Origin: Phycisphaerales bacterium
GTDB lineage: Bacteria; Planctomycetota; Phycisphaerae; Phycisphaerales; UBA1924
Direction: 5' to 3'
Assembly (NCBI GenBank): GCA_029213305.1
Contig: JARGPA010000006.1
Coordinates: forward strand, 62,001 to 126,000
Length of the DNA stretch: 64,000 nt
The position numbers and the translations under genes are program-made. Shown one piece after another: positions 1 to 64,000 of the stretch. How positions within the stretch are numbered: the first letter of the stretch is position 1; the number at the start of each line of letters is the position of its first letter. The notes beneath the pieces were generated by a model, which did not search any database, had not been told where the DNA came from, and was given only the letters and a program-made list of their open reading frames with translations.

Positions 1-2
1 CA

Positions 3-1025
3 AAGCATCTTTGGAAAGAGATGCTCGAAGTTGAACTCCCTGATTTTCCACGAATGACTTATCAAGATGCGATGGATACATACGGAATCGATCGCCCAGA
101 TACTCGATTTGATCTCAAGCTCGTCGATATCTCAGATCTAGCAGCGAAGGCTGACTTTGCGGTCTTTACAGATGCACTCGCAAAAAACAAGGGTGTAGTG
201 AAAGCAATCCGAGTCCCAGGTGCTGCAACAAAGTTTTCGCGAAAAGTAACAGACAAGTTTAATCCATTCGTAGAGCAGTTCGGCGCAGGCGGAGCACCAA
301 CAGCAAAGTTCGTCGATGGTGAGTTCTCAACTGGAATTTCGAAGTTCCTCGGAGACATCAAAGATGAATTGATAGAACGGCTCGGCCTCGAAGATGGAGA
401 TGCGGTTGTCTTTGGTGCAGATTCATACAATATCTGTACCAAAGCACTCGGCGAGTTACGACTCAAAATTGCTCGAGAGCACGACTACATCCCCGAAGGG
501 AAATGGAACTTCCTCTGGGTCTATGACTTCCCAATGTTTGAGTATGATGAAGAGTCCGAACGCTACCACTCTCTACATCATCCATTCACAGCACCAACTA
601 AGGCAGAGCTTGAACGATTCATGGCCTGCGACGCGAAGGATGTCGACACAGTTGAATCAATAGTTTCTGATGGGTACGACATGATCTGTAATGGATCAGA
701 AATCTGTGGTGGATCAATCCGTATCCATCAACAAGAAGTCCAATCGAAAGTGTTTGAACTCCTTGGAATGTCACATGAAGAGGCAAAGCTCAAGTTTAGC
801 TTCCTTCTCGATGCACTCACGTATGGAGCTCCGCCGCACGGCGGTGTTGCATTCGGACTCGATCGCTTGGTGATGCACCTTATTGGAACTGAAAATATCC
901 GTGATGTAATCGCGTTCCCGAAATCACTAACAGGCGTAGATTTAATGAGTGAAGCTCCAAACATGGTTGACGATGAACAACTTGAAGAGCTTCATGTTCG
1001 TTCTACTGCAAAGGTACACTCTTAA
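3..1025 (+). CDS. aspS: Aspartyl-tRNA synthetase, C-terminal part (5' end outside window)
   Basis: This class II aminoacyl-tRNA synthetase charges tRNA-Asp in the cytoplasm. The reading frame is open to the left edge (codons from base 3 read KHLWKEMLEVELPDFPRM, a typical AspS stretch), so the ATG at 21 is internal and the true start lies upstream. The visible part holds the insertion (GAD-like) domain of the bacterial long form, then the second half of the catalytic core, ending with the class II motif 3 (GLDRLVM, about residue 279 counted from the ATG at 21). Bacterial AspS has about 590 residues, so roughly 250 are missing. The stop is 12 bases before thiG and the two are probably co-transcribed. 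The window also carries a tRNA-Asp (25924-25997). Confidence 0.96.
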   Translation, partial: KHLWKEMLEVELPDFPRMTYQDAMDTYGIDRPDTRFDLKLVDISDLAAKADFAVFTDALAKNKGVVKAIRVPGAATKFSRKVTDKFNPFVEQFGAGGAPTAKFVDGEFSTGISKFLGDIKDELIERLGLEDGDAVVFGADSYNICTKALGELRLKIAREHDYIPEGKWNFLWVYDFPMFEYDEESERYHSLHHPFTAPTKAELERFMACDAKDVDTVESIVSDGYDMICNGSEICGGSIRIHQQEVQSKVFELLGMSHEEAKLKFSFLLDALTYGAPPHGGVAFGLDRLVMHLIGTENIRDVIAFPKSLTGVDLMSEAPNMVDDEQLEELHVRSTAKVHS

Positions 1026-1037
1026 GGAGATCACCTG

Positions 1038-1883
1038 ATGAGTACACTTCAGACTGAACCTGGGATATCACCACTCGAAATCGCAGGCCAGCGTTTTAAT
1101 TCGCGATTGCTTGTGGGTACTGGAAAGTATCAATCGATGGAGATTATGAAAGAGGCACTCGATGCTTCTGAATCTGAAATCATCACTGTCGCTGTCCGCC
1201 GTGAGCGTCTATTCAACGAAGAAGGAAAAAGCCTTCTTGAGTATCTCGACCTAAGTCGGTACACAATACTCCCGAATACGGCCGGTTGTTTTTCCGCAGA
1301 TGACGCGGTTCGTGTATCCCGACTTGGTCGCGAACTTCTTGATCAACTCGATAACCCTGGAGCAAGTTGGGTCAAGCTCGAAGTGCTAGGAGATAAAAAA
1401 ACTTTACTTCCAGATCCTGTGGGAACCTTGGAAGCCGTTGAAACACTTGTTAAAGACGGGTTCAATGTTTTGTGTTACACATCCGATGATCCAATCAGTG
1501 CCAAACGAATTAAAGATGCAGGAGCAGCAGCAGTAATGCCTGCAGGTTCACCAATCGGATCTGGACAAGGTATCCTCAACATTAATAATATCGTGTTGTG
1601 TCTTGAGTTGCTCAAGGAGAATGATCATGATTATCCAGTGATTGTTGATGCAGGAGTCGGGAGCGCTTCGGATGTCGCACTCGCGATGGAACTGGGTGCA
1701 GATGGCGTGTTGCTTAACACCGCAATAGCACATGCGAGTGATCCTGTAATGATGGCGCATGCGATGAGAAAAGGTTGCGAAGCAGGCCGGCAGAGTTATC
1801 TTGCTGGACGAATTCCAAAGAAGCTATACGCAACTGCGAGTTCACCAATGGAAGGTGCGATTTCGTACATCCCCGGCGAATAA
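1038..1883 (+). CDS. thiG: Thiazole synthase
   Basis: ThiG forms the thiazole phosphate moiety of thiamine from 1-deoxy-D-xylulose 5-phosphate, the ThiS thiocarboxylate and a glycine-derived imine. The 281-residue length is slightly longer than usual because of a 10-15 residue N-terminal extension. The TIM-barrel signature is clear: the Schiff-base lysine is K113 in WVKLEVLGD, and the phosphate-binding loops [12 protein letters not shown] and [11 protein letters not shown] follow. A strong ribosome site (aaggag) lies 8 bases before the ATG. Its substrate comes from Dxs, encoded at 30048-32066. No other thi gene is visible here, so thiS, thiH or thiO must be elsewhere. Confidence 0.96.
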
Positions 1884-1896
1884 CCGTAGTAGAATT

Positions 1897-2610
1897 TTAT
1901 TGACTGTTGAGAATTATCGTCGATCCCGATACATTGGGACCAAGTTCTAATATGCATTTAGAGATTTCAGATGCAATTGTTTCTGTTGTGAGTGTATGTG
2001 TTGCTGGGAGCACATCCGTAGACACGATCGAACGAAGCATATCAGTTTCAACGGCGCCAGGCGCTATCGTGTACGCCCGGACGCCTGCGTCATTGTATTC
2101 GTTATGGATTGCTCGAGTTAGCGCATCGATCGCTGCTTTCGTGCAACCGTAGATTCCAAGTCCAACAAATGGGTCAAGCATTGCGACAGATGCAATGTTT
2201 ACGACACACCCACTTGATTGAGTAAGAGATGGAAGTAATCGACGGACGAGGTCGGTCGGCCCGATCGCATTAATTTCATAGAGATATCGAATTTCATCTT
2301 CGCTGAGTTCGCTGATCGGCTTACATGTGCCAATCGCAGCGTTATTCACTAGAGCATCAATCCGTCCGAATTGACTGATTGCTTCATGAGTAATCCTCGA
2401 TCTGTCTTGCGAAACGGAGATGTCAGCATCAATCGCGTGCCAATGAGCCCCGGAACTGCTCAGCAATTCTCCAGTCTCCTTCAATGATTCGAGCCTACGC
2501 CCGACAAGGATAAGTCGATAGTTATGATTCGCAAGTTGGATCGATGCCGCTCGGCCAATGCCTGAACCAGCTCCTGTGATGATTGCTACGGGGTGTTTAG
2601 ATTGGGTCAT
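1897..2610 (-). CDS. Short-chain dehydrogenase/reductase (SDR) family oxidoreductase
   Basis: This is a classical 237-residue SDR that should oxidise or reduce an alcohol/carbonyl with NAD(P). Visible motifs are the nucleotide loop TGAGSGIG (residues 12-19), NNAA (89-92), and the catalytic serine S141, tyrosine Y154 and lysine K158 in YGCTK. GRR at 37-39 after the second beta strand suggests NADP preference (inference). The substrate cannot be told from sequence; fatty-acid, sugar and unspecific carbonyl reductases all share this pattern. It converges on thiG with only 13 bases between stops. There is no ribosome site before the ATG; instead an extended -10 box lies 5 bases upstream, which points to a leaderless mRNA. 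Confidence 0.9.
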   Translation of the reverse strand: MTQSKHPVAIITGAGSGIGRAASIQLANHNYRLILVGRRLESLKETGELLSSSGAHWHAIDADISVSQDRSRITHEAISQFGRIDALVNNAAIGTCKPISELSEDEIRYLYEINAIGPTDLVRRLLPSLTQSSGCVVNIASVAMLDPFVGLGIYGCTKAAIDALTRAIHNEYNDAGVRAYTIAPGAVETDMLRSIVSTDVLPATHTLTTETIASEISKCILELGPNVSGSTIILNSQ

Positions 2611-2615
2611 TTTTG

Positions 2616-2624
2616 AGTATATCA
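2616..2624 (-). promoter_or_regulatory. Extended -10 element of the SDR gene, leaderless layout
   Basis: Read on the minus strand the bases are TGATATACT: a TGn extension plus TATACT (5 of 6 matches to TATAAT). It is followed by 5 bases and then the ATG at 2610. Transcription would start at or next to the start codon. No convincing -35 box is visible, which fits an extended -10 promoter. Confidence 0.5.
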
Positions 2625-2754
2625 GTGTTCAGTTGATGAAATCTCAACAGAATCCCATGTCATTATAAATGAATTCGGACCAAGATGGTCGATAGACGAC
2701 TAGACAAGTAGTTTCGCAAACACCATATCTCTGAATAGACGGAAAGAGAGCTTT

Positions 2755-4353
2755 ATGAGCCCGCATTCAACGACTCCATCCTGGATCACATCAGATCCGA
2801 CACGAGCCGCTCAAGCGAAAATCGTTGCCACGCTCGGCCCTGCTTCTGACTCTGATGAGATGCTTGCAGAGTTGATCGAATCAGGAGTATCAATATTCCG
2901 ACTCAATTTTTCTCACGGCACATTGGAAGATATGGACAAACGATATGAACGTGTCCGACGAGCGATTGATGCTTCTGGGAGATGTATTGCAATTTTAGGC
3001 GATCTCCAGGGTCCCAAAATGCGTGTTGGTCCAGTCCCAGACTTGTCCGAAGGCGGCGGGATCATGGTCGAACCAGGCGATGACATCTACTTCCGAAAAG
3101 GACAAGGGGATGCATCGATCGATGACGGGGTGATCTCATTTGGTGCAACCTTTGATTCACTCTATTCAGATGTATTACCAGGTCAACGGGTTTTAATCAA
3201 TGATGGTTTGATTCGGATGCTTGCTGTTGAGAATGACCCCGGGAACTGGCTTCGTTGTCGAGTCACAGTCGGTGGCCGAGTAACAAGTTCAAAGGGTGTG
3301 AACTTGCCAGAATCGGATCTGAGTATGCCTGCGATTACAGATCGTGATTGGAAATGTGCGAAATGGGCTGCAGAACATCAGTTAGATTATTTAGCGCTTT
3401 CATTTGTACGAACTGCAGACGAGATCAACGAGTTGAAATCAAAGCTCCGAGAATGGGCAATCCCATGTGCCCAGTTTGGTGATATTCGCTTTGATTCATC
3501 CATCCCAGTTGTTGCGAAGATTGAAATGCCTCAAGCAGTGATGAATCTTGATTCGATCATTTCCGCGACTGATGCTGTGATGGTTGCGCGAGGGGATCTT
3601 GGTGTTGAGATGGATGTTGCAAGAGTCCCTGTGATCCAAAAATATATTTTGGCCCGCTGCAATGCATTGGGTAAACCCACAATTGTTGCGACTCAGATGC
3701 TTGAAACAATGATCGAATCGGTTACCCCGACTCGAGCGGAAGCATCAGATGTGGCAAACGCAATCCTTGATGGCTGCGACGCAGTTATGCTCTCAGGCGA
3801 GACAGCCGTGGGTAAACATCCACGAGTTGTAGTCGAAACCATGCAACGGATTATCAAAATCACAGAATGCCGAATGGATCAGATCAAACATGTGTCTGAG
3901 TCCCCTTCAGATCTGAAAGAATACCCATTCCGATCAGCAGCTCTTGCTCAAGGAGTTTGGTCCATGGCGCAATCGCTTGACTCGAAAGCGATTGTTGTTT
4001 GGTCACAAGCCGGAGGCATGGCAAGATATCTCAGCCAGTACAACTTCCGGGTTCCAATCTATGCATATACATCCTCGAAGATTGCTGCAAGTCGAATGGC
4101 GCTTTACAACGGAGTGACACCTGTTTATACACAACCTCCAGAATCATCGCGATTGTCTGATTGGACAGATCAGGTTGAGTCGTTAATCAAGAGTGAAGAT
4201 ATCACCCAAGACGGAGATACCGTACTACTTGTGGCTGGAAAGCCTTTAGGTGCTCTTTTAGCTCAGAGCATGGTAAGTATCATGCGGATGGGTGATTGCT
4301 CGTCAGGATTCCGAGATTTTGTGGACGAAACTGCGAAAACAGTCGGAGTATAA
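2755..4353 (+). CDS. pyk: Pyruvate kinase
   Basis: This enzyme converts phosphoenolpyruvate and ADP to pyruvate and ATP, the last step of glycolysis. The 532 residues exceed the usual 470-500, mainly through a longer N-terminus (AKIVATLGPAS begins near residue 22) and small insertions in the B domain. Key motifs are present: FRLNFSHG, GDLQGPKMRVG, the active-site AKIEMPQA with its catalytic lysine, MVARGDLGVE, and TQMLETMI. The C-terminal domain (about 385-530) is the usual allosteric site region. The ribosome site is a purine run (ggaaagaga) before the ATG. The gene stands alone between the divergent SDR and hppD. Confidence 0.96.
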   Translation: MSPHSTTPSWITSDPTRAAQAKIVATLGPASDSDEMLAELIESGVSIFRLNFSHGTLEDMDKRYERVRRAIDASGRCIAILGDLQGPKMRVGPVPDLSEGGGIMVEPGDDIYFRKGQGDASIDDGVISFGATFDSLYSDVLPGQRVLINDGLIRMLAVENDPGNWLRCRVTVGGRVTSSKGVNLPESDLSMPAITDRDWKCAKWAAEHQLDYLALSFVRTADEINELKSKLREWAIPCAQFGDIRFDSSIPVVAKIEMPQAVMNLDSIISATDAVMVARGDLGVEMDVARVPVIQKYILARCNALGKPTIVATQMLETMIESVTPTRAEASDVANAILDGCDAVMLSGETAVGKHPRVVVETMQRIIKITECRMDQIKHVSESPSDLKEYPFRSAALAQGVWSMAQSLDSKAIVVWSQAGGMARYLSQYNFRVPIYAYTSSKIAASRMALYNGVTPVYTQPPESSRLSDWTDQVESLIKSEDITQDGDTVLLVAGKPLGALLAQSMVSIMRMGDCSSGFRDFVDETAKTVGV

Positions 4354-4378
4354 GACTTGTTGAGTGATTAAATTGAGC

Positions 4379-4408
4379 TTGTCTTTTTCAGCATTTTTCG
4401 GCTAGAAT
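4379..4408 (+). promoter_or_regulatory. Putative promoter of hppD
   Basis: A -35 box TTGTCT (4379-4384), an 18-base spacer and a -10 box TAGAAT (4403-4408) resemble a sigma-70 promoter. The predicted start near 4415 leaves a leader of about 86 bases before hppD. This is a pattern match only. Confidence 0.45.
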
Positions 4409-4415
4409 AAGATAC

Positions 4416-4464
4416 ACGGGACCTGGGCTCCCGTCCCCCGTCGGCTTTCTGGGAAGTTTGCCGA
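4416..4464 (+). promoter_or_regulatory. Two hairpins in the hppD leader
   Basis: The first hairpin pairs ACGGGA (4416-4421) with TCCCGT (4429-4434) around a 7-base loop. The second pairs TCGGC (4441-4445) with GCCGA (4460-4464). Both lie between the predicted hppD transcription start and its ribosome site (aggaag, near 4490). Neither has a T-run, so they are not simple terminators. I do not recognise a known riboswitch. Confidence 0.35.
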
Positions 4465-4500
4465 TACTGTCTGCCCAAGAGCTTTTAGGAAGAATATAAA

Positions 4501-5691
4501 ATGACGACCGCTTCGACAACAAGTCCAGCGATCTCTGCAGATCCACTGCAGTTGATCGATGTTGACCATGTCCGCTTTTATGTAGGGAATGCTAAACAAG
4601 CTGCATATTTTTATGCTCACACCTTTGGTTTCAGGATTGATCAGATCGCAGATCTGACTACTGGATCGCGTGAAGAGGCCGACTACTTATTAACCCAGGG
4701 GAATATTCGTATCCTCCTAACTACCCCTTTGAACAAAGAGCATCCCGCAGGTGAAGAACTCAAACTCTACGGGGATGGAATCAAAGATGTTGCGCTCACA
4801 GTTGAAGATGCAGTTGCTTCATATGAAAAAGCAATCGAAAATGGTGGTGAGTCTGCTGCTCCTCCAAGAGTTCTAGAAGATGAAAAAGGCACAGTCACTG
4901 TCGCGTCGATTAAAACTTACGGCCGAGTGATTCATACATTTGTATCTCGAACCGGAGAATACGCGCATGAGAATCTCCGTTCTGGTGGGCTCTTTATGCC
5001 GACCTTCAAGAAGTTTGATTCGCCGCTGAACAAGTACAACGAAGAGAATCCGTGTGGGTTGATGTTTACGGATCATCTCGTTGGAAATGTTGAAGAAGGT
5101 AAGATGAATGAATGGGTGAAGTGGTATGAAGATGTGCTTGGATTTGCAATGTTCAAGCACTTTGATGACGCAGACATCTCGACAGAGTTCTCAGCTCTCA
5201 TGTCCAAGGTGATGGCATCAGGAAACAACCTGATTAAGATGCCGATCAATGAACCAGCTGACGGCGTCAAGAAATCACAGATTCTAGAATACCTCGAATG
5301 GCACAACATGATGCCTGGGGTTCAACACCTAGCATTTAGAACAGATGATGAACTGGCAACAGTTGCAGAGCTCCGTCGTCGTGGTGTTGACTTCTTAGAC
5401 ATGCCTGACACCTACTATGAAAATGTTTGGAATCGTGTCGACACAATGCTCAAAGAGCATGGGCACGAAATTGTGAAAGAAGATCACCAACGAGTTAAAG
5501 ACCTCGGTGTACTCGTCGATGCCGACGATGAAGGGTATTTGCTTCAACTTTTCACTAAACCGCTTCAAGATCGTCCTACATTCTTTATCGAAATTATCTG
5601 TCGTCGAGGCTCACAGAGCTTTGGTAAGGGTAACTTCAAAGCTCTCTTCGAGAGTCTTGAACTCGAGCAAGAACGAAGAGGCAATCTCTAA
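4501..5691 (+). CDS. hppD: 4-hydroxyphenylpyruvate dioxygenase
   Basis: This non-haem iron enzyme turns 4-hydroxyphenylpyruvate into homogentisate in tyrosine catabolism. Its 396 residues fold as two vicinal-oxygen-chelate halves. The three iron ligands are visible: H192 (TDHLVGN), H276 (PGVQHLAFRT) and E364 (FFIEIICR). The C-terminus carries the GKGNFKALFE segment typical of true HPPD. Hydroxymandelate synthase is a close relative and the main alternative, but the presence of hmgA at 8262-9590 supports tyrosine breakdown. The gene has its own promoter and leader and a strong intrinsic terminator directly after it, so it is a one-gene unit. Confidence 0.95.
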   Translation: MTTASTTSPAISADPLQLIDVDHVRFYVGNAKQAAYFYAHTFGFRIDQIADLTTGSREEADYLLTQGNIRILLTTPLNKEHPAGEELKLYGDGIKDVALTVEDAVASYEKAIENGGESAAPPRVLEDEKGTVTVASIKTYGRVIHTFVSRTGEYAHENLRSGGLFMPTFKKFDSPLNKYNEENPCGLMFTDHLVGNVEEGKMNEWVKWYEDVLGFAMFKHFDDADISTEFSALMSKVMASGNNLIKMPINEPADGVKKSQILEYLEWHNMMPGVQHLAFRTDDELATVAELRRRGVDFLDMPDTYYENVWNRVDTMLKEHGHEIVKEDHQRVKDLGVLVDADDEGYLLQLFTKPLQDRPTFFIEIICRRGSQSFGKGNFKALFESLELEQERRGNL

Positions 5692-5716
5692 ACGACTTGT
5701 CTTTACGATTTAATGA

Positions 5717-5747
5717 AACCCATCCAGGTTGCCTGGATGGGTTTTTT
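5717..5747 (+). terminator. Intrinsic terminator after hppD
   Basis: A perfect 12-base stem (5717-5728 with 5732-5743) has a 3-base loop and runs straight into a T-run ending at 5747. It begins 25 bases after the hppD stop. Its sequence falls inside the 5' end of a longer open frame starting at 5713, which argues that the frame really starts further downstream. Confidence 0.92.
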
Positions 5748-5904
5748 ATCGGCTGCAGTTTACAACGCCGTTGTATCCCGTACGGTTGATGTAAATAAAA
5801 GAGTGATTGGTTGGAATCTAGATCTTGTGAAATGGAATGTTTGGTTAGGACAGAGTATCAATGCGTTCGCTCGGAGTGGAGCAAGAGATACAAAGGGGAC
5901 CAAC

Positions 5905-6531
5905 ATGCATCAACTTACTTTTTCAGCTTTAGTCATCGCCGTTACAGGGTTAACAGCGCATTCGGATATCGTACGCGTCGATGAGTTTTCATCCCTGCAG
6001 TTCGAGGGATTCGAAAACTTAAACATGGGTGTGTTTGAGAGCGCCCCTATCTCAGTATTTGGAGGGATGGGAGAGATTTCTAATACAGGTAACTCATGGT
6101 TACATTCAACAAGTGGATGGAGTTTCCAATCGGGCGAATGGCGTGCAAGAGCAGATGCGTTTGAAGGATCGCGTTTGCTTGGAAATACCCGAGGCGGGAT
6201 CGCATATGAGTTTGAAGAATCACAGAAATCGTTTGGAGGGTACTTCGCAACGATTGCCGATTCACCTGATGGAACGATCAAGTTTTATAACGGTGATCAA
6301 CTTGTAGGATCAGAAATACTCCAAGTTGCAGCCGGCGGAGACTGGGCATGGAACGGATGGGCAAGTGATCAAAGTTTTGATCGTGTTGTCGTCGATTCAA
6401 GCTACGGCGATAATGGTGGGTTCTTAATGCACGACGCAGTGCGTGTACTATCAACAGCAGTCCCAACCCAAGGAACCGCAGCAATTTTTGCATTCGGACT
6501 TGTGATTGCAACGAAGCGCCATCGAGAATAA
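5905..6531 (+). CDS. Exported protein with PEP-CTERM-like sorting signal
   Basis: The 208-residue product starts with a signal peptide (MHQLTFSALVIAVTGLTAHS). Its soluble body is rich in G, S, W and F, and may be a small beta-sandwich. The C-terminus has the tripartite sorting pattern of PEP-CTERM proteins: VPTQGT, a hydrophobic stretch (AAIFAFGLVIA) and a basic tail (TKRHRE). Such tails direct processing by an exosortase-like enzyme at the cell surface; no exosortase gene is in the window. I choose the ATG at 5905 because it follows a purine-rich site (aaagggga) and yields the signal peptide. The longer frame from 5713 would start inside the hppD terminator. Function of the body is unknown. 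Confidence 0.75.
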   Translation: MHQLTFSALVIAVTGLTAHSDIVRVDEFSSLQFEGFENLNMGVFESAPISVFGGMGEISNTGNSWLHSTSGWSFQSGEWRARADAFEGSRLLGNTRGGIAYEFEESQKSFGGYFATIADSPDGTIKFYNGDQLVGSEILQVAAGGDWAWNGWASDQSFDRVVVDSSYGDNGGFLMHDAVRVLSTAVPTQGTAAIFAFGLVIATKRHRE

Positions 6532-6614
6532 AAACGATCGATTTAATATCCCTAATCGTGTCTAGGTGTAAAAACTTGGGCACGATTTTTCTTTTGGATT
6601 CATGCCCTAAGATA

Positions 6615-7091
6615 ATGGATATGAACATCATCGAAAAAATAAGAGACATAGAACAAAAGCTTCGTGCTCAGACCGACCCAGTTGCTCAACTTGAAAGTTG
6701 GACATTGATAAGTCGTTTGCTTGGACGCATGCCCGTAGATCAAGGTGAGCTTGCCCGGATATCGAAAGATCGAGATTCTGTCGGACTCGATGTGATGATT
6801 TCGAAACTCGAAAATCCAGACGCTTTCAAAACCAAAGAAGAACCATTACCCGAGTATTCTCAGACAGAACTAAATGAAGCTCTTCGAGCGTTTCGACATC
6901 GATTAAAGTTTAAGAAGCTCGATGATGAATCGAAAATATCTCAGCGCGATGTGACAACGGGGAAGAAAGCAAATATTGATTCGATTCAACCCCCAGGGCC
7001 TTCAGAGTTCGATCCTCGGATTTGGAAAGCTCTTGTTAAAGCAGGTAAACTCGTTGAAGAAGGCAGAGGTTTTTACCATGAACCAAGATAA
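6615..7091 (+). CDS. Hypothetical protein, helical, about 158 residues
   Basis: I do not recognise this family. The protein is charged and predicted mainly helical, with no signal peptide or membrane segment. An N-terminal region (MDMNIIEKIRDIEQKLRAQ) looks like a short amphipathic helix, a middle part is proline- and acid-rich, and the C-terminus ends in the aromatic-rich EEGRGFYHEPR. The frame is open from a GTG at 6558, but ATG at 6615 or 6621 is the more likely start because residues before it look unlike protein. The gene converges on gmhA with 2 bases between stops. Codon use matches its neighbours, so it is probably real. Confidence 0.6.
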   Translation: MDMNIIEKIRDIEQKLRAQTDPVAQLESWTLISRLLGRMPVDQGELARISKDRDSVGLDVMISKLENPDAFKTKEEPLPEYSQTELNEALRAFRHRLKFKKLDDESKISQRDVTTGKKANIDSIQPPGPSEFDPRIWKALVKAGKLVEEGRGFYHEPR

Positions 7092-7093
7092 CA

Positions 7094-7669
7094 CTAAGAA
7101 AGTTCTCTTTCAATTGCTCCCACAAGGGAGTGCAAGATCAACATATGTAGCTCTTGGATTCGATCGCTTGTTTTACCATCGATAATCCATTCGCAATCGC
7201 CCATGTCGCGAAGTTTACCCCCGTCTTTGCCAAGTAGAAGTGCGATGTACATACCTTTCTCTCGTGCAGTTTCAACAGCTCGGATAATGTTTTCGCTGTT
7301 CCCGCTCGTTGACATTGCGACTAAAACATCTTGCTTCATTCCGAGGCCTTCGATCCATCGCGAGAAGACTCTGTCGAAACCATAATCATTTCCAACACAA
7401 GTAATATGTCCAGGATCTCCGCAAGCGATTGCTGGTATTGAAGGACGATCTTCTCTGTATCGTCCTGTGAGCTCTTCACAAAAATGGATTGCGTCGGCGC
7501 AGGACCCTCCGTTGCCAATCGCGAGAATCTTTCCACCTTTACCAACTTGTTCTCCACAAACTTGTGCGAGTGTCCCAACTCGTTGAGCATTGGAGTTGTC
7601 CTTGCAGAAATTTTTTGCAAGGATTGCGTATGTATCAAACTCAAGTTGAACTTCAGAAGCATTAGTCAT
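7094..7669 (-). CDS. gmhA: SIS-domain phosphoheptose isomerase
   Basis: GmhA converts sedoheptulose 7-phosphate to D-glycero-D-manno-heptose 7-phosphate, the first step to the heptose of lipopolysaccharide. The 191-residue length fits. Family marks are GNGGSCADAIHFCEEL (sugar-phosphate loop plus metal-site His and Glu), NDYGFDRVFSRWIEGLG, STSGNSENI, and the C-terminal IQELHMLILH with further metal-site residues. DiaA-type SIS proteins are similar; the metal-ligand pattern favours GmhA. With lpxB and lnt in the same window it supports an LPS-bearing outer membrane. Promoter and start look leaderless: a TACAAT box lies 5 bases before the ATG. Confidence 0.88.
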   Translation of the reverse strand: MTNASEVQLEFDTYAILAKNFCKDNSNAQRVGTLAQVCGEQVGKGGKILAIGNGGSCADAIHFCEELTGRYREDRPSIPAIACGDPGHITCVGNDYGFDRVFSRWIEGLGMKQDVLVAMSTSGNSENIIRAVETAREKGMYIALLLGKDGGKLRDMGDCEWIIDGKTSDRIQELHMLILHSLVGAIERELS

Positions 7670-7674
7670 GCAGT

Positions 7675-7680
7675 ATTGTA
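7675..7680 (-). promoter_or_regulatory. -10 box of gmhA, leaderless layout
   Basis: The minus strand reads TACAAT, then 5 bases, then the ATG at 7669. No ribosome site is visible. It lies back-to-back with the eamA-like promoter; the two start codons are only 52 bases apart. Confidence 0.5.
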
Positions 7681-7709
7681 GGAATCAAGCAAGCTTAAAC
7701 CCACGAGAG

Positions 7710-7715
7710 TAGAAT
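7710..7715 (+). promoter_or_regulatory. -10 box of the EamA-like gene, leaderless layout
   Basis: TAGAAT is followed by 6 bases and the ATG at 7722. Transcription would start at the first codon. No ribosome site precedes the ATG. Confidence 0.5.
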
Positions 7716-7721
7716 CTCGAC

Positions 7722-8204
7722 ATGAATGCAATCATCTTTGCCGTGATAGCTGGTTTGTGCTGGGGAGCAGGTGAAGTCTGTGCTAAAGCTGTTCTTCATA
7801 CTCATAAAATTGGCCCTTTTCTTGCAGTTGCCCTCAGAACATCGGTTGCGTTACCGCTGATTTGGGTTGCCTACTTAATCGCGAAAAAATTGGCGCCTGA
7901 GGGTGCAGGACGGGGGCTGGCAACTGGTGATAACGCGATGACTGCAAAGGAGTGGTTGTTACTCCTAGGGGGATCAGGGGTAATCGCGGGGGCATTTGCC
8001 ATGATCGCGTTCTATATATCTATCTCGATGGGAGAAGTATCTAAGATGAAACCGATCGCATTTTCTATTGCTCCTGCAGCTGCGGTACTCCTCGGGGCCG
8101 TGTTTATTCATGAGCCACTCTCGCCTCGCAAAGTTGTCGCGATTTTGATTATTTTGGCCGGAGTTATTCTCTTAAGCACTGGTGCACCTGTATCCAAGTC
8201 ATAA
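7722..8204 (+). CDS. EamA-like half-size membrane transporter
   Basis: A 160-residue integral membrane protein with about five hydrophobic helices (near 1-20, 28-53, 78-103, 110-130 and 136-155). It resembles one EamA repeat of the drug/metabolite transporter superfamily: GLCWGAGEVCAKAVL at the N-terminus and the closing EPLSPRKVVAILIILAGVILL, very like the usual GE-x-L-...-G-x-x-LI-x-x-GV ending. Full EamA proteins have two such repeats, so this one probably works as a dimer, as small multidrug-resistance proteins do. The substrate is unknown. It is divergent from gmhA, and its stop codon overlaps the terminator of the opposing hmgA. Confidence 0.75.
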   Translation: MNAIIFAVIAGLCWGAGEVCAKAVLHTHKIGPFLAVALRTSVALPLIWVAYLIAKKLAPEGAGRGLATGDNAMTAKEWLLLLGGSGVIAGAFAMIAFYISISMGEVSKMKPIAFSIAPAAAVLLGAVFIHEPLSPRKVVAILIILAGVILLSTGAPVSKS

Positions 8205-8227
8205 AAAACCTGCACTCGAAGTGCAGG
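8203..8227 (-). terminator. Intrinsic terminator after hmgA (minus strand)
   Basis: On the minus strand an 8-base stem (8227-8220 with 8216-8209) with a 3-base loop is followed by six T residues (8208-8203). It lies 35 bases past the hmgA stop. The T-run overlaps the last bases of the EamA-like gene, coming from the other side, so one sequence serves as both coding end and terminator. Confidence 0.8.
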
Positions 8228-8261
8228 CTGATTTCGCTCTTGATGTCATTTAAATATTGAA

Positions 8262-9590
8262 TCAATCCCAAGTGTTGATCGTGCTCTGATCCGGATTTGT
8301 TTCTTCTGAGTCTGCGCCTCTGATTTCACCTGGCGCGAAATGATCCTGGCGCCAAGATTCAGGGTACTCTGCATCATCTAGATCTAAACATGCCTGAGTT
8401 GGGAACATCGGTCGGAATGTATCACACATCACGGCCATCTCGTCAGTCCATTTTTTCCCGATCGAAGCTTCGACGGTTCCTGGATGTGGTCCATGTGGGA
8501 TCCCTTGGGGATGCACCGAGACTGATCCAGAAGAAATTCCTCGACGAGCTTTGTAGTTGCCTTCGACATAGTACATGATCTCATCGGAATCGATGTTGCT
8601 GTGATTGTAAGGAACAACAATCGCATCAGGATGACTATCGAGTGCTCGAGGGCAGAACGAGCAAATCACAAAGTTGTGACCTTCAAAGGTCTGATGTATC
8701 GGTGGCGGCATATGCAACTGGCCAGTAATCGGCGCAAAGTCATGGATGTTGAAGCAATACGGGTAGTAACAACCATCCCATCCAACTACCTCAAGCGGGT
8801 GATATGGGTAGTGGTACGAATGGATTGAGTTGAGAGCTTTAATCCGAACTTCGTACTCGCCCTTTACATCGTAAGCGAGTGGATGATCCGCATCTTCAAA
8901 GGGCACTCGAAGATCACGCTCGCAGTATGGAGCATGCTCAAGGAACTGAGCAGTTTTCTTTGCGATGTATCCAGGAGGTGGCATGATGTGCGAAGCATTG
9001 CATGTTTCGAAACACACAAACTTCCCAAGTGGCATATCCGCTTTGGAGTTTCCTCCAAACTCATCATCATCGGATCCATCTGAAGGGCGCTCATCAAAGA
9101 CCATCTTATAGATCACGCCCTTGGGCATGACGATGTAGTCTTTCTTCCCAAACTTCAAGGTGCCGAACATGGTGTACAAAGTACCGGACCCGAAATGAAC
9201 GAATAGACATTCATCACCTTGACCGTTCTTGTAGTGATACTCCATCTGATCACTCGGTTGACAGAGTGACATCTCAACATCGTTATTGCCAAAGATCACA
9301 GTGCGGCCTTGAACCGGGTCGCCTTGTGCTTTAAAGTTCTGAGTTTTCACATGACGCATCCGCATCACATCTTGTTCAAGATACTCAACCTTAGTTGAGT
9401 ACAGCTTGTTCCATCCAGTTACCTGAGTGGGCGGATGAATGTGATACATAATCGAGCTTGGTCCAACGAAGCCTTCTGTGCCGAAGAGTTCTTCAGAATA
9501 GAGCGCGCCATCAGGTCTACGAAACTGAGTGTGTCGTTTCTTGGGCAACTTGCCCATCGTCATATAGTACGGCATGTCGCCGATCCTCAT
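8262..9590 (-). CDS. hmgA: Homogentisate 1,2-dioxygenase
   Basis: This cupin-fold non-haem iron enzyme opens the homogentisate ring to maleylacetoacetate, the step after HppD. The protein has about 442 residues. Strong family marks are MPYYMTMGKLPKKRHTQF at the N-terminus, GHNFVICSFCPR, and YNHSNIDSDEIMYYVEG, which carries iron ligands His and Glu, followed by PQGIPHGPHPG with another ligand His. The frame is open to a TTG at 9599; ATG at 9590 or the ATG of MPYY are also possible starts. Unlike many bacteria, hmgA is not beside hppD, and no fumarylacetoacetase or maleylacetoacetate isomerase is nearby. Confidence 0.93.
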   Translation of the reverse strand: MRIGDMPYYMTMGKLPKKRHTQFRRPDGALYSEELFGTEGFVGPSSIMYHIHPPTQVTGWNKLYSTKVEYLEQDVMRMRHVKTQNFKAQGDPVQGRTVIFGNNDVEMSLCQPSDQMEYHYKNGQGDECLFVHFGSGTLYTMFGTLKFGKKDYIVMPKGVIYKMVFDERPSDGSDDDEFGGNSKADMPLGKFVCFETCNASHIMPPPGYIAKKTAQFLEHAPYCERDLRVPFEDADHPLAYDVKGEYEVRIKALNSIHSYHYPYHPLEVVGWDGCYYPYCFNIHDFAPITGQLHMPPPIHQTFEGHNFVICSFCPRALDSHPDAIVVPYNHSNIDSDEIMYYVEGNYKARRGISSGSVSVHPQGIPHGPHPGTVEASIGKKWTDEMAVMCDTFRPMFPTQACLDLDDAEYPESWRQDHFAPGEIRGADSEETNPDQSTINTWD

Positions 9591-9599
9591 TCTTCCCAA

Positions 9600-9972
9600 G
9601 TCATACCCAAATAATGATTTGGATGACAGGGAGGGGGTTCGTGTTCGAACGGAAACTCATCGTGTGATTTGCTCACATGCACATTCTAGCACATGAGAGG
9701 CAGAATTTGAGTTTTCGAACCGCACCAATCGGGTGTTGTTCGGTGAGAATCTGCAACATCTTTGAGAGATTGGAGATATCCATGATCATTTTCCGATAAG
9801 TAACTAGTCGCGAATTTGGTCCTCAAGTTGATCTTGTAACTTGCTTTGCGATATAATCCCCTTACGCAGTTCGGGGCAAAGCCAAGTTGTTCACGAGCAA
9901 GAGTTGAATGATTGCAAATATACATCAAACAGTTTTTGGAATGGCAAAACTGCGAAATAGAGTACAAAACGT
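9600..9972. other. Intergenic region between hmgA and the pseudokinase gene
   Basis: This 373-base stretch lies between two divergent genes and holds no convincing coding frame. The 98-residue minus-strand frame inside it is low-complexity and unlike a protein. It contains one good promoter pointing right (9828-9857), followed by a small GC-rich hairpin (CCCC near 9858-9861 with GGGG near 9872-9876). The hmgA promoter must lie in its left half, but I see no clear match there. Confidence 0.5.
9828..9857 (+). promoter_or_regulatory. Putative promoter of the pseudokinase gene
   Basis: TTGATC (9828-9833), an 18-base spacer and a perfect TATAAT (9852-9857) give a good sigma-70 match. The predicted transcription start near 9864 leaves a leader of about 110 bases before the ATG at 9973. 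Confidence 0.5.
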
Positions 9973-10821
9973 ATGAGCACAACGCTCCGAAACGAATACT
10001 TTGGGCCTTACAAACTCATCCGATCTCTCGGACATGCTCATGGTGCAACTCGATTCGTTGTACTCTGCGATCGGACTGATACGAACTATCTGCTCTATCG
10101 CTTTAACCAAACCGGAAATCATAAATCTAGAAGAACACTCTTTGAATCAATGATCAAAATGAGTGCTTTGACACACGCTCACTTACTCAAAATTGAGTCA
10201 GTCTCATACGATGATCACGGTAACTTATCAGTGATCACACCGTATACCGGGAATCATGAAGGGCTCGTGACGCTCGATGATCTACTCTCGATTAGAGATG
10301 GCAAACTCGGGATGATCGAAGCAATCCGAGCTGTTGAACACCTTCTTGATGCATCGGCATACGCTCATCGAAACGATGTCGTAAATGGAACAATCAGTGC
10401 ATCAGATATTTTAATTGATCGATACGGATGTCTTCAAGCTCAGTTTTATGGATTCGACTCGTTAACGCGTTGCAGCGAAAGCTCCGCGATCGCGTCGCAA
10501 GATCGAGTTTCTGACGAGGTTCGTTCAATCGTTGATCTTGGTTACACAATGATGACTGGGCTTTCAACCAAGGGTGAGCGAATCGCGCCATCTCGCGTTG
10601 TGAAAAAACTTGATCGCAACTGGGATACATGGTTCGAGATTGGGCTCGACCCGATTGATGGCTTTGATTCAGTCGAACACGCGATAAACGCTCTTCCTAC
10701 AAATCCGAACTGCGCTGAGTGGCTCACATCAAAATCCACTCGATTGCCTCAGGTGCATATTGGAACAATGCTTCGTCGATTCAGAAGCAGTTCAACCAGT
10801 ACATCACGCACTCAAGACTAA
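9973..10821 (+). CDS. Pseudokinase: protein-kinase fold without catalytic residues
   Basis: The 282 residues follow the layout of a bacterial Ser/Thr kinase domain from end to end but lack the catalytic groups. The glycine loop is weak (SLGHAHGATRF). The ATP lysine is replaced near YLLYRF. A helix-C glutamate may remain (FESMIKM). Where VVHRDLKPSNILLD is expected the protein reads VVNGTISASDILID, so H, R, D and K are gone and the Mg-binding N is D. DFG is replaced by YGF. The helix-F region (DLGYTMMTG) is kept. No membrane segment or sensor domain follows. It is likely a scaffold or regulator rather than an enzyme (inference). It stands alone, convergent with a HEAT lipoprotein. Confidence 0.75.
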   Translation: MSTTLRNEYFGPYKLIRSLGHAHGATRFVVLCDRTDTNYLLYRFNQTGNHKSRRTLFESMIKMSALTHAHLLKIESVSYDDHGNLSVITPYTGNHEGLVTLDDLLSIRDGKLGMIEAIRAVEHLLDASAYAHRNDVVNGTISASDILIDRYGCLQAQFYGFDSLTRCSESSAIASQDRVSDEVRSIVDLGYTMMTGLSTKGERIAPSRVVKKLDRNWDTWFEIGLDPIDGFDSVEHAINALPTNPNCAEWLTSKSTRLPQVHIGTMLRRFRSSSTSTSRTQD

Positions 10822-10851
10822 TAAAATACACATCCTACAGGCATACAAGTT

Positions 10852-12465
10852 TTAATCTTTGGGTTGATCCGACGATTGCGATTGGCTTTCATTGTCGTTG
10901 TTTACGGAGTCTTCCGTTGGGACTTCAATAATTGCATTCAGTTCATCCGTTACATGTACGGGAAGATCAGAATATGAGTTGAGCATATGTTGAGCAACTC
11001 GTATTCGCAATTCTTTATCGAGTGGGCTGTTGACCATTTCTAACCAGAAAGCAAGCTCAGATTGGATGGCATGTGCTTGAGTGAGTTTACCAAGTGCAAC
11101 GAGCGCCTTCGATTTAATCAAGTTGATTTTGGTTCGCTCTACCGGATCAAGTTTGACATTATCAAGTGCGATCGCGGCTTCAAATGCTCTATTTGGACGA
11201 GACTCATTTAGCTCAATCTCTGCTAATAGGATTATTCCCTTTGCCATGCGAGGAGTGATTTCAGAGTTTCCACTCAAAAGTCTATTGAGAAGTAGTGTTG
11301 AGTTTTCAGGACTCAGTTCTGCGAGACGGACAGCTTCTGCGAGTCGATCATCCGCTAAAACCGCGCCCATTCGTGATAGAGCATCCTTGCGAGAATCTTG
11401 GTTTGTAAAGGGTAATGACGCAAGACGGCGCAGCCCCTCAGGAGTCCGGCGATGTGTGATAAGAGATTCGGATGCAGCTTCAAAGAGTGAACTGTTATTC
11501 TCTGCAACTTGAATCAAAACTTCAGCAGCACGGGGAGTCTCTACAAGAGCGTTTGCGGCCCATTGTTGTTGATTAGGTTCTGCATTTAGGAGAACAGAGA
11601 CTAATGATTGGAGGTCATTCGCATCTCCAAACTTTGCAAAGAGCTTCATCCCGTCTTCGTTGAGTTCAATTGAGTCTACTCGACGAAGACGTTCGAGGAT
11701 TTGAGTTTGGATCTCTGTAGATTTGATCAAGCTTGCTTGTTCGAGAGACCAGACTGCAGAGCATGCAGATGCGAAAGGCGAATCATCACGCATGAACCAT
11801 CCGAGGGTCGCATCAACCGCATCAGGGTTAGGCCAACGTGTGATACCATTGAGCATCGGTTCTGCGGCTATCGGGTCTGTCTCACGAGTCAAAGAATCAG
11901 TGATCACAATCATCGCGTCGAGCGGCACAAGTCGATTTATCAACCGAGCAGCCTTTGAACGGATCAGTGGGTTTGAATCCAAGAGTAAGTTCTTCGCATA
12001 CTCCCCAACTTCTGGGCTGAGCTCCGTTCTACCTGATAAGTCCCGATCTGCAAGTTCGAACCCAAGCTCTCGAAGTTCAATTCGAGGGTCTTGGTAGAGC
12101 TGAACAATGAGCGATGATCGTCCTGAATCGTCTAGTTCAATGTGAAGTTTTCGATAGAGTGCAATTATTTCTACGAGCTGTTTATTAATACGTTTGGTGT
12201 AAATTTCAATAGAGTTATTTTGAATCGGTTGAGCGACTAGTGTTGCTGCAACTGGCTCAATATGCTCTGATAAATCCTCGTCCGAAGTGGATGAACTCAC
12301 CTGTTCAGGTTCAACTTGTTGAGCAGGGATAATCGGGTCTTGTGTCCCAATCGAGGGATTTGTCGAAATATCCCGTGAACACGCTACACCGGCAAAAATG
12401 GTCAATAAAAGGCAGCCAGTGGCCTGTAAATGGGCAATACGGGATGGTAAAGCATGTAAGTTCAT
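10852..12465 (-). CDS. HEAT-repeat lipoprotein
   Basis: The start at 12465 (MNLHALPS) has a ribosome site (agagg) and yields a lipoprotein signal: hydrophobic helix LLLTIFAGVAC with a lipobox-like cysteine near residue 29. The frame is open upstream to a TTG at 12489. After a low-complexity linker of about 60 residues (rich in S, E, Q and P) come helical repeats with HEAT/Armadillo spacing (for example SNPLIRSKAARLINRLV, EPNQQQWAANALVETP). The C-terminal third may include TPR-like helices (ARPNRAFEAA region). The end is acidic and Q/S-rich. It should sit in the periplasm, membrane-anchored, as a protein-binding scaffold; no specific function can be assigned. Confidence 0.75.
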   Translation of the reverse strand: MNLHALPSRIAHLQATGCLLLTIFAGVACSRDISTNPSIGTQDPIIPAQQVEPEQVSSSTSDEDLSEHIEPVAATLVAQPIQNNSIEIYTKRINKQLVEIIALYRKLHIELDDSGRSSLIVQLYQDPRIELRELGFELADRDLSGRTELSPEVGEYAKNLLLDSNPLIRSKAARLINRLVPLDAMIVITDSLTRETDPIAAEPMLNGITRWPNPDAVDATLGWFMRDDSPFASACSAVWSLEQASLIKSTEIQTQILERLRRVDSIELNEDGMKLFAKFGDANDLQSLVSVLLNAEPNQQQWAANALVETPRAAEVLIQVAENNSSLFEAASESLITHRRTPEGLRRLASLPFTNQDSRKDALSRMGAVLADDRLAEAVRLAELSPENSTLLLNRLLSGNSEITPRMAKGIILLAEIELNESRPNRAFEAAIALDNVKLDPVERTKINLIKSKALVALGKLTQAHAIQSELAFWLEMVNSPLDKELRIRVAQHMLNSYSDLPVHVTDELNAIIEVPTEDSVNNDNESQSQSSDQPKD

Positions 12466-12624
12466 TTCATCCTCTGGGATGCGCGCCAAGAGATTCTCGG
12501 TCTTTCATCGGCAAAAAGCCGAAGAATGATCAATAGAGTGTATCCCTACTGATTGATGTTGCTAAGAAAAATGGTTAGGATTGAACACAGAGGTATTTCA
12601 AAGATTCAAGGTTAACGAAATCAT

Positions 12625-14097
12625 ATGAACGATTGGGTTGATGCAGAACATCATGTAGAACGAGCTCATGAGCATTATGATGCAGGGCGATGGGACGAAG
12701 CTGAGAATGAGCTTCGACAGGCGCTATCGCTCAATCCCTATCAAGCAGAGTGGTACTTTAATCTTGGATTAACCCTCGAAGCCGCCGGCCGACATGGGTC
12801 CGCTGCTGAAGCATTCAATAGCTGCTTCAAACTACACAAAGACGAGGAGCAACCCGATCCAAACTCTGCGTTGCTTGCTGGACTCAACCTAGTCCGCGAT
12901 GAGAAACCAGAGCAAGGGCTCAGTTGGTTTGATCGAGTCATTGAAATTGATCCGACGAATATTACCGCGTTCGTTCATCGCATCGAAGTCCTGATTGAAC
13001 TCGGACGGCATGACGAGGCTGAAGAAGCTTTCTACCTCGCTCAACAAGTTGATCCAGAGCACGGTGAACTCTACGCGACAATCGCTGATTCACTCATGCT
13101 CTCAGGCCATCACGAACGAGCAGTTTGGTGTCTACGAGAAGCCGCTCGACTAGACCCAGAGCTTCTTCGTATCCAAGCAAAGCTCGCAAAGGCATATGCT
13201 GCTTCGGGTCGACTAGAACGAGCTCGACAGTTGTATCTTCGTGAACTCCGTTTAGATCCAGGTGATATCGATACACTCTTAGACATTGGTGAACTTCTAC
13301 TAGATATGCATCGCCTTACCGATGCAGGTGAGAAGTTCCGACGAGTGCTTGAGCTTGAGTCAGATCAACCAGATGCTCATTTCTTGCTCGGAGAACTCGC
13401 AGAGCAAGAACAACGGATCGCGGACGCTCTTGTGCATTACGATGTAGTGCTTAGACTTGACAAAGCATATCCGTATGTAAGGAGACGACTCGCAAGAGTT
13501 CTTATCTTACGGAATCGTGAAGAGGACGCTCCGCGGATTCGAGATCTACTCGGGTTTGAACATCGCGAAGTGTTCAAAGCAAAGCAAAAAAAACAAGTTG
13601 TCAATATTCAATCATCGCTCAAATCGAATGCGACTGAAATCGAGGACCTTGAAGAGCTTGGACGCTTATTGCTTGATACCGAGATGATCACAGAAGCTAC
13701 AAAGATCTATACCGAAATGATTGATGTTGAGCCTCAGAATCATAAAGCATATCACGGCCTGAGCGTTGCAATGCTCGAAGCAGGTAACATGAACGGCGGA
13801 ATCTCCGCAGCGAAGAAAGCCCTTGAATATCAACCAAGGTTCCTACCTGCGATGCATAATCTTGCGCTTGCATATATGCGTCAACGTCAATGGATTCGTG
13901 CTCGATACTGGATCCGTCAAGCAACGCGTGTGGATTCTGATGATCCGACATTGCGTCGATTGCGACTTAAACTCAGATTCCACACGATTCTGGGTATTGC
14001 AAACTGGTTCTATTCAAAGATCGCAAAGATCGGTAAATTGGCAAGGTTTGTCGTTGGAAGACCAACTCGCCCGACATTTGCTGATTGCAATCGCTGA
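12625..14097 (+). CDS. TPR-repeat protein
   Basis: A 490-residue soluble protein made almost entirely of tetratricopeptide repeats. At least nine are recognisable from about residue 6 to 440, for example WDEAENELRQALSLNPYQAE, FNLGLTLEAAGRHGSAAEAF, ATIADSLMLSGHHERAVWCL and DIGELLLDMHRLTDAGEKF. The C-terminus (from about 455) is basic with a short hydrophobic segment (FHTILGIANWFYSKIA), perhaps a membrane-associated helix. There is no signal peptide. TPR arrays bind other proteins; the partner is unknown. It converges on trpB with 17 bases between stops. In planctomycetes such proteins are common and hard to assign. Confidence 0.85.
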   Translation: MNDWVDAEHHVERAHEHYDAGRWDEAENELRQALSLNPYQAEWYFNLGLTLEAAGRHGSAAEAFNSCFKLHKDEEQPDPNSALLAGLNLVRDEKPEQGLSWFDRVIEIDPTNITAFVHRIEVLIELGRHDEAEEAFYLAQQVDPEHGELYATIADSLMLSGHHERAVWCLREAARLDPELLRIQAKLAKAYAASGRLERARQLYLRELRLDPGDIDTLLDIGELLLDMHRLTDAGEKFRRVLELESDQPDAHFLLGELAEQEQRIADALVHYDVVLRLDKAYPYVRRRLARVLILRNREEDAPRIRDLLGFEHREVFKAKQKKQVVNIQSSLKSNATEIEDLEELGRLLLDTEMITEATKIYTEMIDVEPQNHKAYHGLSVAMLEAGNMNGGISAAKKALEYQPRFLPAMHNLALAYMRQRQWIRARYWIRQATRVDSDDPTLRRLRLKLRFHTILGIANWFYSKIAKIGKLARFVVGRPTRPTFADCNR

Positions 14098-14114
14098 ATC
14101 ATCTTTGATTGATA

Positions 14115-15377
14115 TTAAAGTTTGTCGCCGAGGAGTCTTGCGACTTCTTCGACATCTTTATCACCACGGCCGGACAAGTTTACAATCAAATGCTCATCCT
14201 TGTGCATTTCAGCTGCTATAGGCACCGCTTTTGCAACTGCATGTGATGACTCAAGAGCTGGAATAATTCCCTCATCTCTTGCTGTCCAGATAAATGCTTC
14301 GAGTGCTTCTTCGTCACTAACAGTTGTATACTCGACTCGTCCAGAGTCTTTCCAGTACGAATGTTCAGGACCAACACCTGGGTAATCTAATCCTGCAGAG
14401 CAAGAGTGCACAGGACTGGTTTGCCCAGATTCATCTTGAAGGACATAGCTCATCGATCCGTGCAGGACACCTAGTTTGCCGTAGGTAAGTGGGGCTGCAT
14501 GATCTCCAGGTGTATCAGATCGGCCGCCCGCTTCAACTCCAATCAGACGAACATCAGATTCGTCAACAAATGGATAGAACATGCCCGCAGCGTTCGATCC
14601 TCCCCCAACACATGCAACGATCGTATTAGGCATTGCACTGATATGACGCAATGCTTGTGCTTTGGTTTCGCGTCCAATGACAGATTGAAAATCTCTGACA
14701 ATCATCGGAAAAGGATGTGGGCCGACAACTGATCCAAGGATGTAGTGAGTGTGCTCAACTGAACCCATCCAATCACGCAATGCTTCGTTGGTTGCATCCT
14801 TGAGCGTCTTTGATCCATCTTCTACTGGTATCACATTCGCGCCGAGCATCTTCATTCGCGTAACATTGAGATTCTGTCTTCTGATATCTTCAGACCCCAT
14901 ATAGACATCACACTTGAGTCCGAAGTACGCGGCAGCCGTCGCTGTTGCAACACCGTGTTGCCCTGCACCGGTTTCAGCAATGACTCGATTTTTGCCCATC
15001 TTTTTAGCAATCATCGCTTGCCCGAGAGTGTTGTTGATTTTGTGAGCGCCCGTATGAGCAAGATCTTCTCTTTTGAGCCAAATCGTCGCGCCGAGCTCTT
15101 TGTCTTCATTGAGAGATCGAGATCTCCATGTCAACCCATTTGCTTGATACAACGGAGTCGTGCGTCCAACATAGACACGATTAAGATCCCCAAGTCGTTC
15201 CCAGAAGTGATGATCATTGCACACTTTTTGATACACTTCATCGAGTTGCTGGAGCGCCTCAATCAAGGTTTCTGGTACATAAACTCCTCCGCATTCGCCG
15301 TATCGTCCATTGCGATCAGGCACAGCAGATATTCGCATATCAATCGGGTGTTCAGTATTTGTGTCAGTGCTGCTCAT
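14115..15377 (-). CDS. trpB: Tryptophan synthase beta chain
   Basis: TrpB joins indole and serine to make tryptophan, using pyridoxal phosphate. The 420 residues match the TrpB1 class. The PLP lysine is K113 in HTGAHKINN, the phosphate cup is GGGSNAAG, and the catalytic glutamate lies in AETGAGQHG. The N-terminus [17 protein letters not shown] is typical. Its partner trpA is about 45 kb away at 60507-61319, on the other strand and behind map, so the two subunits are not co-transcribed. No other trp gene is present. The gene is first in a minus-strand stretch only in position; upstream lies the UMF1-like transporter, 76 bases away. Confidence 0.97.
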
Positions 15378-15453
15378 GAGTTTTAACCTTTGGTCTGTTC
15401 ACCAATCTTAGCCCATCAGATGGGATCTTTAGAATGAAAGTTGTTCCACATGT

Positions 15454-16761
15454 TCACTTGGTCTTGATTTCAAGCTTCTCAGTCATCCTCGCAGCTCGGA
15501 TCCCCGGGATGACTCTTACTCGTAGCAACAAAATTAATCCCACGACGAAGAACCCCGTGAGCACACCTAAAGCTGCAATGTCGCCGACCCATGCTTTGAT
15601 CTGCCCAAAGCTCAGGACACCGATTGCACCTGCAAGTTTGTAAGTCATTCCCCATAAACCATAGAACTCTGCAGTCCGATGCTTGGGTGCAAACATTCCA
15701 ACGATGGTTCGACTCGAAGTGCCAATCCCGCCGAGTCCAATCCCGATTCCATTTCCTATAACCCAGAAAATCCACTCAGGAGGATCAACAGGAATCAATG
15801 ATTTCACAATCAACATGGATCCACAACTCAGGATCCATACCACAAGAAAACTCGCAATAGTGATTTTGACTCCAATGCGATCCTGATACTTCGCGACAAC
15901 AAATGCTGTGATTCCTGCAGTGATCGTCAGTTGAAGTGTGAAAAGAATGAGCCGGTTGTCTTGAATTCCAAAGTCTTGTGCGAGGATAGCAGCGAAAGCG
16001 ATCATCGTTTGAACACCGAATCCATAGACAAGAAATGCAACTAAGAATCGGAAAAGCTCTCGCTGTTTGTACGCGTGCTTGAGTGTGTTTTTTAATCGAG
16101 TAAGCGCAGGTGCATGATTATCTTCAAGTTCATGCGTAACTGGTTCTTTGAGAATAAATGTTGCCGGGATCATCCCAAGTGCAAACCAGATCGCGGCCAT
16201 GATAAATATTGGACGCCATTGATCCGGAGAGCTCCATCCCAACCCAAATGCAAGAATAGAGACCAAAATTAACAACATCAGACCGCCGATGTAACCCATC
16301 GTCCAACCGATTGCGGAAATCTTTCCGATTGTGCGCGTTGTCGATAAACTTGGGAGAAAACTGGCGAGTAAGTTTTCTCCGAGCTGGTACAAGATATTCG
16401 CAGGGATAAAGATCAGTAATCCAATCCACCCTGATCCAGGAGCAATGAGAGAGAGCATCCCTGTGAAAAGCACACATCCAATGCCTGATATGACTAAAAA
16501 CTTCTTGCGAGCTTTGTGAGAGTCCGCTGCAGATCCTACTAACGGGGATAATGCAACAACAATGAACAATGAAAGTGAAATCCCTGCAGACCACAGCGCA
16601 TCACCCTTTGCATCATCTCCAACTGCAACTTTCTTGAAATATAACGGGAACAATACAGTAATAATCAGAAGAGTAAAAGATTGATTCGCAAGATCAAACA
16701 TGCCCCAAGCCCACACTTCTTTGGGATTAGGTAACGAACGAAATGGTGGGGGCCATTTCAT
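15454..16761 (-). CDS. MFS transporter of the UMF1/Atg22-like family
   Basis: A 435-residue integral membrane protein with about 12 hydrophobic helices. The N-terminal VWAWGMFDLANQSFTLLI is the hallmark of the UMF1 family (related to yeast vacuolar Atg22, an amino-acid effluxer), and LGWTMGYIGGL-like and GxGIGLGGIGTSSRTIVGMF segments follow. The substrate is not known for bacterial members; amino-acid or peptide efflux is a guess by homology. The gene starts exactly one base before the stop codon of the alpha/beta hydrolase (upstream in the transcript), so the two are translationally coupled. Confidence 0.85.
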   Translation of the reverse strand: MKWPPPFRSLPNPKEVWAWGMFDLANQSFTLLIITVLFPLYFKKVAVGDDAKGDALWSAGISLSLFIVVALSPLVGSAADSHKARKKFLVISGIGCVLFTGMLSLIAPGSGWIGLLIFIPANILYQLGENLLASFLPSLSTTRTIGKISAIGWTMGYIGGLMLLILVSILAFGLGWSSPDQWRPIFIMAAIWFALGMIPATFILKEPVTHELEDNHAPALTRLKNTLKHAYKQRELFRFLVAFLVYGFGVQTMIAFAAILAQDFGIQDNRLILFTLQLTITAGITAFVVAKYQDRIGVKITIASFLVVWILSCGSMLIVKSLIPVDPPEWIFWVIGNGIGIGLGGIGTSSRTIVGMFAPKHRTAEFYGLWGMTYKLAGAIGVLSFGQIKAWVGDIAALGVLTGFFVVGLILLLRVRVIPGIRAARMTEKLEIKTK

Positions 16762-17592
16762 TTAGGGCTCCATGCCGAACAGATTTAGAAAGAAAGCAAG
16801 TTGTAGATTCTTTGCTTCATTTGCATAACGACCAAACCCCGCGTGTTCTTCAGGAGCGCCGGTTTCATTGAATGTGTGAAACTCAATAAGATCAGAATCC
16901 GCACCCAGTTCAATATAGTGAGTTTCCAGTTGCGATAGGAATTCTCGTTGTGTAGAGATGGGGACCATTGAATCACCTTCATTGTGAAGTGCGAGCAATG
17001 GGATCGGTTTAAAGGATGCAAGATTTTCAATCGGATCAATCTCGCTCACATGAGCAGGATCGTGTTCGACGGGCCAACTCCGAGCATTCGATTGCTCCTT
17101 TGGAAAGTAAAGATCGCGAAGGTTTCCCGTAGTTCCTTCTACCGCAGCTCCAATAAACGGATGATCATCACAGAGTTTACATAGAGTGACCATGCCACCT
17201 GCAGACATGCCTCCAATTGCAAGTCTGTCCATGTCAAAGATCCCTAGTTGTTCGATGGACTCAAGCACGTCGTCAATCTCACGACAACCCTGCTCTATCA
17301 GATCTAGAGTCTTGGCGGGGGACATATATTCTCTTTGAAATCGCTCGCCGTGCCCCGGTAAGTCGATTGCGATAGCGCCGATCCCATGTCGTACCCATCT
17401 TTGATATCGCCCTGGATCGAGTTCCTTGTTCACAGTCCGCCCGTGCATCCAGATGACTCCGGGGACTTTGGATTGTTCCGTTTGATTGAAGTTCGGATGG
17501 ACAAGTAATGATGGGATATCTTGCCCAAGGGTCTCGTGCCGAGAAAGGATCTGCAAAGATTTGGGTAGTTGAGTAAATCGTGTGTCCATCAA
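16762..17592 (-). CDS. Alpha/beta hydrolase (acyl-peptidase/dienelactone-hydrolase-like)
   Basis: A 276-residue serine hydrolase. The nucleophile elbow is GMSAGG (GxSxG), preceded by the oxyanion region VIWMHGR. The acid is probably in NEGDSMVP and the histidine in EEHAGFG. The stretch DLPGHGERF is typical of the family. There is no signal peptide, so it is cytoplasmic. The substrate cannot be named; esters, lactones and small peptides are all possible. It overlaps the upstream pyrophosphorylase gene by 4 bases (ATGA) and abuts the transporter, so the three genes form a tight operon. Confidence 0.82.
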   Translation of the reverse strand: MMDTRFTQLPKSLQILSRHETLGQDIPSLLVHPNFNQTEQSKVPGVIWMHGRTVNKELDPGRYQRWVRHGIGAIAIDLPGHGERFQREYMSPAKTLDLIEQGCREIDDVLESIEQLGIFDMDRLAIGGMSAGGMVTLCKLCDDHPFIGAAVEGTTGNLRDLYFPKEQSNARSWPVEHDPAHVSEIDPIENLASFKPIPLLALHNEGDSMVPISTQREFLSQLETHYIELGADSDLIEFHTFNETGAPEEHAGFGRYANEAKNLQLAFFLNLFGMEP

Positions 17593-19022
17593 ATGATTAC
17601 CGTCGTTCCAGATTCAATCGATGCAGGTAAATCACACGATTTGAGATCTTCAACACATGTCGCAGACAGTGGAGAAATCTCGATTGTTGCTTCTACATTC
17701 CCATCTTGATCGCGTGGGATTGAAACACCGACGGCCTCTAACCAGCGAGCAGCACGCTCAGTCTGGATCAATCGAGAAGACTCGATAGAGTCTGCTCCTG
17801 TCTGATTTTTGACCGGCGCAAACTCTTCTACACGATCCGTCTCAACAATGATTGAGTTTGATGCTAATGGGATTCCGTCGAATACAAACTTCTCAAGTTT
17901 GACAGCATTATTTTCTTCAGGAATGACCCCGAGCCCTGTTGAAAGATCGAAATGAGACACTTTCTTATTCGCACGATGGAACGGTAATGCATAATCAGGA
18001 TCAGACACGATTTTGTTGATAAAGCGTGTGCTGATTATATGAATCGCGATTGAACCTGCGTTGAAAGCTAGCCTGTTCTCTGAGTTGAGTTGCTTTGCAA
18101 GATCTTCAGATAAATCTGAGTATTCAATGATCTCAGTCCGTCCATCAACGTTGCAGAAAACACCTACTTTTTCGTCCCAAGATGATTTTGCAACAATCTT
18201 GGAACTGAACTCCCCTGAGCTATCAGGAGCATGCGCATGAAGTCCAATGAAAGTAGGATCAACAACCATCGCATGTGGATTGTCAACTTGGAAATAGCTC
18301 ATGTGTTCTATGCCGCGATGTTGCATATCGCTTAGAGCGCCCGAAACGAGGAGTGCTTGGTAAGCGCCGCCGTGTCCGTCTGGATTTGTTGCAACATGGA
18401 CTGGATCACTCAACAGTATTTGGCCGCTCTTCGCGTCAATACTGGGCATCACGCCTTGTTGAAAGAACTTGACATTATTACTGTCTAACCCGAAGTAATC
18501 ATGTTCTCCAAAGAACTGCACAGTAGCATCATGATTCAAAGGCGATGTCATGATGTACCATGGAATGATCGCATTGTATTTCTTCTGTGAACCAATGATT
18601 GAATGTGCGAAGATCTCAAAGAGGGGTTTGTTCTGAACACACGAGGTTGGGAAACATCCCTTGGGTCCTTCGTATCCAAGTCGACTCCCTTGTCCGCCTG
18701 CAACAGTAAAGCAAGCGACTTTCGATGCTCGAATAATTTCTTCACCGAGAGCTTTGTACTTTGCTCCGTCCCACTCCCCAGTCGGTCCTTTCCCATCAAG
18801 GCTGTAATACTTCGCAGGTTCGATTGAACTTGGAATTTTAGAATCTTCAAAGTTGAGCACATACTTGTCAATCATGATTGCAAGTGAGTCAAAATCGATG
18901 TTCTTGATCTGATCAATAATCATCTCCTTCGCACTATCAGGTGTGACCTTGGTCACATAGTCTGCAAGTTGATGTTGACCAGATTGGGCTAAGCGCTCGA
19001 TGGTATCGTTGACATACTGCAT
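17589..19022 (-). CDS. UDP-N-acetylhexosamine/UDP-sugar pyrophosphorylase, UAP1-like
   Basis: This 477-residue protein belongs to the eukaryotic-type UDPGP family, which makes UDP-N-acetylglucosamine (or UDP-glucose) and diphosphate from UTP and the sugar 1-phosphate. The nucleotide loop is AGGQGSRLGYEGPKG (about 108-122). Other UAP marks are MTSPLNHDAT, the uridine/sugar site NPDGHGGAYQALL, YFQVDNPHA, and FNAGSIAIHI. Typical bacteria use GlmU instead, a different family. It should supply UDP-GlcNAc for peptidoglycan, LPS or polysaccharide. It is the first gene of an operon with the hydrolase and the UMF1-like transporter. Substrate specificity is inferred only. Confidence 0.85.
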   Translation of the reverse strand: MQYVNDTIERLAQSGQHQLADYVTKVTPDSAKEMIIDQIKNIDFDSLAIMIDKYVLNFEDSKIPSSIEPAKYYSLDGKGPTGEWDGAKYKALGEEIIRASKVACFTVAGGQGSRLGYEGPKGCFPTSCVQNKPLFEIFAHSIIGSQKKYNAIIPWYIMTSPLNHDATVQFFGEHDYFGLDSNNVKFFQQGVMPSIDAKSGQILLSDPVHVATNPDGHGGAYQALLVSGALSDMQHRGIEHMSYFQVDNPHAMVVDPTFIGLHAHAPDSSGEFSSKIVAKSSWDEKVGVFCNVDGRTEIIEYSDLSEDLAKQLNSENRLAFNAGSIAIHIISTRFINKIVSDPDYALPFHRANKKVSHFDLSTGLGVIPEENNAVKLEKFVFDGIPLASNSIIVETDRVEEFAPVKNQTGADSIESSRLIQTERAARWLEAVGVSIPRDQDGNVEATIEISPLSATCVEDLKSCDLPASIESGTTVII

Positions 19023-19097
19023 ATCGGATCTCTCTCCAAAGTCATAATGGGTTACAAATGGTACATCGTTGGTACGACCAAGGCACTACACTTGATC

Positions 19098-19790
19098 ATG
19101 ATCGACCCATTTAACCAAAGCTCTCCGAAAACTCTGATTGCTCCATCCGTACTTGCGATAGATTTTGCCAATTTAGGTGAGAGCTGCAAGAAGGTCATGG
19201 ATGCAGGAGCAGATTTACTTCATGTCGATATTATGGACGGTCACTTTGTCCCCAATCTCTCTATGGGACCAGCAGTGTGCGGGGCTTGCAGAAAAGCATG
19301 TCCAGATACCTTCCTCGATGTTCATCTGATGGTATCCAATCCTCAGATGTTCTTTCGACCATTTCATGAAAATGGAGCGGATCTGATCAGTTTCCATATT
19401 GAAGTTATGGACTCAGAGCAACAAGCTCGTGAATACGCAGCTGAGCTCCGGGAAATGGGATCCCGTCCAGGCATTGTCATCAATCCACCCACAGATGTGG
19501 AGAAGATTCTCCCAGTTGTTGATGCATTCGATCTCATTTTGGTAATGAGTGTCAATCCAGGGTTCGGTGGACAAAGCTTTATCCCTTCAGTACTTGAAAA
19601 AGCTCGTGCTATTCGACCGTTGCTCAGTCCTTCTCAGCGTTTGGAAATCGATGGCGGGATAAATCCTGAAACTGCACCTCTCGCGATAGATTCAGGAGTT
19701 GATTTACTCGTTGCAGGCTCATCAGTCTTTGGATTACCGCAAGATCAATGGGCGGATCGAATTGCAGAGTTACGCGGTCCGAGAATTTAA
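19098..19790 (+). CDS. rpe: Ribulose-phosphate 3-epimerase
   Basis: Rpe interconverts ribulose 5-phosphate and xylulose 5-phosphate in the pentose phosphate pathway. The TIM-barrel signature is complete: IAPSVLAIDFANL, HVDIMDGHFVPNLSMGP (metal site), HLMVSNP, VNPGFGGQSF (phosphate loop), EIDGGINPE and VAGSSVFG. I prefer the ATG at 19098, which gives 230 residues, near the usual 220-225; the frame is open from an ATG at 19047 that would add 17 unusual residues. It is divergent from the pyrophosphorylase. The rest of the plus-strand run (to 25737) may begin here. Confidence 0.95.
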   Translation: MIDPFNQSSPKTLIAPSVLAIDFANLGESCKKVMDAGADLLHVDIMDGHFVPNLSMGPAVCGACRKACPDTFLDVHLMVSNPQMFFRPFHENGADLISFHIEVMDSEQQAREYAAELREMGSRPGIVINPPTDVEKILPVVDAFDLILVMSVNPGFGGQSFIPSVLEKARAIRPLLSPSQRLEIDGGINPETAPLAIDSGVDLLVAGSSVFGLPQDQWADRIAELRGPRI

Positions 19791-19959
19791 AAATCACCTT
19801 AAATCACTATCAAAATCTTAACAAAACCGTGGTTCTTCATGAATCGAGTACATGATTCGTGTATATTTGCTATGCTTTTGCTTCCGATGCCCTTTGGCCG
19901 ATGAATGTCAATATCGAAGTAGTTGTTTGATAAGTGCATCATCTGGAGTTTCGTTGAAT

Positions 19960-20586
19960 ATGGGAAAACCATCTGGATACACAATCTATCTTCTCAGAGC
20001 AGGCGAAACATCATGGGACGCCGAGTCCAGAGTTGTAGGCGAAACTGATCTACCGATGACCGATCTGGGCTCAGACTCGGTCATCGAAGCTATCCGAACA
20101 TTCGAACCCCAACATCCGATCTCTCTCGTTCTTACGAGTGAAGAAGAAACTGCACGCAGATCTGCAAAGTTGCTCATCCAATCTGCAGAGACCAAGCTCA
20201 AATCGAGTGAATCACTCAACAACATTGGTATGGGGCTCTGGGAAGGGGTTCTCCAGAGTGAGCTCGAAGAACGGTGCCCATCTGCTTATAATCAATGGAA
20301 AGATGCCCCCGAGCGAATCACGCCTCCAGAGGGTGAATCATTATTCGAAGCTCAAGATCGACTTATTGGATCAATCCTCAAGTTGATTTCTAAGACGAAA
20401 GGTGATCATCCATCCATCGCACTGGTACTTCGTCCTTGGGCATGGGCTATTGTTCGTTGTTGGTTGAATGAGCAAAAAATTTGCGAAATCTGGGACCAAC
20501 TTGATGAGCAAACCTGTGTTGAATCCTTTGAACTCACGAAATCCCAAGTTGAGTCATACCAAAGAAGAAGCAAAGCAGGGGTATAG
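19960..20586 (+). CDS. Histidine-phosphatase-like protein lacking catalytic residues
   Basis: The fold is that of the phosphoglycerate-mutase/histidine-phosphatase family: an N-terminal YTIYLLRAGETSWD, then VVGETDLPMTDLG, LWEGVLQSELEER and TPPEGESLFEAQDRL. Yet the RHGE motif reads RAGE, so the phospho-accepting histidine is alanine. The second arginine position reads TSEEETARR, and the second histidine (normally VSHGG) is VLRPWAW. An active enzyme is therefore unlikely; a regulatory or binding role is possible (inference). The start at 19960 follows a tggag site, giving 208 residues; the frame is open from 19852. It is 13 bases before accD and likely in its operon. Confidence 0.72.
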   Translation: MGKPSGYTIYLLRAGETSWDAESRVVGETDLPMTDLGSDSVIEAIRTFEPQHPISLVLTSEEETARRSAKLLIQSAETKLKSSESLNNIGMGLWEGVLQSELEERCPSAYNQWKDAPERITPPEGESLFEAQDRLIGSILKLISKTKGDHPSIALVLRPWAWAIVRCWLNEQKICEIWDQLDEQTCVESFELTKSQVESYQRRSKAGV

Positions 20587-20599
20587 CAAGGAAGTCTAA

Positions 20600-21442
20600 A
20601 TGACCCAAGCAGCGACAAAGATGAACTCACCGATCAAACAAGCAAGCAGGCGATCAATCCCAGAAGGACTCTGGCTCCGTTGCCCGTCATGTGCACAAAT
20701 GATTTACAGAAGACAAATGGAATCAAATCTTCATGTCTGTCCAGAGTGCGAGCATCATTTCAGAATATCCGCAACTGAACGTGTGAATCAACTTGTTGAT
20801 CCGGATACCTATGTACCGATGTTCACAGAGCTTCGCGCGAAGAACCCATTGAACTTTACAGATCTCAAAGCATATCCAGAGCGACTCAAAGCAGAGCAAA
20901 TCAAAACAGGCAAGCTTGAAGGGTGTCAGGCTGGCAAATGCTTTATCAAGGGTCGTCCCACAATGCTCGCATGTCTTGATTTGACATTCATGATGGGATC
21001 TATGGGTTCAGTCGTTGGAGAAATGCTCACTCGTACAATCGAACATGCAACGGAACAATCATTACCAGTTGTCATCGTTTCTTGCTCCGGCGGCGCTCGT
21101 ATGCAAGAAGCAGCACTGAGCTTGATGCAGATGGCAAAGACTTCAGCGGCTCTTGCTCGTCATGATGATGCAGGCGGACTTTTTATCTCAGTTATGACAG
21201 ATCCAACAACTGGAGGCGTGACGGCCTCGTTTGCGATGCTTGGAGATTTCCATCTCGCAGAACCAAAGGCGCTCATTGGATTTGCCGGGCCGCGTGTTAT
21301 TCGACAAACAATTCGACAAGATTTGCCTGAAGGATTTCAGACTTCTGAGTTCCTGCGAGAACGAGGTATGGTCGATCGTGTGGTTCATCGTCACGAACTC
21401 CGAAATGAGCTCGCAAGACTGATTGATTACGCGGGAAAATAA
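20600..21442 (+). CDS. accD: Acetyl-CoA carboxylase carboxyltransferase subunit beta
   Basis: AccD, with AccA, transfers the carboxyl group from biotin to acetyl-CoA to form malonyl-CoA for fatty-acid synthesis. The 280 residues are typical. A zinc ribbon at the N-terminus has cysteines C28, C31, C47 and C50 (LRCPSC and HVCPECEHHF). The crotonase-like core contains MGSMGSVVGE, CSGGARMQEA and DPTTGGVTASFAMLGD. The ribosome site is aagga before the ATG. accA is not in the window. Downstream, lnt begins 12 bases after the stop in the longest frame. Confidence 0.97.
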   Translation: MTQAATKMNSPIKQASRRSIPEGLWLRCPSCAQMIYRRQMESNLHVCPECEHHFRISATERVNQLVDPDTYVPMFTELRAKNPLNFTDLKAYPERLKAEQIKTGKLEGCQAGKCFIKGRPTMLACLDLTFMMGSMGSVVGEMLTRTIEHATEQSLPVVIVSCSGGARMQEAALSLMQMAKTSAALARHDDAGGLFISVMTDPTTGGVTASFAMLGDFHLAEPKALIGFAGPRVIRQTIRQDLPEGFQTSEFLRERGMVDRVVHRHELRNELARLIDYAGK

Positions 21443-21490
21443 CCGCGATCTAGATTGGATGAATGTCCAACCGTAAACGGTAATTTCAAT

Positions 21491-23254
21491 ATGCTCAAAC
21501 AGAAGAATCGAAGTGCTGTCTTGGGCGCCTGCTTTGCAGGATTGATGAGCTCGATATTTCTCATTTTCGCGTTTCCCCCGTTCTCGATGTGGGGATTCTC
21601 TTTCCTAATCCCAATCCCGTATTTCATCGTAGTTCGCTCAACCAAACTCTCTCCATCAAGAGCGGCATTCTGGAGCAGTCTCGGAGCATTACCCGGCTGG
21701 ATCTGGACTCATCTTTGGGTAAATGAGATATCAACTGCAGGAATCATCCCTCTAATCATTCAGCTTGGGATCTTCTCTTTCCTCTTTGTATGGATCGCGA
21801 GTCATTTTCATCGCAAATACCAGCGCCCTGCTTTGATCCTCCCTTTGGTGTGGGTATCAGTAGAGTTTTTTAGAGGCGTGATCTTGTGGGGAGGTTACCC
21901 ATGGTATCTGATTTCACATCCTCTTATCGAATCTCCATTGAGCCTACTCGCGATGCCTGCAAGTTGGTTTGGGGTTTACTTTGTTTCATATCTCACCGCG
22001 ACATACTCGATAATTTTGTTGCTTGCGATTACTACTAGAAACCCGAAACATCGGGTCCGGATCGGACTCGCCGCGGGGGGGATATTTACTTTTTGGATCA
22101 TTCTGGGTTTCATCGCAAGTCCTAGTTCCCAATCAGAATCAAGAACGATTCGAGTTGCATCGATCCAACCGAATATTCCTCAAGACAATCGTATGGATTG
22201 GACGGTACGTCAACGACTCCTTGATTGGCTCACACTTAGAGACTTAACAATTGCGGCGATCCTAGATCCTAAAAACCCCGAACCGGTCGATGTCATTGTT
22301 TGGCCTGAAGGCTTTGTCCCAGGTTGGACTTTCGATCCGGTTTCTTTAGAGACAGAAAGGTCAGAGAGACTTGCATGGAGCTTGAATCCGCGATCTACTC
22401 AAGATGCGCCCGACTTACAAGGTTTTCCTTCGAAGATCGAAGCAACAATGGTCGTCGACGAACTTCTTATGATGCAAGCGTTTCATGGTATACCCATGCT
22501 CGTTGGTTCAGTCGCGTTTGATAATCTTCAAATCGTCGATACAGATGAAGGTGTCGAGTACCAAAGAGATGCGATGTATAACAGCGCCTTTTTAGTAGTT
22601 GATGGACAACCACAACCCGTTTGGTATGACAAACTCCATCTCACTCCGTTTGGGGAGATCATGCCTTACATTTCGCATTGGGAATGGCTTGAAAAACAAA
22701 TGCTCTCGTTCGCTGCACAAGGAATGGAGTTCGCTCTCAGTGGAGGCAACGAAATCCGTCGACTTGAACTTCCTGTCATACGAGATGGAGTAAAAGATCA
22801 TGTTTCAATCGCAACCCCTATCTGTTTCGAAGCCACGATATCAAGTGTGTGTAGAAAACTGGTTTCACAACGCGGGAAGCGCAAAGCAGACATCTTAGTC
22901 AATATCACAAATGATGGTTGGTTCGGGTCCTGGGATCCAGGCCGAGAAGCACATCTACAAAATGCTCGATGGCGCTCAATAGAACTACATACTCCTATGG
23001 TTCGTTCTGCGAATACTGGGATTTCATGCATTATCGATCGCCGGGGCCAGGTCACAGACCGCTCAATAACGGCTACTGATGATTCTGATCCAAATCAGGG
23101 TTATCTCATTGGTGATGTCGTACTTGGTTCAAATTTGACATTCTACAGCCGAATCGGGGATGTCTTTGGTTGGGTCTGTTTCTTGACTGCATTTTCTATG
23201 GGCATAAGTATGATCTTTACCCGATCTAGTAGCGTAGAGCAGATGAGTAACTAG
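21491..23254 (+). CDS. lnt: Apolipoprotein N-acyltransferase
   Basis: Lnt adds the third acyl chain to the N-terminal cysteine of lipoproteins in the inner membrane. The N-terminal half has several membrane helices and the C-terminal half is a nitrilase-like domain. The catalytic triad is visible: glutamate in VIVWPEGFVPG (285), lysine in WYDKLHLTPFGE (393) and cysteine in ATPICFEATI (457), numbered from the upstream ATG at 21455. I prefer the internal ATG at 21491 (MLKQKNRS) because the twelve residues before it look non-membrane; this gives 587 residues, somewhat longer than the usual 510. Several lipoproteins in the window are likely substrates. Confidence 0.93.
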   Translation: MLKQKNRSAVLGACFAGLMSSIFLIFAFPPFSMWGFSFLIPIPYFIVVRSTKLSPSRAAFWSSLGALPGWIWTHLWVNEISTAGIIPLIIQLGIFSFLFVWIASHFHRKYQRPALILPLVWVSVEFFRGVILWGGYPWYLISHPLIESPLSLLAMPASWFGVYFVSYLTATYSIILLLAITTRNPKHRVRIGLAAGGIFTFWIILGFIASPSSQSESRTIRVASIQPNIPQDNRMDWTVRQRLLDWLTLRDLTIAAILDPKNPEPVDVIVWPEGFVPGWTFDPVSLETERSERLAWSLNPRSTQDAPDLQGFPSKIEATMVVDELLMMQAFHGIPMLVGSVAFDNLQIVDTDEGVEYQRDAMYNSAFLVVDGQPQPVWYDKLHLTPFGEIMPYISHWEWLEKQMLSFAAQGMEFALSGGNEIRRLELPVIRDGVKDHVSIATPICFEATISSVCRKLVSQRGKRKADILVNITNDGWFGSWDPGREAHLQNARWRSIELHTPMVRSANTGISCIIDRRGQVTDRSITATDDSDPNQGYLIGDVVLGSNLTFYSRIGDVFGWVCFLTAFSMGISMIFTRSSSVEQMSN

Positions 23255-23301
23255 GATTCACAGCTCATTTCGAAATCAAATTTAGATGCTTGGAGATTCA
23301 G

Positions 23302-24402
23302 ATGACACATGATCAAAGATTGACATTCGGGAAAGCTGGGATTTCTCTGCTCACGAGTGCCTCGATTTGTCTCTCTGTGGGTTGTGGCGCAGAGATCCGT
23401 CCTGATGGAAACAAGCGAGTGGTGTTCAACGAGCAAGACGGATCACAACGAGTAATCGAGATCACACCTGACTCTGAGCTTCGAAGAATCGCAATTGACA
23501 ACTTGATGAGAATGACTGAAGATCCTTCTCCTGAAGTACGAGCAAATGCAATCGAAGCTTTGAGCACTGTTTCTACGAAAGTTGAACCGATTGTTGCACT
23601 CGCGCTGACAGATCAAAATGTGGGCGTAAAAACTGTAGCGATTATGGTTGCCGGGAAAGCGAAACTCAGTTCGCTATCCCCTTCAATCCGCGAACTGACT
23701 CAAGATTCATCTCCATTTGTGAGATCTGCAGCTCTCTATGCATTGGGTTCATTTGGAGAACAAGTTGATCTCACAGAGTTATCATCGCTGCTCTTCGAGC
23801 ACACAAATCCAAGAGTTCGTTCACATGTCGCATATATATTGGGAGAACTCGGAGACACCAGCGCCGTCCCGATGCTCCAACAAGCGACCTTTGAGCCGAT
23901 CACAAATGCGTCAAATATCGAAACGAAGATCTATCGGCTTCAACTTGCAGAAGCGCTGATCAAGCTTGGAGCAGGTCAAAACATAGATACTGTCCGCGCC
24001 GCACTTTATCCGTCACGTCCAGAAGAGCTTGAAACAACAGCACTTGCAGTTCAAATTATTGGACAAGTACACGACGAGTCATCAATCGATCAACTGATAT
24101 ATCTTTCAGATGAGAATGCGGATATCCCAATGCCAGCAGAAGTCCGTCTTGGAGTTGCAATCTCACTTGCACAGATGGGACATCGAGAAGGTGCATTCAT
24201 CGCAGATGAGTATTTCGATAGTGAGATCAGCACAGTTAGAGCTTTGTCAGCCGTTGTATATGGCAAAACCAAGGCAGCCGGCAACTTGGGTAAACTTGAA
24301 ATCTTGATGGTCAATGACGCTTCACCCCTTACTAGAGTGGCCGCAGCGGGGGCAATTGTGGATTACACCCAGAATGCTCGTGCATTGTCAGACGCAAAGT
24401 AG
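23302..24402 (+). CDS. HEAT-repeat lipoprotein
   Basis: The frame is open from a TTG at 23290, but the ATG at 23302 has a good site (ggag, 6 bases away). The product starts with a lipoprotein signal ending in LSVGC (cysteine near residue 28), then about 330 residues of HEAT/PBS-lyase-type helical repeats: SPEVRANAIEAL, SPFVRSAALYALGSFG, NPRVRSHVAYILGELGD, STVRALSAVVYG and SPLTRVAAAGAIV. Such arrays bind other proteins. It lies 47 bases after lnt, which would process its signal. A second, unrelated HEAT lipoprotein is at 10852-12465. Function unknown. Confidence 0.82.
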   Translation: MTHDQRLTFGKAGISLLTSASICLSVGCGAEIRPDGNKRVVFNEQDGSQRVIEITPDSELRRIAIDNLMRMTEDPSPEVRANAIEALSTVSTKVEPIVALALTDQNVGVKTVAIMVAGKAKLSSLSPSIRELTQDSSPFVRSAALYALGSFGEQVDLTELSSLLFEHTNPRVRSHVAYILGELGDTSAVPMLQQATFEPITNASNIETKIYRLQLAEALIKLGAGQNIDTVRAALYPSRPEELETTALAVQIIGQVHDESSIDQLIYLSDENADIPMPAEVRLGVAISLAQMGHREGAFIADEYFDSEISTVRALSAVVYGKTKAAGNLGKLEILMVNDASPLTRVAAAGAIVDYTQNARALSDAK

Positions 24403-24470
24403 TTCAAAAACTGAGCGCTGAATACACTTGTTTCCGCATCCGAACCCCCACGGGGGGCGTATGGACAGGC

Positions 24471-24489
24471 CTCTCCGATTCACGGAGAG
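24471..24489. promoter_or_regulatory. Perfect 7-base hairpin without a T-run
   Basis: CTCTCCG pairs with CGGAGAG around ATTCA, in the 237-base gap between the HEAT lipoprotein and the coiled-coil gene. No T-run follows on either strand, so it is not a standard terminator. It may be an operator or RNA stem upstream of the promoter-like element at 24543. Confidence 0.35.
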
Positions 24490-24542
24490 CAGAAAGCATT
24501 CGAATTGAGAAGGCTCCAAGAGCATTCTTTAGGTAAAAATGA

Positions 24543-24551
24543 TGCTACACT
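24543..24551 (+). promoter_or_regulatory. Putative extended -10 promoter for the coiled-coil gene
   Basis: TGCTACACT matches the TGn extension plus a TACACT -10 box (4 of 6). The predicted start near 24558 leaves a leader of about 80 bases before the GTG at 24640. Confidence 0.35.
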
Positions 24552-24639
24552 AGAAACCCCCCTTTCGCATGGATGTCGCGATAGGGGATTCATGCAAGGA
24601 CATAGTTAGTCTCTCCAGCTCGAAATTGAGGAGTGGATC

Positions 24640-25506
24640 GTGCACATACTGACCAAGGTTTTCGTTCTATTCGCAGCAGTACTCAGCATACTGATGGCGG
24701 CATTGGCAATCTCGTATTCTGTGAATGCGGATCGAATCACAGCTGACTACAACGACGCGCTTGCGGCTTCGGTGACCGCGAGGAATGATCTCGCTGGCGT
24801 GAAAGCAGCACACGGACAAGAGCGAGCAGCACTTCAAGAAGATATCAATCGTCTTCAAGATGAACTCGCTAGCCGCGACGCTGACACTCGTCGACTCGAA
24901 GCTTCAAACTCAGAACTTCGTATTGCTCGAAGCCAAGCAGAAGCAGCACGCGAATCAATCTCATCAAAGATCGCTCAACTCGGGGTAACAACCGAGACTC
25001 AAGCAAAGATCATTGATGAATACAAGACAGAGCTCAGTCGCCTTCGTGAGGCAGAGTTGTCTTATCGAGATGAGAAAATCGATCTTGAAAAATCTCTCTC
25101 GGATCTTGAGAGTCAGGTCATCGTCTACGAACAAGTCAAACGAGCTCTACAAGAACAAATCGCAGAAATGCGACTTGCAGTATCAGGAGCTCGTCCAGGT
25201 ACAAACAACAACTCGAATGCTTCGCAAACACCAACTGAAATCTCAGGTCCATTGATCAGAGGTTCAATTGATGAGATCCTCAGCGATCCATCATCAGGTG
25301 ATACTCTCGTGAAGATCAGTTTGGGTTCAAATGATCGTATTCGTGAGAACTCACGCCTGTATGTTCATCGTGGAGCAAACATCTATCTCGGCGAGATCGT
25401 TGTTACTCGTGTCGATCTGAACCACGCTGTTGGTCGCGTCGCATATGTTGCTCAGAACCAAGCCATCCGCGAGGGTGACCAAGTCATGAGCAAGCTCGGT
25501 AGCTAA
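24640..25506 (+). CDS. Membrane-anchored coiled-coil protein with C-terminal beta domain
   Basis: The start is GTG with a clear site (gagg/ggag). One hydrophobic helix (VFVLFAAVLSILMAALAIS, residues 6-24) anchors the protein. Residues about 35-185 form a long coiled coil rich in A, E, R and L (AALQEDINRLQDELASRDAD, ESISSKIAQLG). A short N/S/T linker (190-200) leads to an 80-residue C-terminal domain with alternating beta pattern (LVKISLGSNDRIRENS, LYVHRGANIYLGEIVV). This layout loosely recalls MreC-type envelope proteins, but I see no firm homology. It is followed 30 bases later by a small membrane protein with which it probably works. Function unknown. Confidence 0.7.
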   Translation: MHILTKVFVLFAAVLSILMAALAISYSVNADRITADYNDALAASVTARNDLAGVKAAHGQERAALQEDINRLQDELASRDADTRRLEASNSELRIARSQAEAARESISSKIAQLGVTTETQAKIIDEYKTELSRLREAELSYRDEKIDLEKSLSDLESQVIVYEQVKRALQEQIAEMRLAVSGARPGTNNNSNASQTPTEISGPLIRGSIDEILSDPSSGDTLVKISLGSNDRIRENSRLYVHRGANIYLGEIVVTRVDLNHAVGRVAYVAQNQAIREGDQVMSKLGS

Positions 25507-25536
25507 ACCTAAGACGATTTTTTAAAGGAGCACTCC

Positions 25537-25737
25537 ATGAGCCAGTTTGGAATGCAAATGCCGGGCGGTCGTCAAAGCAAGGGGAATGCCCCTGATGTCT
25601 ACACCGCGTTGATGTTTCTTGCCGTCGTGTCGATGGGTGTTGCAGTCGCGATGCTCTGGATCGCAAGTACTAAGGTTGCCCCTGAGGGAAACCCGTTGAA
25701 GATTCAGGATCCCAATAGGATCCAACTCAAGTCGTAA
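25537..25737 (+). CDS. Small single-helix membrane protein (66 residues)
   Basis: The ORF has a textbook ribosome site (taaaggag, 9 bases before ATG). The product has a polar N-terminus (MSQFGMQMPGGRQSKG), one hydrophobic helix (residues about 22-43, ALMFLAVVSMGVAVAMLWIA) and a short polar tail. It shares an operon with the coiled-coil protein, 30 bases upstream, and both should lie in the inner membrane. I do not recognise a named family. The strong site and clean gene spacing make it a real gene rather than a chance frame. Confidence 0.75.
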   Translation: MSQFGMQMPGGRQSKGNAPDVYTALMFLAVVSMGVAVAMLWIASTKVAPEGNPLKIQDPNRIQLKS

Positions 25738-25853
25738 CACACATTCTGTGATTGTCTTGTGACCGATATTTGTTTATCAAGGTCCGGGAATGAAGAATTG
25801 ATGTTTGTAGTTAAATCAAGCAATGAAACAATGCATTTCAATGCCAACATTGC

Positions 25854-25881
25854 TTGACAATCTGAGTCGATGGAATATCAT
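25854..25881 (+). promoter_or_regulatory. Consensus promoter of tRNA-Asp
   Basis: A perfect TTGACA (25854-25859), a 16-base spacer and TATCAT (25876-25881) form the best sigma-70 match in the window. The predicted start near 25888 precedes the tRNA by about 36 bases; a small inverted repeat (AGCACGA with TCGTGCT) lies in that stretch. Confidence 0.75.
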
Positions 25882-25923
25882 CGTCTCGCAAGTGAGCAGC
25901 ACGATTTCGTGCTCGCCCAAAAA

Positions 25924-25997
25924 GGGGCGGTAGCTCAATTGGTTAGAGCCCCGGACTGTCGATCCGGAGGTTGCGGGTTCGATTCCCGTCCGCCTCG
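25924..25997 (+). tRNA. tRNA-Asp (anticodon GTC)
   Basis: A full 74-base cloverleaf: a 7-base acceptor stem (one G-T pair) with discriminator G, D arm GCTC/GAGC, anticodon stem CCGGA/TCCGG around loop CTGTCGA with GTC at its centre, and a T arm closing GTTCGATTC. CCA is not encoded. The 3' end is followed directly by an intrinsic terminator, and a consensus promoter lies upstream, so this is a one-gene transcription unit. The cognate synthetase gene aspS is at the left edge of the window. Confidence 0.97.
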
Positions 25998-26003
25998 CTT
26001 GAG

Positions 26004-26037
26004 CAAACCCCTGTATAACACAGGGGTTTGTTTTTTT
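26004..26037 (+). terminator. Intrinsic terminator after tRNA-Asp
   Basis: An 11-base stem (26004-26014 with 26020-26030) with a 5-base loop is followed by seven T residues (26031-26037). Confidence 0.92.
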
Positions 26038-26247
26038 ATTCTCATTTTGCCTACTTCTACTTTTCATCTCATTTCGTCTCTGAGATTTTAAAATGGTCGC
26101 ATATTCCGGTTCAGACAGTTGGAATCGTTTGTGCTCGTTTCAGTTTCGATTACGTGAGTTATGTATTGAGATTGTCTCGGTGTAAAAAATGCCAGAATGT
26201 GCGTAATGATCACATAAATATCGAGCTCAGAATCATTGGATATTCGG

Positions 26248-26276
26248 TTTATCTTCTAATCATTATCGATTACAAT
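26248..26276 (+). promoter_or_regulatory. Weak putative promoter of the antiporter gene
   Basis: TTTATC (26248-26253), a 17-base spacer and TACAAT (26271-26276). The -10 box is good, the -35 poor. The predicted start near 26283 is 44 bases before the ATG at 26327. The rest of the 289-base gap after the tRNA terminator shows nothing I recognise. Confidence 0.35.
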
Positions 26277-26326
26277 ATGCTGCCAGAATCCGATCATTAA
26301 GAGACCCGATTTCCACGGATGGAACA

Positions 26327-28180
26327 ATGCTGACACTTGCTTCAACAGATTCAATGATGGGTATTGCTCTTGCGATGATTATCATCTTGGGGGTTGGTGC
26401 GCAATGGTTAGCGTGGAAAATAAAGATTCCATCCATCCTTCTGCTTTTGATCTTTGGAATTCTGGCTGGGCCAGTAATGAGATCGGTGTTTGATCACTCT
26501 CCATTTGCAATCGACCCAGACGAACTTTTCAATCGAGATATGCTCTTAGCAGCTGTCGGGATCGCAGTTGGACTCATCCTCTATGAGGGTGGATTAACAC
26601 TCAACTTCAAAGAACTCCAAACCACTTGGAAACCCGTAACCCTGCTAGTTACCACAGGAGCGCTTGTTACTTGGATCATCGCAGGGATTAGTGCATATTA
26701 CCTGTTTGATCTGGAACGCCCGATCGCGATCTTGTTGGGTGCAATCCTGATTGTGACTGGGCCAACGGTTGTTGGCCCGATGCTTGCTCATATTCGGCCT
26801 TCAGGGAACAGTGGGCTCATCCTCAAGTGGGAGGGGATCGTAATCGACCCAATCGGGGTCGGTGCAGCAGTCTTTGTCTTTGAAGCGATCTCTTCAAACT
26901 CTTCGATGAACGGGGTTAGTGCTGTTGTACAATCCCTTTTAATCACACTCGGGGCAGGTCTAGGACTTGGGATCTTCTCGGCGTTCCTGCTGAAAACTCT
27001 ATTGACACGATTCTGGATACCAGACTATCTTCAAAATCCTGTTTCACTGATGCTTGTGATTGCCACATTTACTGCATCAAACCAGATTATGTCTGAATCA
27101 GGTCTGCTTGCAACGACCGTTATGGGCATTGCAATGGCGAATCAGAAAAAGGTCGATGTCCATCACATTCTTGAGTTTAAAGAGAACCTCAGGGTTCTAT
27201 TGATTGCAGTACTTTTTATCGTTCTTGCAGCACGATTGCAGATTGACCAACTCGCAGGTTTGGATTGGTTCACGGTATTTGGATTCCTGTTTATTTTGAT
27301 CTTTATTGCTCGGCCTATTGCAGTGTTTCTTGCGACAGTTGGAGCAGGGTTGTCCTGGCGAGAACGAATGTTCATTGCGTGGATAGCGCCAAGAGGGATT
27401 GTTGCAGCTGCAGCGGCTTCAATTTTCTCCCTAGGACTCGAAAAAGAACAGATCAGTGGTTCAGAGAATCTAGTACCACTCACCTTTTCCGTGATTATTG
27501 GTACGGTTGCTTTTTATGGATTAACAACACCATGGGCAGCCAAGATCCTTGGAGTTGCAGATCAGAATCCTCAAGGGATCATTTTCATTGGCGCATCTAA
27601 ATGGGCAAGGTCTATTGCAAAAGTCCTCAGTGATCGTGGATTCAAAGTTTTACTTATTGATACCAACAGGCAGAACATTCGAGATGCTCGAATGGCACAT
27701 CTCCCTGCGATTCAAGATAATATCTTGTCGATGGGTGATATCTCACAGATTGATCTCCGAGGAATCGGCCGAACATTCGCAACAACACCCAATGATGAAG
27801 TGAACACGCTTGCGCTGCAAAGATTTAAAGGGTATTTTGAGTCATCAAATTTGTTCCAACTCCCACCGCGGAAAACCAAAAAAGGTAGCGATGAATCGAG
27901 CGGGGATCGTCGTTGGCGAATGCTCTTTGGTGCAGACGCAGATTACGCCGGGCTTGAATCTAAAATGCACAATGGATGGATCGTCAAAGCAACTACGATC
28001 TCAGAAGAGTTCACATACGATGACTACCGAACACTGTACGGCTCATCTGTAATCCCTCTATTTACAATATCATCTGCAGGAATTCTCACCATATCAACAC
28101 TCGATAAACCAATTGAACCGATTGCAAGTGACACGATTATTGCGTTGGTCAACCCTGAAGAACTCTTCGTGATTAGTTGA
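26327..28180 (+). CDS. Cation:proton antiporter (NhaP/CPA1-like) with C-terminal nucleotide-binding domain
   Basis: The first 400 residues hold about 12 membrane helices of the monovalent cation/proton antiporter superfamily. Marks include LILYEGGLTLNF, VTGPTVVGPMLAHIRP and WEGIVIDPIGVGA, which carries the transport-site acidic residue (compare NDP in NhaP), and AWIAPRGIVAAAAAS. From about 405 a cytoplasmic TrkA-N/RCK-like domain follows (GIIFIGASKWARSIAKVL, VLLIDTNRQNIRDAR), which probably binds NAD(H) or a nucleotide and gates the channel. The last 120 residues may be a further regulatory part. It should move Na+ or K+ against H+ in the inner membrane. It converges on the phosphatase gene. 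Confidence 0.88.
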   Translation: MLTLASTDSMMGIALAMIIILGVGAQWLAWKIKIPSILLLLIFGILAGPVMRSVFDHSPFAIDPDELFNRDMLLAAVGIAVGLILYEGGLTLNFKELQTTWKPVTLLVTTGALVTWIIAGISAYYLFDLERPIAILLGAILIVTGPTVVGPMLAHIRPSGNSGLILKWEGIVIDPIGVGAAVFVFEAISSNSSMNGVSAVVQSLLITLGAGLGLGIFSAFLLKTLLTRFWIPDYLQNPVSLMLVIATFTASNQIMSESGLLATTVMGIAMANQKKVDVHHILEFKENLRVLLIAVLFIVLAARLQIDQLAGLDWFTVFGFLFILIFIARPIAVFLATVGAGLSWRERMFIAWIAPRGIVAAAAASIFSLGLEKEQISGSENLVPLTFSVIIGTVAFYGLTTPWAAKILGVADQNPQGIIFIGASKWARSIAKVLSDRGFKVLLIDTNRQNIRDARMAHLPAIQDNILSMGDISQIDLRGIGRTFATTPNDEVNTLALQRFKGYFESSNLFQLPPRKTKKGSDESSGDRRWRMLFGADADYAGLESKMHNGWIVKATTISEEFTYDDYRTLYGSSVIPLFTISSAGILTISTLDKPIEPIASDTIIALVNPEELFVIS

Positions 28181-28197
28181 TCTGCAGTTCGTAATAT

Positions 28198-29100
28198 TCA
28201 AAGCACAGTGTCGGAATGTCCTAGTCCGAGTCCATTTTTGATATAGTTGGACACAGTTGACATCCCAGCTTTAGGTGTTGCTTGACCGTTATGTGTGAAA
28301 CTCAGTAGAGTGTGATCATCTTCTGCAAGCTCATATCCATCTGCGAGAATTCTTTGTTTCACTTCGAGCGGGAACTCGGACTCAGCGAGCGATGGAGACG
28401 AAGTTGATATTGAACTGAGCAGATCTGCGAGACCGTTGATCCCGAGTAGTTCTCCAGTATCCTTCTGCGCCTCGATGAAAGCGTCTGTGTACGCACATAT
28501 TCGATCACCTTCATTGACTTTGAGGGCAACTTGTTCGAACTGGGTTGAATCAATTACACCTAAGGGTAGGTTTTTTATTCCTACTCGAACTTCTTTTGAT
28601 GTGTGCTTGATAATTTCAGGCATCTCTTGATCGATTAAAGTCCACTTGTTTGAATTAGCACGACAAATCATCGGAGGTGGATGCCCTGCGTTTACAAAGA
28701 TCAGATGACCACTTGGGGCGTAGTAAGTGATAAGCAGCGCAGTTGCAAACTTGGTTCCGCCTGAGATTTCATTGAAGGCTACATTCAGTGATCTTGCAAT
28801 CTTCGTTTGATCTACAGTGTTTATGGATTTGTGCATCGCTTTGCGCAATAGAGATGATAAGTGGCTCACATTATCGCCGTGTCCTGAGACATCCGCGAGC
28901 AATATTCGTGAGATCCAACCACTGGAGCACGATGAGATCAGATAGAGATCGCCTCCGGATTCACTTCCTTCAACTGGTCGGGAGTTCACACTGATATCGA
29001 GCCCGGGCACAGAAGCAGAATGATCCGCAGAGCGTGATCCACCCCATACTTCAAGACATTTGAGCTGGTGTGGACCAGTTTCAGGCATGTTGTCGTTCAT
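28198..29100 (-). CDS. SpoIIE-type PP2C serine phosphatase
   Basis: A 300-residue metal-dependent protein phosphatase. Family marks: SGGDLYLI, the metal-binding LLADVSGHGDNVS, FATALLITYY, FVNAGHPPPM, ICAYTDAFIEA and AEDDHTLLSF. These are the acidic metal ligands of PP2C/SpoIIE. No sensor, receiver or membrane domain is attached; the first 30 residues are a short extension. Relatives reverse phosphorylation of anti-anti-sigma factors, but no such factor or switch kinase gene is near, so the target is unknown. It is last in the minus-strand run ispA-dxs-nadK. Its own site is good (ggagatcag). Confidence 0.88.
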   Translation of the reverse strand: MNDNMPETGPHQLKCLEVWGGSRSADHSASVPGLDISVNSRPVEGSESGGDLYLISSCSSGWISRILLADVSGHGDNVSHLSSLLRKAMHKSINTVDQTKIARSLNVAFNEISGGTKFATALLITYYAPSGHLIFVNAGHPPPMICRANSNKWTLIDQEMPEIIKHTSKEVRVGIKNLPLGVIDSTQFEQVALKVNEGDRICAYTDAFIEAQKDTGELLGINGLADLLSSISTSSPSLAESEFPLEVKQRILADGYELAEDDHTLLSFTHNGQATPKAGMSTVSNYIKNGLGLGHSDTVL

Positions 29101-29139
29101 TTTCTGATCTCCATGTGCGATTGAACATTCAGAGAACAG

Positions 29140-30027
29140 TTAGTTGCGGTTTTTTATTCCCGCAGATGTAGGCTCAGAAGCCCAATGCATCTTCTCGAGG
29201 AGAGTTTGCCAGTAACTGATTTCAGGATCAAGTACAAACTCAACTTGTTCCTTTGCTGCAGTAACTCGAAGTGAATCCCCCTCATCAAGCCGATGACTCA
29301 CCTGTCCATCGATGATGAGGGTTGTGCCAGAGGTCTCGATTGCATTTGCTGAAGTGACGCTGACTTCAATATTTGAATGCGCAGGAATTACAATCGGCCG
29401 AAAGCTCAGCGAGTGAGCAGCAATCGGAGTGATGACCATCGCGTTGACCCCAGGAGCAACTATGGGGCCTCCTGCAGAGACGTTGTAAGCTGTTGATCCC
29501 AATGGGGTCGAGACAATCAAACCATCACCAGAAACAGTTGGTCCAGGGTTCTGATCTACTGCAATATCAAGTGTAATCATCCTGAAAGGAGGGCCTGCAC
29601 TCACTACGAACTCATTGAGTGCGAATGATGAATGTCGAGGTGATCCTGATTTAGTTCGTACAACGCCGTGCAGTGGGGTAACTGGATGAGTCACGAGCGG
29701 CGTCTTGGAATCTCCGAGAAGTTGATGTGCGTTCTTTCGGAAAGAATCAAGCTCATACCCAGCCATGAAACCAACCTTACCCGTGTTCACTCCTAGAAGC
29801 GGAGCACGCAATGTAAGGCATTTTCTTGCCGCAGATAGGATCGTGCCATCACCACCCAAAGCGATGACTAAATCGACTTCTTCTGCTTCTGGGAGTCCAT
29901 CTTCATCGCGTGAGTTGAGTTCTTTGACGAGTGATCCGTGTTGCTCAATTAAACTGCGGATCTCATCAACTACCGCGACGGCGTTGGGTTTCTGTCGATT
30001 GGTAATCAGGACTACGGCGCGTGACAT
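29140..30027 (-). CDS. nadK: NAD kinase
   Basis: NadK phosphorylates NAD to NADP using ATP. The 295 residues match. The diacylglycerol-kinase-like fold is shown by IALGGDGTILSAAR (GGDGT at about 58-62, with the catalytic aspartate), LLGVNTGKVGFMAG, the NE motif (ALNEFVV), and GDGLIVSTPLGSTAYNVSAGGPIV. It begins 20 bases after dxs. Pairing with dxs makes sense because the isoprenoid pathway consumes NADPH (inference). Confidence 0.95.
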   Translation of the reverse strand: MSRAVVLITNRQKPNAVAVVDEIRSLIEQHGSLVKELNSRDEDGLPEAEEVDLVIALGGDGTILSAARKCLTLRAPLLGVNTGKVGFMAGYELDSFRKNAHQLLGDSKTPLVTHPVTPLHGVVRTKSGSPRHSSFALNEFVVSAGPPFRMITLDIAVDQNPGPTVSGDGLIVSTPLGSTAYNVSAGGPIVAPGVNAMVITPIAAHSLSFRPIVIPAHSNIEVSVTSANAIETSGTTLIIDGQVSHRLDEGDSLRVTAAKEQVEFVLDPEISYWQTLLEKMHWASEPTSAGIKNRN

Positions 30028-30047
30028 GTTATGGGCCTCGCTCGCGA

Positions 30048-32066
30048 TTAGACGCTGAGTTCACTTGTGTTTGATGATTGGACAAAAGGCTTGGGTTCGA
30101 GATTTGCTTTTGATGGCGCTGCAAAGACCGCGTGCTTTTCAGGATCGAAACAGTGACGGATCATCCGAGCAATTCCATCTCTGTCGAGTCCAACTTCAGC
30201 AAGTTGAGCATCGCGTGAGTTCTGAATGATCCATTGGTCTGGGATGCCGTGCCTGTAGATACTAGAAGTATCGAGCCCCGTTGATTGTGCACTCTCAAGT
30301 ACTGCAGTACCAAAACCACCAACGATGGAATGGTCTTCGAGAGTGAGTATTGGAATGTTCTTCGAAATCAACTTTGCAATCAACTGATGATCAACTGGTT
30401 TAGCAAAGCGTGCGTCATAGAGAGCAACTTTGTATTCAGATTGTAGTGATTCAATCGCACTCGCGGCCGCGATTGCAGTTGTGCCATACGCAAGCACCGC
30501 TACATCGGGTTGATGTTCATCGAGATTCGTAAATTCAGGCGAGAGCAAACGAGCTTTCCCAAGCTCGAAAGGCGGGGCATCTCCAAACTGTGTCGAGATA
30601 TCATCTCGAGGATAACGCAGAGCACTGAGTCCCGCCTCCCAAGTTCGCATGAACTCGAGTGATTCTTGACAACTTGACTCATCGATCGCGGCCATCAAGA
30701 CTGCGTCAGGAAGTGTTCGAAGTATTGAGATATCACAGAAACCATGATGGACAGCGCCGTCGCCTCCAACTAATCCTGCACGATCGAGGAGGAGTCGAAC
30801 TGGGAGCCCCTGCAATGCGACTTCTTGGAATGCTTGATCAAATGCTCGTTGTAGGAAAGTAGAGTAAACGGCAAAGAATGGTTTGAGTCCGCACTTTGCC
30901 ATCCCGGCCATCATGTCCATTGCATGGGATTCGCAAATACCAGTATCAAAGCTACGTGATGGGTATTTCTCAATTGCTTTCACAATTCCTGTGCCGTCAG
31001 GCATCGCAGCGGTCGCACATACAACTTTTTCATCATGATCCATCAAGTTGACTACTGCATCACCGATTGCAGCAGTGAAAGATCTTCCGGAAGAGTTCAT
31101 CTCAACCTTGCAACCAAGTGTTTCGTCTCGTTCAACTTTAAATGCCTTTGGAGAGTGATACTTCGTTGCATCTTGTTCTGCGATGTCGAGCCCTTTACCC
31201 TTTATGGTTTTGACATGCAAAACCATCGGGCGATCGAGATCTCTTGCTTCTGATAGAAATTCGATTAAAGTTGGGATGTCGTGCCCATCGATTGGGCCCA
31301 CAGTAAGCAGTCCAAACTTTTCAAACCATGAATCTTCAGAGATTGCTGCTTTCGTCATCTCTCCCATGCGATGGTAAGCCTCGCGAAGGAGTCCGCCTCC
31401 GGGTACATGCTTGAGAAGCTCTTTAGCGCCCTTCTTAAAATCAGAATAGGTATGTGAAACACGAACCCGATCAAAGTACTGCGCCATAGCTCCTTGAGGC
31501 TTAGAAATACTCATCCCATTATCATTCAGGATTACGAGGAACTGACGCTTGAGCATCCCTGCTCCGTTGAGTCCTTCCATTGCAACGCCGTTAACAATTG
31601 ATGCGTCACCAATAAGTGAGACTACTCGTTTTCCTTCAGGGTTCTTTTCAGGGTCATATGACTCTTTTGTCAGCATGTCACCTTGAGCCATACCAACTGC
31701 AGTTGAAATAGCAGTTCCCGCGTGTCCAACCCGAAATAGATCAAAGATTGATTCAGAAGGTTCAGGAAAACCAGACATGCCCTCGCGTGTCCGTAGTTTG
31801 TTGAACATTTCGAGTCGGCCTGTGAGCAACTTGTGTGGGTAACACTGATGCCCAACATCAAAGAGCAGTCGATCTGATGAAAAATCAAAGACTCGATGTA
31901 GTGCGATCGTAAGTTCAACAACCCCGAGGTTAGGTGCTAGATGGCCGCCGGATTCGGATACTTTCTCGATTATTCGTGCGCGAATCTCGCTTGCAAGCTC
32001 ATCGAGTTGCTCGAGCGAGAGTGCTCGTAGGTCGTCAGGAGTCCGAGTTTGTTCTAACAATCCCAT
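30048..32066 (-). CDS. dxs: 1-deoxy-D-xylulose-5-phosphate synthase
   Basis: Dxs condenses pyruvate and glyceraldehyde 3-phosphate to make DXP, the first step of the methylerythritol-phosphate isoprenoid route and a precursor of the thiamine thiazole (ThiG, 1038-1883). It is thiamine-diphosphate dependent, with 672 residues. Marks are the N-terminal HLAPNLGVVELTIALH, FDVGHQCYPHKLLTGR, the TPP motif GDASIVNGVAMEGLNGAG, VKTIKGKGLDIAE, and the transketolase central part RAFDQAFQEVALQ followed by DRAGLVGGDGAVHHG. The C-terminal domain is complete. ispA lies upstream with a 176-base gap if its start is at 32243. Confidence 0.96.
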   Translation of the reverse strand: MGLLEQTRTPDDLRALSLEQLDELASEIRARIIEKVSESGGHLAPNLGVVELTIALHRVFDFSSDRLLFDVGHQCYPHKLLTGRLEMFNKLRTREGMSGFPEPSESIFDLFRVGHAGTAISTAVGMAQGDMLTKESYDPEKNPEGKRVVSLIGDASIVNGVAMEGLNGAGMLKRQFLVILNDNGMSISKPQGAMAQYFDRVRVSHTYSDFKKGAKELLKHVPGGGLLREAYHRMGEMTKAAISEDSWFEKFGLLTVGPIDGHDIPTLIEFLSEARDLDRPMVLHVKTIKGKGLDIAEQDATKYHSPKAFKVERDETLGCKVEMNSSGRSFTAAIGDAVVNLMDHDEKVVCATAAMPDGTGIVKAIEKYPSRSFDTGICESHAMDMMAGMAKCGLKPFFAVYSTFLQRAFDQAFQEVALQGLPVRLLLDRAGLVGGDGAVHHGFCDISILRTLPDAVLMAAIDESSCQESLEFMRTWEAGLSALRYPRDDISTQFGDAPPFELGKARLLSPEFTNLDEHQPDVAVLAYGTTAIAAASAIESLQSEYKVALYDARFAKPVDHQLIAKLISKNIPILTLEDHSIVGGFGTAVLESAQSTGLDTSSIYRHGIPDQWIIQNSRDAQLAEVGLDRDGIARMIRHCFDPEKHAVFAAPSKANLEPKPFVQSSNTSELSV

Positions 32067-32242
32067 GTATGCTCTTTCTCCGAATAGGAAGGTCTATTTT
32101 TTATATCCGGACCTTCTGGATATTGTAGTGCAAACCAATCAATGAGGCCAGCGTGGGTACGCTATCTGTGATCTGAGGGTTCTGTTTCTTTCGTGATCTT
32201 GATAGATGAATTTCGCAACGAATACTCGTCGAACTGGATATT

Positions 32243-33163
32243 TCAACTGTTTCTACTCGTGAGCATGGTTCCGATAAGTCGAAGTGATTTAATCAATTCC
32301 GGTCCGCGTGAGTGATTCTTTGCAAGTTGATCGAGTAGGTTTTGAGCATCTATCCCGAGCTGATCACTTGCAGCCCGAGCTTGTTCAACCCCAATAACCG
32401 ATGGATAGGTCAGCTTGCCCGCTGCTTCATCCTTTCCAAGGGTCTTTCCAACTGCATGTGTAGTTCCCTCAATGTCGAGTAGATCGTCAACAATCTGAAA
32501 CTGGAGACCAATCGCATGAGCGTATTGAGTTACTATTTCAAGTTGTTCTGGAGATGCATTGGAACTGATAGCGCCCATACGACATGCAGTGCAGAGCAGA
32601 GCGCCCGTCTTATTGGTGTGGATTAGTTCCAAGCACTCTTCCTGAGATATACCTTCTGCGAAACCCCCAAGAGTGTCATAGACTTGACCAACGATCATTG
32701 CTCGCGTGCCGTTGGCTAGTTCTCGGATCAACTTTGTTGCCCGTGTTGGATCTGAATTATCTATCAGTGATTCATACGCGAGAGAGAGCATCGCATCACC
32801 CGCGAGAATTGCCATTGCTTGGTTTGTATGGATGTGGAGAGTAGGTCTTCCTCTACGGAGATCATCATCATCCATCGCGGGCAGATCATCATGAACGAGG
32901 CTGAACGCGTGGATAAGTTCGACAGCGATCGCAGATTGAACAGCATCGATACCTGTACCTCCACATGCGATTGATGTATACCAAGCGAGTGCAGGTCGAA
33001 TCCTTTTGCCACCTCCCAAAGTTGCATACGCGATTGCGTCTGAGAGATTTTGCGGATACCCCTTAGATTCAATAAATGCACGAAGCTCATCGTCTATTCG
33101 CTTGAGAATTTCCTGATAATCAGCAGGCAACTGCGGTACAGATTGTTGAGTAGGATGGTTCAC
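32243..33163 (-). CDS. ispA: Polyprenyl diphosphate synthase (farnesyl/geranylgeranyl type)
   Basis: This enzyme elongates allylic diphosphates with isopentenyl diphosphate. Both aspartate motifs are present: the first as HDDLPAMDDDDLRRG and the second as QIVDDLLDIEG. GGGKRIRP near the N-terminus and GKTLGKDEAAGKLTYPS near the C-terminus match the short-chain (C15-C20) class. Chain length cannot be fixed from sequence. The open frame reaches 33223, but that start would overlap the divergent TolQ-like gene. The GTG at 33163 gives 306 residues, the usual size, so I use it. With dxs and nadK it forms an isoprenoid-centred gene group. Confidence 0.88.
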   Translation of the reverse strand: MNHPTQQSVPQLPADYQEILKRIDDELRAFIESKGYPQNLSDAIAYATLGGGKRIRPALAWYTSIACGGTGIDAVQSAIAVELIHAFSLVHDDLPAMDDDDLRRGRPTLHIHTNQAMAILAGDAMLSLAYESLIDNSDPTRATKLIRELANGTRAMIVGQVYDTLGGFAEGISQEECLELIHTNKTGALLCTACRMGAISSNASPEQLEIVTQYAHAIGLQFQIVDDLLDIEGTTHAVGKTLGKDEAAGKLTYPSVIGVEQARAASDQLGIDAQNLLDQLAKNHSRGPELIKSLRLIGTMLTSRNS

Positions 33164-33195
33164 GATGAATCTTAGCCAAAAATCCAGGCTAGATG

Positions 33196-33204
33196 TGCTA
33201 GCAT
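33196..33204 (+). promoter_or_regulatory. Extended -10 element of the TolQ-like gene, leaderless layout
   Basis: TGCTAGCAT combines a TGn extension with TAGCAT. It is followed by 7 bases and the ATG at 33212. No ribosome site is visible before this ATG. Confidence 0.45.
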
Positions 33205-33211
33205 CTGAGCA

Positions 33212-33829
33212 ATGATTGATCAAGCAATACAGTTCTTTCTCGCAGGCGGATGGGTGATGTATCCGCTTTTGTTGATGAGTGTACTCTCATTGACACTCAT
33301 CTTTGAACGATTTGTTTTTTGGGTATTCTCAGATCAACGTAACGGTGATCGTCAACTATCTAAATACCTTGATTCAATCGGACAACGATCAAGTGAATCA
33401 CTCTCATTAGAATCGAGAAAAGACAAAACACTCGAAGGAAAACTAGTTGAACAAGCGATGAGTGCAGATTATCCATCAGAAACGATCTTAATCGGATTTA
33501 TCGAATCAATGCGATCTCCTATTGAGCGTTTTACACCCACACTGGGCGCGATCATCGCGGCGGCACCCTTACTAGGAATCTTGGGGACAGTTACCGGAAT
33601 CATTAGCAGCTTTGATTTACTCGGAGAAGCAGCAGCAGTCTCAGATCCCGCGATTGTCGCAGGAGGGATCGCAGAAGCGCTCTACACGACAGCCTTTGGA
33701 CTCACCATCGCGCTGGTAAGTCTTTTTCCACATGTGTATTTTAAGTCCAAAGCGGAAAAGACACTCGGAAGACTCGAAGTGCTTGCAGGAGCAATGAGTG
33801 AGTTTGCAAACAATGATCAAACTGATTGA
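33212..33829 (+). CDS. MotA/TolQ/ExbB proton-channel family protein
   Basis: A 205-residue inner-membrane protein with three hydrophobic helices (about residues 12-35, 112-135 and 150-178) and a cytoplasmic loop between the first two. The conserved channel motif APLLGILGTVTGIISSFDLLG and the third helix GIAEALYTTAFGLTIAL are diagnostic. Relatives use the proton gradient to drive a TolR/ExbD partner. No exbD/tolR gene follows; the next gene is convergent and overlaps by 13 bases. So the energy user is unknown and may be encoded elsewhere. Confidence 0.9.
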   Translation: MIDQAIQFFLAGGWVMYPLLLMSVLSLTLIFERFVFWVFSDQRNGDRQLSKYLDSIGQRSSESLSLESRKDKTLEGKLVEQAMSADYPSETILIGFIESMRSPIERFTPTLGAIIAAAPLLGILGTVTGIISSFDLLGEAAAVSDPAIVAGGIAEALYTTAFGLTIALVSLFPHVYFKSKAEKTLGRLEVLAGAMSEFANNDQTD

Positions 33830-34272
33830 AGCTTGACAAGTTCGTAGATTTCATCCGATGTGGATGCATTGTAGATCGATTCGCGGAAATTTGAATCATT
33901 CATCAAGCGGCTGATATGTGCTAGCGCTTGGATATGGTCACTGGTTTTGTCCGGCGGCGAAGCGAGCAACACAATCAGTTTTACCGGCTGTGAATCAATT
34001 GCTTCAAAGTCGATTGGTTCTGCAGGTTTACCGATCGCAATTGCAAGGTTCTTCATACTTGAACACTTGCCGTGGGGGATTGCTAAGCCGTGGCCGATCC
34101 CAGTAGTGCGGGTCTGCTCACGAGTCCAGACAGCACATTTGAGTGAATCTGCATCGGAAACTTCACCGCACTGTAAGAGTACATCGACTAACTCGTCGAT
34201 CACTTCTTGCTTATCTGTTGCCTGGAGGGGTGAACAAATGCATTCGGGTTTCAATATATCGATCAAGTTCAT
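33817..34272 (-). CDS. PTS IIA domain protein, PtsN-like
   Basis: A 151-residue single-domain EIIA of the fructose/nitrogen family, which accepts a phosphate from HPr or NPr. The active histidine is H67 in GLAIPHGK, after TREQTRTTGIGHG. The C-terminal ALAHISRLMND is typical. No membrane transporter domain is attached, so a regulatory role as in PtsN (potassium or metabolic signalling) is more likely than sugar uptake (inference). No HPr or enzyme I gene is near. The start has a site (aagga, about 7 bases away). Its tail overlaps the TolQ-like gene by 13 bases, convergently. Confidence 0.88.
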   Translation of the reverse strand: MNLIDILKPECICSPLQATDKQEVIDELVDVLLQCGEVSDADSLKCAVWTREQTRTTGIGHGLAIPHGKCSSMKNLAIAIGKPAEPIDFEAIDSQPVKLIVLLASPPDKTSDHIQALAHISRLMNDSNFRESIYNASTSDEIYELVKLQSV

Positions 34273-34353
34273 TGATTCATCCTTGCAGGACTACCAGTTA
34301 CAAAGTGCCAAGAAGTGTACCTCAATATCCGTTGTCAGGCACAGGATATCTAA

Positions 34354-35715
34354 TCATTTCTTAAGGATCGCAGAGAACGACCCGTCGTTATACATACTGG
34401 GTGAATCCCCTGGTTGGCCCGCGGGGTCAATTCTTCTCTGTTTTACAAGTTTCATGTCATATCTGCCTGCGATCCAGCTTGCTTGGGATTCATTCTCGTC
34501 TTGCTCAATGCTGCAGGTTGAGTACACCAAAGTTCCAGAATCATTCAAAATGGTGTCTGCGTTTGCCACGATCGATTGCTGAATCGGGATGATTCGAGAT
34601 AGTTGTTGTTTCATTGGACGATATCTTGCTTCTCGTCGTCGTGCGAGTACCCCTGTGTTTGAGCACGGGACATCAGTAAGTACCAGATCTGCTGTTTTTC
34701 CAAAATCTCGAGAAACATCTTCTGCATGCATTACTCGCACTTGTTCATCGTCTCCGAATACATCCCAAAGTGTGTCAAGACGAGTGTCATCAACTTCCGC
34801 TGCAATGATCTTAGCATCTGGAAACCGAGCTCGGAGTTGCCGAGTTTTAGTCCCTTGGCCAGCGCACAGATCGACGATGAGTTTGATATCCTCATTGAAT
34901 TCGAGTTCATCAACGACATGTGAGCTTGCAGCATCTTGAACCCAAACATCATCGCGAGAATGGAGCAGCTCAACTAAGTCTGCTCGGCGTCCCCGATACA
35001 CTGAGTGATTAGGAGATTCATGAGGAGTGAGTTTGTCCGATTCGATCGGAGATTTCGCACAACCTGTATATAGAAGTGTTGGCGCGGAGCAAAGTGTGTG
35101 CATCGCCATTTCAGTTGGATCTGTATATTGGTGTTCCCAGCGTTGAATGATCTGTGTGGATATTGAACAAGCAAAGCTGAGACGACTCAATCCGCTTTGT
35201 GGGAGTTCAAGCCCTTCGATAAGGAGTCCCTCACCGTTGGATAATGGAATTGCATCGAGATGATGGGACCAGTTTTCTATCCGTTCTCCCTTTGCTCTTG
35301 AGACGCGTCTGAGGATCGCGTTGACCATCCCTCCAGCTTTGGGCCGAATCATATTCTTTGCCCATTCCACTGATTCGTCAATTACAGCATGTGGAGGGAC
35401 CCGATCCATCAGTAGAAGTTGGGCCGCGCCCCCAAGTAGGACAGCTTGCATTCGAGGCTCTTGGTCATGGACAGGTCGTCCACCTAGAGCGGATATGATA
35501 TATGAGAGAGTAAGCCAGCGTGTGATGACCCCATCAACGATCGCATGAGCTAAGGATGCATCACGGACATCTAATGATCCAGTTTTTAGATCAAATAGTC
35601 CAAGATCAGGCATACGCTCTGCTTGACGAGTAATGTGGCGATACGCCGCATCTCTCGGATCAGTGATGGTGCGATTGTTTGATTGTTCAGTGCTTCCATT
35701 AGGTTTTGGCATCAC
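34354..35715 (-). CDS. rsmB: 16S rRNA m5C methyltransferase RsmB/Sun-like
   Basis: RsmB methylates cytosine 967 of 16S rRNA with S-adenosylmethionine. The 453 residues begin with a NusB-like RNA-binding domain (about 20-150) and end in the Nol1/Nop2/Sun methyltransferase domain. SAM motif I is IVDLCAGQGTKTRQL; motif IV is LTDVPCSNTGVLARR, and the catalytic cysteine C401 lies in VYSTCSIEQDE. A middle region (160-240) is less conserved than usual. A -10-like TAGCGT lies 6 bases before the ATG but is weak. The gene is divergent from the histidine kinase. Confidence 0.9.
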   Translation of the reverse strand: MMPKPNGSTEQSNNRTITDPRDAAYRHITRQAERMPDLGLFDLKTGSLDVRDASLAHAIVDGVITRWLTLSYIISALGGRPVHDQEPRMQAVLLGGAAQLLLMDRVPPHAVIDESVEWAKNMIRPKAGGMVNAILRRVSRAKGERIENWSHHLDAIPLSNGEGLLIEGLELPQSGLSRLSFACSISTQIIQRWEHQYTDPTEMAMHTLCSAPTLLYTGCAKSPIESDKLTPHESPNHSVYRGRRADLVELLHSRDDVWVQDAASSHVVDELEFNEDIKLIVDLCAGQGTKTRQLRARFPDAKIIAAEVDDTRLDTLWDVFGDDEQVRVMHAEDVSRDFGKTADLVLTDVPCSNTGVLARRREARYRPMKQQLSRIIPIQQSIVANADTILNDSGTLVYSTCSIEQDENESQASWIAGRYDMKLVKQRRIDPAGQPGDSPSMYNDGSFSAILKK

Positions 35716-35764
35716 TGTACGCTAGGTCAATCAAGCAACATGATCTCGATTTTATGGAGTCAGA

Positions 35765-37300
35765 ATGAGTGATTCGATTGATTCAATATCTCAACTGTCC
35801 CCAAAAGGGATTCTCGCGAGCATGCGAATTCGGAAGAAACTCATCGTTCTTCATACTGCTTTTTCGATCAGTCTTGGGGTAGTTCTTTTACTTGCGATCA
35901 GACCTGCGATGTCAAAGGTGATCTTCGGAGCAGAGTTTGATCTATCTGAGCAGATGATGACTTTGTTCTTTGAATCAGATGATTCACTCGAGAACCCTGT
36001 AAGTAGACAGTTTGATACTGCTCATATCATGATCGGGAACGAAGCAACAAAAGAACTCTCAGATCAGATTATCTTCGATGCTCGTCAGAATGCGGGAAAA
36101 GCGATCCCTGTTCCTTCGGACGGATTCGCAACAGGAGTAGTTCGTTGGATTCCAGAATCTGATCAGTTCGTATTGATTCGTGCTCGAGCAACGAGAGCTA
36201 GAGAAACAATTCGATTAGTGTACATTCTCGTGATCGCGACACTGATAGCAGGGTATGCACTCGTCGCAGCTGCGCTCGAGGTCTTTGTCCTCCCTAAGCA
36301 TGTGTATCAACCAATTCGTGAAATTTTAGATGCTGATCAAGCAGTACGTGATGGAAATCAACCTGCAGAGATCATTCCAGAATCTGCGATTCCCGCAGAT
36401 GAGATCGGTTCAATCATGCGATCAAGAAATGATTCCATCCGATCGTTGAGAACACATGAGAAAGAACTCGCACAAGCGCTCGAATTGTTCGAGCATACCG
36501 CGGCCGATCTTCACAAAAAAAACCACTTGCTCGAAACTGCACGCAAAAACTTAGAAGGCGCAGATCGTCTCGCATCTTTAGGGATGATGAGCGCAGGGAT
36601 TGCTCACGAACTTAATACACCACTCGCCGTTGTTAAAGGATTAGTCGACAAACTCAATAGTCAGAAAGAACTATCACACACTGAGATTGCGCTTCTTGCA
36701 CGAGTCGTTACAAGATTAGAAAAACTTTCTGACGGTTTGCTCGACTTTGCACGAGTTCGGCCACCGATGGAGATTGAAATCGATCTCTACAATCTTGTTG
36801 AAGAAGCATCCACACTTGTTGAAATTGATAAAAAGGAACAGTTCCTCAATGGCAAAGTCCAAGTTCAAAACTCTATTGAATCGAATCAAGTTGTGCACGG
36901 CGATCCAGATCGATTACTTCAAGTTTTCTTAAATCTGATTCGAAACGCCGTAGACGCACTTGGAACTTCGAAAAAAGATCACGGATTAGTTCAGATATCA
37001 GCTGCGGTGGAAATCCGGGATAAAGCATCATGGTTAAACATTCGGGTGGTCGACAACGGACCTGGAATTGATGCAAATGTTATTGACAGCTTGTTTGAAC
37101 CTTTTGTCTCATCGAGACTCGATTCTCACGGCACAGGACTGGGTTTGGCGGTCACAAACGGTATAGTTCGAGAGCATGGTGGAGTCTTGATTGCAACTAA
37201 TCGAGCAGCGGACGACACTGAAAGTGGGGCGGTTTTTGAAGTGCTTCTTCCAGCTGCAAGTTCTACTAACAATCATTCAACGGACATGGATGTCTTGTAA
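35765..37300 (+). CDS. Sensor histidine kinase
   Basis: A 511-residue membrane kinase. Residues about 24-50 and 150-175 are hydrophobic helices flanking a periplasmic domain of around 100 residues without recognisable family. A HAMP-like linker and coiled coil (about 180-265) lead to the HisKA helix MSAGIAHELNTPLAVVKGL with phospho-acceptor H281, then the ATPase domain with NLIRNAVDALG (N box), DNGPGIDANVIDSLFEPF (G1/F box) and GTGLGLAVTNGIV (G2). It lies 24 bases before the response regulator and shares an operon with it. A good ribosome site (ggag) precedes the ATG. Signal unknown. Confidence 0.92.
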   Translation: MSDSIDSISQLSPKGILASMRIRKKLIVLHTAFSISLGVVLLLAIRPAMSKVIFGAEFDLSEQMMTLFFESDDSLENPVSRQFDTAHIMIGNEATKELSDQIIFDARQNAGKAIPVPSDGFATGVVRWIPESDQFVLIRARATRARETIRLVYILVIATLIAGYALVAAALEVFVLPKHVYQPIREILDADQAVRDGNQPAEIIPESAIPADEIGSIMRSRNDSIRSLRTHEKELAQALELFEHTAADLHKKNHLLETARKNLEGADRLASLGMMSAGIAHELNTPLAVVKGLVDKLNSQKELSHTEIALLARVVTRLEKLSDGLLDFARVRPPMEIEIDLYNLVEEASTLVEIDKKEQFLNGKVQVQNSIESNQVVHGDPDRLLQVFLNLIRNAVDALGTSKKDHGLVQISAAVEIRDKASWLNIRVVDNGPGIDANVIDSLFEPFVSSRLDSHGTGLGLAVTNGIVREHGGVLIATNRAADDTESGAVFEVLLPAASSTNNHSTDMDVL

Positions 37301-37324
37301 GATGGCTAACAAGGGTCTACTGTA

Positions 37325-37969
37325 TTGATCATGACAGAGTTGTCGAAACAGTCCGAGCGCCGAGATCAGGTTCCTTTGAAGATCCTCTCCCTTGATGATG
37401 ACCAAGATTTTCGAGAGTTTCTAGAGGGAATTCTCAAAGATGATGGACATGAAATTCATGTCGTTGGGACCCCTCAAGAACTTTTTCGATCTGTAGAACA
37501 ATCGAGTCCGGATGTGATTCTGCTTGATATCAAGATGGGAGTTCACTCAGGGGAAGAGGTGCTCTCGGTCATTCGGCAACGATGGCCTAAACAATGCGTC
37601 ATCGTTGTGACAGGGTACCCATCACTCGATTCGATGCGTGAAACATTTAAGCAAGATGTTTTCGATTACATCGCAAAACCTTTCCACATTGAAGATCTCC
37701 GTAGGGTTCTATATCAAGCGACAGACACACTGGGGTTAGGTCAACGCCCGATGGATCGACTCCGATCGATTCTTGGACGACAAATCCGTCTCGCACGAAC
37801 TGAGCGTGGATGGACATTGCGTGAACTATCGGAAGTTAGCTCGGTTTCAGTGTCGCAGCTCAGCTCGATTGAGCGTGGAACTCACTTACCAAGTGTTGAG
37901 TCGTTGCTTTCAATATCAGAAGCACTCGGTTCTAGCCCTAGCGCATGGTTTGCGGCTGCGGGCTTTTAA
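37325..37969 (+). CDS. Response regulator with REC domain and C-terminal XRE helix-turn-helix
   Basis: The receiver domain (about residues 17-135) has the acidic pocket LSLDDDQDF, phospho-acceptor D68 in VILLDIKMG, the conserved threonine in VVTGYPSLDS and lysine in YIAKPF. The C-terminus (about 150-214) is a lambda-Cro/XRE-type helix-turn-helix: QIRLARTERGWTLRELSEVS and QLSSIERGTHLPSVESLL. The REC-XRE union is uncommon; most regulators use OmpR, NarL or NtrC outputs. I keep the TTG at 37325 because aaggg lies 9 bases upstream; the ATG at 37331 is the alternative. It is paired with the kinase just before it. Confidence 0.88.
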   Translation: MIMTELSKQSERRDQVPLKILSLDDDQDFREFLEGILKDDGHEIHVVGTPQELFRSVEQSSPDVILLDIKMGVHSGEEVLSVIRQRWPKQCVIVVTGYPSLDSMRETFKQDVFDYIAKPFHIEDLRRVLYQATDTLGLGQRPMDRLRSILGRQIRLARTERGWTLRELSEVSSVSVSQLSSIERGTHLPSVESLLSISEALGSSPSAWFAAAGF

Positions 37970-38047
37970 GTGCTTTCATGACTATTTCATTCAATCAAAG
38001 TGACCGAAGTTCGTCTATCGATCGAGGGCAATCTGGTAAATCGAGCC

Positions 38048-38053
38048 TAATGT
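38048..38053 (+). promoter_or_regulatory. -10-like box before lpxB, leaderless layout
   Basis: TAATGT (4 of 6 to TATAAT) is followed by 6 bases and the GTG at 38060. There is no ribosome site before the GTG. Confidence 0.35.
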
Positions 38054-38059
38054 TGGCTC

Positions 38060-39241
38060 GTGAGTCATGATACGGTACATCCTGCTGTGCTCTTTACCGC
38101 TTTCGAACCATCGGGCGATGATCACGCGGCCTCAGTTATCACTGAGCTTAAAAAGTCATGCCCTGACCTTGTGATCTATGGTTGGGGCGGCCGCAAAATG
38201 GAAGCCGCTGGAGCTCAGATTATTGAGTTCACGGGTGACGATGCGGTTATGGGGATGCCAGGACTCGCGAAGATTAAAGAGCATCAACGAATGAATGCTG
38301 AGATCGAGGAGTGGCTCAAAGATCATGACATCAAAGTGCATGTTCCAGTCGATTCTCCTGCGGCAAACTTTCCAGTCTGTAAACTCACGAAAGCTTCTGG
38401 AGCAAGAATTGTTCATATGGTTGCTCCACAACTCTGGGCGTGGGCACCCTGGCGGATTCGTAAACTCCGAAGATTGACAGATCATGTCATGTGTGTTCTG
38501 CCCTTCGAGGAGGCATGGTTTAAGAGTCGTGGGGTTGAAGCAACTTTCGTTGGCCATCCGCTTTTCGATTCTGAGCTCGACACAGATCTTCTTGATGAAC
38601 AAATCAAAGATTGGCCTAAGGGTGATCAAAAAATAGCTTTAATGCCTGGATCACGTCCTGGAGAGATCCGCAAGAACTTCCCTCTCTTGCTTGGAGCTTA
38701 TATTAAGCTTGCGAATGAGCACCCAAACATGCGAGGACTTGTCGCAGCGACTCGCGAAGATCTTGAACCTGTCCTGCGCAAGATCGGACGCGAAGCAGGA
38801 TTGCAATGGCCTGATTCATTAGACATAACTTACTCAAACACTGACGCTGTTATCAGGTGGTGTGATCTTTCAATCGTTGTGTCAGGGACTGTTACACTTC
38901 AAATCGCAAAGCAACATCGTCCGATGGTGATTGTCTATAAACTTGGGCGAGTGGGATGGACTTTGATTGCTCGTTGGTTGATTCAGACAAAGTTTATTAC
39001 CTTACCCAATCTTATCGCAGGCCGGGAGATTGTCCCAGAGATGGTTCCGCATTTCGGAGGCGCTGAACCAATCGCAGATCGTGTTGTCGAGCTTCTCGAA
39101 GACGCAGACAAATTCAACGAGCAGATTCAACAGCTCGAAGAAATTGGTCGTGTATTCGAATCAGAGAACGCTTCAAAGAATGCCGCGAGAATAATTGCAA
39201 ACTATGCGGGTGTTGAAATTCATTCAGGAAATGAAGTTTAG
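38060..39241 (+). CDS. lpxB: Lipid-A-disaccharide synthase
   Basis: LpxB joins UDP-2,3-diacylglucosamine and lipid X to make the tetraacyl disaccharide of lipid A, at the inner-membrane surface. The 393-residue length fits the family (380-390). Marks are FTAFEPSGDDHAASVI at the N-terminus, VHMVAPQLWAWAPWRIRKL, FVGHPLFD, ALMPGSRPGEIRKNFPLLL, and VVSGTVTLQIAKQHRPMVIVYK in the nucleotide-binding part. The start is GTG. This gene shows that the organism makes lipid A. No other lpx gene is visible, so the pathway is dispersed. Confidence 0.95.
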   Translation: MSHDTVHPAVLFTAFEPSGDDHAASVITELKKSCPDLVIYGWGGRKMEAAGAQIIEFTGDDAVMGMPGLAKIKEHQRMNAEIEEWLKDHDIKVHVPVDSPAANFPVCKLTKASGARIVHMVAPQLWAWAPWRIRKLRRLTDHVMCVLPFEEAWFKSRGVEATFVGHPLFDSELDTDLLDEQIKDWPKGDQKIALMPGSRPGEIRKNFPLLLGAYIKLANEHPNMRGLVAATREDLEPVLRKIGREAGLQWPDSLDITYSNTDAVIRWCDLSIVVSGTVTLQIAKQHRPMVIVYKLGRVGWTLIARWLIQTKFITLPNLIAGREIVPEMVPHFGGAEPIADRVVELLEDADKFNEQIQQLEEIGRVFESENASKNAARIIANYAGVEIHSGNEV

Positions 39242-39264
39242 AATTCTGGTATTCTCAAACACTT

Positions 39265-39966
39265 CTACAATCGAACTGGGATGAGCCCGAGTGTGCAGTA
39301 TTCATTGCCCGCATGGTTCTTGATTGGGATCGTTTCAAATTCTGGAATTGAGACTGGAAGCTCAAGCCCGATCATGTGATCGACAGCCGCGCTGATATCG
39401 TGAATACCAGTTGATTGATCTTCTGCGAAATGGACGATTAGAACTCCTGCGTGTCTGATGAGTGGATCAGATGCTAGTTTGATTACATCCGTGCGTGGTC
39501 CGTTGAGCATTTCTGAGCTATACGAAGAGTTCGGGTTTGGGACTCCATCTACATAACTGAACTGAGCGATAGATTTGATTTCGAGCCAGTAAGCATCTTC
39601 GGGGGGAATTGTGCCTTGTGGTGGAGAATCGAGCAGTGCAGACGACTCGAACAACGTCCCGGCGGCCTTCTGACGGGTTCGTTGTTCATCAATTGGATCG
39701 AATATGGATTGCTTCAAGTTCGGCGTGAGCACGATATCGCAGCGTTGTCTTTGGGTATTAGTGGGATTTTCGACTGATGCGCTCGGATAGCAAATCTCAC
39801 GCAAAGCGCCAAAGTGTGTTGTTGTAAATGCTTGATGGATAAATGGATGAAGCTGGACTTCCGAGTACGAATCGAGCCCGCGATAGGTGCTTTGTGAGTT
39901 GATTTCAGCCTCCAACTCCTTGAGTTGGATCGCACAAAGCTGCGTTATTTCCAGCGAATTCCACAT
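39265..39966 (-). CDS. Hypothetical protein with PD-(D/E)XK-nuclease-like motif
   Basis: I do not recognise a named family. In the 233 residues the pattern CDIVL (D77) ... YWLEIKSI (E129-x-K131) matches the core of PD-(D/E)XK nucleases, with an acidic helix at residues 17-22 that could supply the first acid. The region between is a long loop with low-complexity P/S/T. This fold occurs in restriction enzymes and DNA-repair nucleases, and also in non-nuclease relatives. No methylase or restriction gene is near. There is no signal peptide. The gene looks leaderless, with TATTCT 6 bases before the ATG. It converges on lpxB, 23 bases away. Confidence 0.55.
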   Translation of the reverse strand: MWNSLEITQLCAIQLKELEAEINSQSTYRGLDSYSEVQLHPFIHQAFTTTHFGALREICYPSASVENPTNTQRQRCDIVLTPNLKQSIFDPIDEQRTRQKAAGTLFESSALLDSPPQGTIPPEDAYWLEIKSIAQFSYVDGVPNPNSSYSSEMLNGPRTDVIKLASDPLIRHAGVLIVHFAEDQSTGIHDISAAVDHMIGLELPVSIPEFETIPIKNHAGNEYCTLGLIPVRL

Positions 39967-39972
39967 TCAAAT

Positions 39973-39978
39973 AGAATA
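39973..39978 (-). promoter_or_regulatory. -10 box of the nuclease-like gene, leaderless layout
   Basis: The minus strand reads TATTCT (5 of 6 to TATAAT), then 6 bases, then the ATG at 39966. Confidence 0.45.
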
Positions 39979-40075
39979 GCTCATTTTAATCCGATTTGCA
40001 TTCTGTGGCTGAATGTGTGAAAATACCGATCCATACGCTTTGTAAACACAATTTGCCCTATCGCTGGAGATGTCG

Positions 40076-41848
40076 ATGGAACAACTAATGAGTATTTTGG
40101 ATGTCGTCAATGGCGTCATCTGGCACGAATATGTACTTTATATCGTACTTGGAGTCGGAGTGCTTTTCACGCTCTGGTCAGGTGTAGGCCAGTACCGAGC
40201 ACTCACCCATGGTGCACAAGTCATCCGTGGCAAATACGACGACAAGAATGACCCAGGTGCAATCAATCACTTCCAAGCACTTTCGGCGGCGCTCTCAGCA
40301 ACTGTTGGGCTAGGCAATATTGCAGGGGTTGGTGTTGCAATCGCACTCGGTGGTCCAGGTGCCATTTTCTACATGTGGTTGGTCGGTATCTTCGGTATGG
40401 CCCTGAAAATGACTGAAGTTACTCAGTCCATGATGTTCAGAAATACTGACAACCCAGATGAACCTCACGGTGGCCCGATGTTTGTGGCTGCGAGAGGTTT
40501 CAAAGATCGCGGCATGGGCGGTATTGGTAAAATAGTTGGTGGGATCTTTGTTGTAACCCTTCTCATCTCCACAATCACAGGCGGCAACATGTTCCAAGCT
40601 TGGGCCGTGTCTGATGTGACAAGTAAAGACTTTGGAGTACCAGTCCAAGTAACCGGCATCATTTTGGCCGTCATCGTTGGTATGGTCATCCTCGGCGGTA
40701 TCAAACGAATCGGTGCAGTTGCGGGACGAATTGTTCCGTTTATGTGTGTGATCTACCTTCTCGGTGCTTTCTATGTACTCGCGATGACATTTGATCAGAT
40801 TCCAAGCATGCTCGTTCTCATCGTGAAGAGTGCATTTAACCCAGCTGAAGCACAGGGTGCGTTCATTGGTGGATCCGTAGGGTTTGCATTGCTCTGGGGT
40901 ATGAAGAGAGCACTCTTCTCATCTGAAGCAGGTCAGGGTTCAAGCCCGATTGCTCACTCTGCTGCAAAGACTGATGAGCCTGTGCGTGAAGGGATCGTTG
41001 CGGGTCTTGAACCATTCATCGATACCATTGTCGTTTGCACTTTGACTTCGTTGGTGATCCTTGCAACAGGTGCTTGGAATCGTGGAGAAGAAGCAAGCTA
41101 CAAGAACATTGGTGTCAATGTGATTCAAGCAGATGTCACCAATACAGAGTCTCCATCATGGACTCTCGATGCACGATATCTCCCTGAGCGTTCTGCAGAA
41201 GCAAAACGAATCGAAGGTGATTGGAAGACTGGGATTGAAACCAATGTCTTTATGTTGCTCGAAGTTGACACTGTAAACGAAGACACAGGTACTCAGATTA
41301 CTCGACTAAATGGTACTGCTCACTTTGAGTCGGAAATGGGTGATGATGGCACATTCGTTGTCAACTGGGATTCACTTGAGAATCCGACTCCGCCTCGGAT
41401 TGTTGATCATGGTGTGTATGTAGAGTATCCAGGTGCTTCATTGACATCTCATGCGTTTAACATCGTGCAACCTGGGATGGGTAAATATTTAGTTGTGATC
41501 GCCGCGTGGTTATTTGCGATTTCAACAATGATTTCTTGGTCATACTACGGCGAGCAGGGAGTTGTTTATCTCTTTGGAACGAAAGCTGTACTCCCATACA
41601 AGTTCATCTACTGTTTGATGATCCTCGTAGCATCCGCAGGATTTATCAAGACTGATGCACAGCTTGATAACCTTACCGCGCTCGGTACTGGGGTCATGTT
41701 GTGGGCAAATATCCCGATCATGTTGATCTTTGGTTCGCTTGCGATGAAGGCTTACAAAGACTACATCCGCAGACTCAAGAGCGGCGAACTCGATTCGCAC
41801 GCACCTGCTTCGATCACTGATGTCGTCGAAGGGAAAGATGTAGAATAA
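40076..41848 (+). CDS. Alanine/glycine:cation symporter (AGCS) with large inserted loop
   Basis: This inner-membrane protein takes up alanine or glycine with Na+ or H+. Family marks are ATVGLGNIAGVGVAIALGGP, MALKMTEVTQS, GGPMFVAARGF, FSSEAGQGSSPIAHSAAKT and SWSYYGEQGVVYLFG. About 130 residues (roughly 335-465), rich in acidic and polar residues (TGIETNVFMLLEVDTVNED, FNIVQPGMGKY), are inserted between the later membrane helices where normal members have a short loop. That makes it about 590 residues against the usual 450-480. I prefer the ATG at 40076, as tggag lies 6 bases upstream; the frame is open from 40070. A terminator follows. Confidence 0.88.
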   Translation: MEQLMSILDVVNGVIWHEYVLYIVLGVGVLFTLWSGVGQYRALTHGAQVIRGKYDDKNDPGAINHFQALSAALSATVGLGNIAGVGVAIALGGPGAIFYMWLVGIFGMALKMTEVTQSMMFRNTDNPDEPHGGPMFVAARGFKDRGMGGIGKIVGGIFVVTLLISTITGGNMFQAWAVSDVTSKDFGVPVQVTGIILAVIVGMVILGGIKRIGAVAGRIVPFMCVIYLLGAFYVLAMTFDQIPSMLVLIVKSAFNPAEAQGAFIGGSVGFALLWGMKRALFSSEAGQGSSPIAHSAAKTDEPVREGIVAGLEPFIDTIVVCTLTSLVILATGAWNRGEEASYKNIGVNVIQADVTNTESPSWTLDARYLPERSAEAKRIEGDWKTGIETNVFMLLEVDTVNEDTGTQITRLNGTAHFESEMGDDGTFVVNWDSLENPTPPRIVDHGVYVEYPGASLTSHAFNIVQPGMGKYLVVIAAWLFAISTMISWSYYGEQGVVYLFGTKAVLPYKFIYCLMILVASAGFIKTDAQLDNLTALGTGVMLWANIPIMLIFGSLAMKAYKDYIRRLKSGELDSHAPASITDVVEGKDVE

Positions 41849-41888
41849 GTCCACTTCAGGACTATTACGAAAATATAAAAATGAATAG

Positions 41889-41925
41889 CCGCCCGATTCC
41901 CAAAGGAACATCGGGCGGTTTTTTT
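41889..41925 (+). terminator. Intrinsic terminator after the AGCS symporter gene
   Basis: A 9-base stem (41889-41897 with 41910-41918) with a 12-base loop is followed by seven T residues. Confidence 0.9.
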
Positions 41926-41958
41926 ACAGGTATATTCTGATATTGAATTTCTCGAGCG

Positions 41959-42441
41959 TTAAACGAGCTGCATCAATCCTGCGATCAAGCAGGCCCAACC
42001 AAAGAGTGCAGTAAACACAATCCAACGAGAACGATCTGAAAGTAAAGGAGCACGATCAGGGGATGGGATGGTGAGAAGCTCAATCATTGCTTTGTGATCA
42101 AGCCCTTTACGGGTTTGAGCATCTTCGGTTATTGCGATAATTGCTGAAGCATGGATTGGGGAAAATCCAGATTGAATCGCAGATTCGACGAGCTCTTCTC
42201 TTCGCGATGTTGATCGGAATCGTATGCGATCACCTAATGCAGATTGTACACGGACAGCAAACATCCATCTGGGATCATTACGCGTGAGAACATTGTTCTT
42301 GTTCAACAAGTGTTGGATTGTGTCCGAGAACTCGTCTTGATTGAACTCTGCGTTGTCTTGGCGCATCAAATCTTGTTGTGCGTTGTTAAAACTCAACGAT
42401 TCATGTTCATTATATTCTGTTGTAAGCCTATATGTCTGCAT
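41959..42441 (-). CDS. Hypothetical protein with C-terminal membrane helix
   Basis: I do not recognise this 160-residue protein. The first 50 residues are polar and Q/N-rich; residues 60-125 form charged helices (for example SRREELVESAIQSGFSP); the last 20 (WIVFTALFGWACLIAGLMQLV) are a clear membrane helix, so it is probably tail-anchored. Its start is only 21 bases from the divergent gene at 42463. The real start could be an internal methionine (MRQDNAEF). Coding is supported by the membrane helix and the codon pattern, but confidence is moderate. Confidence 0.55.
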   Translation of the reverse strand: MQTYRLTTEYNEHESLSFNNAQQDLMRQDNAEFNQDEFSDTIQHLLNKNNVLTRNDPRWMFAVRVQSALGDRIRFRSTSRREELVESAIQSGFSPIHASAIIAITEDAQTRKGLDHKAMIELLTIPSPDRAPLLSDRSRWIVFTALFGWACLIAGLMQLV

Positions 42442-42462
42442 ACTGTGTTTGGAGCAGATAGC

Positions 42463-43035
42463 GTGCCTTTATTGAGTCAAGTTTCTTGGCATATCGGGCC
42501 GACGAACGATCATAACGATTATTCTCATGATTCGGAGAAGCCCTTGGCAGATCACAACAATAAGCATGATCTTCATTTACCAGAGATCGAAACAGATCTG
42601 AGTTCGGAAGTAATCAAAGAACGATTGCTCACTCTATCCAAAAAAGGGAAACTCCCTGGATTCGACAGCAACTCATCCGATGGAGTTGCAAGTGTAATTG
42701 CGCATGGGGTTCCTTTTGATTCCACGATGTTAATTATGCATGAATCTGGAAAGGTTCATTTTCGAATCAAGCTGTTAAAATTGATTCCAACTATTTTCGC
42801 GATTACGTTAATAGTCACAATTTGGCCAGGGTTACCACTCACCGAGGGGTTCTTAAGATCATTCCAATGGTATGACAATCTTCTAGGTAAAATTGGAATT
42901 GAAACTTGGCACTGGTACCTGCCGTTGACGATATTGCCAGCGCCATTTGTTATGAAATCTTCAATTGCAAAATCGAGAACATCTGGGCACGAATCAGCAC
43001 TGGAAGCGATCGAAAAACTAAAGAGCGTTCTCTAG
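42463..43035 (+). CDS. Hypothetical two-helix membrane protein
   Basis: The frame is open from 42244, but that part lies opposite the neighbouring gene and looks unlike protein. A GTG at 42463 with ggag 8 bases upstream is a better start and gives 190 residues. The N-terminal 100 residues are polar, rich in H, D and S, and unstructured in appearance. Two hydrophobic helices follow (LIPTIFAITLIVTIWPG and WYLPLTILPAPFVM), then a short charged tail. The role is unknown. It converges on the ABC-F gene, 25 bases away. Confidence 0.6.
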   Translation: MPLLSQVSWHIGPTNDHNDYSHDSEKPLADHNNKHDLHLPEIETDLSSEVIKERLLTLSKKGKLPGFDSNSSDGVASVIAHGVPFDSTMLIMHESGKVHFRIKLLKLIPTIFAITLIVTIWPGLPLTEGFLRSFQWYDNLLGKIGIETWHWYLPLTILPAPFVMKSSIAKSRTSGHESALEAIEKLKSVL

Positions 43036-43060
43036 TAATAGCATTCAATGAAATCGTGAA

Positions 43061-45073
43061 TCAGCTTGATTTGTTGAGCCATTCCAACTCAAGTTCAGAG
43101 AGTTCTTCTTTGCATTCATCGAGCTTCTCAGTTAACGAGTTTGCTTTTTCATAATCTATCCAAACATCTGCATCACCGAGTTTGGCCTCGATGCGTTTAA
43201 TTTCAATCTCGAGTTCAGTCATTCGCTCTTCAATTTTTGCGATTGGCATCCAAGAGAATTTGTTCTTCGTAACTTGAGAGCCTTGTGTCGCAATTTGAGG
43301 CGACGGCGTTTGAGATGACTGCTTGGGTGCTGCTTGATCAGAAGATTCGGGATTGGGTCTTGGTGTTCTTGTAGATGATTCTCTTCGTGACTCTTTGGTG
43401 AGTTTCCATTCACTATAAGTTCCTGAGAATATTTCTGTATTTCCTTCTCCATCGAGCACCATGATGTGATCGCATACTGCATCGATAAGCGCTCGATCAT
43501 GAGAAATTAGTAACACAGTCCCATCATACTCTCCGGTCGTTTTTTCTCCAGTCTTTGGATTTTCGTATGTTCGAGCAATCGCAGATTCGAGTCGCTCGGC
43601 TGCTTGGATATCCAGATGGTTCGTCGGTTCATCAAGAACAAGCACATTCTTGGCACTAGCGAGTAGTGCCGCGAGAACTGCGCGTGCTTGTTCGCCGCCG
43701 GACATAACGCCGAGTGGTTTCTCTTGATCTCTCCCAGAGAACAAGAATGCTCCTGCAAGATTTCGAGCATCCTGTTCGCTCATCAATACTCGTTCTTCTG
43801 TTTCTTTTTTGATCGTATCCTGGATATGTCTGTAGACAGTTTTTTCAGGATCAAGATCATCGTGAGTCTGTGTGAAATGGCCTACAGCGAGTTTCGACCC
43901 GAGTTTGATCGTGCCTTGGTCGACGCTTTGCTCACCTAGAAGACTGCGGATGAGTGTTGTTTTTCCTGCTCCGTTTGGGCCGATGATTCCCCATCTTTGT
44001 CCTCGTTCAATATGAAGAGAAAGATCAGTAAAGAGTACTTTGTCAGTTCCATCGTGATTCTTGTACTTTTTAGAAATATCACGAGCAGCGATCACAATAT
44101 CACCTGATCGATCTGCTTTGGGGAGGTTCATCCGCATGTCATCAAGTTCAACAGGCCTCTCAATGGCACTGAGCTTGTCTCGGTCGAGCTTAGATTCTCG
44201 TCCTTTTGCTTGCTTTGCGCGTTGCCCTGCTTTGTATTGTCTGATGTATGCTTCTTCTTTTTTGAAGACTGCTTGCTGCTTTTCGTAAGCGCGAAGCATT
44301 GTCATGCGTCGTTCTATTCGTTGTTTACGAAATGCAGCATAGTTTCCTGGATAATCGACAAGTTTGCCATCTTCAACTTCGACAATGCGTGTGACTACTC
44401 TATCAAGTAAATAGCGATCATGAGAAATTAAGATAACGGCGCCGTTGTATTCATCACGGAGAAAGTCTTCGAGCCATTCTCGCCCTGCGACATCAAGGTG
44501 GTTTGTAGGTTCGTCGAGTAAAAGAATACTTGGGTTTTCTAATAGGAGTTTTGCGAGTGCAACTCTTGCGCATTGGCCACCCGATAGATCTTTTACCTTG
44601 ATTTCGAATTGAGCGTCAGTAAATCCGAGCCCATGAAGGACTTGGTCAATTTTATGACTATTTGTATATCCACCGGCGGCTTCGATTGCACGCTCGAGTC
44701 TTTCTTGCTCTTTAAGTAATCGATCGAGTTGGTCACCGCTTGCTTCGCCTAAATCGTGGTAGACGCGTTCGAGATGTTCGTGCAACTCTTCGACCATCTC
44801 AAAGGCTCGGCCTGCAGCTTCATGAAGGGTATCCTCAGGTACAAGGTTGTGTTGTTGATGTAAATAACCCGCTCGGATACCCTGTTGAATAACAACTGAT
44901 CCTGCATCATGCGGGATCATTCCTGCGAGTACCTTTAGGAGTGTGCTTTTGCCACTGCCGTTGCGGCCGACCATTCCGATCTTTTCTTTGGGTTCGAGTG
45001 AGAGTGATATCCCTTTGAGGATTTCTCGCTCGCCGAAAGATAATGCTAGGTTGGTTCCAGTTAATACAGGCAT
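43061..45073 (-). CDS. ABC-F ATPase with C-terminal coiled coil (Uup/EttA-like)
   Basis: The 670-residue protein has two ATP-binding cassettes and no membrane helices, as in translation-associated ABC-F proteins. Walker A motifs are GRNGSGKST (37-45) and GPNGAGKTT (about 373); signature motifs are LSGGQCARVALAKLLL and MSGGEQARAVLAALLA; both Walker B sites run into DEPTNHLD. The linker between cassettes is basic and helical (RAYEKQQAVFKKEEAYIRQY). A low-complexity P/S/T/Q stretch (about 560-605) leads to a coiled coil (ERMTELEIEIKRIEAKL), as in Uup. It probably acts on the ribosome; antibiotic protection is possible but not shown. Confidence 0.92.
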   Translation of the reverse strand: MPVLTGTNLALSFGEREILKGISLSLEPKEKIGMVGRNGSGKSTLLKVLAGMIPHDAGSVVIQQGIRAGYLHQQHNLVPEDTLHEAAGRAFEMVEELHEHLERVYHDLGEASGDQLDRLLKEQERLERAIEAAGGYTNSHKIDQVLHGLGFTDAQFEIKVKDLSGGQCARVALAKLLLENPSILLLDEPTNHLDVAGREWLEDFLRDEYNGAVILISHDRYLLDRVVTRIVEVEDGKLVDYPGNYAAFRKQRIERRMTMLRAYEKQQAVFKKEEAYIRQYKAGQRAKQAKGRESKLDRDKLSAIERPVELDDMRMNLPKADRSGDIVIAARDISKKYKNHDGTDKVLFTDLSLHIERGQRWGIIGPNGAGKTTLIRSLLGEQSVDQGTIKLGSKLAVGHFTQTHDDLDPEKTVYRHIQDTIKKETEERVLMSEQDARNLAGAFLFSGRDQEKPLGVMSGGEQARAVLAALLASAKNVLVLDEPTNHLDIQAAERLESAIARTYENPKTGEKTTGEYDGTVLLISHDRALIDAVCDHIMVLDGEGNTEIFSGTYSEWKLTKESRRESSTRTPRPNPESSDQAAPKQSSQTPSPQIATQGSQVTKNKFSWMPIAKIEERMTELEIEIKRIEAKLGDADVWIDYEKANSLTEKLDECKEELSELELEWLNKSS

Positions 45074-45112
45074 TTGAGCAACGAGTGTACGCAGTGATCT
45101 CGGTTCAAGAGA

Positions 45113-46126
45113 TCATGATTGCCCGAAGAAGTTGCGATGATGATGAAGAATTTCATTGATCATCATCTCATCGGGTCGTTCATCCCATTGATCGATCTGA
45201 AAACATCCACCCAAGATTAATGCATCTTTCCGTGGGAACATGTATTTGTACCCATCATGGACGCAATACCCAAGATTCTGGGGTTTCATATGAACCAGAA
45301 CCCCTCGTGCAGAATATAGATTTTGATCATTGAAAATCTGTTGAGATCCTAGGGCAAGACAGTTTACAAGAACTTCTTGTTCAAGTTTGAGAACATCATC
45401 AATGTTCAGGAACTCTTGAGTATGGAACTCGCCACCAAGTTGACGGGCTTCCGATTCAAGTTCTTGAAGGAAGATGTGCGTATGAATGTAGTCTGTCTGG
45501 AACACGCGTCCAGGTTCTGCGTCACATTGAAATGGGAAGGAGTTTATATCAACGGGGGGTTGAATGAGATCATGTTCGAATAGTTCTCCGAATAATCCTT
45601 CTTCAGTTGAGGAGTTTTCCGGTTCATAGATTGGGAGTTCTTCGATTCCAAACCTTTTTCTATCGATCGTTTTAAATCCATGGAGAGATCGTTTTAGGAT
45701 TTTGATTTTTTGTTGGATCGCCAAATCACTCGTCCCGAATTCGATACCAACTGGAAGCCAAAGAGCGCCTGCAAGGATACTTGTTGATTTGGATGTTTCA
45801 AGATGTGAATAGAGCTTGACTTGATAGCCTCTTTGAAGAAGCTCAAGTGCAGTTGTTAACCCAACGACACCAGTGCCAAGGACAGCAATCGTTTGTTGGG
45901 TCGAAGTTGTCTTTTCGACCAGATCAGCAGCAATTTCAGCAGTACCAAACGAAATAGTGACGCCGCATCCGCCGTGGCCGTAGTTGTGAATAATGGTTTT
46001 CGAGTGAGTTTGTTCGACTTCGATTCTCAACCCGCCATGTCGGCATGGTCTGAGCCCACACACCGTTTCAATGATGTTGTGATCCCCAAGATCAGGAGAC
46101 GGCATTTTGTACTTCAAGGTCTTCAT
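45113..46126 (-). CDS. D-amino-acid-oxidase-like FAD enzyme with circularly permuted order
   Basis: All parts of the D-amino-acid oxidase fold seem present but in another order. Residues 18-70 (VCGLRPCRHGGLRIEVEQ, TIIHNYGHGGCGVTISFG) correspond to the C-terminal end of ordinary DAAO, including the substrate-binding arginine. The FAD-binding loop GTGVVGLTTALEL comes only at about residue 84. The chain ends with YKYMFPRKDALILGGCFQ and the following helix, which in ordinary DAAO lies just before the GxRPxR segment. The reaction, oxidative deamination of a D-amino acid, is inferred. The cofactor is FAD; the substrate is unknown. The gene is monocistronic and divergent from panB. Confidence 0.75.
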   Translation of the reverse strand: MKTLKYKMPSPDLGDHNIIETVCGLRPCRHGGLRIEVEQTHSKTIIHNYGHGGCGVTISFGTAEIAADLVEKTTSTQQTIAVLGTGVVGLTTALELLQRGYQVKLYSHLETSKSTSILAGALWLPVGIEFGTSDLAIQQKIKILKRSLHGFKTIDRKRFGIEELPIYEPENSSTEEGLFGELFEHDLIQPPVDINSFPFQCDAEPGRVFQTDYIHTHIFLQELESEARQLGGEFHTQEFLNIDDVLKLEQEVLVNCLALGSQQIFNDQNLYSARGVLVHMKPQNLGYCVHDGYKYMFPRKDALILGGCFQIDQWDERPDEMMINEILHHHRNFFGQS

Positions 46127-46220
46127 TGATCTATTCCAAGTAAACCCTAGCCTTCTCGTTGATTATTTACAGTAGAACAAGCCAAATTCGAGGAATTGCA
46201 TACATCACACATGGATGCCC

Positions 46221-46226
46221 TATAAT
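46221..46226 (+). promoter_or_regulatory. -10 box of panB, leaderless layout
   Basis: A perfect TATAAT is followed by 6 bases and an in-frame GTG at 46233. A possible -35 (TTGCAT, 46196-46201) has a long 19-base spacer. If used, this promoter makes the upstream in-frame ATG at 46215 untranslatable. Confidence 0.5.
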
Positions 46227-46232
46227 CCTTGC

Positions 46233-47153
46233 GTGAGCATATCTCCCACAAATCCTGCAACGAACTGTATTTCTGAACCAAACCTTCAAGATGCAGTCAC
46301 ACTCAAGACTTTGATTCGCATGAAACGAAAGGGTGAGCCATTTGCCTGTCTCGCGTGCTACGACGCGACGACGGCCCGTTGGTTATCCCGTGGAGGCGTT
46401 CATGTGCTCCTCGCAGGCGATTCCGCTGCTCAAGTTGTCTTAGGACATGAGAGTACTGTGCATATGCCGATTGATTTCGCGATTCAGATCACGGCTGCCC
46501 TCAAACGAGGCGCGCCTCGCTCATTGATCATGGCGGATATGCCATTTATGAGCTATCACACTTCTGTAGAATCAGCGATGATCAATGCTTCTCGTTTCAT
46601 GATCGAGGGGAATGCAGATGTCGTCAAGCTTGAAACAGACGAGACGTTTGCACCGCTTGTTGATCGTCTTACACGAGCAGGTGTTCCCGTGTGCGCTCAT
46701 ATCGGATGTAAACCACAAACGAGTTCAGTGACCGGTGGCCCTGTTGCGGCGGGAAGAACTGCTGATGGGCTCGAACAAGTTGTGCGTGATGCGGTTGCGC
46801 TCGAGCAAGCAGGAGCAGTGATTTTATTACTCGAAGCAGTGCCTGCAGAAGTAACGAAAGCGGTTATGAATCAAGTGAAAGTACCTGTAATCGGAATCGG
46901 AGCGGGTACTTCTTGCGATGGTCAGATTTTGGTTGTCAATGACTTGCTTGGCATGACAGATGTGCCGCCTCGATTCGCGGAACCGGTTGACATCTTCGGT
47001 CAACGCATTCAAGAGGCCGGACAACTTTGGGTAGATCGAGTTCGAATGGGAACGATCGGTGGGCAAGCTTATTCAATGCGAGCAGGTGAAAAAGAGAAGC
47101 TCAATCAAAAAACTAAGGGTTCTATAAATAACTCCGATCCATTACACTCTTAA
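46233..47153 (+). CDS. panB: 3-methyl-2-oxobutanoate hydroxymethyltransferase
   Basis: PanB adds a hydroxymethyl group from methylene-tetrahydrofolate to ketoisovalerate, the first committed step of pantothenate (coenzyme A) synthesis. It is a TIM-barrel enzyme. Marks are MKRKGEPFACLACYDATTARW, LLAGDSAAQVVLGHEST with the Mg-binding aspartate, MADMPFMSY, VKLETDET, AHIGCKPQTS and IGIGAGTSCDGQILVVNDLLG. I choose the GTG at 46233 (306 residues), which follows a perfect -10 box by 6 bases; the in-frame ATG at 46215 would be upstream of the transcription start. The C-terminal 25 residues are a low-complexity extension. Confidence 0.93.
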   Translation: MSISPTNPATNCISEPNLQDAVTLKTLIRMKRKGEPFACLACYDATTARWLSRGGVHVLLAGDSAAQVVLGHESTVHMPIDFAIQITAALKRGAPRSLIMADMPFMSYHTSVESAMINASRFMIEGNADVVKLETDETFAPLVDRLTRAGVPVCAHIGCKPQTSSVTGGPVAAGRTADGLEQVVRDAVALEQAGAVILLLEAVPAEVTKAVMNQVKVPVIGIGAGTSCDGQILVVNDLLGMTDVPPRFAEPVDIFGQRIQEAGQLWVDRVRMGTIGGQAYSMRAGEKEKLNQKTKGSINNSDPLHS

Positions 47154-47244
47154 AGATCAAGAAGACTGAGTGAGGGAGTCGATCCTATGGGTGAGTTGGA
47201 GTAGTGGATGACGATGATGTTTACGGGTCTATAAGGTACGAATC

Positions 47245-48681
47245 ATGAGAAAGTTTGCTTCCTATGGCCCCGCAATTGTTGTACTGATGTGTGTGTTAGT
47301 AGCGCTGTTTGCTGTGCCGAGAGTTATTGAGCAATACGCCTACGCTCAACAGAATGCAAAGATCACACTCGCGAGAAGCGTCCTCGCAAAGGACGATATC
47401 CTTCGCAGTATTGATCGTGCTACATCTGCAATTGCGGATTCAACTGAGCCAAGTGTCGTGCATCTTGAGACTCCGTTTGAACCTGCAAGACTCCAAAATC
47501 GTACACCAGCACCCGGGGCTTACTCAACTGGGGCGGGATGGGTGTATGATGAACTTGGACACATTATCACAAACGCTCATGTTGTTCGATCTGCAGAATC
47601 TGTTTCTGTAGAGTTCTTTGACGGCAGAGTAGTACGAGGTGATGTCATTGGTATGGATCCGTATACCGATATCGCTGTCATTAAAGCAAATATTAATACG
47701 AAGGCGTTCCCAGCTCGAAGGTCAATGAATCGATTGCCGAGAACTGGTGAGCATGTGTATGCCTTTGGATCTCCGTTTGGATTTAAGTTTTCGATGTCCG
47801 AAGGGATCATCTCGGGGCTCGGAAGAGAAGCCGCAGGATCAAATGTTCCAGGTGGATACACGAACTATATTCAGACTGACGCGGCGGTAAACCCAGGAAA
47901 CTCTGGTGGGCCATTGGTGAATACGGATGGGCATGTGATTGGAATGAATGTTGCAATTGCAACTGCAAAATCTGTCGGTGCATCCCCCGAAGAATCAGGA
48001 AGTGACAGTGCTGGGATTTCATTTGCAATTCCATTAGGAACAATTGAACCGATCGTGCAACAAATTATTAAATACGGGAAGGTATCTCGTGGTTATCTAG
48101 GGATTCGATACGATCGAACTGATATCAGACATTTACAACTTGATCCAAATGATGACAAGAGTGTTACTGGTATTCAGGTGAACTATGTCGAGCCGAACGG
48201 GCCTTCATTTATCGCAGGTATCGTAATCAACGATGTGATCATTGGAATTCAAGGTTCGCCGATCCTGAATGCAGAATCATTGTCGTCACTCATTAGTTCG
48301 TCACGACCTGGTGATTCGATCGAGGTGCAAGTAGTTCGAGACAATTCAGTCAAAGATGTCAATGTCATCCTCGGAAAAATGAAAGACGAGGTTCTTGCTC
48401 GACGCATTCACGAACCCATCATGGTCCAACTGGGAATGTCCCTTGGTAACTCTCCCAGAGGAGTTGTCGTTCAGTTCATCTATGAAGGTTTCCCAGGATC
48501 AATCGCAGGATTTGAACAAGGTGATGTAATTCGTACAGTCAATGGTAATGCGATCAAGGATTACTTTCATTTCTTTGTTCTCGTTGCAGATGAGGGAATA
48601 CTCACTGGGAGTTCAATCCAGTTTGAAGTCATCGGAATCGATGGCAAAAGAAGAGTGATACCACTTACACTCGAATGGTAA
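47245..48681 (+). CDS. HtrA/DegP-type serine protease with two PDZ domains
   Basis: A 478-residue envelope protease. A membrane helix (about residues 8-27) anchors it to the inner membrane with the protease in the periplasm. The trypsin-like triad is H112 (ITNAHVV), D142 (YTDIAVI) and S220 (NPGNSGGPL). Two PDZ domains follow: GYLGIRYD and GPSFIAGIVINDVIIGIQG (about 280-370), then VQLGMSLG and GFPGSIAGFEQGDVIRTVNG (about 390-470). Such proteins degrade misfolded envelope proteins or act in regulated proteolysis. It overlaps or abuts the next gene (48675 or 48687) and probably starts the operon with murD. It could be DegP, DegQ or DegS; I do not choose. Confidence 0.9.
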   Translation: MRKFASYGPAIVVLMCVLVALFAVPRVIEQYAYAQQNAKITLARSVLAKDDILRSIDRATSAIADSTEPSVVHLETPFEPARLQNRTPAPGAYSTGAGWVYDELGHIITNAHVVRSAESVSVEFFDGRVVRGDVIGMDPYTDIAVIKANINTKAFPARRSMNRLPRTGEHVYAFGSPFGFKFSMSEGIISGLGREAAGSNVPGGYTNYIQTDAAVNPGNSGGPLVNTDGHVIGMNVAIATAKSVGASPEESGSDSAGISFAIPLGTIEPIVQQIIKYGKVSRGYLGIRYDRTDIRHLQLDPNDDKSVTGIQVNYVEPNGPSFIAGIVINDVIIGIQGSPILNAESLSSLISSSRPGDSIEVQVVRDNSVKDVNVILGKMKDEVLARRIHEPIMVQLGMSLGNSPRGVVVQFIYEGFPGSIAGFEQGDVIRTVNGNAIKDYFHFFVLVADEGILTGSSIQFEVIGIDGKRRVIPLTLEW

Positions 48682-48686
48682 ATATA

Positions 48687-49175
48687 ATGGCTAAGCAACT
48701 CACGATTACAGAACAGATCCAGAGATCGCCTCAGGAAGTCCATGTTTGGCTCAACGATTGGGATCATATCCGCTCTTGGATTGGCCCATCGCTCATCTCA
48801 ATAGACATGCTCTCCGAGCATGCACCGGATGATCCGATATGCAAAGGGATGAAGTTTCGTGAGACAAGACAGATGGGCAAGATGAAGGCGAAAGCAATCA
48901 TCACTGTTGAACAACATGAAGTTATTGATGGGACTTTCATCCATCAAGCAGTGTTTGATGATGGGTGCAATCGCATGACTGCTCGCTACGAATATGTTCC
49001 AACTGAGAGTGGTTGCGATGTGAAGTGGACGATGGTCAACTCGCCAAATAAGTGGTGGACAAAGATTCTCACTATTGTAACTGGGCCGCTCATGATCAAG
49101 ATGATGCTCAAATGTGAAGCAGACCATCTGATAAAGCTTAAAGGGCTTATCGAATCAAGTGATGAAGATCACTAA
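48687..49175 (+). CDS. SRPBCC-fold protein
   Basis: A 162-residue single-domain protein of the START/Bet v1-like fold, which binds hydrophobic ligands. The pattern RSPQEVHVWLNDWDHIRSWIG at the start, a central beta stretch (TARYEYVPTESGCDVKWTM) and a long C-terminal helix (KMMLKCEADHLIKLKGLIE) match polyketide-cyclase/dehydrase-like SRPBCC members. The ligand is unknown. An ATG at 48675 would overlap the protease end; I prefer the ATG at 48687. It overlaps murD by 17 bases. Confidence 0.72.
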   Translation: MAKQLTITEQIQRSPQEVHVWLNDWDHIRSWIGPSLISIDMLSEHAPDDPICKGMKFRETRQMGKMKAKAIITVEQHEVIDGTFIHQAVFDDGCNRMTARYEYVPTESGCDVKWTMVNSPNKWWTKILTIVTGPLMIKMMLKCEADHLIKLKGLIESSDEDH

Positions 49176-50544
49176 AGACGCGAGATCGATGTACGATTTT
49201 TCTAACAAAAATATCATTGTCATGGGTCTTGGGCGATTCGGAGGCGGACTCGGAATTACACGCTGGCTTGTTGGAGCTGGTGCTAAGGTCATCGTGACAG
49301 ACACTTCTGATTCTGAATCACTCCAAGCAAGTTTGGATCGATTGAATGATTTGATCGAAAACAATCGTATTCGTGTAGTGCTTGGCCCACATGACCCCTC
49401 GGTTCTCGATGGCGCCGACATGCTGGTAGTGAATCCTGCTGTACCCATGCCATGGGAGAACTCTTTCATTGAGCACGCACGATCAGCGGGTATTCTCGTG
49501 ACGACGGAAATACAAATCGCTCTCAGTGTGATTCCAAATGCTCGAGTTATTGCCGTAACCGGTTCTGCAGGAAAAAGCACGACTAGCGCAATGATTCATC
49601 ATGTTCTGGATGATATAGGGCGCCATTCAATCCTTGCTGGAAACATTGGAGGATCATTACTCAATCATCTTGATGAACTCACAGATGATACTGTGATTGT
49701 CCTTGAACTGTCGAGCGCAATGTTGCATTGGCTCTGGGATCCGCAGCTACAACAGGTTCTCAAAGCGAAGAAACCTTGTATTGCGTGTATGACTAACTTC
49801 ATGCCCAACCATCTTGACTGGCATGGGAATGTAGAGCATTACGAACAGTCAAAGCAACGACTCTTACAAGCAATCTCGACGGATGGTACTGTAATTCTCA
49901 ATCATTCTATATCTTCATGGGAATCTCATGTCAGAGAAGATGTGAAAGTCGTCATACCAAGCGATCCAATCACAGGAGGGGTTTTACTTGGTAGACACAA
50001 CGCGATCAACACATCAATGGCAGTTGAAGCAGTTTTCGCAATCGTCAAACCAGATGAGCATATAAAATCGAAGATAGTCCATTCTGCAAAGGAGTTTGCG
50101 GGTTTGCCTCATCGTTTAAATCGTTGCCATGTTACTTCAGGAGTTGAGTTTTATAATGACTCAAAGTCAACAGTCCCTGATGCAAGTGTCCGAGCGATCG
50201 ATGCACTGAGTGTGAAGTATCAACGTGAACAAATTCACTTAATTGCAGGTGGATACGACAAAGGCTCTGATCTTTCTGCAATATCTGATACTGCTCAAGC
50301 CTTAGCAGGGCTGTATGCAATCGGGGCGACATCTGAATCTCTATGTAGCAACGCTGCAGATCATGCATTCCAATGCAACTCTTTAGAGCGTGCGATTCAC
50401 TGCGCGTTTGATCGAGCTAAAAATGGTGATGTAATCGTGTTATCCCCTGGATGTGCATCATGGGATCAGTTCACGAACTATGAAGAACGAGGAGAGTTGT
50501 TCGAATCCCTTTCAAAGCAATGTAGACGAGGAACATCATGCTAA
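49159..50544 (+). CDS. murD: UDP-N-acetylmuramoyl-L-alanine--D-glutamate ligase
   Basis: MurD adds D-glutamate to UDP-MurNAc-L-Ala in peptidoglycan synthesis, so it implies a cell wall. The 461 residues show the Rossmann start VMGLGRFGGGLGITRWL, the ATP loop AVTGSAGKSTTSAM, the metal/substrate region ELSSAML, and the C-terminal NDSKSTVPDASVRAID and IAGGYDKGSDLSAI typical of MurD. The first ten residues (MMKITKDARS) may not be part of it; MYDFSNK is an alternative start. It overlaps the SRPBCC gene before it and the YdjY-like gene after it (7 bases), so the three are translationally coupled. Confidence 0.93.
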   Translation: MMKITKDARSMYDFSNKNIIVMGLGRFGGGLGITRWLVGAGAKVIVTDTSDSESLQASLDRLNDLIENNRIRVVLGPHDPSVLDGADMLVVNPAVPMPWENSFIEHARSAGILVTTEIQIALSVIPNARVIAVTGSAGKSTTSAMIHHVLDDIGRHSILAGNIGGSLLNHLDELTDDTVIVLELSSAMLHWLWDPQLQQVLKAKKPCIACMTNFMPNHLDWHGNVEHYEQSKQRLLQAISTDGTVILNHSISSWESHVREDVKVVIPSDPITGGVLLGRHNAINTSMAVEAVFAIVKPDEHIKSKIVHSAKEFAGLPHRLNRCHVTSGVEFYNDSKSTVPDASVRAIDALSVKYQREQIHLIAGGYDKGSDLSAISDTAQALAGLYAIGATSESLCSNAADHAFQCNSLERAIHCAFDRAKNGDVIVLSPGCASWDQFTNYEERGELFESLSKQCRRGTSC

Positions 50545-51305
50545 AGTTGATTATTGCATTCATCTATGCATCAATTGGAACGACAAGCTTTTCGTTCACT
50601 GATGAACCACAAGCTCCGCTTCACGAACTTCTCCCCGGATTATTTGTAGGCGAGGGTGTTGTCGAGTTTGATGGGAAAATTTCAATTGATTGCCATCATC
50701 CAGACACTCCAGATGTTTTTTTAGAAATGCTTGTCACTGCGCCAGATTCAAGAGAACATGAGTCTCTGGTTGTTACAACCGTGAACGGATCATCATTACA
50801 TGCGGCGCTTTTAGCTGCTGGATTCTACAGTGGGAAACCAATATCTAGAGATAACAATGGGCAGTTCATCCCTGCTCATGGGGATGGGGTTTCAGTGCTC
50901 GTTGCTACACAATTTAAAGCTGAGGATGAAGATTCTCTATTGCAGTTCAAGCCGATAGTTCAATGGGTGACGCATGTTGAAACAGGAGATCTGCTTGTTG
51001 ATACATCAAGTTGGACAGGGTTCGTTTTTGCAGGATCGATATTCAAAGAATATGGTTACGGCGCCGATGCGAACGGAACACTCATCTCACTTACAAACTT
51101 TGGTGATGAAGTAATTGCGCCGACATGGACTATATCGAGCTCAGCAGATATTGACGAACCAGTATGGATTGCAAATCGAGCAAGCGTTGGGAAAATCGGA
51201 GAGCAAGTTAGAATTCGAATTGTTGCTCATACTGTGGAGGGTTCAGTAGAAACGAATCCCGAGTCACATGAGCCAGATCGGATCGACATCGATCGCGACC
51301 TTTGA
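50538..51305 (+). CDS. YdjY-domain exported protein
   Basis: A 255-residue protein with a short signal peptide (MLKLIIAFIYASIGTTSFSF) and a beta-rich body. The stretches HESLVVTTVNGSSLHAALLAAG and HGDGVSVLVATQF recall the YdjY domain found in many planctomycete exported proteins, whose function is unknown. The C-terminus is acidic and may be disordered. The 5' end overlaps murD by 7 bases. Its last 42 bases overlap the end of priA on the other strand. Assignment to YdjY is from memory of the pattern, so moderate confidence. Confidence 0.65.
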   Translation: MLKLIIAFIYASIGTTSFSFTDEPQAPLHELLPGLFVGEGVVEFDGKISIDCHHPDTPDVFLEMLVTAPDSREHESLVVTTVNGSSLHAALLAAGFYSGKPISRDNNGQFIPAHGDGVSVLVATQFKAEDEDSLLQFKPIVQWVTHVETGDLLVDTSSWTGFVFAGSIFKEYGYGADANGTLISLTNFGDEVIAPTWTISSSADIDEPVWIANRASVGKIGEQVRIRIVAHTVEGSVETNPESHEPDRIDIDRDL

Positions 51306-53624
51306 ATCGCTTGTTAATAAACCTTGAGTGCGAAGTTTCATCATTGCGTCTTGCATTGGTTTGGGAGATCGACATCCTAGCTCGATTGCCCATCGATAAC
51401 GATTGGCAATCCGCGATATCGAGCAAGGCATTGGCCCGACAATAGAGACATGATCTCCACAAGAAGAGCGAAGTTGTTCTGAGATGGAATACGCTCGCTG
51501 GTGAGCTGCGTTGTTGTCTTCGTCACGGATCACAATCCGAACCATGCGAACGATTGGAGGCAGATTGGCAACTCGGCGAGTTTGGAGTTCGTCATTCGCA
51601 AATCCTATATAATCATGCTTAGCAGCTCGAGTGATTGCGGCTGATCCTGGGTTGAGAGTCTGAACAATGACTTTGCCTGGTTTTATTCCGCGACCTGATC
51701 GCCCCGCAACCTGTGATACAAGTTGGTATGTTCGCTCCTCTGCTCGAAAGTCGGGAAGATATAGTGATGTGTCTGCATTGAGAACTCCAACGAGTGATAC
51801 ATTTGGGAAATCTAATCCTTTCGAGATCATTTGAGTTCCGAGAAGGAGCTTGAGTTCGCCTTTTCCAAAACGATCAAGGACATTGAAGTAGTCCTTTGAG
51901 TTCTTCATCGTGTCTGCATCGACGCGTGTGTATGTTTCGTCAAGAATAAGTCCGAGCCGTTCCCCGAATCGTTCTTGGATTTCTTCTTCGACGCGTTGAG
52001 TTCCAACCCCAAGTTCAATCAGTGGCTTTCCAGTCATAGGGCATTGCTTTGGGATCAATTGTTCGCTTTGACAATGATGGCATTTTACATATCGTCTGCC
52101 GCCTTGTTCTCGCACGGATCCTCGATGAACCACCATTGTGGAATCACACTGATTACATTCAAGACGCCAGCCACTCGAGCGATCACTACTAACAACAACT
52201 GCAGCGAACCCGCGTCGATTCAATAATAGAATTGCTTGATTACCATTCTCAATTGTTGAAATGAGTTCAGCACCTAGAGTTCGTCCAATCGAATAAGCAT
52301 TTGTGAATCCAGGTTGCTTAGGTGGACGCAACTCTTCATTGTCCCCGGCCATATTGACAATTTGAACCTTTGGCATGTTTCCTTGACCGACTCGATTAGG
52401 CATTGTCCAAAGCGAATATCTTTTCGCTTTTGCATTTGCCCAACTCTCAAGTGAAGGGGTTGCAGAACCAAGTACAATCGGGCAGTTCTCAATCTGCGCT
52501 CGTTTCACAGCAGCGTCACGCGCATTGTATCTGGGTAACTGGTCTTGCTTGTACGAGCTGTCGTGCTCCTCATCGACAATGATAACTCCCGTATTTGAGA
52601 ATGGGGCAAACACCGCTGATCTTGCGCCGACTACAACCTTTGCTTCTCCGCTTGCCGCCGCGGCCCATTGCTGATTTCGTGCAGAACGAGTTAGCCCTGA
52701 GTGTAAAATTGCAACGCCATCAGATTCGAAACATTTCACGAACCTTCCTGCTGTTTGTGGGGTAAGCGCAATCTCTGGTACGAGAACAATCGCTTGTTTC
52801 CCCGCTGCGAGTACTTGTTCGATGAGTTTGATGTATACCTCAGTTTTTCCTGAACCTGTTACTCCAAAGAGCAAGTGGGGGGCAAACGTGCCCAAGCTCT
52901 TCGTGATTCCATCAACAGCCGATGCTTGGTCATCACTGAGTGTGTGCGTGCCAGATTCTCCTGCGTCAAGAAGCTCAAACACCTTGGGTGCTTTAATCAC
53001 TTGTACTTCAGCGCGAATCATCAACCCTGCGTTGATGAGTTTGTTAATCGCGGCGACAGTTCGTTGGCCAATCTTCGATGCGAGCACCTTTGGATCAAGC
53101 GGGAATATTGTTGGTTCTAACCCAGCAATTAACTTCCATGCTTCTCTCGCTTTAGGGGTGAGCTCTTTGATTTGTTCGTCTGTTGGAGTAACTGGGGAAC
53201 GATCAACAACTTTTCGAATCTTTCGGCCAGTATCTGATTTGACAGCAGAAGGAATGATGGATGAAAAAACCATCCCTAATGGACACATGTAGTATTCAGA
53301 CATCCACTGTGCGAGTTCAACTAAACTCGAAGGGAGGATTGCTGGTGATTGTGAAATTACCGATTTTACCTTTGCAGGATCAAATCCATCGAGTAGTGAT
53401 TCGTCTCCACATTCGATAATGATTCCACCTGTGGGGACATTGCCTCTCCCTACAGGAACACTGACTCGTTGTCCAACTTGTGCATCTGTATTCGTTCGAT
53501 ATGTAAAACCCTGCGCTCGATCAATTCCTCGTTCAAGAGCGACACGTACAAAGACAGAGTCGTTGGGATCAGAAATGCTTGAAATCTGAGTCGGTGTCAC
53601 GGGTTGATGAGGAAAGAGATCCAT
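51264..53624 (-). CDS. priA: Primosomal protein N' (replication-restart helicase)
   Basis: PriA reloads the replisome at stalled forks. The 786 residues have the N-terminal DNA-binding domain (FTYRTN, GNVPTGGIIIE), the helicase with ATP loop LFGVTGSGKTEVYI, VDEEHDSSYKQ, SATPSLES, and C-terminal motifs LGTQMISKGLDFPNVSLV and QVAGRSGRG. The zinc region is unusual: PriA normally has eight cysteines forming two zinc sites, but here the first CxxC pair is gone (VVSSDRSSG) and the last pair keeps one cysteine (QCPMTGK). The CNQC and CHHC pairs remain, so probably one zinc site is kept. The gene is divergent from carA with 24 bases between starts. Confidence 0.93.
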   Translation of the reverse strand: MDLFPHQPVTPTQISSISDPNDSVFVRVALERGIDRAQGFTYRTNTDAQVGQRVSVPVGRGNVPTGGIIIECGDESLLDGFDPAKVKSVISQSPAILPSSLVELAQWMSEYYMCPLGMVFSSIIPSAVKSDTGRKIRKVVDRSPVTPTDEQIKELTPKAREAWKLIAGLEPTIFPLDPKVLASKIGQRTVAAINKLINAGLMIRAEVQVIKAPKVFELLDAGESGTHTLSDDQASAVDGITKSLGTFAPHLLFGVTGSGKTEVYIKLIEQVLAAGKQAIVLVPEIALTPQTAGRFVKCFESDGVAILHSGLTRSARNQQWAAAASGEAKVVVGARSAVFAPFSNTGVIIVDEEHDSSYKQDQLPRYNARDAAVKRAQIENCPIVLGSATPSLESWANAKAKRYSLWTMPNRVGQGNMPKVQIVNMAGDNEELRPPKQPGFTNAYSIGRTLGAELISTIENGNQAILLLNRRGFAAVVVSSDRSSGWRLECNQCDSTMVVHRGSVREQGGRRYVKCHHCQSEQLIPKQCPMTGKPLIELGVGTQRVEEEIQERFGERLGLILDETYTRVDADTMKNSKDYFNVLDRFGKGELKLLLGTQMISKGLDFPNVSLVGVLNADTSLYLPDFRAEERTYQLVSQVAGRSGRGIKPGKVIVQTLNPGSAAITRAAKHDYIGFANDELQTRRVANLPPIVRMVRIVIRDEDNNAAHQRAYSISEQLRSSCGDHVSIVGPMPCSISRIANRYRWAIELGCRSPKPMQDAMMKLRTQGLLTSDSKVAIDVDPIWLM

Positions 53625-53648
53625 TATGCTTATACACTTTAAACCAGT

Positions 53649-54851
53649 ATGATGCCTAGAAACAACACCAAGCCCGCTCGTCTTGCTCTTTCTTCAGGTA
53701 TTGTCCTCACTGGGGACGCATTTGGTGCCGTGGGGAAAGGGATTATTTCTACTGGAGAAGTGGTTTTTAATACTGCAATGTGCGGGTATCAAGAATCACT
53801 CACTGATCCATCCTACATGGGTCAGATCCTCATTCAAACCCAGCCGATGATTGGGAACACAGGTGTCAATACCATTGACACTGAATCATCCAAGGTCCAA
53901 GTCTCCGGGTTTGGGGTTCACGAATACAACTCAAACTGGTCAAACTTCCGAGCGAATAACTCGCTTGATGAATATCTTGATCAAGCAGGGGTCCTCGGGA
54001 TATCTGGTATTGATACGCGATCGATTACTCGATCCTTGCGTTCTTCAGGAGTCGTTCAAGGGGTTCTGACTGATAATTCAGAGTTGACAGATTTAGAGCT
54101 TGTCACGATGGCTCAACAAGTGAAGTCAATGTCTGGACAAAACCTTGCTCAAGAAGCGGGTCGAGATAGCACGCTTCAGTGGACCGAGAACCTCGGAGAG
54201 TGGGGGGGGGGTAACTCGTCTTCGTTGGATGAAGATCATCGTCCCCATGTGTTGGTTATGGACTTTGGTATAAAATCCAATATTGCACGACATCTCGCAG
54301 CTGTGGGTTGTGATGTGGAAATCATCCCCCAATCAACTTCCGCAGATCAAATCAAACAACGAATTGCGTCCTCAGAGGTTCAAGGACTATTCCTCTCTAA
54401 CGGCCCGGGTGATCCAGATGCAATCAATCAGACGATCGATATGCTCAAAGAGCTCATCGAATCGCCAGAATCTGAGAACACTCCTATATATGGAATCTGC
54501 CTTGGCCATCAACTTTTATCGCTCGCGATTGGCGCCAAGACATACAAGCTTCCGTTCGGTCACCGTGGTGCAAATCACCCAGTTCATGATCTCGAAACTG
54601 GACGGGTTCACATCACTTCTCAGAATCATGGGTTTGCAGTTGATCAAGATTCAGTGATCAAAGCAGGGGGGCAAGTTACGCATGTTCACCTGAACGATGG
54701 GACGGTTGCCGGGTTCCGAATTCCCAACAAACCCGTCGCGGCCGTCCAGTTTCACCCAGAAGCGTCCCCAGGACCGCATGATGCCTCATATTTTTTCAAA
54801 GAGTTTGCAGACCGAATAAAATCTACACTCGATGACTCAATTGGCATCTAA
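53649..54851 (+). CDS. carA: Carbamoyl-phosphate synthase small subunit
   Basis: CarA hydrolyses glutamine and passes ammonia to CarB for carbamoyl phosphate, feeding arginine and pyrimidine synthesis. The 400 residues have the N-terminal CPSase domain (GYQESLTDPSYMGQI, IDTRSITRSLR) and the class I glutamine-amidotransferase domain: the cysteine in GICLGHQL, and the catalytic histidine and glutamate in FHPEASPGPHD. Between the domains, at 54202-54211, is a run of ten G residues coding for W-G-G-G, a slippage-prone site. carB is not in the window. Start codons of carA and priA are 24 bases apart, so there is almost no leader. Confidence 0.96.
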   Translation: MMPRNNTKPARLALSSGIVLTGDAFGAVGKGIISTGEVVFNTAMCGYQESLTDPSYMGQILIQTQPMIGNTGVNTIDTESSKVQVSGFGVHEYNSNWSNFRANNSLDEYLDQAGVLGISGIDTRSITRSLRSSGVVQGVLTDNSELTDLELVTMAQQVKSMSGQNLAQEAGRDSTLQWTENLGEWGGGNSSSLDEDHRPHVLVMDFGIKSNIARHLAAVGCDVEIIPQSTSADQIKQRIASSEVQGLFLSNGPGDPDAINQTIDMLKELIESPESENTPIYGICLGHQLLSLAIGAKTYKLPFGHRGANHPVHDLETGRVHITSQNHGFAVDQDSVIKAGGQVTHVHLNDGTVAGFRIPNKPVAAVQFHPEASPGPHDASYFFKEFADRIKSTLDDSIGI

Positions 54852-54906
54852 AGTACTGAAAACACCCGTACAAAGTAAGTATATGCACCCTGTTTTTGGG
54901 AGATAA

Positions 54907-54963
54907 ATCCCTTGCAACGGAGAATTTCTCAGCATTTTCACCAGTTCTCCCCTTGCAAGGGAT
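54907..54963. repeat. Interrupted inverted repeat before the dockerin-protein promoter
   Basis: An 11-base arm (54907-54917) pairs perfectly with 54953-54963, and inside it GGAGAA (54919-54924) pairs with TTCTCC (54945-54950), leaving a 20-base loop. It lies 55 bases after the carA stop, with no T-run on either strand. It could act as a carA 3' stem or as an operator, since the right arm carries the -35 box of the next gene. Confidence 0.6.
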
Positions 54964-54980
54964 CGGCAATGAGGTATATT
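54953..54980 (+). promoter_or_regulatory. Putative promoter of the dockerin protein
   Basis: TTGCAA (54953-54958), a 16-base spacer and TATATT (54975-54980). The -35 sits in the right arm of the inverted repeat. The predicted start near 54987 gives a leader of about 280 bases. Confidence 0.5.
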
Positions 54981-54990
54981 CGTATGTGTA

Positions 54991-55045
54991 CCGTAGTGAT
55001 ACGGGACTGACTGTGTATTCAGTCTTAACTCTCTAAGAGGGGAGT
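54991..55045 (+). promoter_or_regulatory. Three consecutive hairpins in the long 5' leader
   Basis: CCGTA/TACGG around GTGA (54991-55004), GACTGA/TCAGTC around an 8-base loop (55005-55024), and a 7-base stem with two G-T pairs (55028-55045) follow each other at the start of the predicted leader. They may stabilise the mRNA or regulate it; no riboswitch family is recognised. Confidence 0.45.
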
Positions 55046-55265
55046 GCCGCAATAGATCTTATTGTTTTCTTCGATTCTTCACGGATCGATTCAACAGGAT
55101 CTATCAAGGGGAGAGAGAACCTCGACGCGGTAGTGATTATGTGTTGAAGACTTTCCAGATGTTCTGGATCGTTTCATTTTGTTCGTTCCTTGATGTCATT
55201 TCTATGGCATCAGTGTCGAGTTGTGGTTTTACTGTTTCAATAACAAAAAAAAGAGGAGCTTTTCC

Positions 55266-56603
55266 ATGAAAGCGAAGAGTGCACTAAGTCTCGCATTGGC
55301 AGCTGGTATCGCTAGCACAGCCGCTGCGTCAAACACCCCAACGACTCTTTCCCCGTCCAACGGTACGGTGAAAGAAGCCGCTCACATTTACTTTAACATC
55401 GCAACAGGCGAAAAAGTTGTTACCCTCATCGGTGACAGCCAGACAGCACCTGCAGGCACTGTAAGTGCTCCGATCTGGTCAAGCATCAACCAAAACGTAT
55501 GTGTTGACACTGGTATTCACACAACTGAGTACTTCTTCGGTGTTGATGATAACTCAGACACCTCAATGGGTGGTCCACACACATCATTGGCAACTGCTGT
55601 AACTAACATTGATTACGGTGATATCGCTCTCGATACACTCGTAGACATGGTTCACATTGACTGGGTTGTTGCACATCCTGACACCGATACAGACTCAGAT
55701 GGTCTCGGCGACGGTGTAGTTGGCCTTGCAGGTCAGTGGACATACTTCGATGCAGATAACGGTCGTCAGCTTAACGTTTCGACTCGTATCCCATTGGTTT
55801 CATTCACTTTCCTTGATCTCCCAGGCAACGTTTTCGCTGCTGATGAGCTCACAGGTTACACTGCTGACATCGACCTTGCTGCAACATTCAGCAGCTCACT
55901 CACATTCGAACTCGGCGACTCAGACGGCGACCTCCAAGGTGCAGCTGCAGGTAGCAACGATGTTGACACCGACAGCGATGGTATCGGCGACGGCGTTTCG
56001 GTAGCTAACGCTGACCGTGACTTCGACAGCCTTCCTGACTCTGACCTCGACGGCGACGGTCTCTTTGACTGGTCATGGGGCGTTCGCTTCTACCAGCCAG
56101 GTACTGACTCCGACGGCGACGGTATCGCAGACGGCGATCCAGCTGACTCAATGCAGACTATCGGAATCGGCTTTGCTGCTCCAGATGGTACCGCAGTTGA
56201 CAACGGCGACGGTACATGGATGTGGGATATTGACACATCAACTCCGGACGCTGGTACTGGTATCGAAGATCGCTTCGCGCTCTACGCTGCTCCAGACACC
56301 AACGGCGACATCATTTACGCTGGTGGATTCTGGTTCGGTGGCATGGAATGTGATTCCGCACCACTCCCAGACGGACCTGGTTACACACCACATGCGTCAT
56401 TCGAGCATCAGCTCTTTGGCCCAAGTGATGCTGCATGTCTTCCTGACTACAACGGAGATGGTTCATTGAACTTCTTCGATATCTCGACCTTCCTTGGTCT
56501 CTTCAGTGCAATGGATCCTTCAGCTGATTACAACGGCGACGGTTCATTCAACTTCTTCGATATCTCAGCATTCCTCGGCGACTTCGCTGCTGGATGTCCA
56601 TAA
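55266..56603 (+). CDS. Secreted Asp-rich repeat protein with C-terminal dockerin
   Basis: The start has a strong site (gaggag) and a classical signal peptide (MKAKSALSLALAAGIASTAAAS). The 445-residue body is acidic and beta-rich. Several calcium-loop-like stretches resemble thrombospondin type 3 repeats: DTDSDGLGDGV, DTDSDGIGDG, DSDLDGDGLF and DSDGDGIADGDP. The end holds two EF-hand-like loops, DYNGDGSLNFFDISTFL and DYNGDGSFNFFDISAFL, followed by GDFAAGCP, the short dockerin seen at the ends of many Phycisphaerae exported proteins. It probably binds calcium and a surface partner. The strong promoter, long leader and terminator suggest high expression. No cohesin gene is in the window. Confidence 0.85.
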   Translation: MKAKSALSLALAAGIASTAAASNTPTTLSPSNGTVKEAAHIYFNIATGEKVVTLIGDSQTAPAGTVSAPIWSSINQNVCVDTGIHTTEYFFGVDDNSDTSMGGPHTSLATAVTNIDYGDIALDTLVDMVHIDWVVAHPDTDTDSDGLGDGVVGLAGQWTYFDADNGRQLNVSTRIPLVSFTFLDLPGNVFAADELTGYTADIDLAATFSSSLTFELGDSDGDLQGAAAGSNDVDTDSDGIGDGVSVANADRDFDSLPDSDLDGDGLFDWSWGVRFYQPGTDSDGDGIADGDPADSMQTIGIGFAAPDGTAVDNGDGTWMWDIDTSTPDAGTGIEDRFALYAAPDTNGDIIYAGGFWFGGMECDSAPLPDGPGYTPHASFEHQLFGPSDAACLPDYNGDGSLNFFDISTFLGLFSAMDPSADYNGDGSFNFFDISAFLGDFAAGCP

Positions 56604-56670
56604 TCGAGAAGAGCTGATTTGAAGATCCCAATGATCATCTGATCAAACAGGATCATCAATACAAACTCAA

Positions 56671-56708
56671 AGACACCCGGAGCATCTGTTCCGGGTGTCT
56701 TCATTTTT
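56671..56708 (+). terminator. Intrinsic terminator after the dockerin protein
   Basis: An 11-base perfect stem (56671-56681 with 56690-56700) with an 8-base loop is followed by TCATTTTT. It lies 68 bases after the stop. Confidence 0.85.
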
Positions 56709-56878
56709 GCAAACACTTATACCAGTTGATCACATTGCAGATGAAAAGTGTAATCCGCCTGTAGTGGGGGAGATCAGCGGTGAGACTATAAAGGGTGAGG
56801 CAATAAAGTAAGCGTAAGACGCAATTGCGAATTTGATTGAACGGCGCTATGCATTTGTTGTTCAAGAGAGCAGGGGAG

Positions 56879-58486
56879 TTAGACCTTTGCCTTTAGCCAG
56901 CCGCCGTGGAAGAAACGGATCGTAAACAACACGCCTCTCAATACCATTTCAGAGCATAATGCAATCCACATCGCAGTGAGTCCTGGTTCGAGTCCGAACC
57001 ATGCTTTGAAGAGCAAAGGATTCTCAATCATCCCGCCTCCAAGGAACTGAGGGATTGGTATGTTCACACCAGAGATCAGGTACGCTAAAGGCAAACGCAT
57101 AGCGTACGTTGAGAACCAGGTTAACCCCATTACAAATTTGACATCACCTGCGCCGCGCATCGCAGAGCGGAAAACAATACCGATCGCAAATGGGACTTGT
57201 ATAATTCCACAAATGATGAGTAGGGGGGGCACCATTTCGAGATGTGCAGGTTGTTCAGAGAGTGCAGCCGTGATTGGTTTTGCAAACACAATAAAACCGA
57301 TTCCAAGAGTGCCCATAATCGTTGCGGCAATGATCGTGCATCTGAACACTGCTTTCTTTGCGAGATCGGGTCGACCCATACCAAGGTATTGTCCCGCGAG
57401 TGTTGCGGCCGCGATTCCCATCCCAAACCCAGGCATAAAGCTGAAAGCTTCGATACGGATCCCGATGATATGAGCGCCGAGCAAGCCGTCGGTTTCCATC
57501 TGGAATGCGAGTAATCCAACAAATGCGATGATGAAGAAGTTGCCGATCCACATTCCGAATGTTTCTAGGAAGTTTGGAACTCCTAGACGGATGAGTCTCC
57601 AGACCATGATTGAATGGAGCTTCATCCATCTCACTTTGAGTCTGATGGACCATTTGCCTGAGATTGCCATAGAAAGGATGATCAGGGCGCCGCAGATGTC
57701 ACCTATTACAGTTCCGAATGCAATGCCCTTAACTCCCCAATCAAGTCCTAGTGGGCTTGTGAACCCTGCAATTGTTACACCTGAGAATAACCAACTCACG
57801 ATGATGTTAACTATGTTGCGAACAATCATCGCAATAAGCGGGGAGATTGAGTCCCCTGCTCCCCTAGAGCATGCGATGAGCGCGAATAACACAGACGCAG
57901 CAGGGACCCCGAGTGCAATGATTTTCATGTAGTCATCAAAGTAGATTGATGCTTGTGGGGACATCTTGAGTAATGAGACGATTCCATGTGAAAAGAACCA
58001 GATCAGTGTGCCGATGATGACGCCTGATATGAGTGAGAGTGATAGCGCTTGTCCAAGTACCACATTTGCGACACCCATCCGGCCTTTACCAACTGATCGA
58101 GAGATGAGTGCAGTCGCACCAACACCGATCGCCATAATGACGAGTCCGATGAGCCACATAATGTAGCTTGCCCCCCCGATCGCATCAGTGGCTGCTTCAC
58201 CAGCCGGGAGAGATGCAGAGAGTTTCGTATCTACCAGTCCCACGAGTGAGTTGAGGAATGATTCGAGAACAACCGGCCATGCAAGCACAAAGATCGCAGC
58301 GCCCATAGTGAGGCCTTTGAGTTTACCAGATTTGAATCGGCCTTCATCAAATACTGGCGCTTCAAGATCTGCTGATGGTTGTGCAAATGAGGGGAGTCCA
58401 ACCAACTCCTCTTGATCGCAATCAACAATTGGAAGCTCGATCGAAGAATCGTCGGAGTCAGAATGAGCATTTCGTTTGTCGGTCAT
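56879..58486 (-). CDS. MATE family efflux transporter
   Basis: A 535-residue integral membrane protein with about 12 helices. It matches the multidrug and toxin extrusion family in its two-fold repeat: ATALISRSVGKGRMGVANVVLG in the first half, IGIRIEAFSFMPGFGMGIAAATLAGQYLG in the second, and paired VLFALIACSRGAGDS and VFRSAMRGAGDV segments. The N-terminus has an unusual acidic extension of about 60 residues (DSDDSSIELPIVDCDQEE) before the first helix. It exports a compound by Na+ or H+ exchange; the substrate is unknown. The gene is transcribed alone. Confidence 0.88.
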   Translation of the reverse strand: MTDKRNAHSDSDDSSIELPIVDCDQEELVGLPSFAQPSADLEAPVFDEGRFKSGKLKGLTMGAAIFVLAWPVVLESFLNSLVGLVDTKLSASLPAGEAATDAIGGASYIMWLIGLVIMAIGVGATALISRSVGKGRMGVANVVLGQALSLSLISGVIIGTLIWFFSHGIVSLLKMSPQASIYFDDYMKIIALGVPAASVLFALIACSRGAGDSISPLIAMIVRNIVNIIVSWLFSGVTIAGFTSPLGLDWGVKGIAFGTVIGDICGALIILSMAISGKWSIRLKVRWMKLHSIMVWRLIRLGVPNFLETFGMWIGNFFIIAFVGLLAFQMETDGLLGAHIIGIRIEAFSFMPGFGMGIAAATLAGQYLGMGRPDLAKKAVFRCTIIAATIMGTLGIGFIVFAKPITAALSEQPAHLEMVPPLLIICGIIQVPFAIGIVFRSAMRGAGDVKFVMGLTWFSTYAMRLPLAYLISGVNIPIPQFLGGGMIENPLLFKAWFGLEPGLTAMWIALCSEMVLRGVLFTIRFFHGGWLKAKV

Positions 58487-58687
58487 AAAGTCTCTCTGAA
58501 CCTCTCGAATGAGGACTTTACGCCACGCACTCTTTGTTCGCGCTGTTTTCGTATCAAGTTACCGAAGTGTTTATTGATATTCCTTGAGTTGAACGCTTAT
58601 CGAATAAGGAGTCTGCGAGGAACTCTGACAGGATAGCAATTTAACAGAAGATACATTATCGGACTTAAAACGTGGATTCTTGAGGTA

Positions 58688-59602
58688 TTACAGAGGGGTG
58701 CGACTCAGTACCTGTACATGCTCATTCTCTACAGAAATCGTCATGGAATTCTTTGGCATCAGTTTCCCATCTTCTAATCCTTTGATCATTGATGCTTTTT
58801 CTCCATCTACTTGAACAAAGACTGGAAGATCAGTTGCTGTGATTCTGAAGTTGCTTTCGCATTGTCGTTGTTTTTCAAATGGATTGAGTCGGCATCTGAG
58901 TAACCCGAAGTTGATAAGTTGTTGAACTGTCGTGGACCCAGGGAGTGATACTGCGTTTAACTTGCCGTCAGTTGGTAGCGCTTCAGGCGATGGGTTGAAA
59001 TGTCCGCCATAGGATTTGAGATTTGATAATACAAGAGTGCCCTTTTTCGGTTTTGGACTCAGTGTATCATTAGATACTTGTTCGAACAAATATCGTGCAG
59101 GCCTTGGGTTGAATAACTCGCGAATAACAGGTTTGATATACGCACGATACCCACCAGATAGTGATCGAGATTCCTCAAATCGATGAATTACCGATGCATC
59201 GAGCCCGATGGAGAGCATTATAAGAAACGGATGCCCATTACATCGTGGTAGATCAATCTGGATTGGATTGCAGATTGATTCCAGATCTTGCACGACTCGT
59301 TCTGGATTTTTAGACATTCCAAACTCGTGTGAAATGAGATTTGCAGTTCCAGTACCAAAGTGATAAAAAGGAGTTTGAGTCTTTGACAGAAGCGTTAAAA
59401 GATGATGGACTGTCCCATCCCCCCCCACAACAATAGCACGATCTGAATCGATCATCGCAGACTCAAGTGTCTCCGATGATTCAGTCATCTCGCAGATTTC
59501 AACCTGATGACCTCTCTGAATAAGTGCAGGTTCAAGCTTTTGAGCAGAAGCAATTGACTTTCCGCGCCCTGATTTAGGATTGAGAATAAGCGTTATGCGC
59601 AT
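58688..59602 (-). CDS. Diacylglycerol/lipid kinase family protein (YegS-like)
   Basis: A 304-residue cytoplasmic kinase of the diacylglycerol-kinase catalytic fold. Marks are LILNPKSGRGKS at the start, IVVGGDGTVHHLLTLL (GGDGT), GTGTANLISHEFGM with the lipid-kinase GTGN-like region, and PRCNGHPFLIMLSIGLDA. The C-terminal half is the beta-sandwich of YegS-type proteins, ending near VQVDGEKASM. The lipid acted on is unknown. A C8 run on the plus strand encodes the GGD glycines. The gene is divergent from map. Confidence 0.85.
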   Translation of the reverse strand: MRITLILNPKSGRGKSIASAQKLEPALIQRGHQVEICEMTESSETLESAMIDSDRAIVVGGDGTVHHLLTLLSKTQTPFYHFGTGTANLISHEFGMSKNPERVVQDLESICNPIQIDLPRCNGHPFLIMLSIGLDASVIHRFEESRSLSGGYRAYIKPVIRELFNPRPARYLFEQVSNDTLSPKPKKGTLVLSNLKSYGGHFNPSPEALPTDGKLNAVSLPGSTTVQQLINFGLLRCRLNPFEKQRQCESNFRITATDLPVFVQVDGEKASMIKGLEDGKLMPKNSMTISVENEHVQVLSRTPL

Positions 59603-59674
59603 ATGAATCTTTCTATCGGCCTGAATAATGCATGCTCAAGAGTAACAGATTCAGAACGGTTCAACTCCCCCACC

Positions 59675-59680
59675 TATAAT
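59675..59680 (+). promoter_or_regulatory. -10 box of map, leaderless layout
   Basis: A perfect TATAAT is followed by 8 bases and the ATG at 59689. There is no ribosome site before the ATG. Confidence 0.5.
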
Positions 59681-59688
59681 CCGCTCAT

Positions 59689-60510
59689 ATGCCTACAGCA
59701 GTTAAATCACAAACCGATGTCGACGCCGCTTATACTGCGGCTCAGAAAGTAGTCGAAACTCATCATCGAATCGCAGCATTCTTGCACGATGGAGTGACTC
59801 TTGCTCAAATTGATCGATTCGTCTATGAAACGCTCGAAGACCTTTCGTGTAAGTCTTGTTTTCACAAGTATCGTACGGGAGGATTACCACCGTTTCCGTC
59901 GCAAGCGTGCTTGAGTGTGAACGATTGTGTTGTGCATGGGACTGCTGCGTATTATTTGCATCCACTCAAAGCGGGTGATGTGCTCAAGATTGATATCGGA
60001 GTCAAACATAAGGGATGGATGGGTGATGCTGCATGGACATATGTCTTTGGAGAGATGTCCCCGATCGTCAAGAAGTTGACGGATTCTGGGAAAGAGTCAC
60101 TATCAAAGGGTATAGAACAACTTCGTCCTGGGAACACATGGATGGACTGGGCGAAGACGGTTCAACGAGTGGTAGAAGAAGAGTATGGATTCCATTTAAT
60201 CCGAGGACTCGGAGGTCATGGATACGGACGCAAACTTCATACGCCTCCTTGGATTTCGAATGTCGTACCACAACATGCTCAGGAATGGCCTGATGGAAAC
60301 AAGCGAATAGAACCTGGCGCGCTTGTTGCAGTCGAACCAATGATTGGTATTGGGACAGGTGACATTGATCAAAAGCCAAAGGAATGGCCGATCTTTACCG
60401 CAGATCATTCGTTGTCTGTGCACTATGAGCATGATGTACTTGTGACTTCAGATGGACCAAGAGTTCTCACGGATGGTCTTCAAGATGTTACGGATGTGAT
60501 TACACGATGA
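59689..60510 (+). CDS. map: Methionine aminopeptidase, type I
   Basis: Map removes the N-terminal methionine from new proteins. The 273 residues are a type I enzyme, with the metal ligands in LKIDIGVKHKGWMGDAAW (two aspartates), GHGYGRKLHTPPWI (histidine), VAVEPMIG (glutamate) and HYEHDVLVT (second glutamate region). The substrate histidine is in VVHGTA. The start codon is preceded by a -10 box at 8 bases, so the mRNA may be leaderless. Its stop overlaps trpA by 4 bases (ATGA), an unusual pairing that makes map and trpA an operon. Confidence 0.95.
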   Translation: MPTAVKSQTDVDAAYTAAQKVVETHHRIAAFLHDGVTLAQIDRFVYETLEDLSCKSCFHKYRTGGLPPFPSQACLSVNDCVVHGTAAYYLHPLKAGDVLKIDIGVKHKGWMGDAAWTYVFGEMSPIVKKLTDSGKESLSKGIEQLRPGNTWMDWAKTVQRVVEEEYGFHLIRGLGGHGYGRKLHTPPWISNVVPQHAQEWPDGNKRIEPGALVAVEPMIGIGTGDIDQKPKEWPIFTADHSLSVHYEHDVLVTSDGPRVLTDGLQDVTDVITR

Positions 60511-61319
60511 ACCGAGTCAAAGCAGCATTTAGCAACTCTAAAGAAACTGGGCACGCCGCGCTATTGCCTTTTGTGTGCGCCGGATCTCCCGAGCACAACT
60601 CAATCACAAGACTACTTCCAAAGTTAGAGCATGCAGGAGCGTCGATCGTTGAAATTGGATTCCCATATTCTGATCCTGTTGCAGATGGTCCTACGATCGC
60701 AGCGGCAATGCATAGTGCGCTCGAAGAGGGGATGTCGCCTCAAGTGATCTTTGATCAAGTTCGCACTGTAAGAGATCAGGTTTCAATGGGTATTGTTGCG
60801 ATGGTATCTATATCTATCGTGACTGCGATGGGAGGAGCAGATTCGTTCATTTCTCAAGCGGCAAATGCCGGTTTTGATGGATTCATTTTTCCAGATCTCC
60901 CACTTGAAGAATCTGCCGATTACCAGAAATCATGCGTCGATCACGATATGACAATGTCGTTGTTGATTTCGCCTACGACTCCTTCAGAGCGAGCAGCTGC
61001 TATCGCGAATGCATCATCAGGTTTCGTATACATGCTCGCACGAGCAGGGATCACTGGAGAGCGATCAGATGTACCTGACATCTCAAATCGCGTTCGTGAT
61101 ATACGAAAAAAGAGCAAGACATCGATTGCGTGTGGATTTGGAATCTCAACCCCCGAGCATGTGAGCAAGATCGTACAACATGCAGACGGTGCGATTGTTG
61201 GGAGTGCTCTTGTGCGTCGATTGATAGAGACACACAATGATGGGAAAGATTACCTAGTTGAAGCGGAGCATTTCATCGCAGAGCTCTCAACTGGATTGAT
61301 CTCTATGGATCATCTATAG
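60507..61319 (+). CDS. trpA: Tryptophan synthase alpha chain
   Basis: TrpA cleaves indole-3-glycerol phosphate to indole for TrpB. The 270 residues match. The catalytic glutamate and aspartate are in VEIGFPYSDPVADGPTI, and the conserved GFVYMLARAGITGE, CGFGISTPEHV and GAIVGSALV follow. Start and stop are clear; the start overlaps map by 4 bases. trpB is about 45 kb away at 14115-15377 on the opposite strand, so the two halves of one enzyme are expressed from separate units. The tRNA at 61365 follows after 45 bases. Confidence 0.96.
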   Translation: MNRVKAAFSNSKETGHAALLPFVCAGSPEHNSITRLLPKLEHAGASIVEIGFPYSDPVADGPTIAAAMHSALEEGMSPQVIFDQVRTVRDQVSMGIVAMVSISIVTAMGGADSFISQAANAGFDGFIFPDLPLEESADYQKSCVDHDMTMSLLISPTTPSERAAAIANASSGFVYMLARAGITGERSDVPDISNRVRDIRKKSKTSIACGFGISTPEHVSKIVQHADGAIVGSALVRRLIETHNDGKDYLVEAEHFIAELSTGLISMDHL

Positions 61320-61364
61320 CACTTTGGATCTGTAAGGTATATACTCAAATCAGATACTCAAGAA

Positions 61365-61437
61365 GGCCCCGTAGCTCAGCGGTTAGAGCTCGCGACTCAT
61401 AATCGCTCGGTCCCCGGTTCGAATCCGGGCGGGGCTA
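61365..61437 (+). tRNA. tRNA with CAT anticodon (probably Ile2, else elongator Met)
   Basis: A 73-base cloverleaf: acceptor GGCCCCG with CGGGGCT (G1-U72 wobble), discriminator A, D arm GCTC/GAGC, anticodon loop CTCATAA, and T arm CCCGG/CCGGG. It lacks initiator-tRNA features. The C4-G69, U12-A23, C29-G41 pairs and A73 agree with the isoleucine identity set, and the arms look like Escherichia coli ileX as I remember it, so lysidine-modified tRNA-Ile2 is more likely than elongator Met. The top anticodon-stem pair is a C27-U43 mismatch. CCA is not encoded. Confidence 0.85.
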
Positions 61438-61587
61438 TTCAAGAACTACGATGCTATTGATCGTATTTCGTCGCACCAAATCGGTACAAGATCTGTGGTT
61501 GCGACTACTGGGCTTGGCTCTATCCTGAAATAAGCTGTCATCTCACTCGAATAGAGACACGGATGAATATTCTGTGGATGATTTTTA

Positions 61588-62505
61588 TTAATGCGTGACT
61601 GGCTTATATCTGATAATTTTGTAACTTGAACTCCGGCCACGCCATGCACCAACCGCAATTACAAATCGGCACGCTCCATTAAACGTCATTTGAGGTTTTC
61701 CAAGGACAAGGGGAAGAGTTCCTCCGATCATCACCCCAGCCCCATAGAGTCCTCGTGATAAAGTAAACCACGCAGCATTTGACAATTTATCATTGAACTT
61801 CATTCGGCCGTAAACTGCTCCAGCTTTATATCTCCTACGAAGCACAGAAATCCACGAGCAACGAGATTTCTCGTTGTCTTCGTAAACAAATGCAGCACGT
61901 TCATGAACAAAGCGTGCTCCCTTCCTTGAAAGGCGGAGAAAGAGTTCAGTATCTGATCCCCCACTTACTCCGTAATCAGGATCAAAAAGATCCGCGTTTT
62001 CTCCCAGTAGATCACCCGATACAGCAGCGGAGCTAGTTCTGGTCTGCGTCCAATTAATCTCTCCATCATGATCCGGGCCGAGTTTGTTGAATGCGCCCGT
62101 TCTTTCGAGCCAGAGCGGAGCGTGCCCGGACTGCCTGCCGTAGACTGGACCGAATACAGCATCGATCTGTGTGTTGTCAATACGCATCAGCAATGAACGC
62201 AGCCAACATGGATTCGGACGCTCGTCATCATCAATGAACAAGAAGGCATCAGCAACGCCAAGTTGAATAGCAGCATTTCTTGCTCTGGCAATATTCTGCA
62301 TCGACTCAAATGTGATGATCGCTTCTGGGATAATCGAGTACACACTCTGTGCGAATCGACGCTGATCAACTTCTGGCTCATTGCACACAACACGAATCTC
62401 GACTTTCCAGCCGACCGGGACCTCTTGTTGTGCAAGATCTTCAAGTAAACTGCGGAGTCCGCGCGTGCGGTAACATGTAGCGATACAAACTGCTGCCTTC
62501 TTCAT
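61588..62505 (-). CDS. Family 2 glycosyltransferase
   Basis: A 305-residue GT-A fold enzyme that transfers a sugar from a nucleotide sugar. It shows the N-terminal beta strand VCIATCYRTRGLRSLL, the conserved nucleotide-binding region NIARARNAAI, the DxD-like FLFIDDDERP (metal and nucleotide) and VSGGSDTELFLRLSRKG, the acceptor-site ED-like motif. The C-terminal hydrophobic segment (GLYGAGVMIGGTLPLVL) may be membrane-associated. It overlaps the GT4 gene by 4 bases (ATGA), so the two are coupled. Acceptor unknown; probably extracellular polysaccharide. Confidence 0.85.
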   Translation of the reverse strand: MKKAAVCIATCYRTRGLRSLLEDLAQQEVPVGWKVEIRVVCNEPEVDQRRFAQSVYSIIPEAIITFESMQNIARARNAAIQLGVADAFLFIDDDERPNPCWLRSLLMRIDNTQIDAVFGPVYGRQSGHAPLWLERTGAFNKLGPDHDGEINWTQTRTSSAAVSGDLLGENADLFDPDYGVSGGSDTELFLRLSRKGARFVHERAAFVYEDNEKSRCSWISVLRRRYKAGAVYGRMKFNDKLSNAAWFTLSRGLYGAGVMIGGTLPLVLGKPQMTFNGACRFVIAVGAWRGRSSSYKIIRYKPVTH

Positions 62506-63683
62506 CCCTGTTCCTTTCTAGTTGTCACGTGCACAACAGCATTTTGAATGCCGTCTGCCATTTTTGACGGCGTATATTGAGCAATATGCGTCGACGCTTT
62601 TCGTCCAATATTTGCGAGATCGCTTCTACTGAGTACGCGATCAAGCGTGGTTGTAATAGAATCGATTTGAGCGAATGGATCAAACTTGAATCCGGTTTCA
62701 CCATCATAAATAAGGTCTTCACAGCACCCTGCATGGATAGAGCAGAGTGTGGGTTTGGCGTGATGCATCGCTTCGTTCACAACAAGACCCCATGGATCAC
62801 CGAGGGATGCAAAGATATGAAGATCGCACGCTTCAAAGTAAGTCATCACCAGATCGGGTGACACGTTCCCAACAAAGTGAATATCTTTGTTCTCACATGT
62901 ATCGACTTGGTTGCGAAGGAATCCATCGCCAACGAATACCAGGTCCCATTCATCTCGAATGCTCTTGGGAAGGTTCTTCCACGCATAGATAACTTCGAGG
63001 GGGGCTTTCATCGGCACAAGACGGCCAACAACCAATGCCATTTTCTTATTACCAACAAGCTCCCGTTTTCGTCTTCTTGCTTGTTGTTTAAAGTCTGTCT
63101 TGTGTTTCATATCAATGACCATCTGGGTATCAGCGGTGTTTGGTGCATTGAAGATTCTCTCAGCTGCAGCTCCTTGCTCCGCGAGTGCTTTGCGAGCAGT
63201 CTGCCCCATACCGATGACCGCTGGAGACGACTTGAGTATGCTTTTACGGAACAGTCCACGTAGCTTCCCAACTTTTAACGGAACTGATGATGGATAACAC
63301 CATGGTATTACTGGCACACCCATTATGTATCCCGCGATCTTTGCGATTAGAGTTCGTGCTCCAAGCTCGCCGGTCACAATCACATCTGGTCGATCTTTGA
63401 ACAAATCAATCATCAAACCGATCGGTATTTGTCTGTTGGTTGATTCGATAAACTCCGAGCCCTCGCATTGGGCATAACCTATCCGCTGCTTCGCGAGCCA
63501 TGAGAATGAGAACGATTGCTTCACCCGGATAGTTCCGTCGAGATCGTATCGATCCCAATTGCGGTCATGCCCACCAGACGAACAAGTATAAATCTTTAGA
63601 TCAATATCCGACTTGCTTCCAAGTTCTCGAAATACAGGCAGCCTGTAAGGGCTGACATAGTTGGTGCAGATCGCGATTTTCAT
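62502..63683 (-). CDS. Family 4 glycosyltransferase (GT-B fold)
   Basis: A 393-residue enzyme with two Rossmann-like domains. The N-terminus CTNYVSPYRLPVFRELG is typical of GT4 polysaccharide enzymes. The C-terminal nucleotide-sugar site includes ALVVGRLVPMKAPLEVIYAW and GDGFLRNQVD, ending in the E-x7-E-like HIFASLGDPWGLVVNEAMHHAKP. Donor and acceptor are unknown. It is the upstream gene in the pair with the GT2 enzyme and divergent from the lipoprotein at the window edge, suggesting an exopolysaccharide locus that continues to the right. Confidence 0.88.
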   Translation of the reverse strand: MKIAICTNYVSPYRLPVFRELGSKSDIDLKIYTCSSGGHDRNWDRYDLDGTIRVKQSFSFSWLAKQRIGYAQCEGSEFIESTNRQIPIGLMIDLFKDRPDVIVTGELGARTLIAKIAGYIMGVPVIPWCYPSSVPLKVGKLRGLFRKSILKSSPAVIGMGQTARKALAEQGAAAERIFNAPNTADTQMVIDMKHKTDFKQQARRRKRELVGNKKMALVVGRLVPMKAPLEVIYAWKNLPKSIRDEWDLVFVGDGFLRNQVDTCENKDIHFVGNVSPDLVMTYFEACDLHIFASLGDPWGLVVNEAMHHAKPTLCSIHAGCCEDLIYDGETGFKFDPFAQIDSITTTLDRVLSRSDLANIGRKASTHIAQYTPSKMADGIQNAVVHVTTRKEQG

Positions 63684-63799
63684 GATAAGTCCCTGATAAC
63701 TTGGATGAACCTGACTGTTTGGCCTGGGAGTTGCAAAGTGAACCTCGACGTAGACCGATACATCAGTCGAAGCCGGAGATATTCCGTCAGGAGCATTAC

Positions 63800-64000
63800 A
63801 TGCAATTCACAAGCCAAAGAGGCAAATCAAGCTTTGAACACATCAGGCATGTGTTTTTGTGTGCCTCATTTCTTGTTATCATGGCTTCATGCGGGTCATC
63901 GTCATCTAAACGAGATTTATCGGAGACTCTCCAGTCACCATCATGGGTGCAGAATCTTCGTGATCCCATGCAGGATCTTCCGGAGCTTCAGAGCGAGACT
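63800..64000 (+). CDS. Lipoprotein, 5' part only (runs off the window)
   Basis: The frame opens at an ATG with aggag 6 bases upstream and stays open to the right edge (67 codons). It encodes a lipoprotein signal: basic residues (RGKSSFEHIRH), a hydrophobic helix (VFLCASFLVIMASC) and a lipobox cysteine near residue 31, followed by GSSSSKRD. The mature part has no visible domain yet. Divergence from the glycosyltransferases suggests a role in polysaccharide export or envelope structure (inference). Confidence 0.7.
   Translation, partial: MQFTSQRGKSSFEHIRHVFLCASFLVIMASCGSSSSKRDLSETLQSPSWVQNLRDPMQDLPELQSET

Follow-up and report, generated by a model that had tools for sequence, protein, structure and literature searches.

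The gene at positions 45113..46126 on the minus strand of the window, the 64-kb stretch of Phycisphaerales DNA analyzed here, is an intact open reading frame that starts with ATG and encodes 337 amino acids followed by a stop codon. Alignments and rotation tests confirm that its product is a circularly permuted homologue of D-amino-acid oxidase (DAAO); judged from these comparisons, the last fifth of DAAO is the first fifth of the window chain, the moved segment is relocated and not missing, and the core is that of DAAO. The gene very probably encodes a functional enzyme from a branch of the DAAO family that is circularly permuted in nature, its fold and catalysis being predicted from sequence. 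DAAO serves both as a model flavoenzyme and as a biocatalyst in industry; a natural permutant in many phyla would show that the FAD-binding fold tolerates new termini, and natural permutants would be ready-made templates for engineering.

Segment Order and Homologues

The segment that has moved comprises residues 10–73 (45908..46099, minus strand; coordinates derived from the residue numbers) and, in the alignment with pig DAAO (1dao), matches the C-terminal end of the canonical enzyme. It contains GLRPCR (residues 24–29; 46040..46057, minus strand), whose Arg26 aligns with Arg283 of pig DAAO, and HNYGHGGCG (residues 47–55; 45962..45988, minus strand), within which YGHGGxG occupies residues 49–55. 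The first-pass annotation had assigned this pair of motifs to residues 24–53; both are indeed present near the N terminus, but their actual spans are those given here. The new junction between the old C terminus and the old N terminus lies at about residues 74–78 (45893..45907, minus strand), the best cut in the rotation scan falling after residue 75, and residues 79–337 (45116..45892, minus strand) are what was formerly the N-terminal and central part, beginning with the FAD-binding strand and ending at the new C terminus. Within this part, GTGVVGL, which contains the FAD-binding GxGxxG, is found at residues 84–90 (45857..45877, minus strand), where it had been placed approximately (about residue 84), and LGGCFQ (residues 305–310; 45197..45214, minus strand) is the final conserved stretch ahead of the new C-terminal part. 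The chain ends 27 residues past LGGCFQ.

In phmmer searches of the PDB, window residues 80–317 align with residues 3–250 of pig DAAO and residues 10–73 with pig residues 267–333; for the D-aspartate oxidase 6rkf, window residues 79–328 match chain residues 14–265, and residues 15–74 match 277–338. The Pfam DAO profile aligns its positions 2–297 (of 353) with residues 80–334 of the window protein (E 3.5e-27), and in a search of the own genome, on the minus strand, positions 298–353 matched at C2:107920-108096 and positions 2–300 at C2:107116-107889. The two Pfam pieces are thus swapped in order, the end of the profile (about residues 11–69) being upstream of its beginning. When a profile of the permuted family was used to search the PDB, 79 sequences matched; the 15 best were all named DAAO or D-aspartate oxidase and each matched in two stretches, and among the 60 of the 79 that were listed, none was spanned by the profile in one stretch.

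A profile built from 61 canonical-order bacterial proteins served to score the window protein in each of its 337 rotations. In the natural order, the best single domain scored 145.9 bits over profile positions 3–252 of 320, and the best rotation, cut after residue 75, scored 230.3 bits over positions 3–317 (315 of 320 covered). Cuts after residues 73–77 all gave at least 229.5 bits and the score drops on either side, which places the junction within a few residues. The near-complete domain obtained after rotation shows a full rotation with nothing large lost, as opposed to a truncation. A gain on rotation was also seen with the canonical profile for 119 of 121 permuted proteins (median 71.5 bits, minimum −0.5) and with a permuted profile for all 61 canonical proteins (median 73.3 bits, minimum 50.3). 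The two permuted proteins that gain nothing, L185 and L186 (−0.2 and −0.5 bits), have 37–38 residues past the last matched segment, and we attribute the result to the interruption of the bridged match by these extra residues. In the window protein, both parts of DAAO occur once, in swapped order, and form one near-full-length match after rotation; the canonical order, with the FAD strand first and GxRPxR and YGHGGxG last, is not found in it. The first-pass annotation had proposed a circular permutation rather than a truncation, and the PDB alignments, the Pfam DAO pieces, and the rotation scan support that proposal.

It had also called for a search for homologues with the same order, which yielded 121 distinct permuted proteins, with ten named phyla among the best 80 loci of a genome-contig scan. 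In the taxonomic order to which the window belongs, 43 of 201 genomes match the window protein at E 0.001, and a check of the open reading frames found the permuted arrangement in 24 of the 201 (own genome included), one of which, G189, has a partial gene. In a draw from the phylum, 24 of 392 genomes match and the permuted order is present in 9 of the 392, four of these nine being also in the 201-genome set. When the genome contigs were scanned with only the window protein as query, no relative was confirmed. With A1, an alignment of 27 permuted proteins from which L010 (early stop) and L033 (partial) were left out, the scan gave at least 592 stretches matching the pattern, at least 582 of them confirmed, and the best 80 were kept. 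All 80 kept loci (the best 80 of at least 582) have the permuted order, but this is not an estimate of prevalence because the scan started from permuted sequences, retained the top-scoring loci, and demanded a match to the pattern H[NHQ]YGHGGxG; the conservation of HNYGHGG among the scan loci is likewise partly imposed by their selection with that pattern. A named phylum is recorded for 73 of the 77 non-identical proteins of the best-80 loci: Pseudomonadota (34), Acidobacteriota (12), Bacteroidota (7), Gemmatimonadota (7), Planctomycetota (5), Verrucomicrobiota (3), Actinomycetota (2), and Cyanobacteriota, Myxococcota, and Candidatus Zixiibacteriota (1 each). The classification, which left out partial matches and identical proteins (L064, L065, and L073 among the best-80 loci), covers 182 distinct proteins, 121 permuted and 61 canonical. 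In further phylum draws, each centered on a permuted-bearing genome, the permuted order was found in 15 of 299 genomes of Pseudomonadota (center included; seven candidates scored per genome). In Actinomycetota, 19 of 198 genomes match at E 1e-12, the center being permuted and the 18 others canonical; in Bacteroidota, 28 of 198 match, three of them permuted (center included) and 24 of the other 25 canonical, with L257 unclassified. The canonical order is therefore commoner in the draws from the last two phyla.

A second, normal C-terminal copy in the homologues, which the first-pass annotation had set against a permutation, was found neither in the classified frames nor in the window nor in the own genome. 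No open frame behind the 182 distinct classified proteins has two matches to the moved-segment profile, and a six-frame scan of the 64-kb window with that profile found no other copy. In the own genome, profile A1 matched the gene in full and gave no second copy of the moved segment; its three further matches score at most 24.1 bits and all lie around the FAD-strand region. Each of 21 named genomes picked from the genome-scan loci has one near-full-length permuted match, and none of these 21 has a canonical-order pair at E 1e-6; the 12 remaining matches at this threshold, in 11 of the genomes, extend over at most about 80 profile positions around the FAD strand. As a separate observation, G110, a genome from the window's order, has two permuted-type matches about 5.4 kb apart (C24:18542-19504 and C24:24894-25844).

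These results bear on two other explanations of the segment order. That the protein is a truncated DAAO core with an unrelated N-terminal extension, resembling the C-terminal motif by chance, is suggested by the odd order and by nothing else that was found, and is extremely improbable: in the six-frame scan, 107.4 bits are obtained for the N-terminal segment (with a profile that includes the window protein itself) as against 7.3 bits for the next-best stretch in the window, it aligns with the matching end of solved DAAOs and of Pfam DAO, and rotation yields one near-complete domain. This reading is refuted by the PDB and Pfam alignments together with the rotation scan. An artifact, whether a misassembly, a frameshift, or a rearranged pseudogene in one draft genome, might be considered for a 38-contig assembly of 92.3% completeness, but it is no easier to credit: the reading frame in the window is intact, and the same order recurs in the 121 distinct proteins and ten named phyla described above, including a record titled complete genome, that of Sphingomonas sp. 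7/4-4 (L090). The homologues with the same order refute it, and a natural permutation is the reading adopted below.

Active Site and Probable Function

Conservation was counted by column in 118 permuted proteins (the divergent L030, L032, and L232 being left out) and 61 canonical proteins. The three glycines of GxGxxG (window residues 84–89) are invariant in both sets, and each fixed position of YGHGGxG is kept in at least 116 of the 118 permuted proteins. The equivalent of Arg26 is present in all 118 permuted and in 57 of the 61 canonical proteins; its pig counterpart, Arg283, we take to be the arginine that binds the substrate carboxylate. Tyr295 is the counterpart of pig Tyr228, presumably the active-site tyrosine; a Tyr is found at this position in 98 of the 118 permuted and in 59 of the 61 canonical proteins. 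Arg299 occurs in all 118 permuted proteins and is not specific to them, since it is also present in 49 of the 61 canonical ones; a residue that does characterize the permuted set is Tyr287 (113 of 118). The loop before the active-site Tyr has 10 residues in the window protein as compared with 18 in the pig enzyme and 12–16 in four canonical bacterial examples. Because the active-site Arg and Tyr are kept, the window protein is likeliest to be an FAD-dependent D-amino-acid oxidase or dehydrogenase.

In the mechanism that these alignments suggest, the old C-terminal segment, with GxRPxR, HNYGHGG, and the part that follows, would open the chain, a short linker would lead from it into the old N-terminal FAD-binding strand, and the chain would stop where the moved segment used to start. 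FAD would be held by GxGxxG and YGHGGxG within a predicted DAAO fold and active site, and the carboxylate of the substrate would be gripped by Arg26 (pig Arg283) and Tyr295 (pig Tyr228). The D-amino acid would then be oxidized to an imino acid, which would hydrolyze to a keto acid and ammonia, and the electrons would pass to oxygen, giving H2O2, or to a quinone. A catalase is present in the own genome, which is compatible with H2O2 production.

The main alternative accepts the permutation and assigns the protein to another substrate, as a flavoenzyme acting on glycine, sarcosine, an N-substituted amino acid, or another amine, or as a dehydrogenase of the respiratory chain. The residues that are kept have general roles in carboxylate and FAD binding, and the short loop before the active-site Tyr and the Tyr287 typical of the permuted set would also fit a different substrate. 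The best NCBIfam match of the window protein is to the glycine oxidase ThiO, at 60.7 of 250.8 bits, far below the cut-off, with no other model reaching its own. According to PMC9844085, some glycine oxidases have both GxRPxR and YGHGGxG, and the substrate can therefore not be read from the two motifs by themselves. For a dehydrogenase, an envelope-bound enzyme could conceivably hand electrons to quinone. Against this alternative, the profile search of the PDB gave E values of 5.6e-53 to 1.3e-39 for 17 DAAO and D-aspartate oxidase sequences and of 8.9e-13 or weaker for glycine oxidases, and the equivalents of both Arg283 and Tyr228 are kept. We regard a different substrate or a respiratory role as unlikely, yet deserving of real weight, and an enzyme acting on D-amino acids as the preferred assignment.

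Tat-like Signals, Origin, and Genomic Context

Tat-like signals were sought with a home-made pattern, rather than a trained predictor, that requires a twin-Arg motif and then a hydrophobic stretch upstream of the first conserved segment. The pattern occurs in 92 of the 121 permuted proteins, for which shuffled residues gave a mean of 5.57 and a maximum of 10, and in 2 of the 61 canonical proteins (shuffled mean 0.45, maximum 3); the comparison is uneven because the upstream open frames of the canonical proteins are shorter (median 18 residues versus 63), although length is taken into account by the shuffles. Arginine-rich frames, perhaps untranslated, seem to account for the two canonical cases. 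With a start codon required, the counts become 90 of 121 and 1 of 61, and in a further five permuted proteins a hydrophobic stretch is present but the twin-Arg motif is not. A lipobox-like Cys pattern is present in 61 of the 92 signal-bearing permuted proteins, and TatC is present in the own genome. Such signals, often with a lipobox-like Cys, suggest that many of the relatives work outside the cytoplasm, where they would probably act in a folded and FAD-loaded state. By the same pattern, the signal is absent from the window protein and, with the start-codon filter, from all 17 proteins of its clade, which was delimited for this analysis as one side of a branch with SH-aLRT 99; under a less strict pattern, two of the 17 (L019 and L069) are flagged. 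The enzymes of this clade are probably cytosolic. Neither the signals of the relatives nor how widespread the family is had been noticed in the first-pass annotation.

The permutation and export may have arisen together, a proposal that we hold tentatively and at somewhat less than even odds of being correct. Moving the buried FAD-binding strand off the N terminus would have let the new N terminus carry a Tat signal and a lipid anchor, giving a family of D-amino-acid oxidases of the bacterial cell envelope that might act, for example, on D-amino acids from peptidoglycan turnover; the Phycisphaerales clade of the window would later have lost the signal, returning the enzyme to the cytosol. With one or two permutation events in all, the association between permutation and export does not amount to a repeated correlation. 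The association does offer a testable case for why a permutation is kept, namely for export and anchoring.

A quick maximum-likelihood tree of the 182 proteins, with the permuted ones rotated, splits the two orders by one change (SH-aLRT 98). More careful trees were built from 38 of the 121 permuted and at most 40 of the 61 canonical proteins, a partly random draw. One of them, with 86 rows, combined 38 permuted and 40 canonical proteins with pig DAAO, one D-aspartate oxidase, and six further members of the DAO superfamily; in it, 35 of the 38 permuted rows form one clade (99/86), and both animal-type enzymes fall within a group of 32 canonical rows (98/95). The three divergent permuted proteins, L030, L032, and L232, stand apart from the main permuted clade, at a point where long branches meet; their moved segments are closer to permuted than to canonical ones. 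A careful tree of 78 rows, without the outgroup and without the long rows L219 and L037, needs two order changes; 34% of 200 bootstrap trees from this set need one, and one clade is not rejected by the AU test (p 0.383). A single origin of the permutation is the simplest reading of these sequences, although it is not proven because the subset trees place the three divergent proteins apart, and a second, independent permutation in these three is possible. Rooting by the six DAO-superfamily outgroups was of no help: their end branches are long (2.2–4.7 changes per column), and no single branch sets them off from the rest. We regard the permuted order as derived, by parsimony on an unrooted tree, because L001, a different DAO protein encoded in the own genome, matches Pfam DAO positions 1–350 in canonical order and because, in the six outgroup proteins, the glycine motif falls no later than residue 60 of the open frame.

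The gene is flanked by a divergent panB gene (ketopantoate hydroxymethyltransferase; 46215..47153, plus strand), found nearby in 14 relatives (L010–L014, L016, L018, L019, L020, L069–L071, L085, and L087), and by a co-directional gene for an ABC-F ATPase (43061..45073, minus strand), directly downstream after a 39-bp gap and adjacent also in nine relatives (L010–L014, L016, and L069–L071). Among 20 Pfam-annotated neighbors from other phyla or classes, none is conserved across phyla, and the context therefore gives no indication of the substrate; an amino-acid permease (L114) and an M20 peptidase (L105) are single cases. A first clustering of neighbors, whose largest cluster was read as frames antisense to the gene, was discarded. 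ABC-F-like matches are also found near canonical-order DAAO in four actinobacterial loci (L205, L209, L210, and L216), which may be coincidence. In Ekhidna lutea (L119 5083-6207), the permuted DAAO is followed by a gene of the glyoxalase superfamily with a weak match to the N-terminal part of 4-hydroxyphenylpyruvate dioxygenase. The window itself has a gene for that dioxygenase, above the cut-off, at 4501-5691, about 39 kb from the permuted DAAO, and a distant homogentisate-dioxygenase-like gene, below the cut-off, at 8262-9599, about 36 kb away. A link of the permuted DAAO to aromatic D-amino acids is no more than speculation.

Relation to Known Systems

PMC9844085, a 2022 paper on the discovery of bacterial DAAOs, reports that just over 10 bacterial DAAO genes had been identified, all in “Acinetobacteria” (probably Actinobacteria), and that GxRPxR and YGHGGxG are conserved in bacterial DAAOs. 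A permuted family would alter this view of bacterial DAAO as known from about ten actinobacterial genes. Words beginning with “permut” do not occur in PMC9844085 or in a 2015 survey (PMC4699246), and no description of a permuted DAAO was found in the open-licence literature of PubMed Central; provisionally, it is undescribed so far. In NCBIfam, 78 members of the family, including the window protein, gave weak matches, the best with E 2.6e-20, to ThiO. Seven plasmid records contain a relative, one of them as a core-only match; five are labeled FAD-dependent oxidoreductase and two have no listed gene. The five labels fit the suggestion of the first-pass annotation that relatives may exist and be under-described.

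The window protein shares with the DAAO/D-aspartate oxidase family (EC 1.4.3.3/1.4.3.1; Pfam DAO, PF01266) the GxGxxG, GxRPxR, and YGHGGxG motifs, the active-site Arg and Tyr, and a similar length, but it differs in its permuted order, many of its permuted relatives have a Tat-like signal, and its loop before the active-site Tyr is shorter than that of the pig enzyme. Because the order is swapped, it is classified as belonging to a permuted branch that probably works like DAAO and not as an ordinary member. The glycine oxidase ThiO and the D-amino acid dehydrogenase of NCBIfam are of the same DAO superfamily, but the window protein matches them far below the curated cut-offs, and glycine oxidases came far behind DAAO when the PDB was searched with the profile. 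The canonical bacterial DAAOs, as described in PMC9844085, share GxRPxR and YGHGGxG with the permuted proteins, whereas the permuted loci span ten named phyla. PMC11334425 describes circularly permuted FMN-bind proteins, which are likewise a predicted case of natural circular permutation in bacterial flavoproteins, but these have a different flavin-binding domain and are not GxGxxG FAD oxidases.
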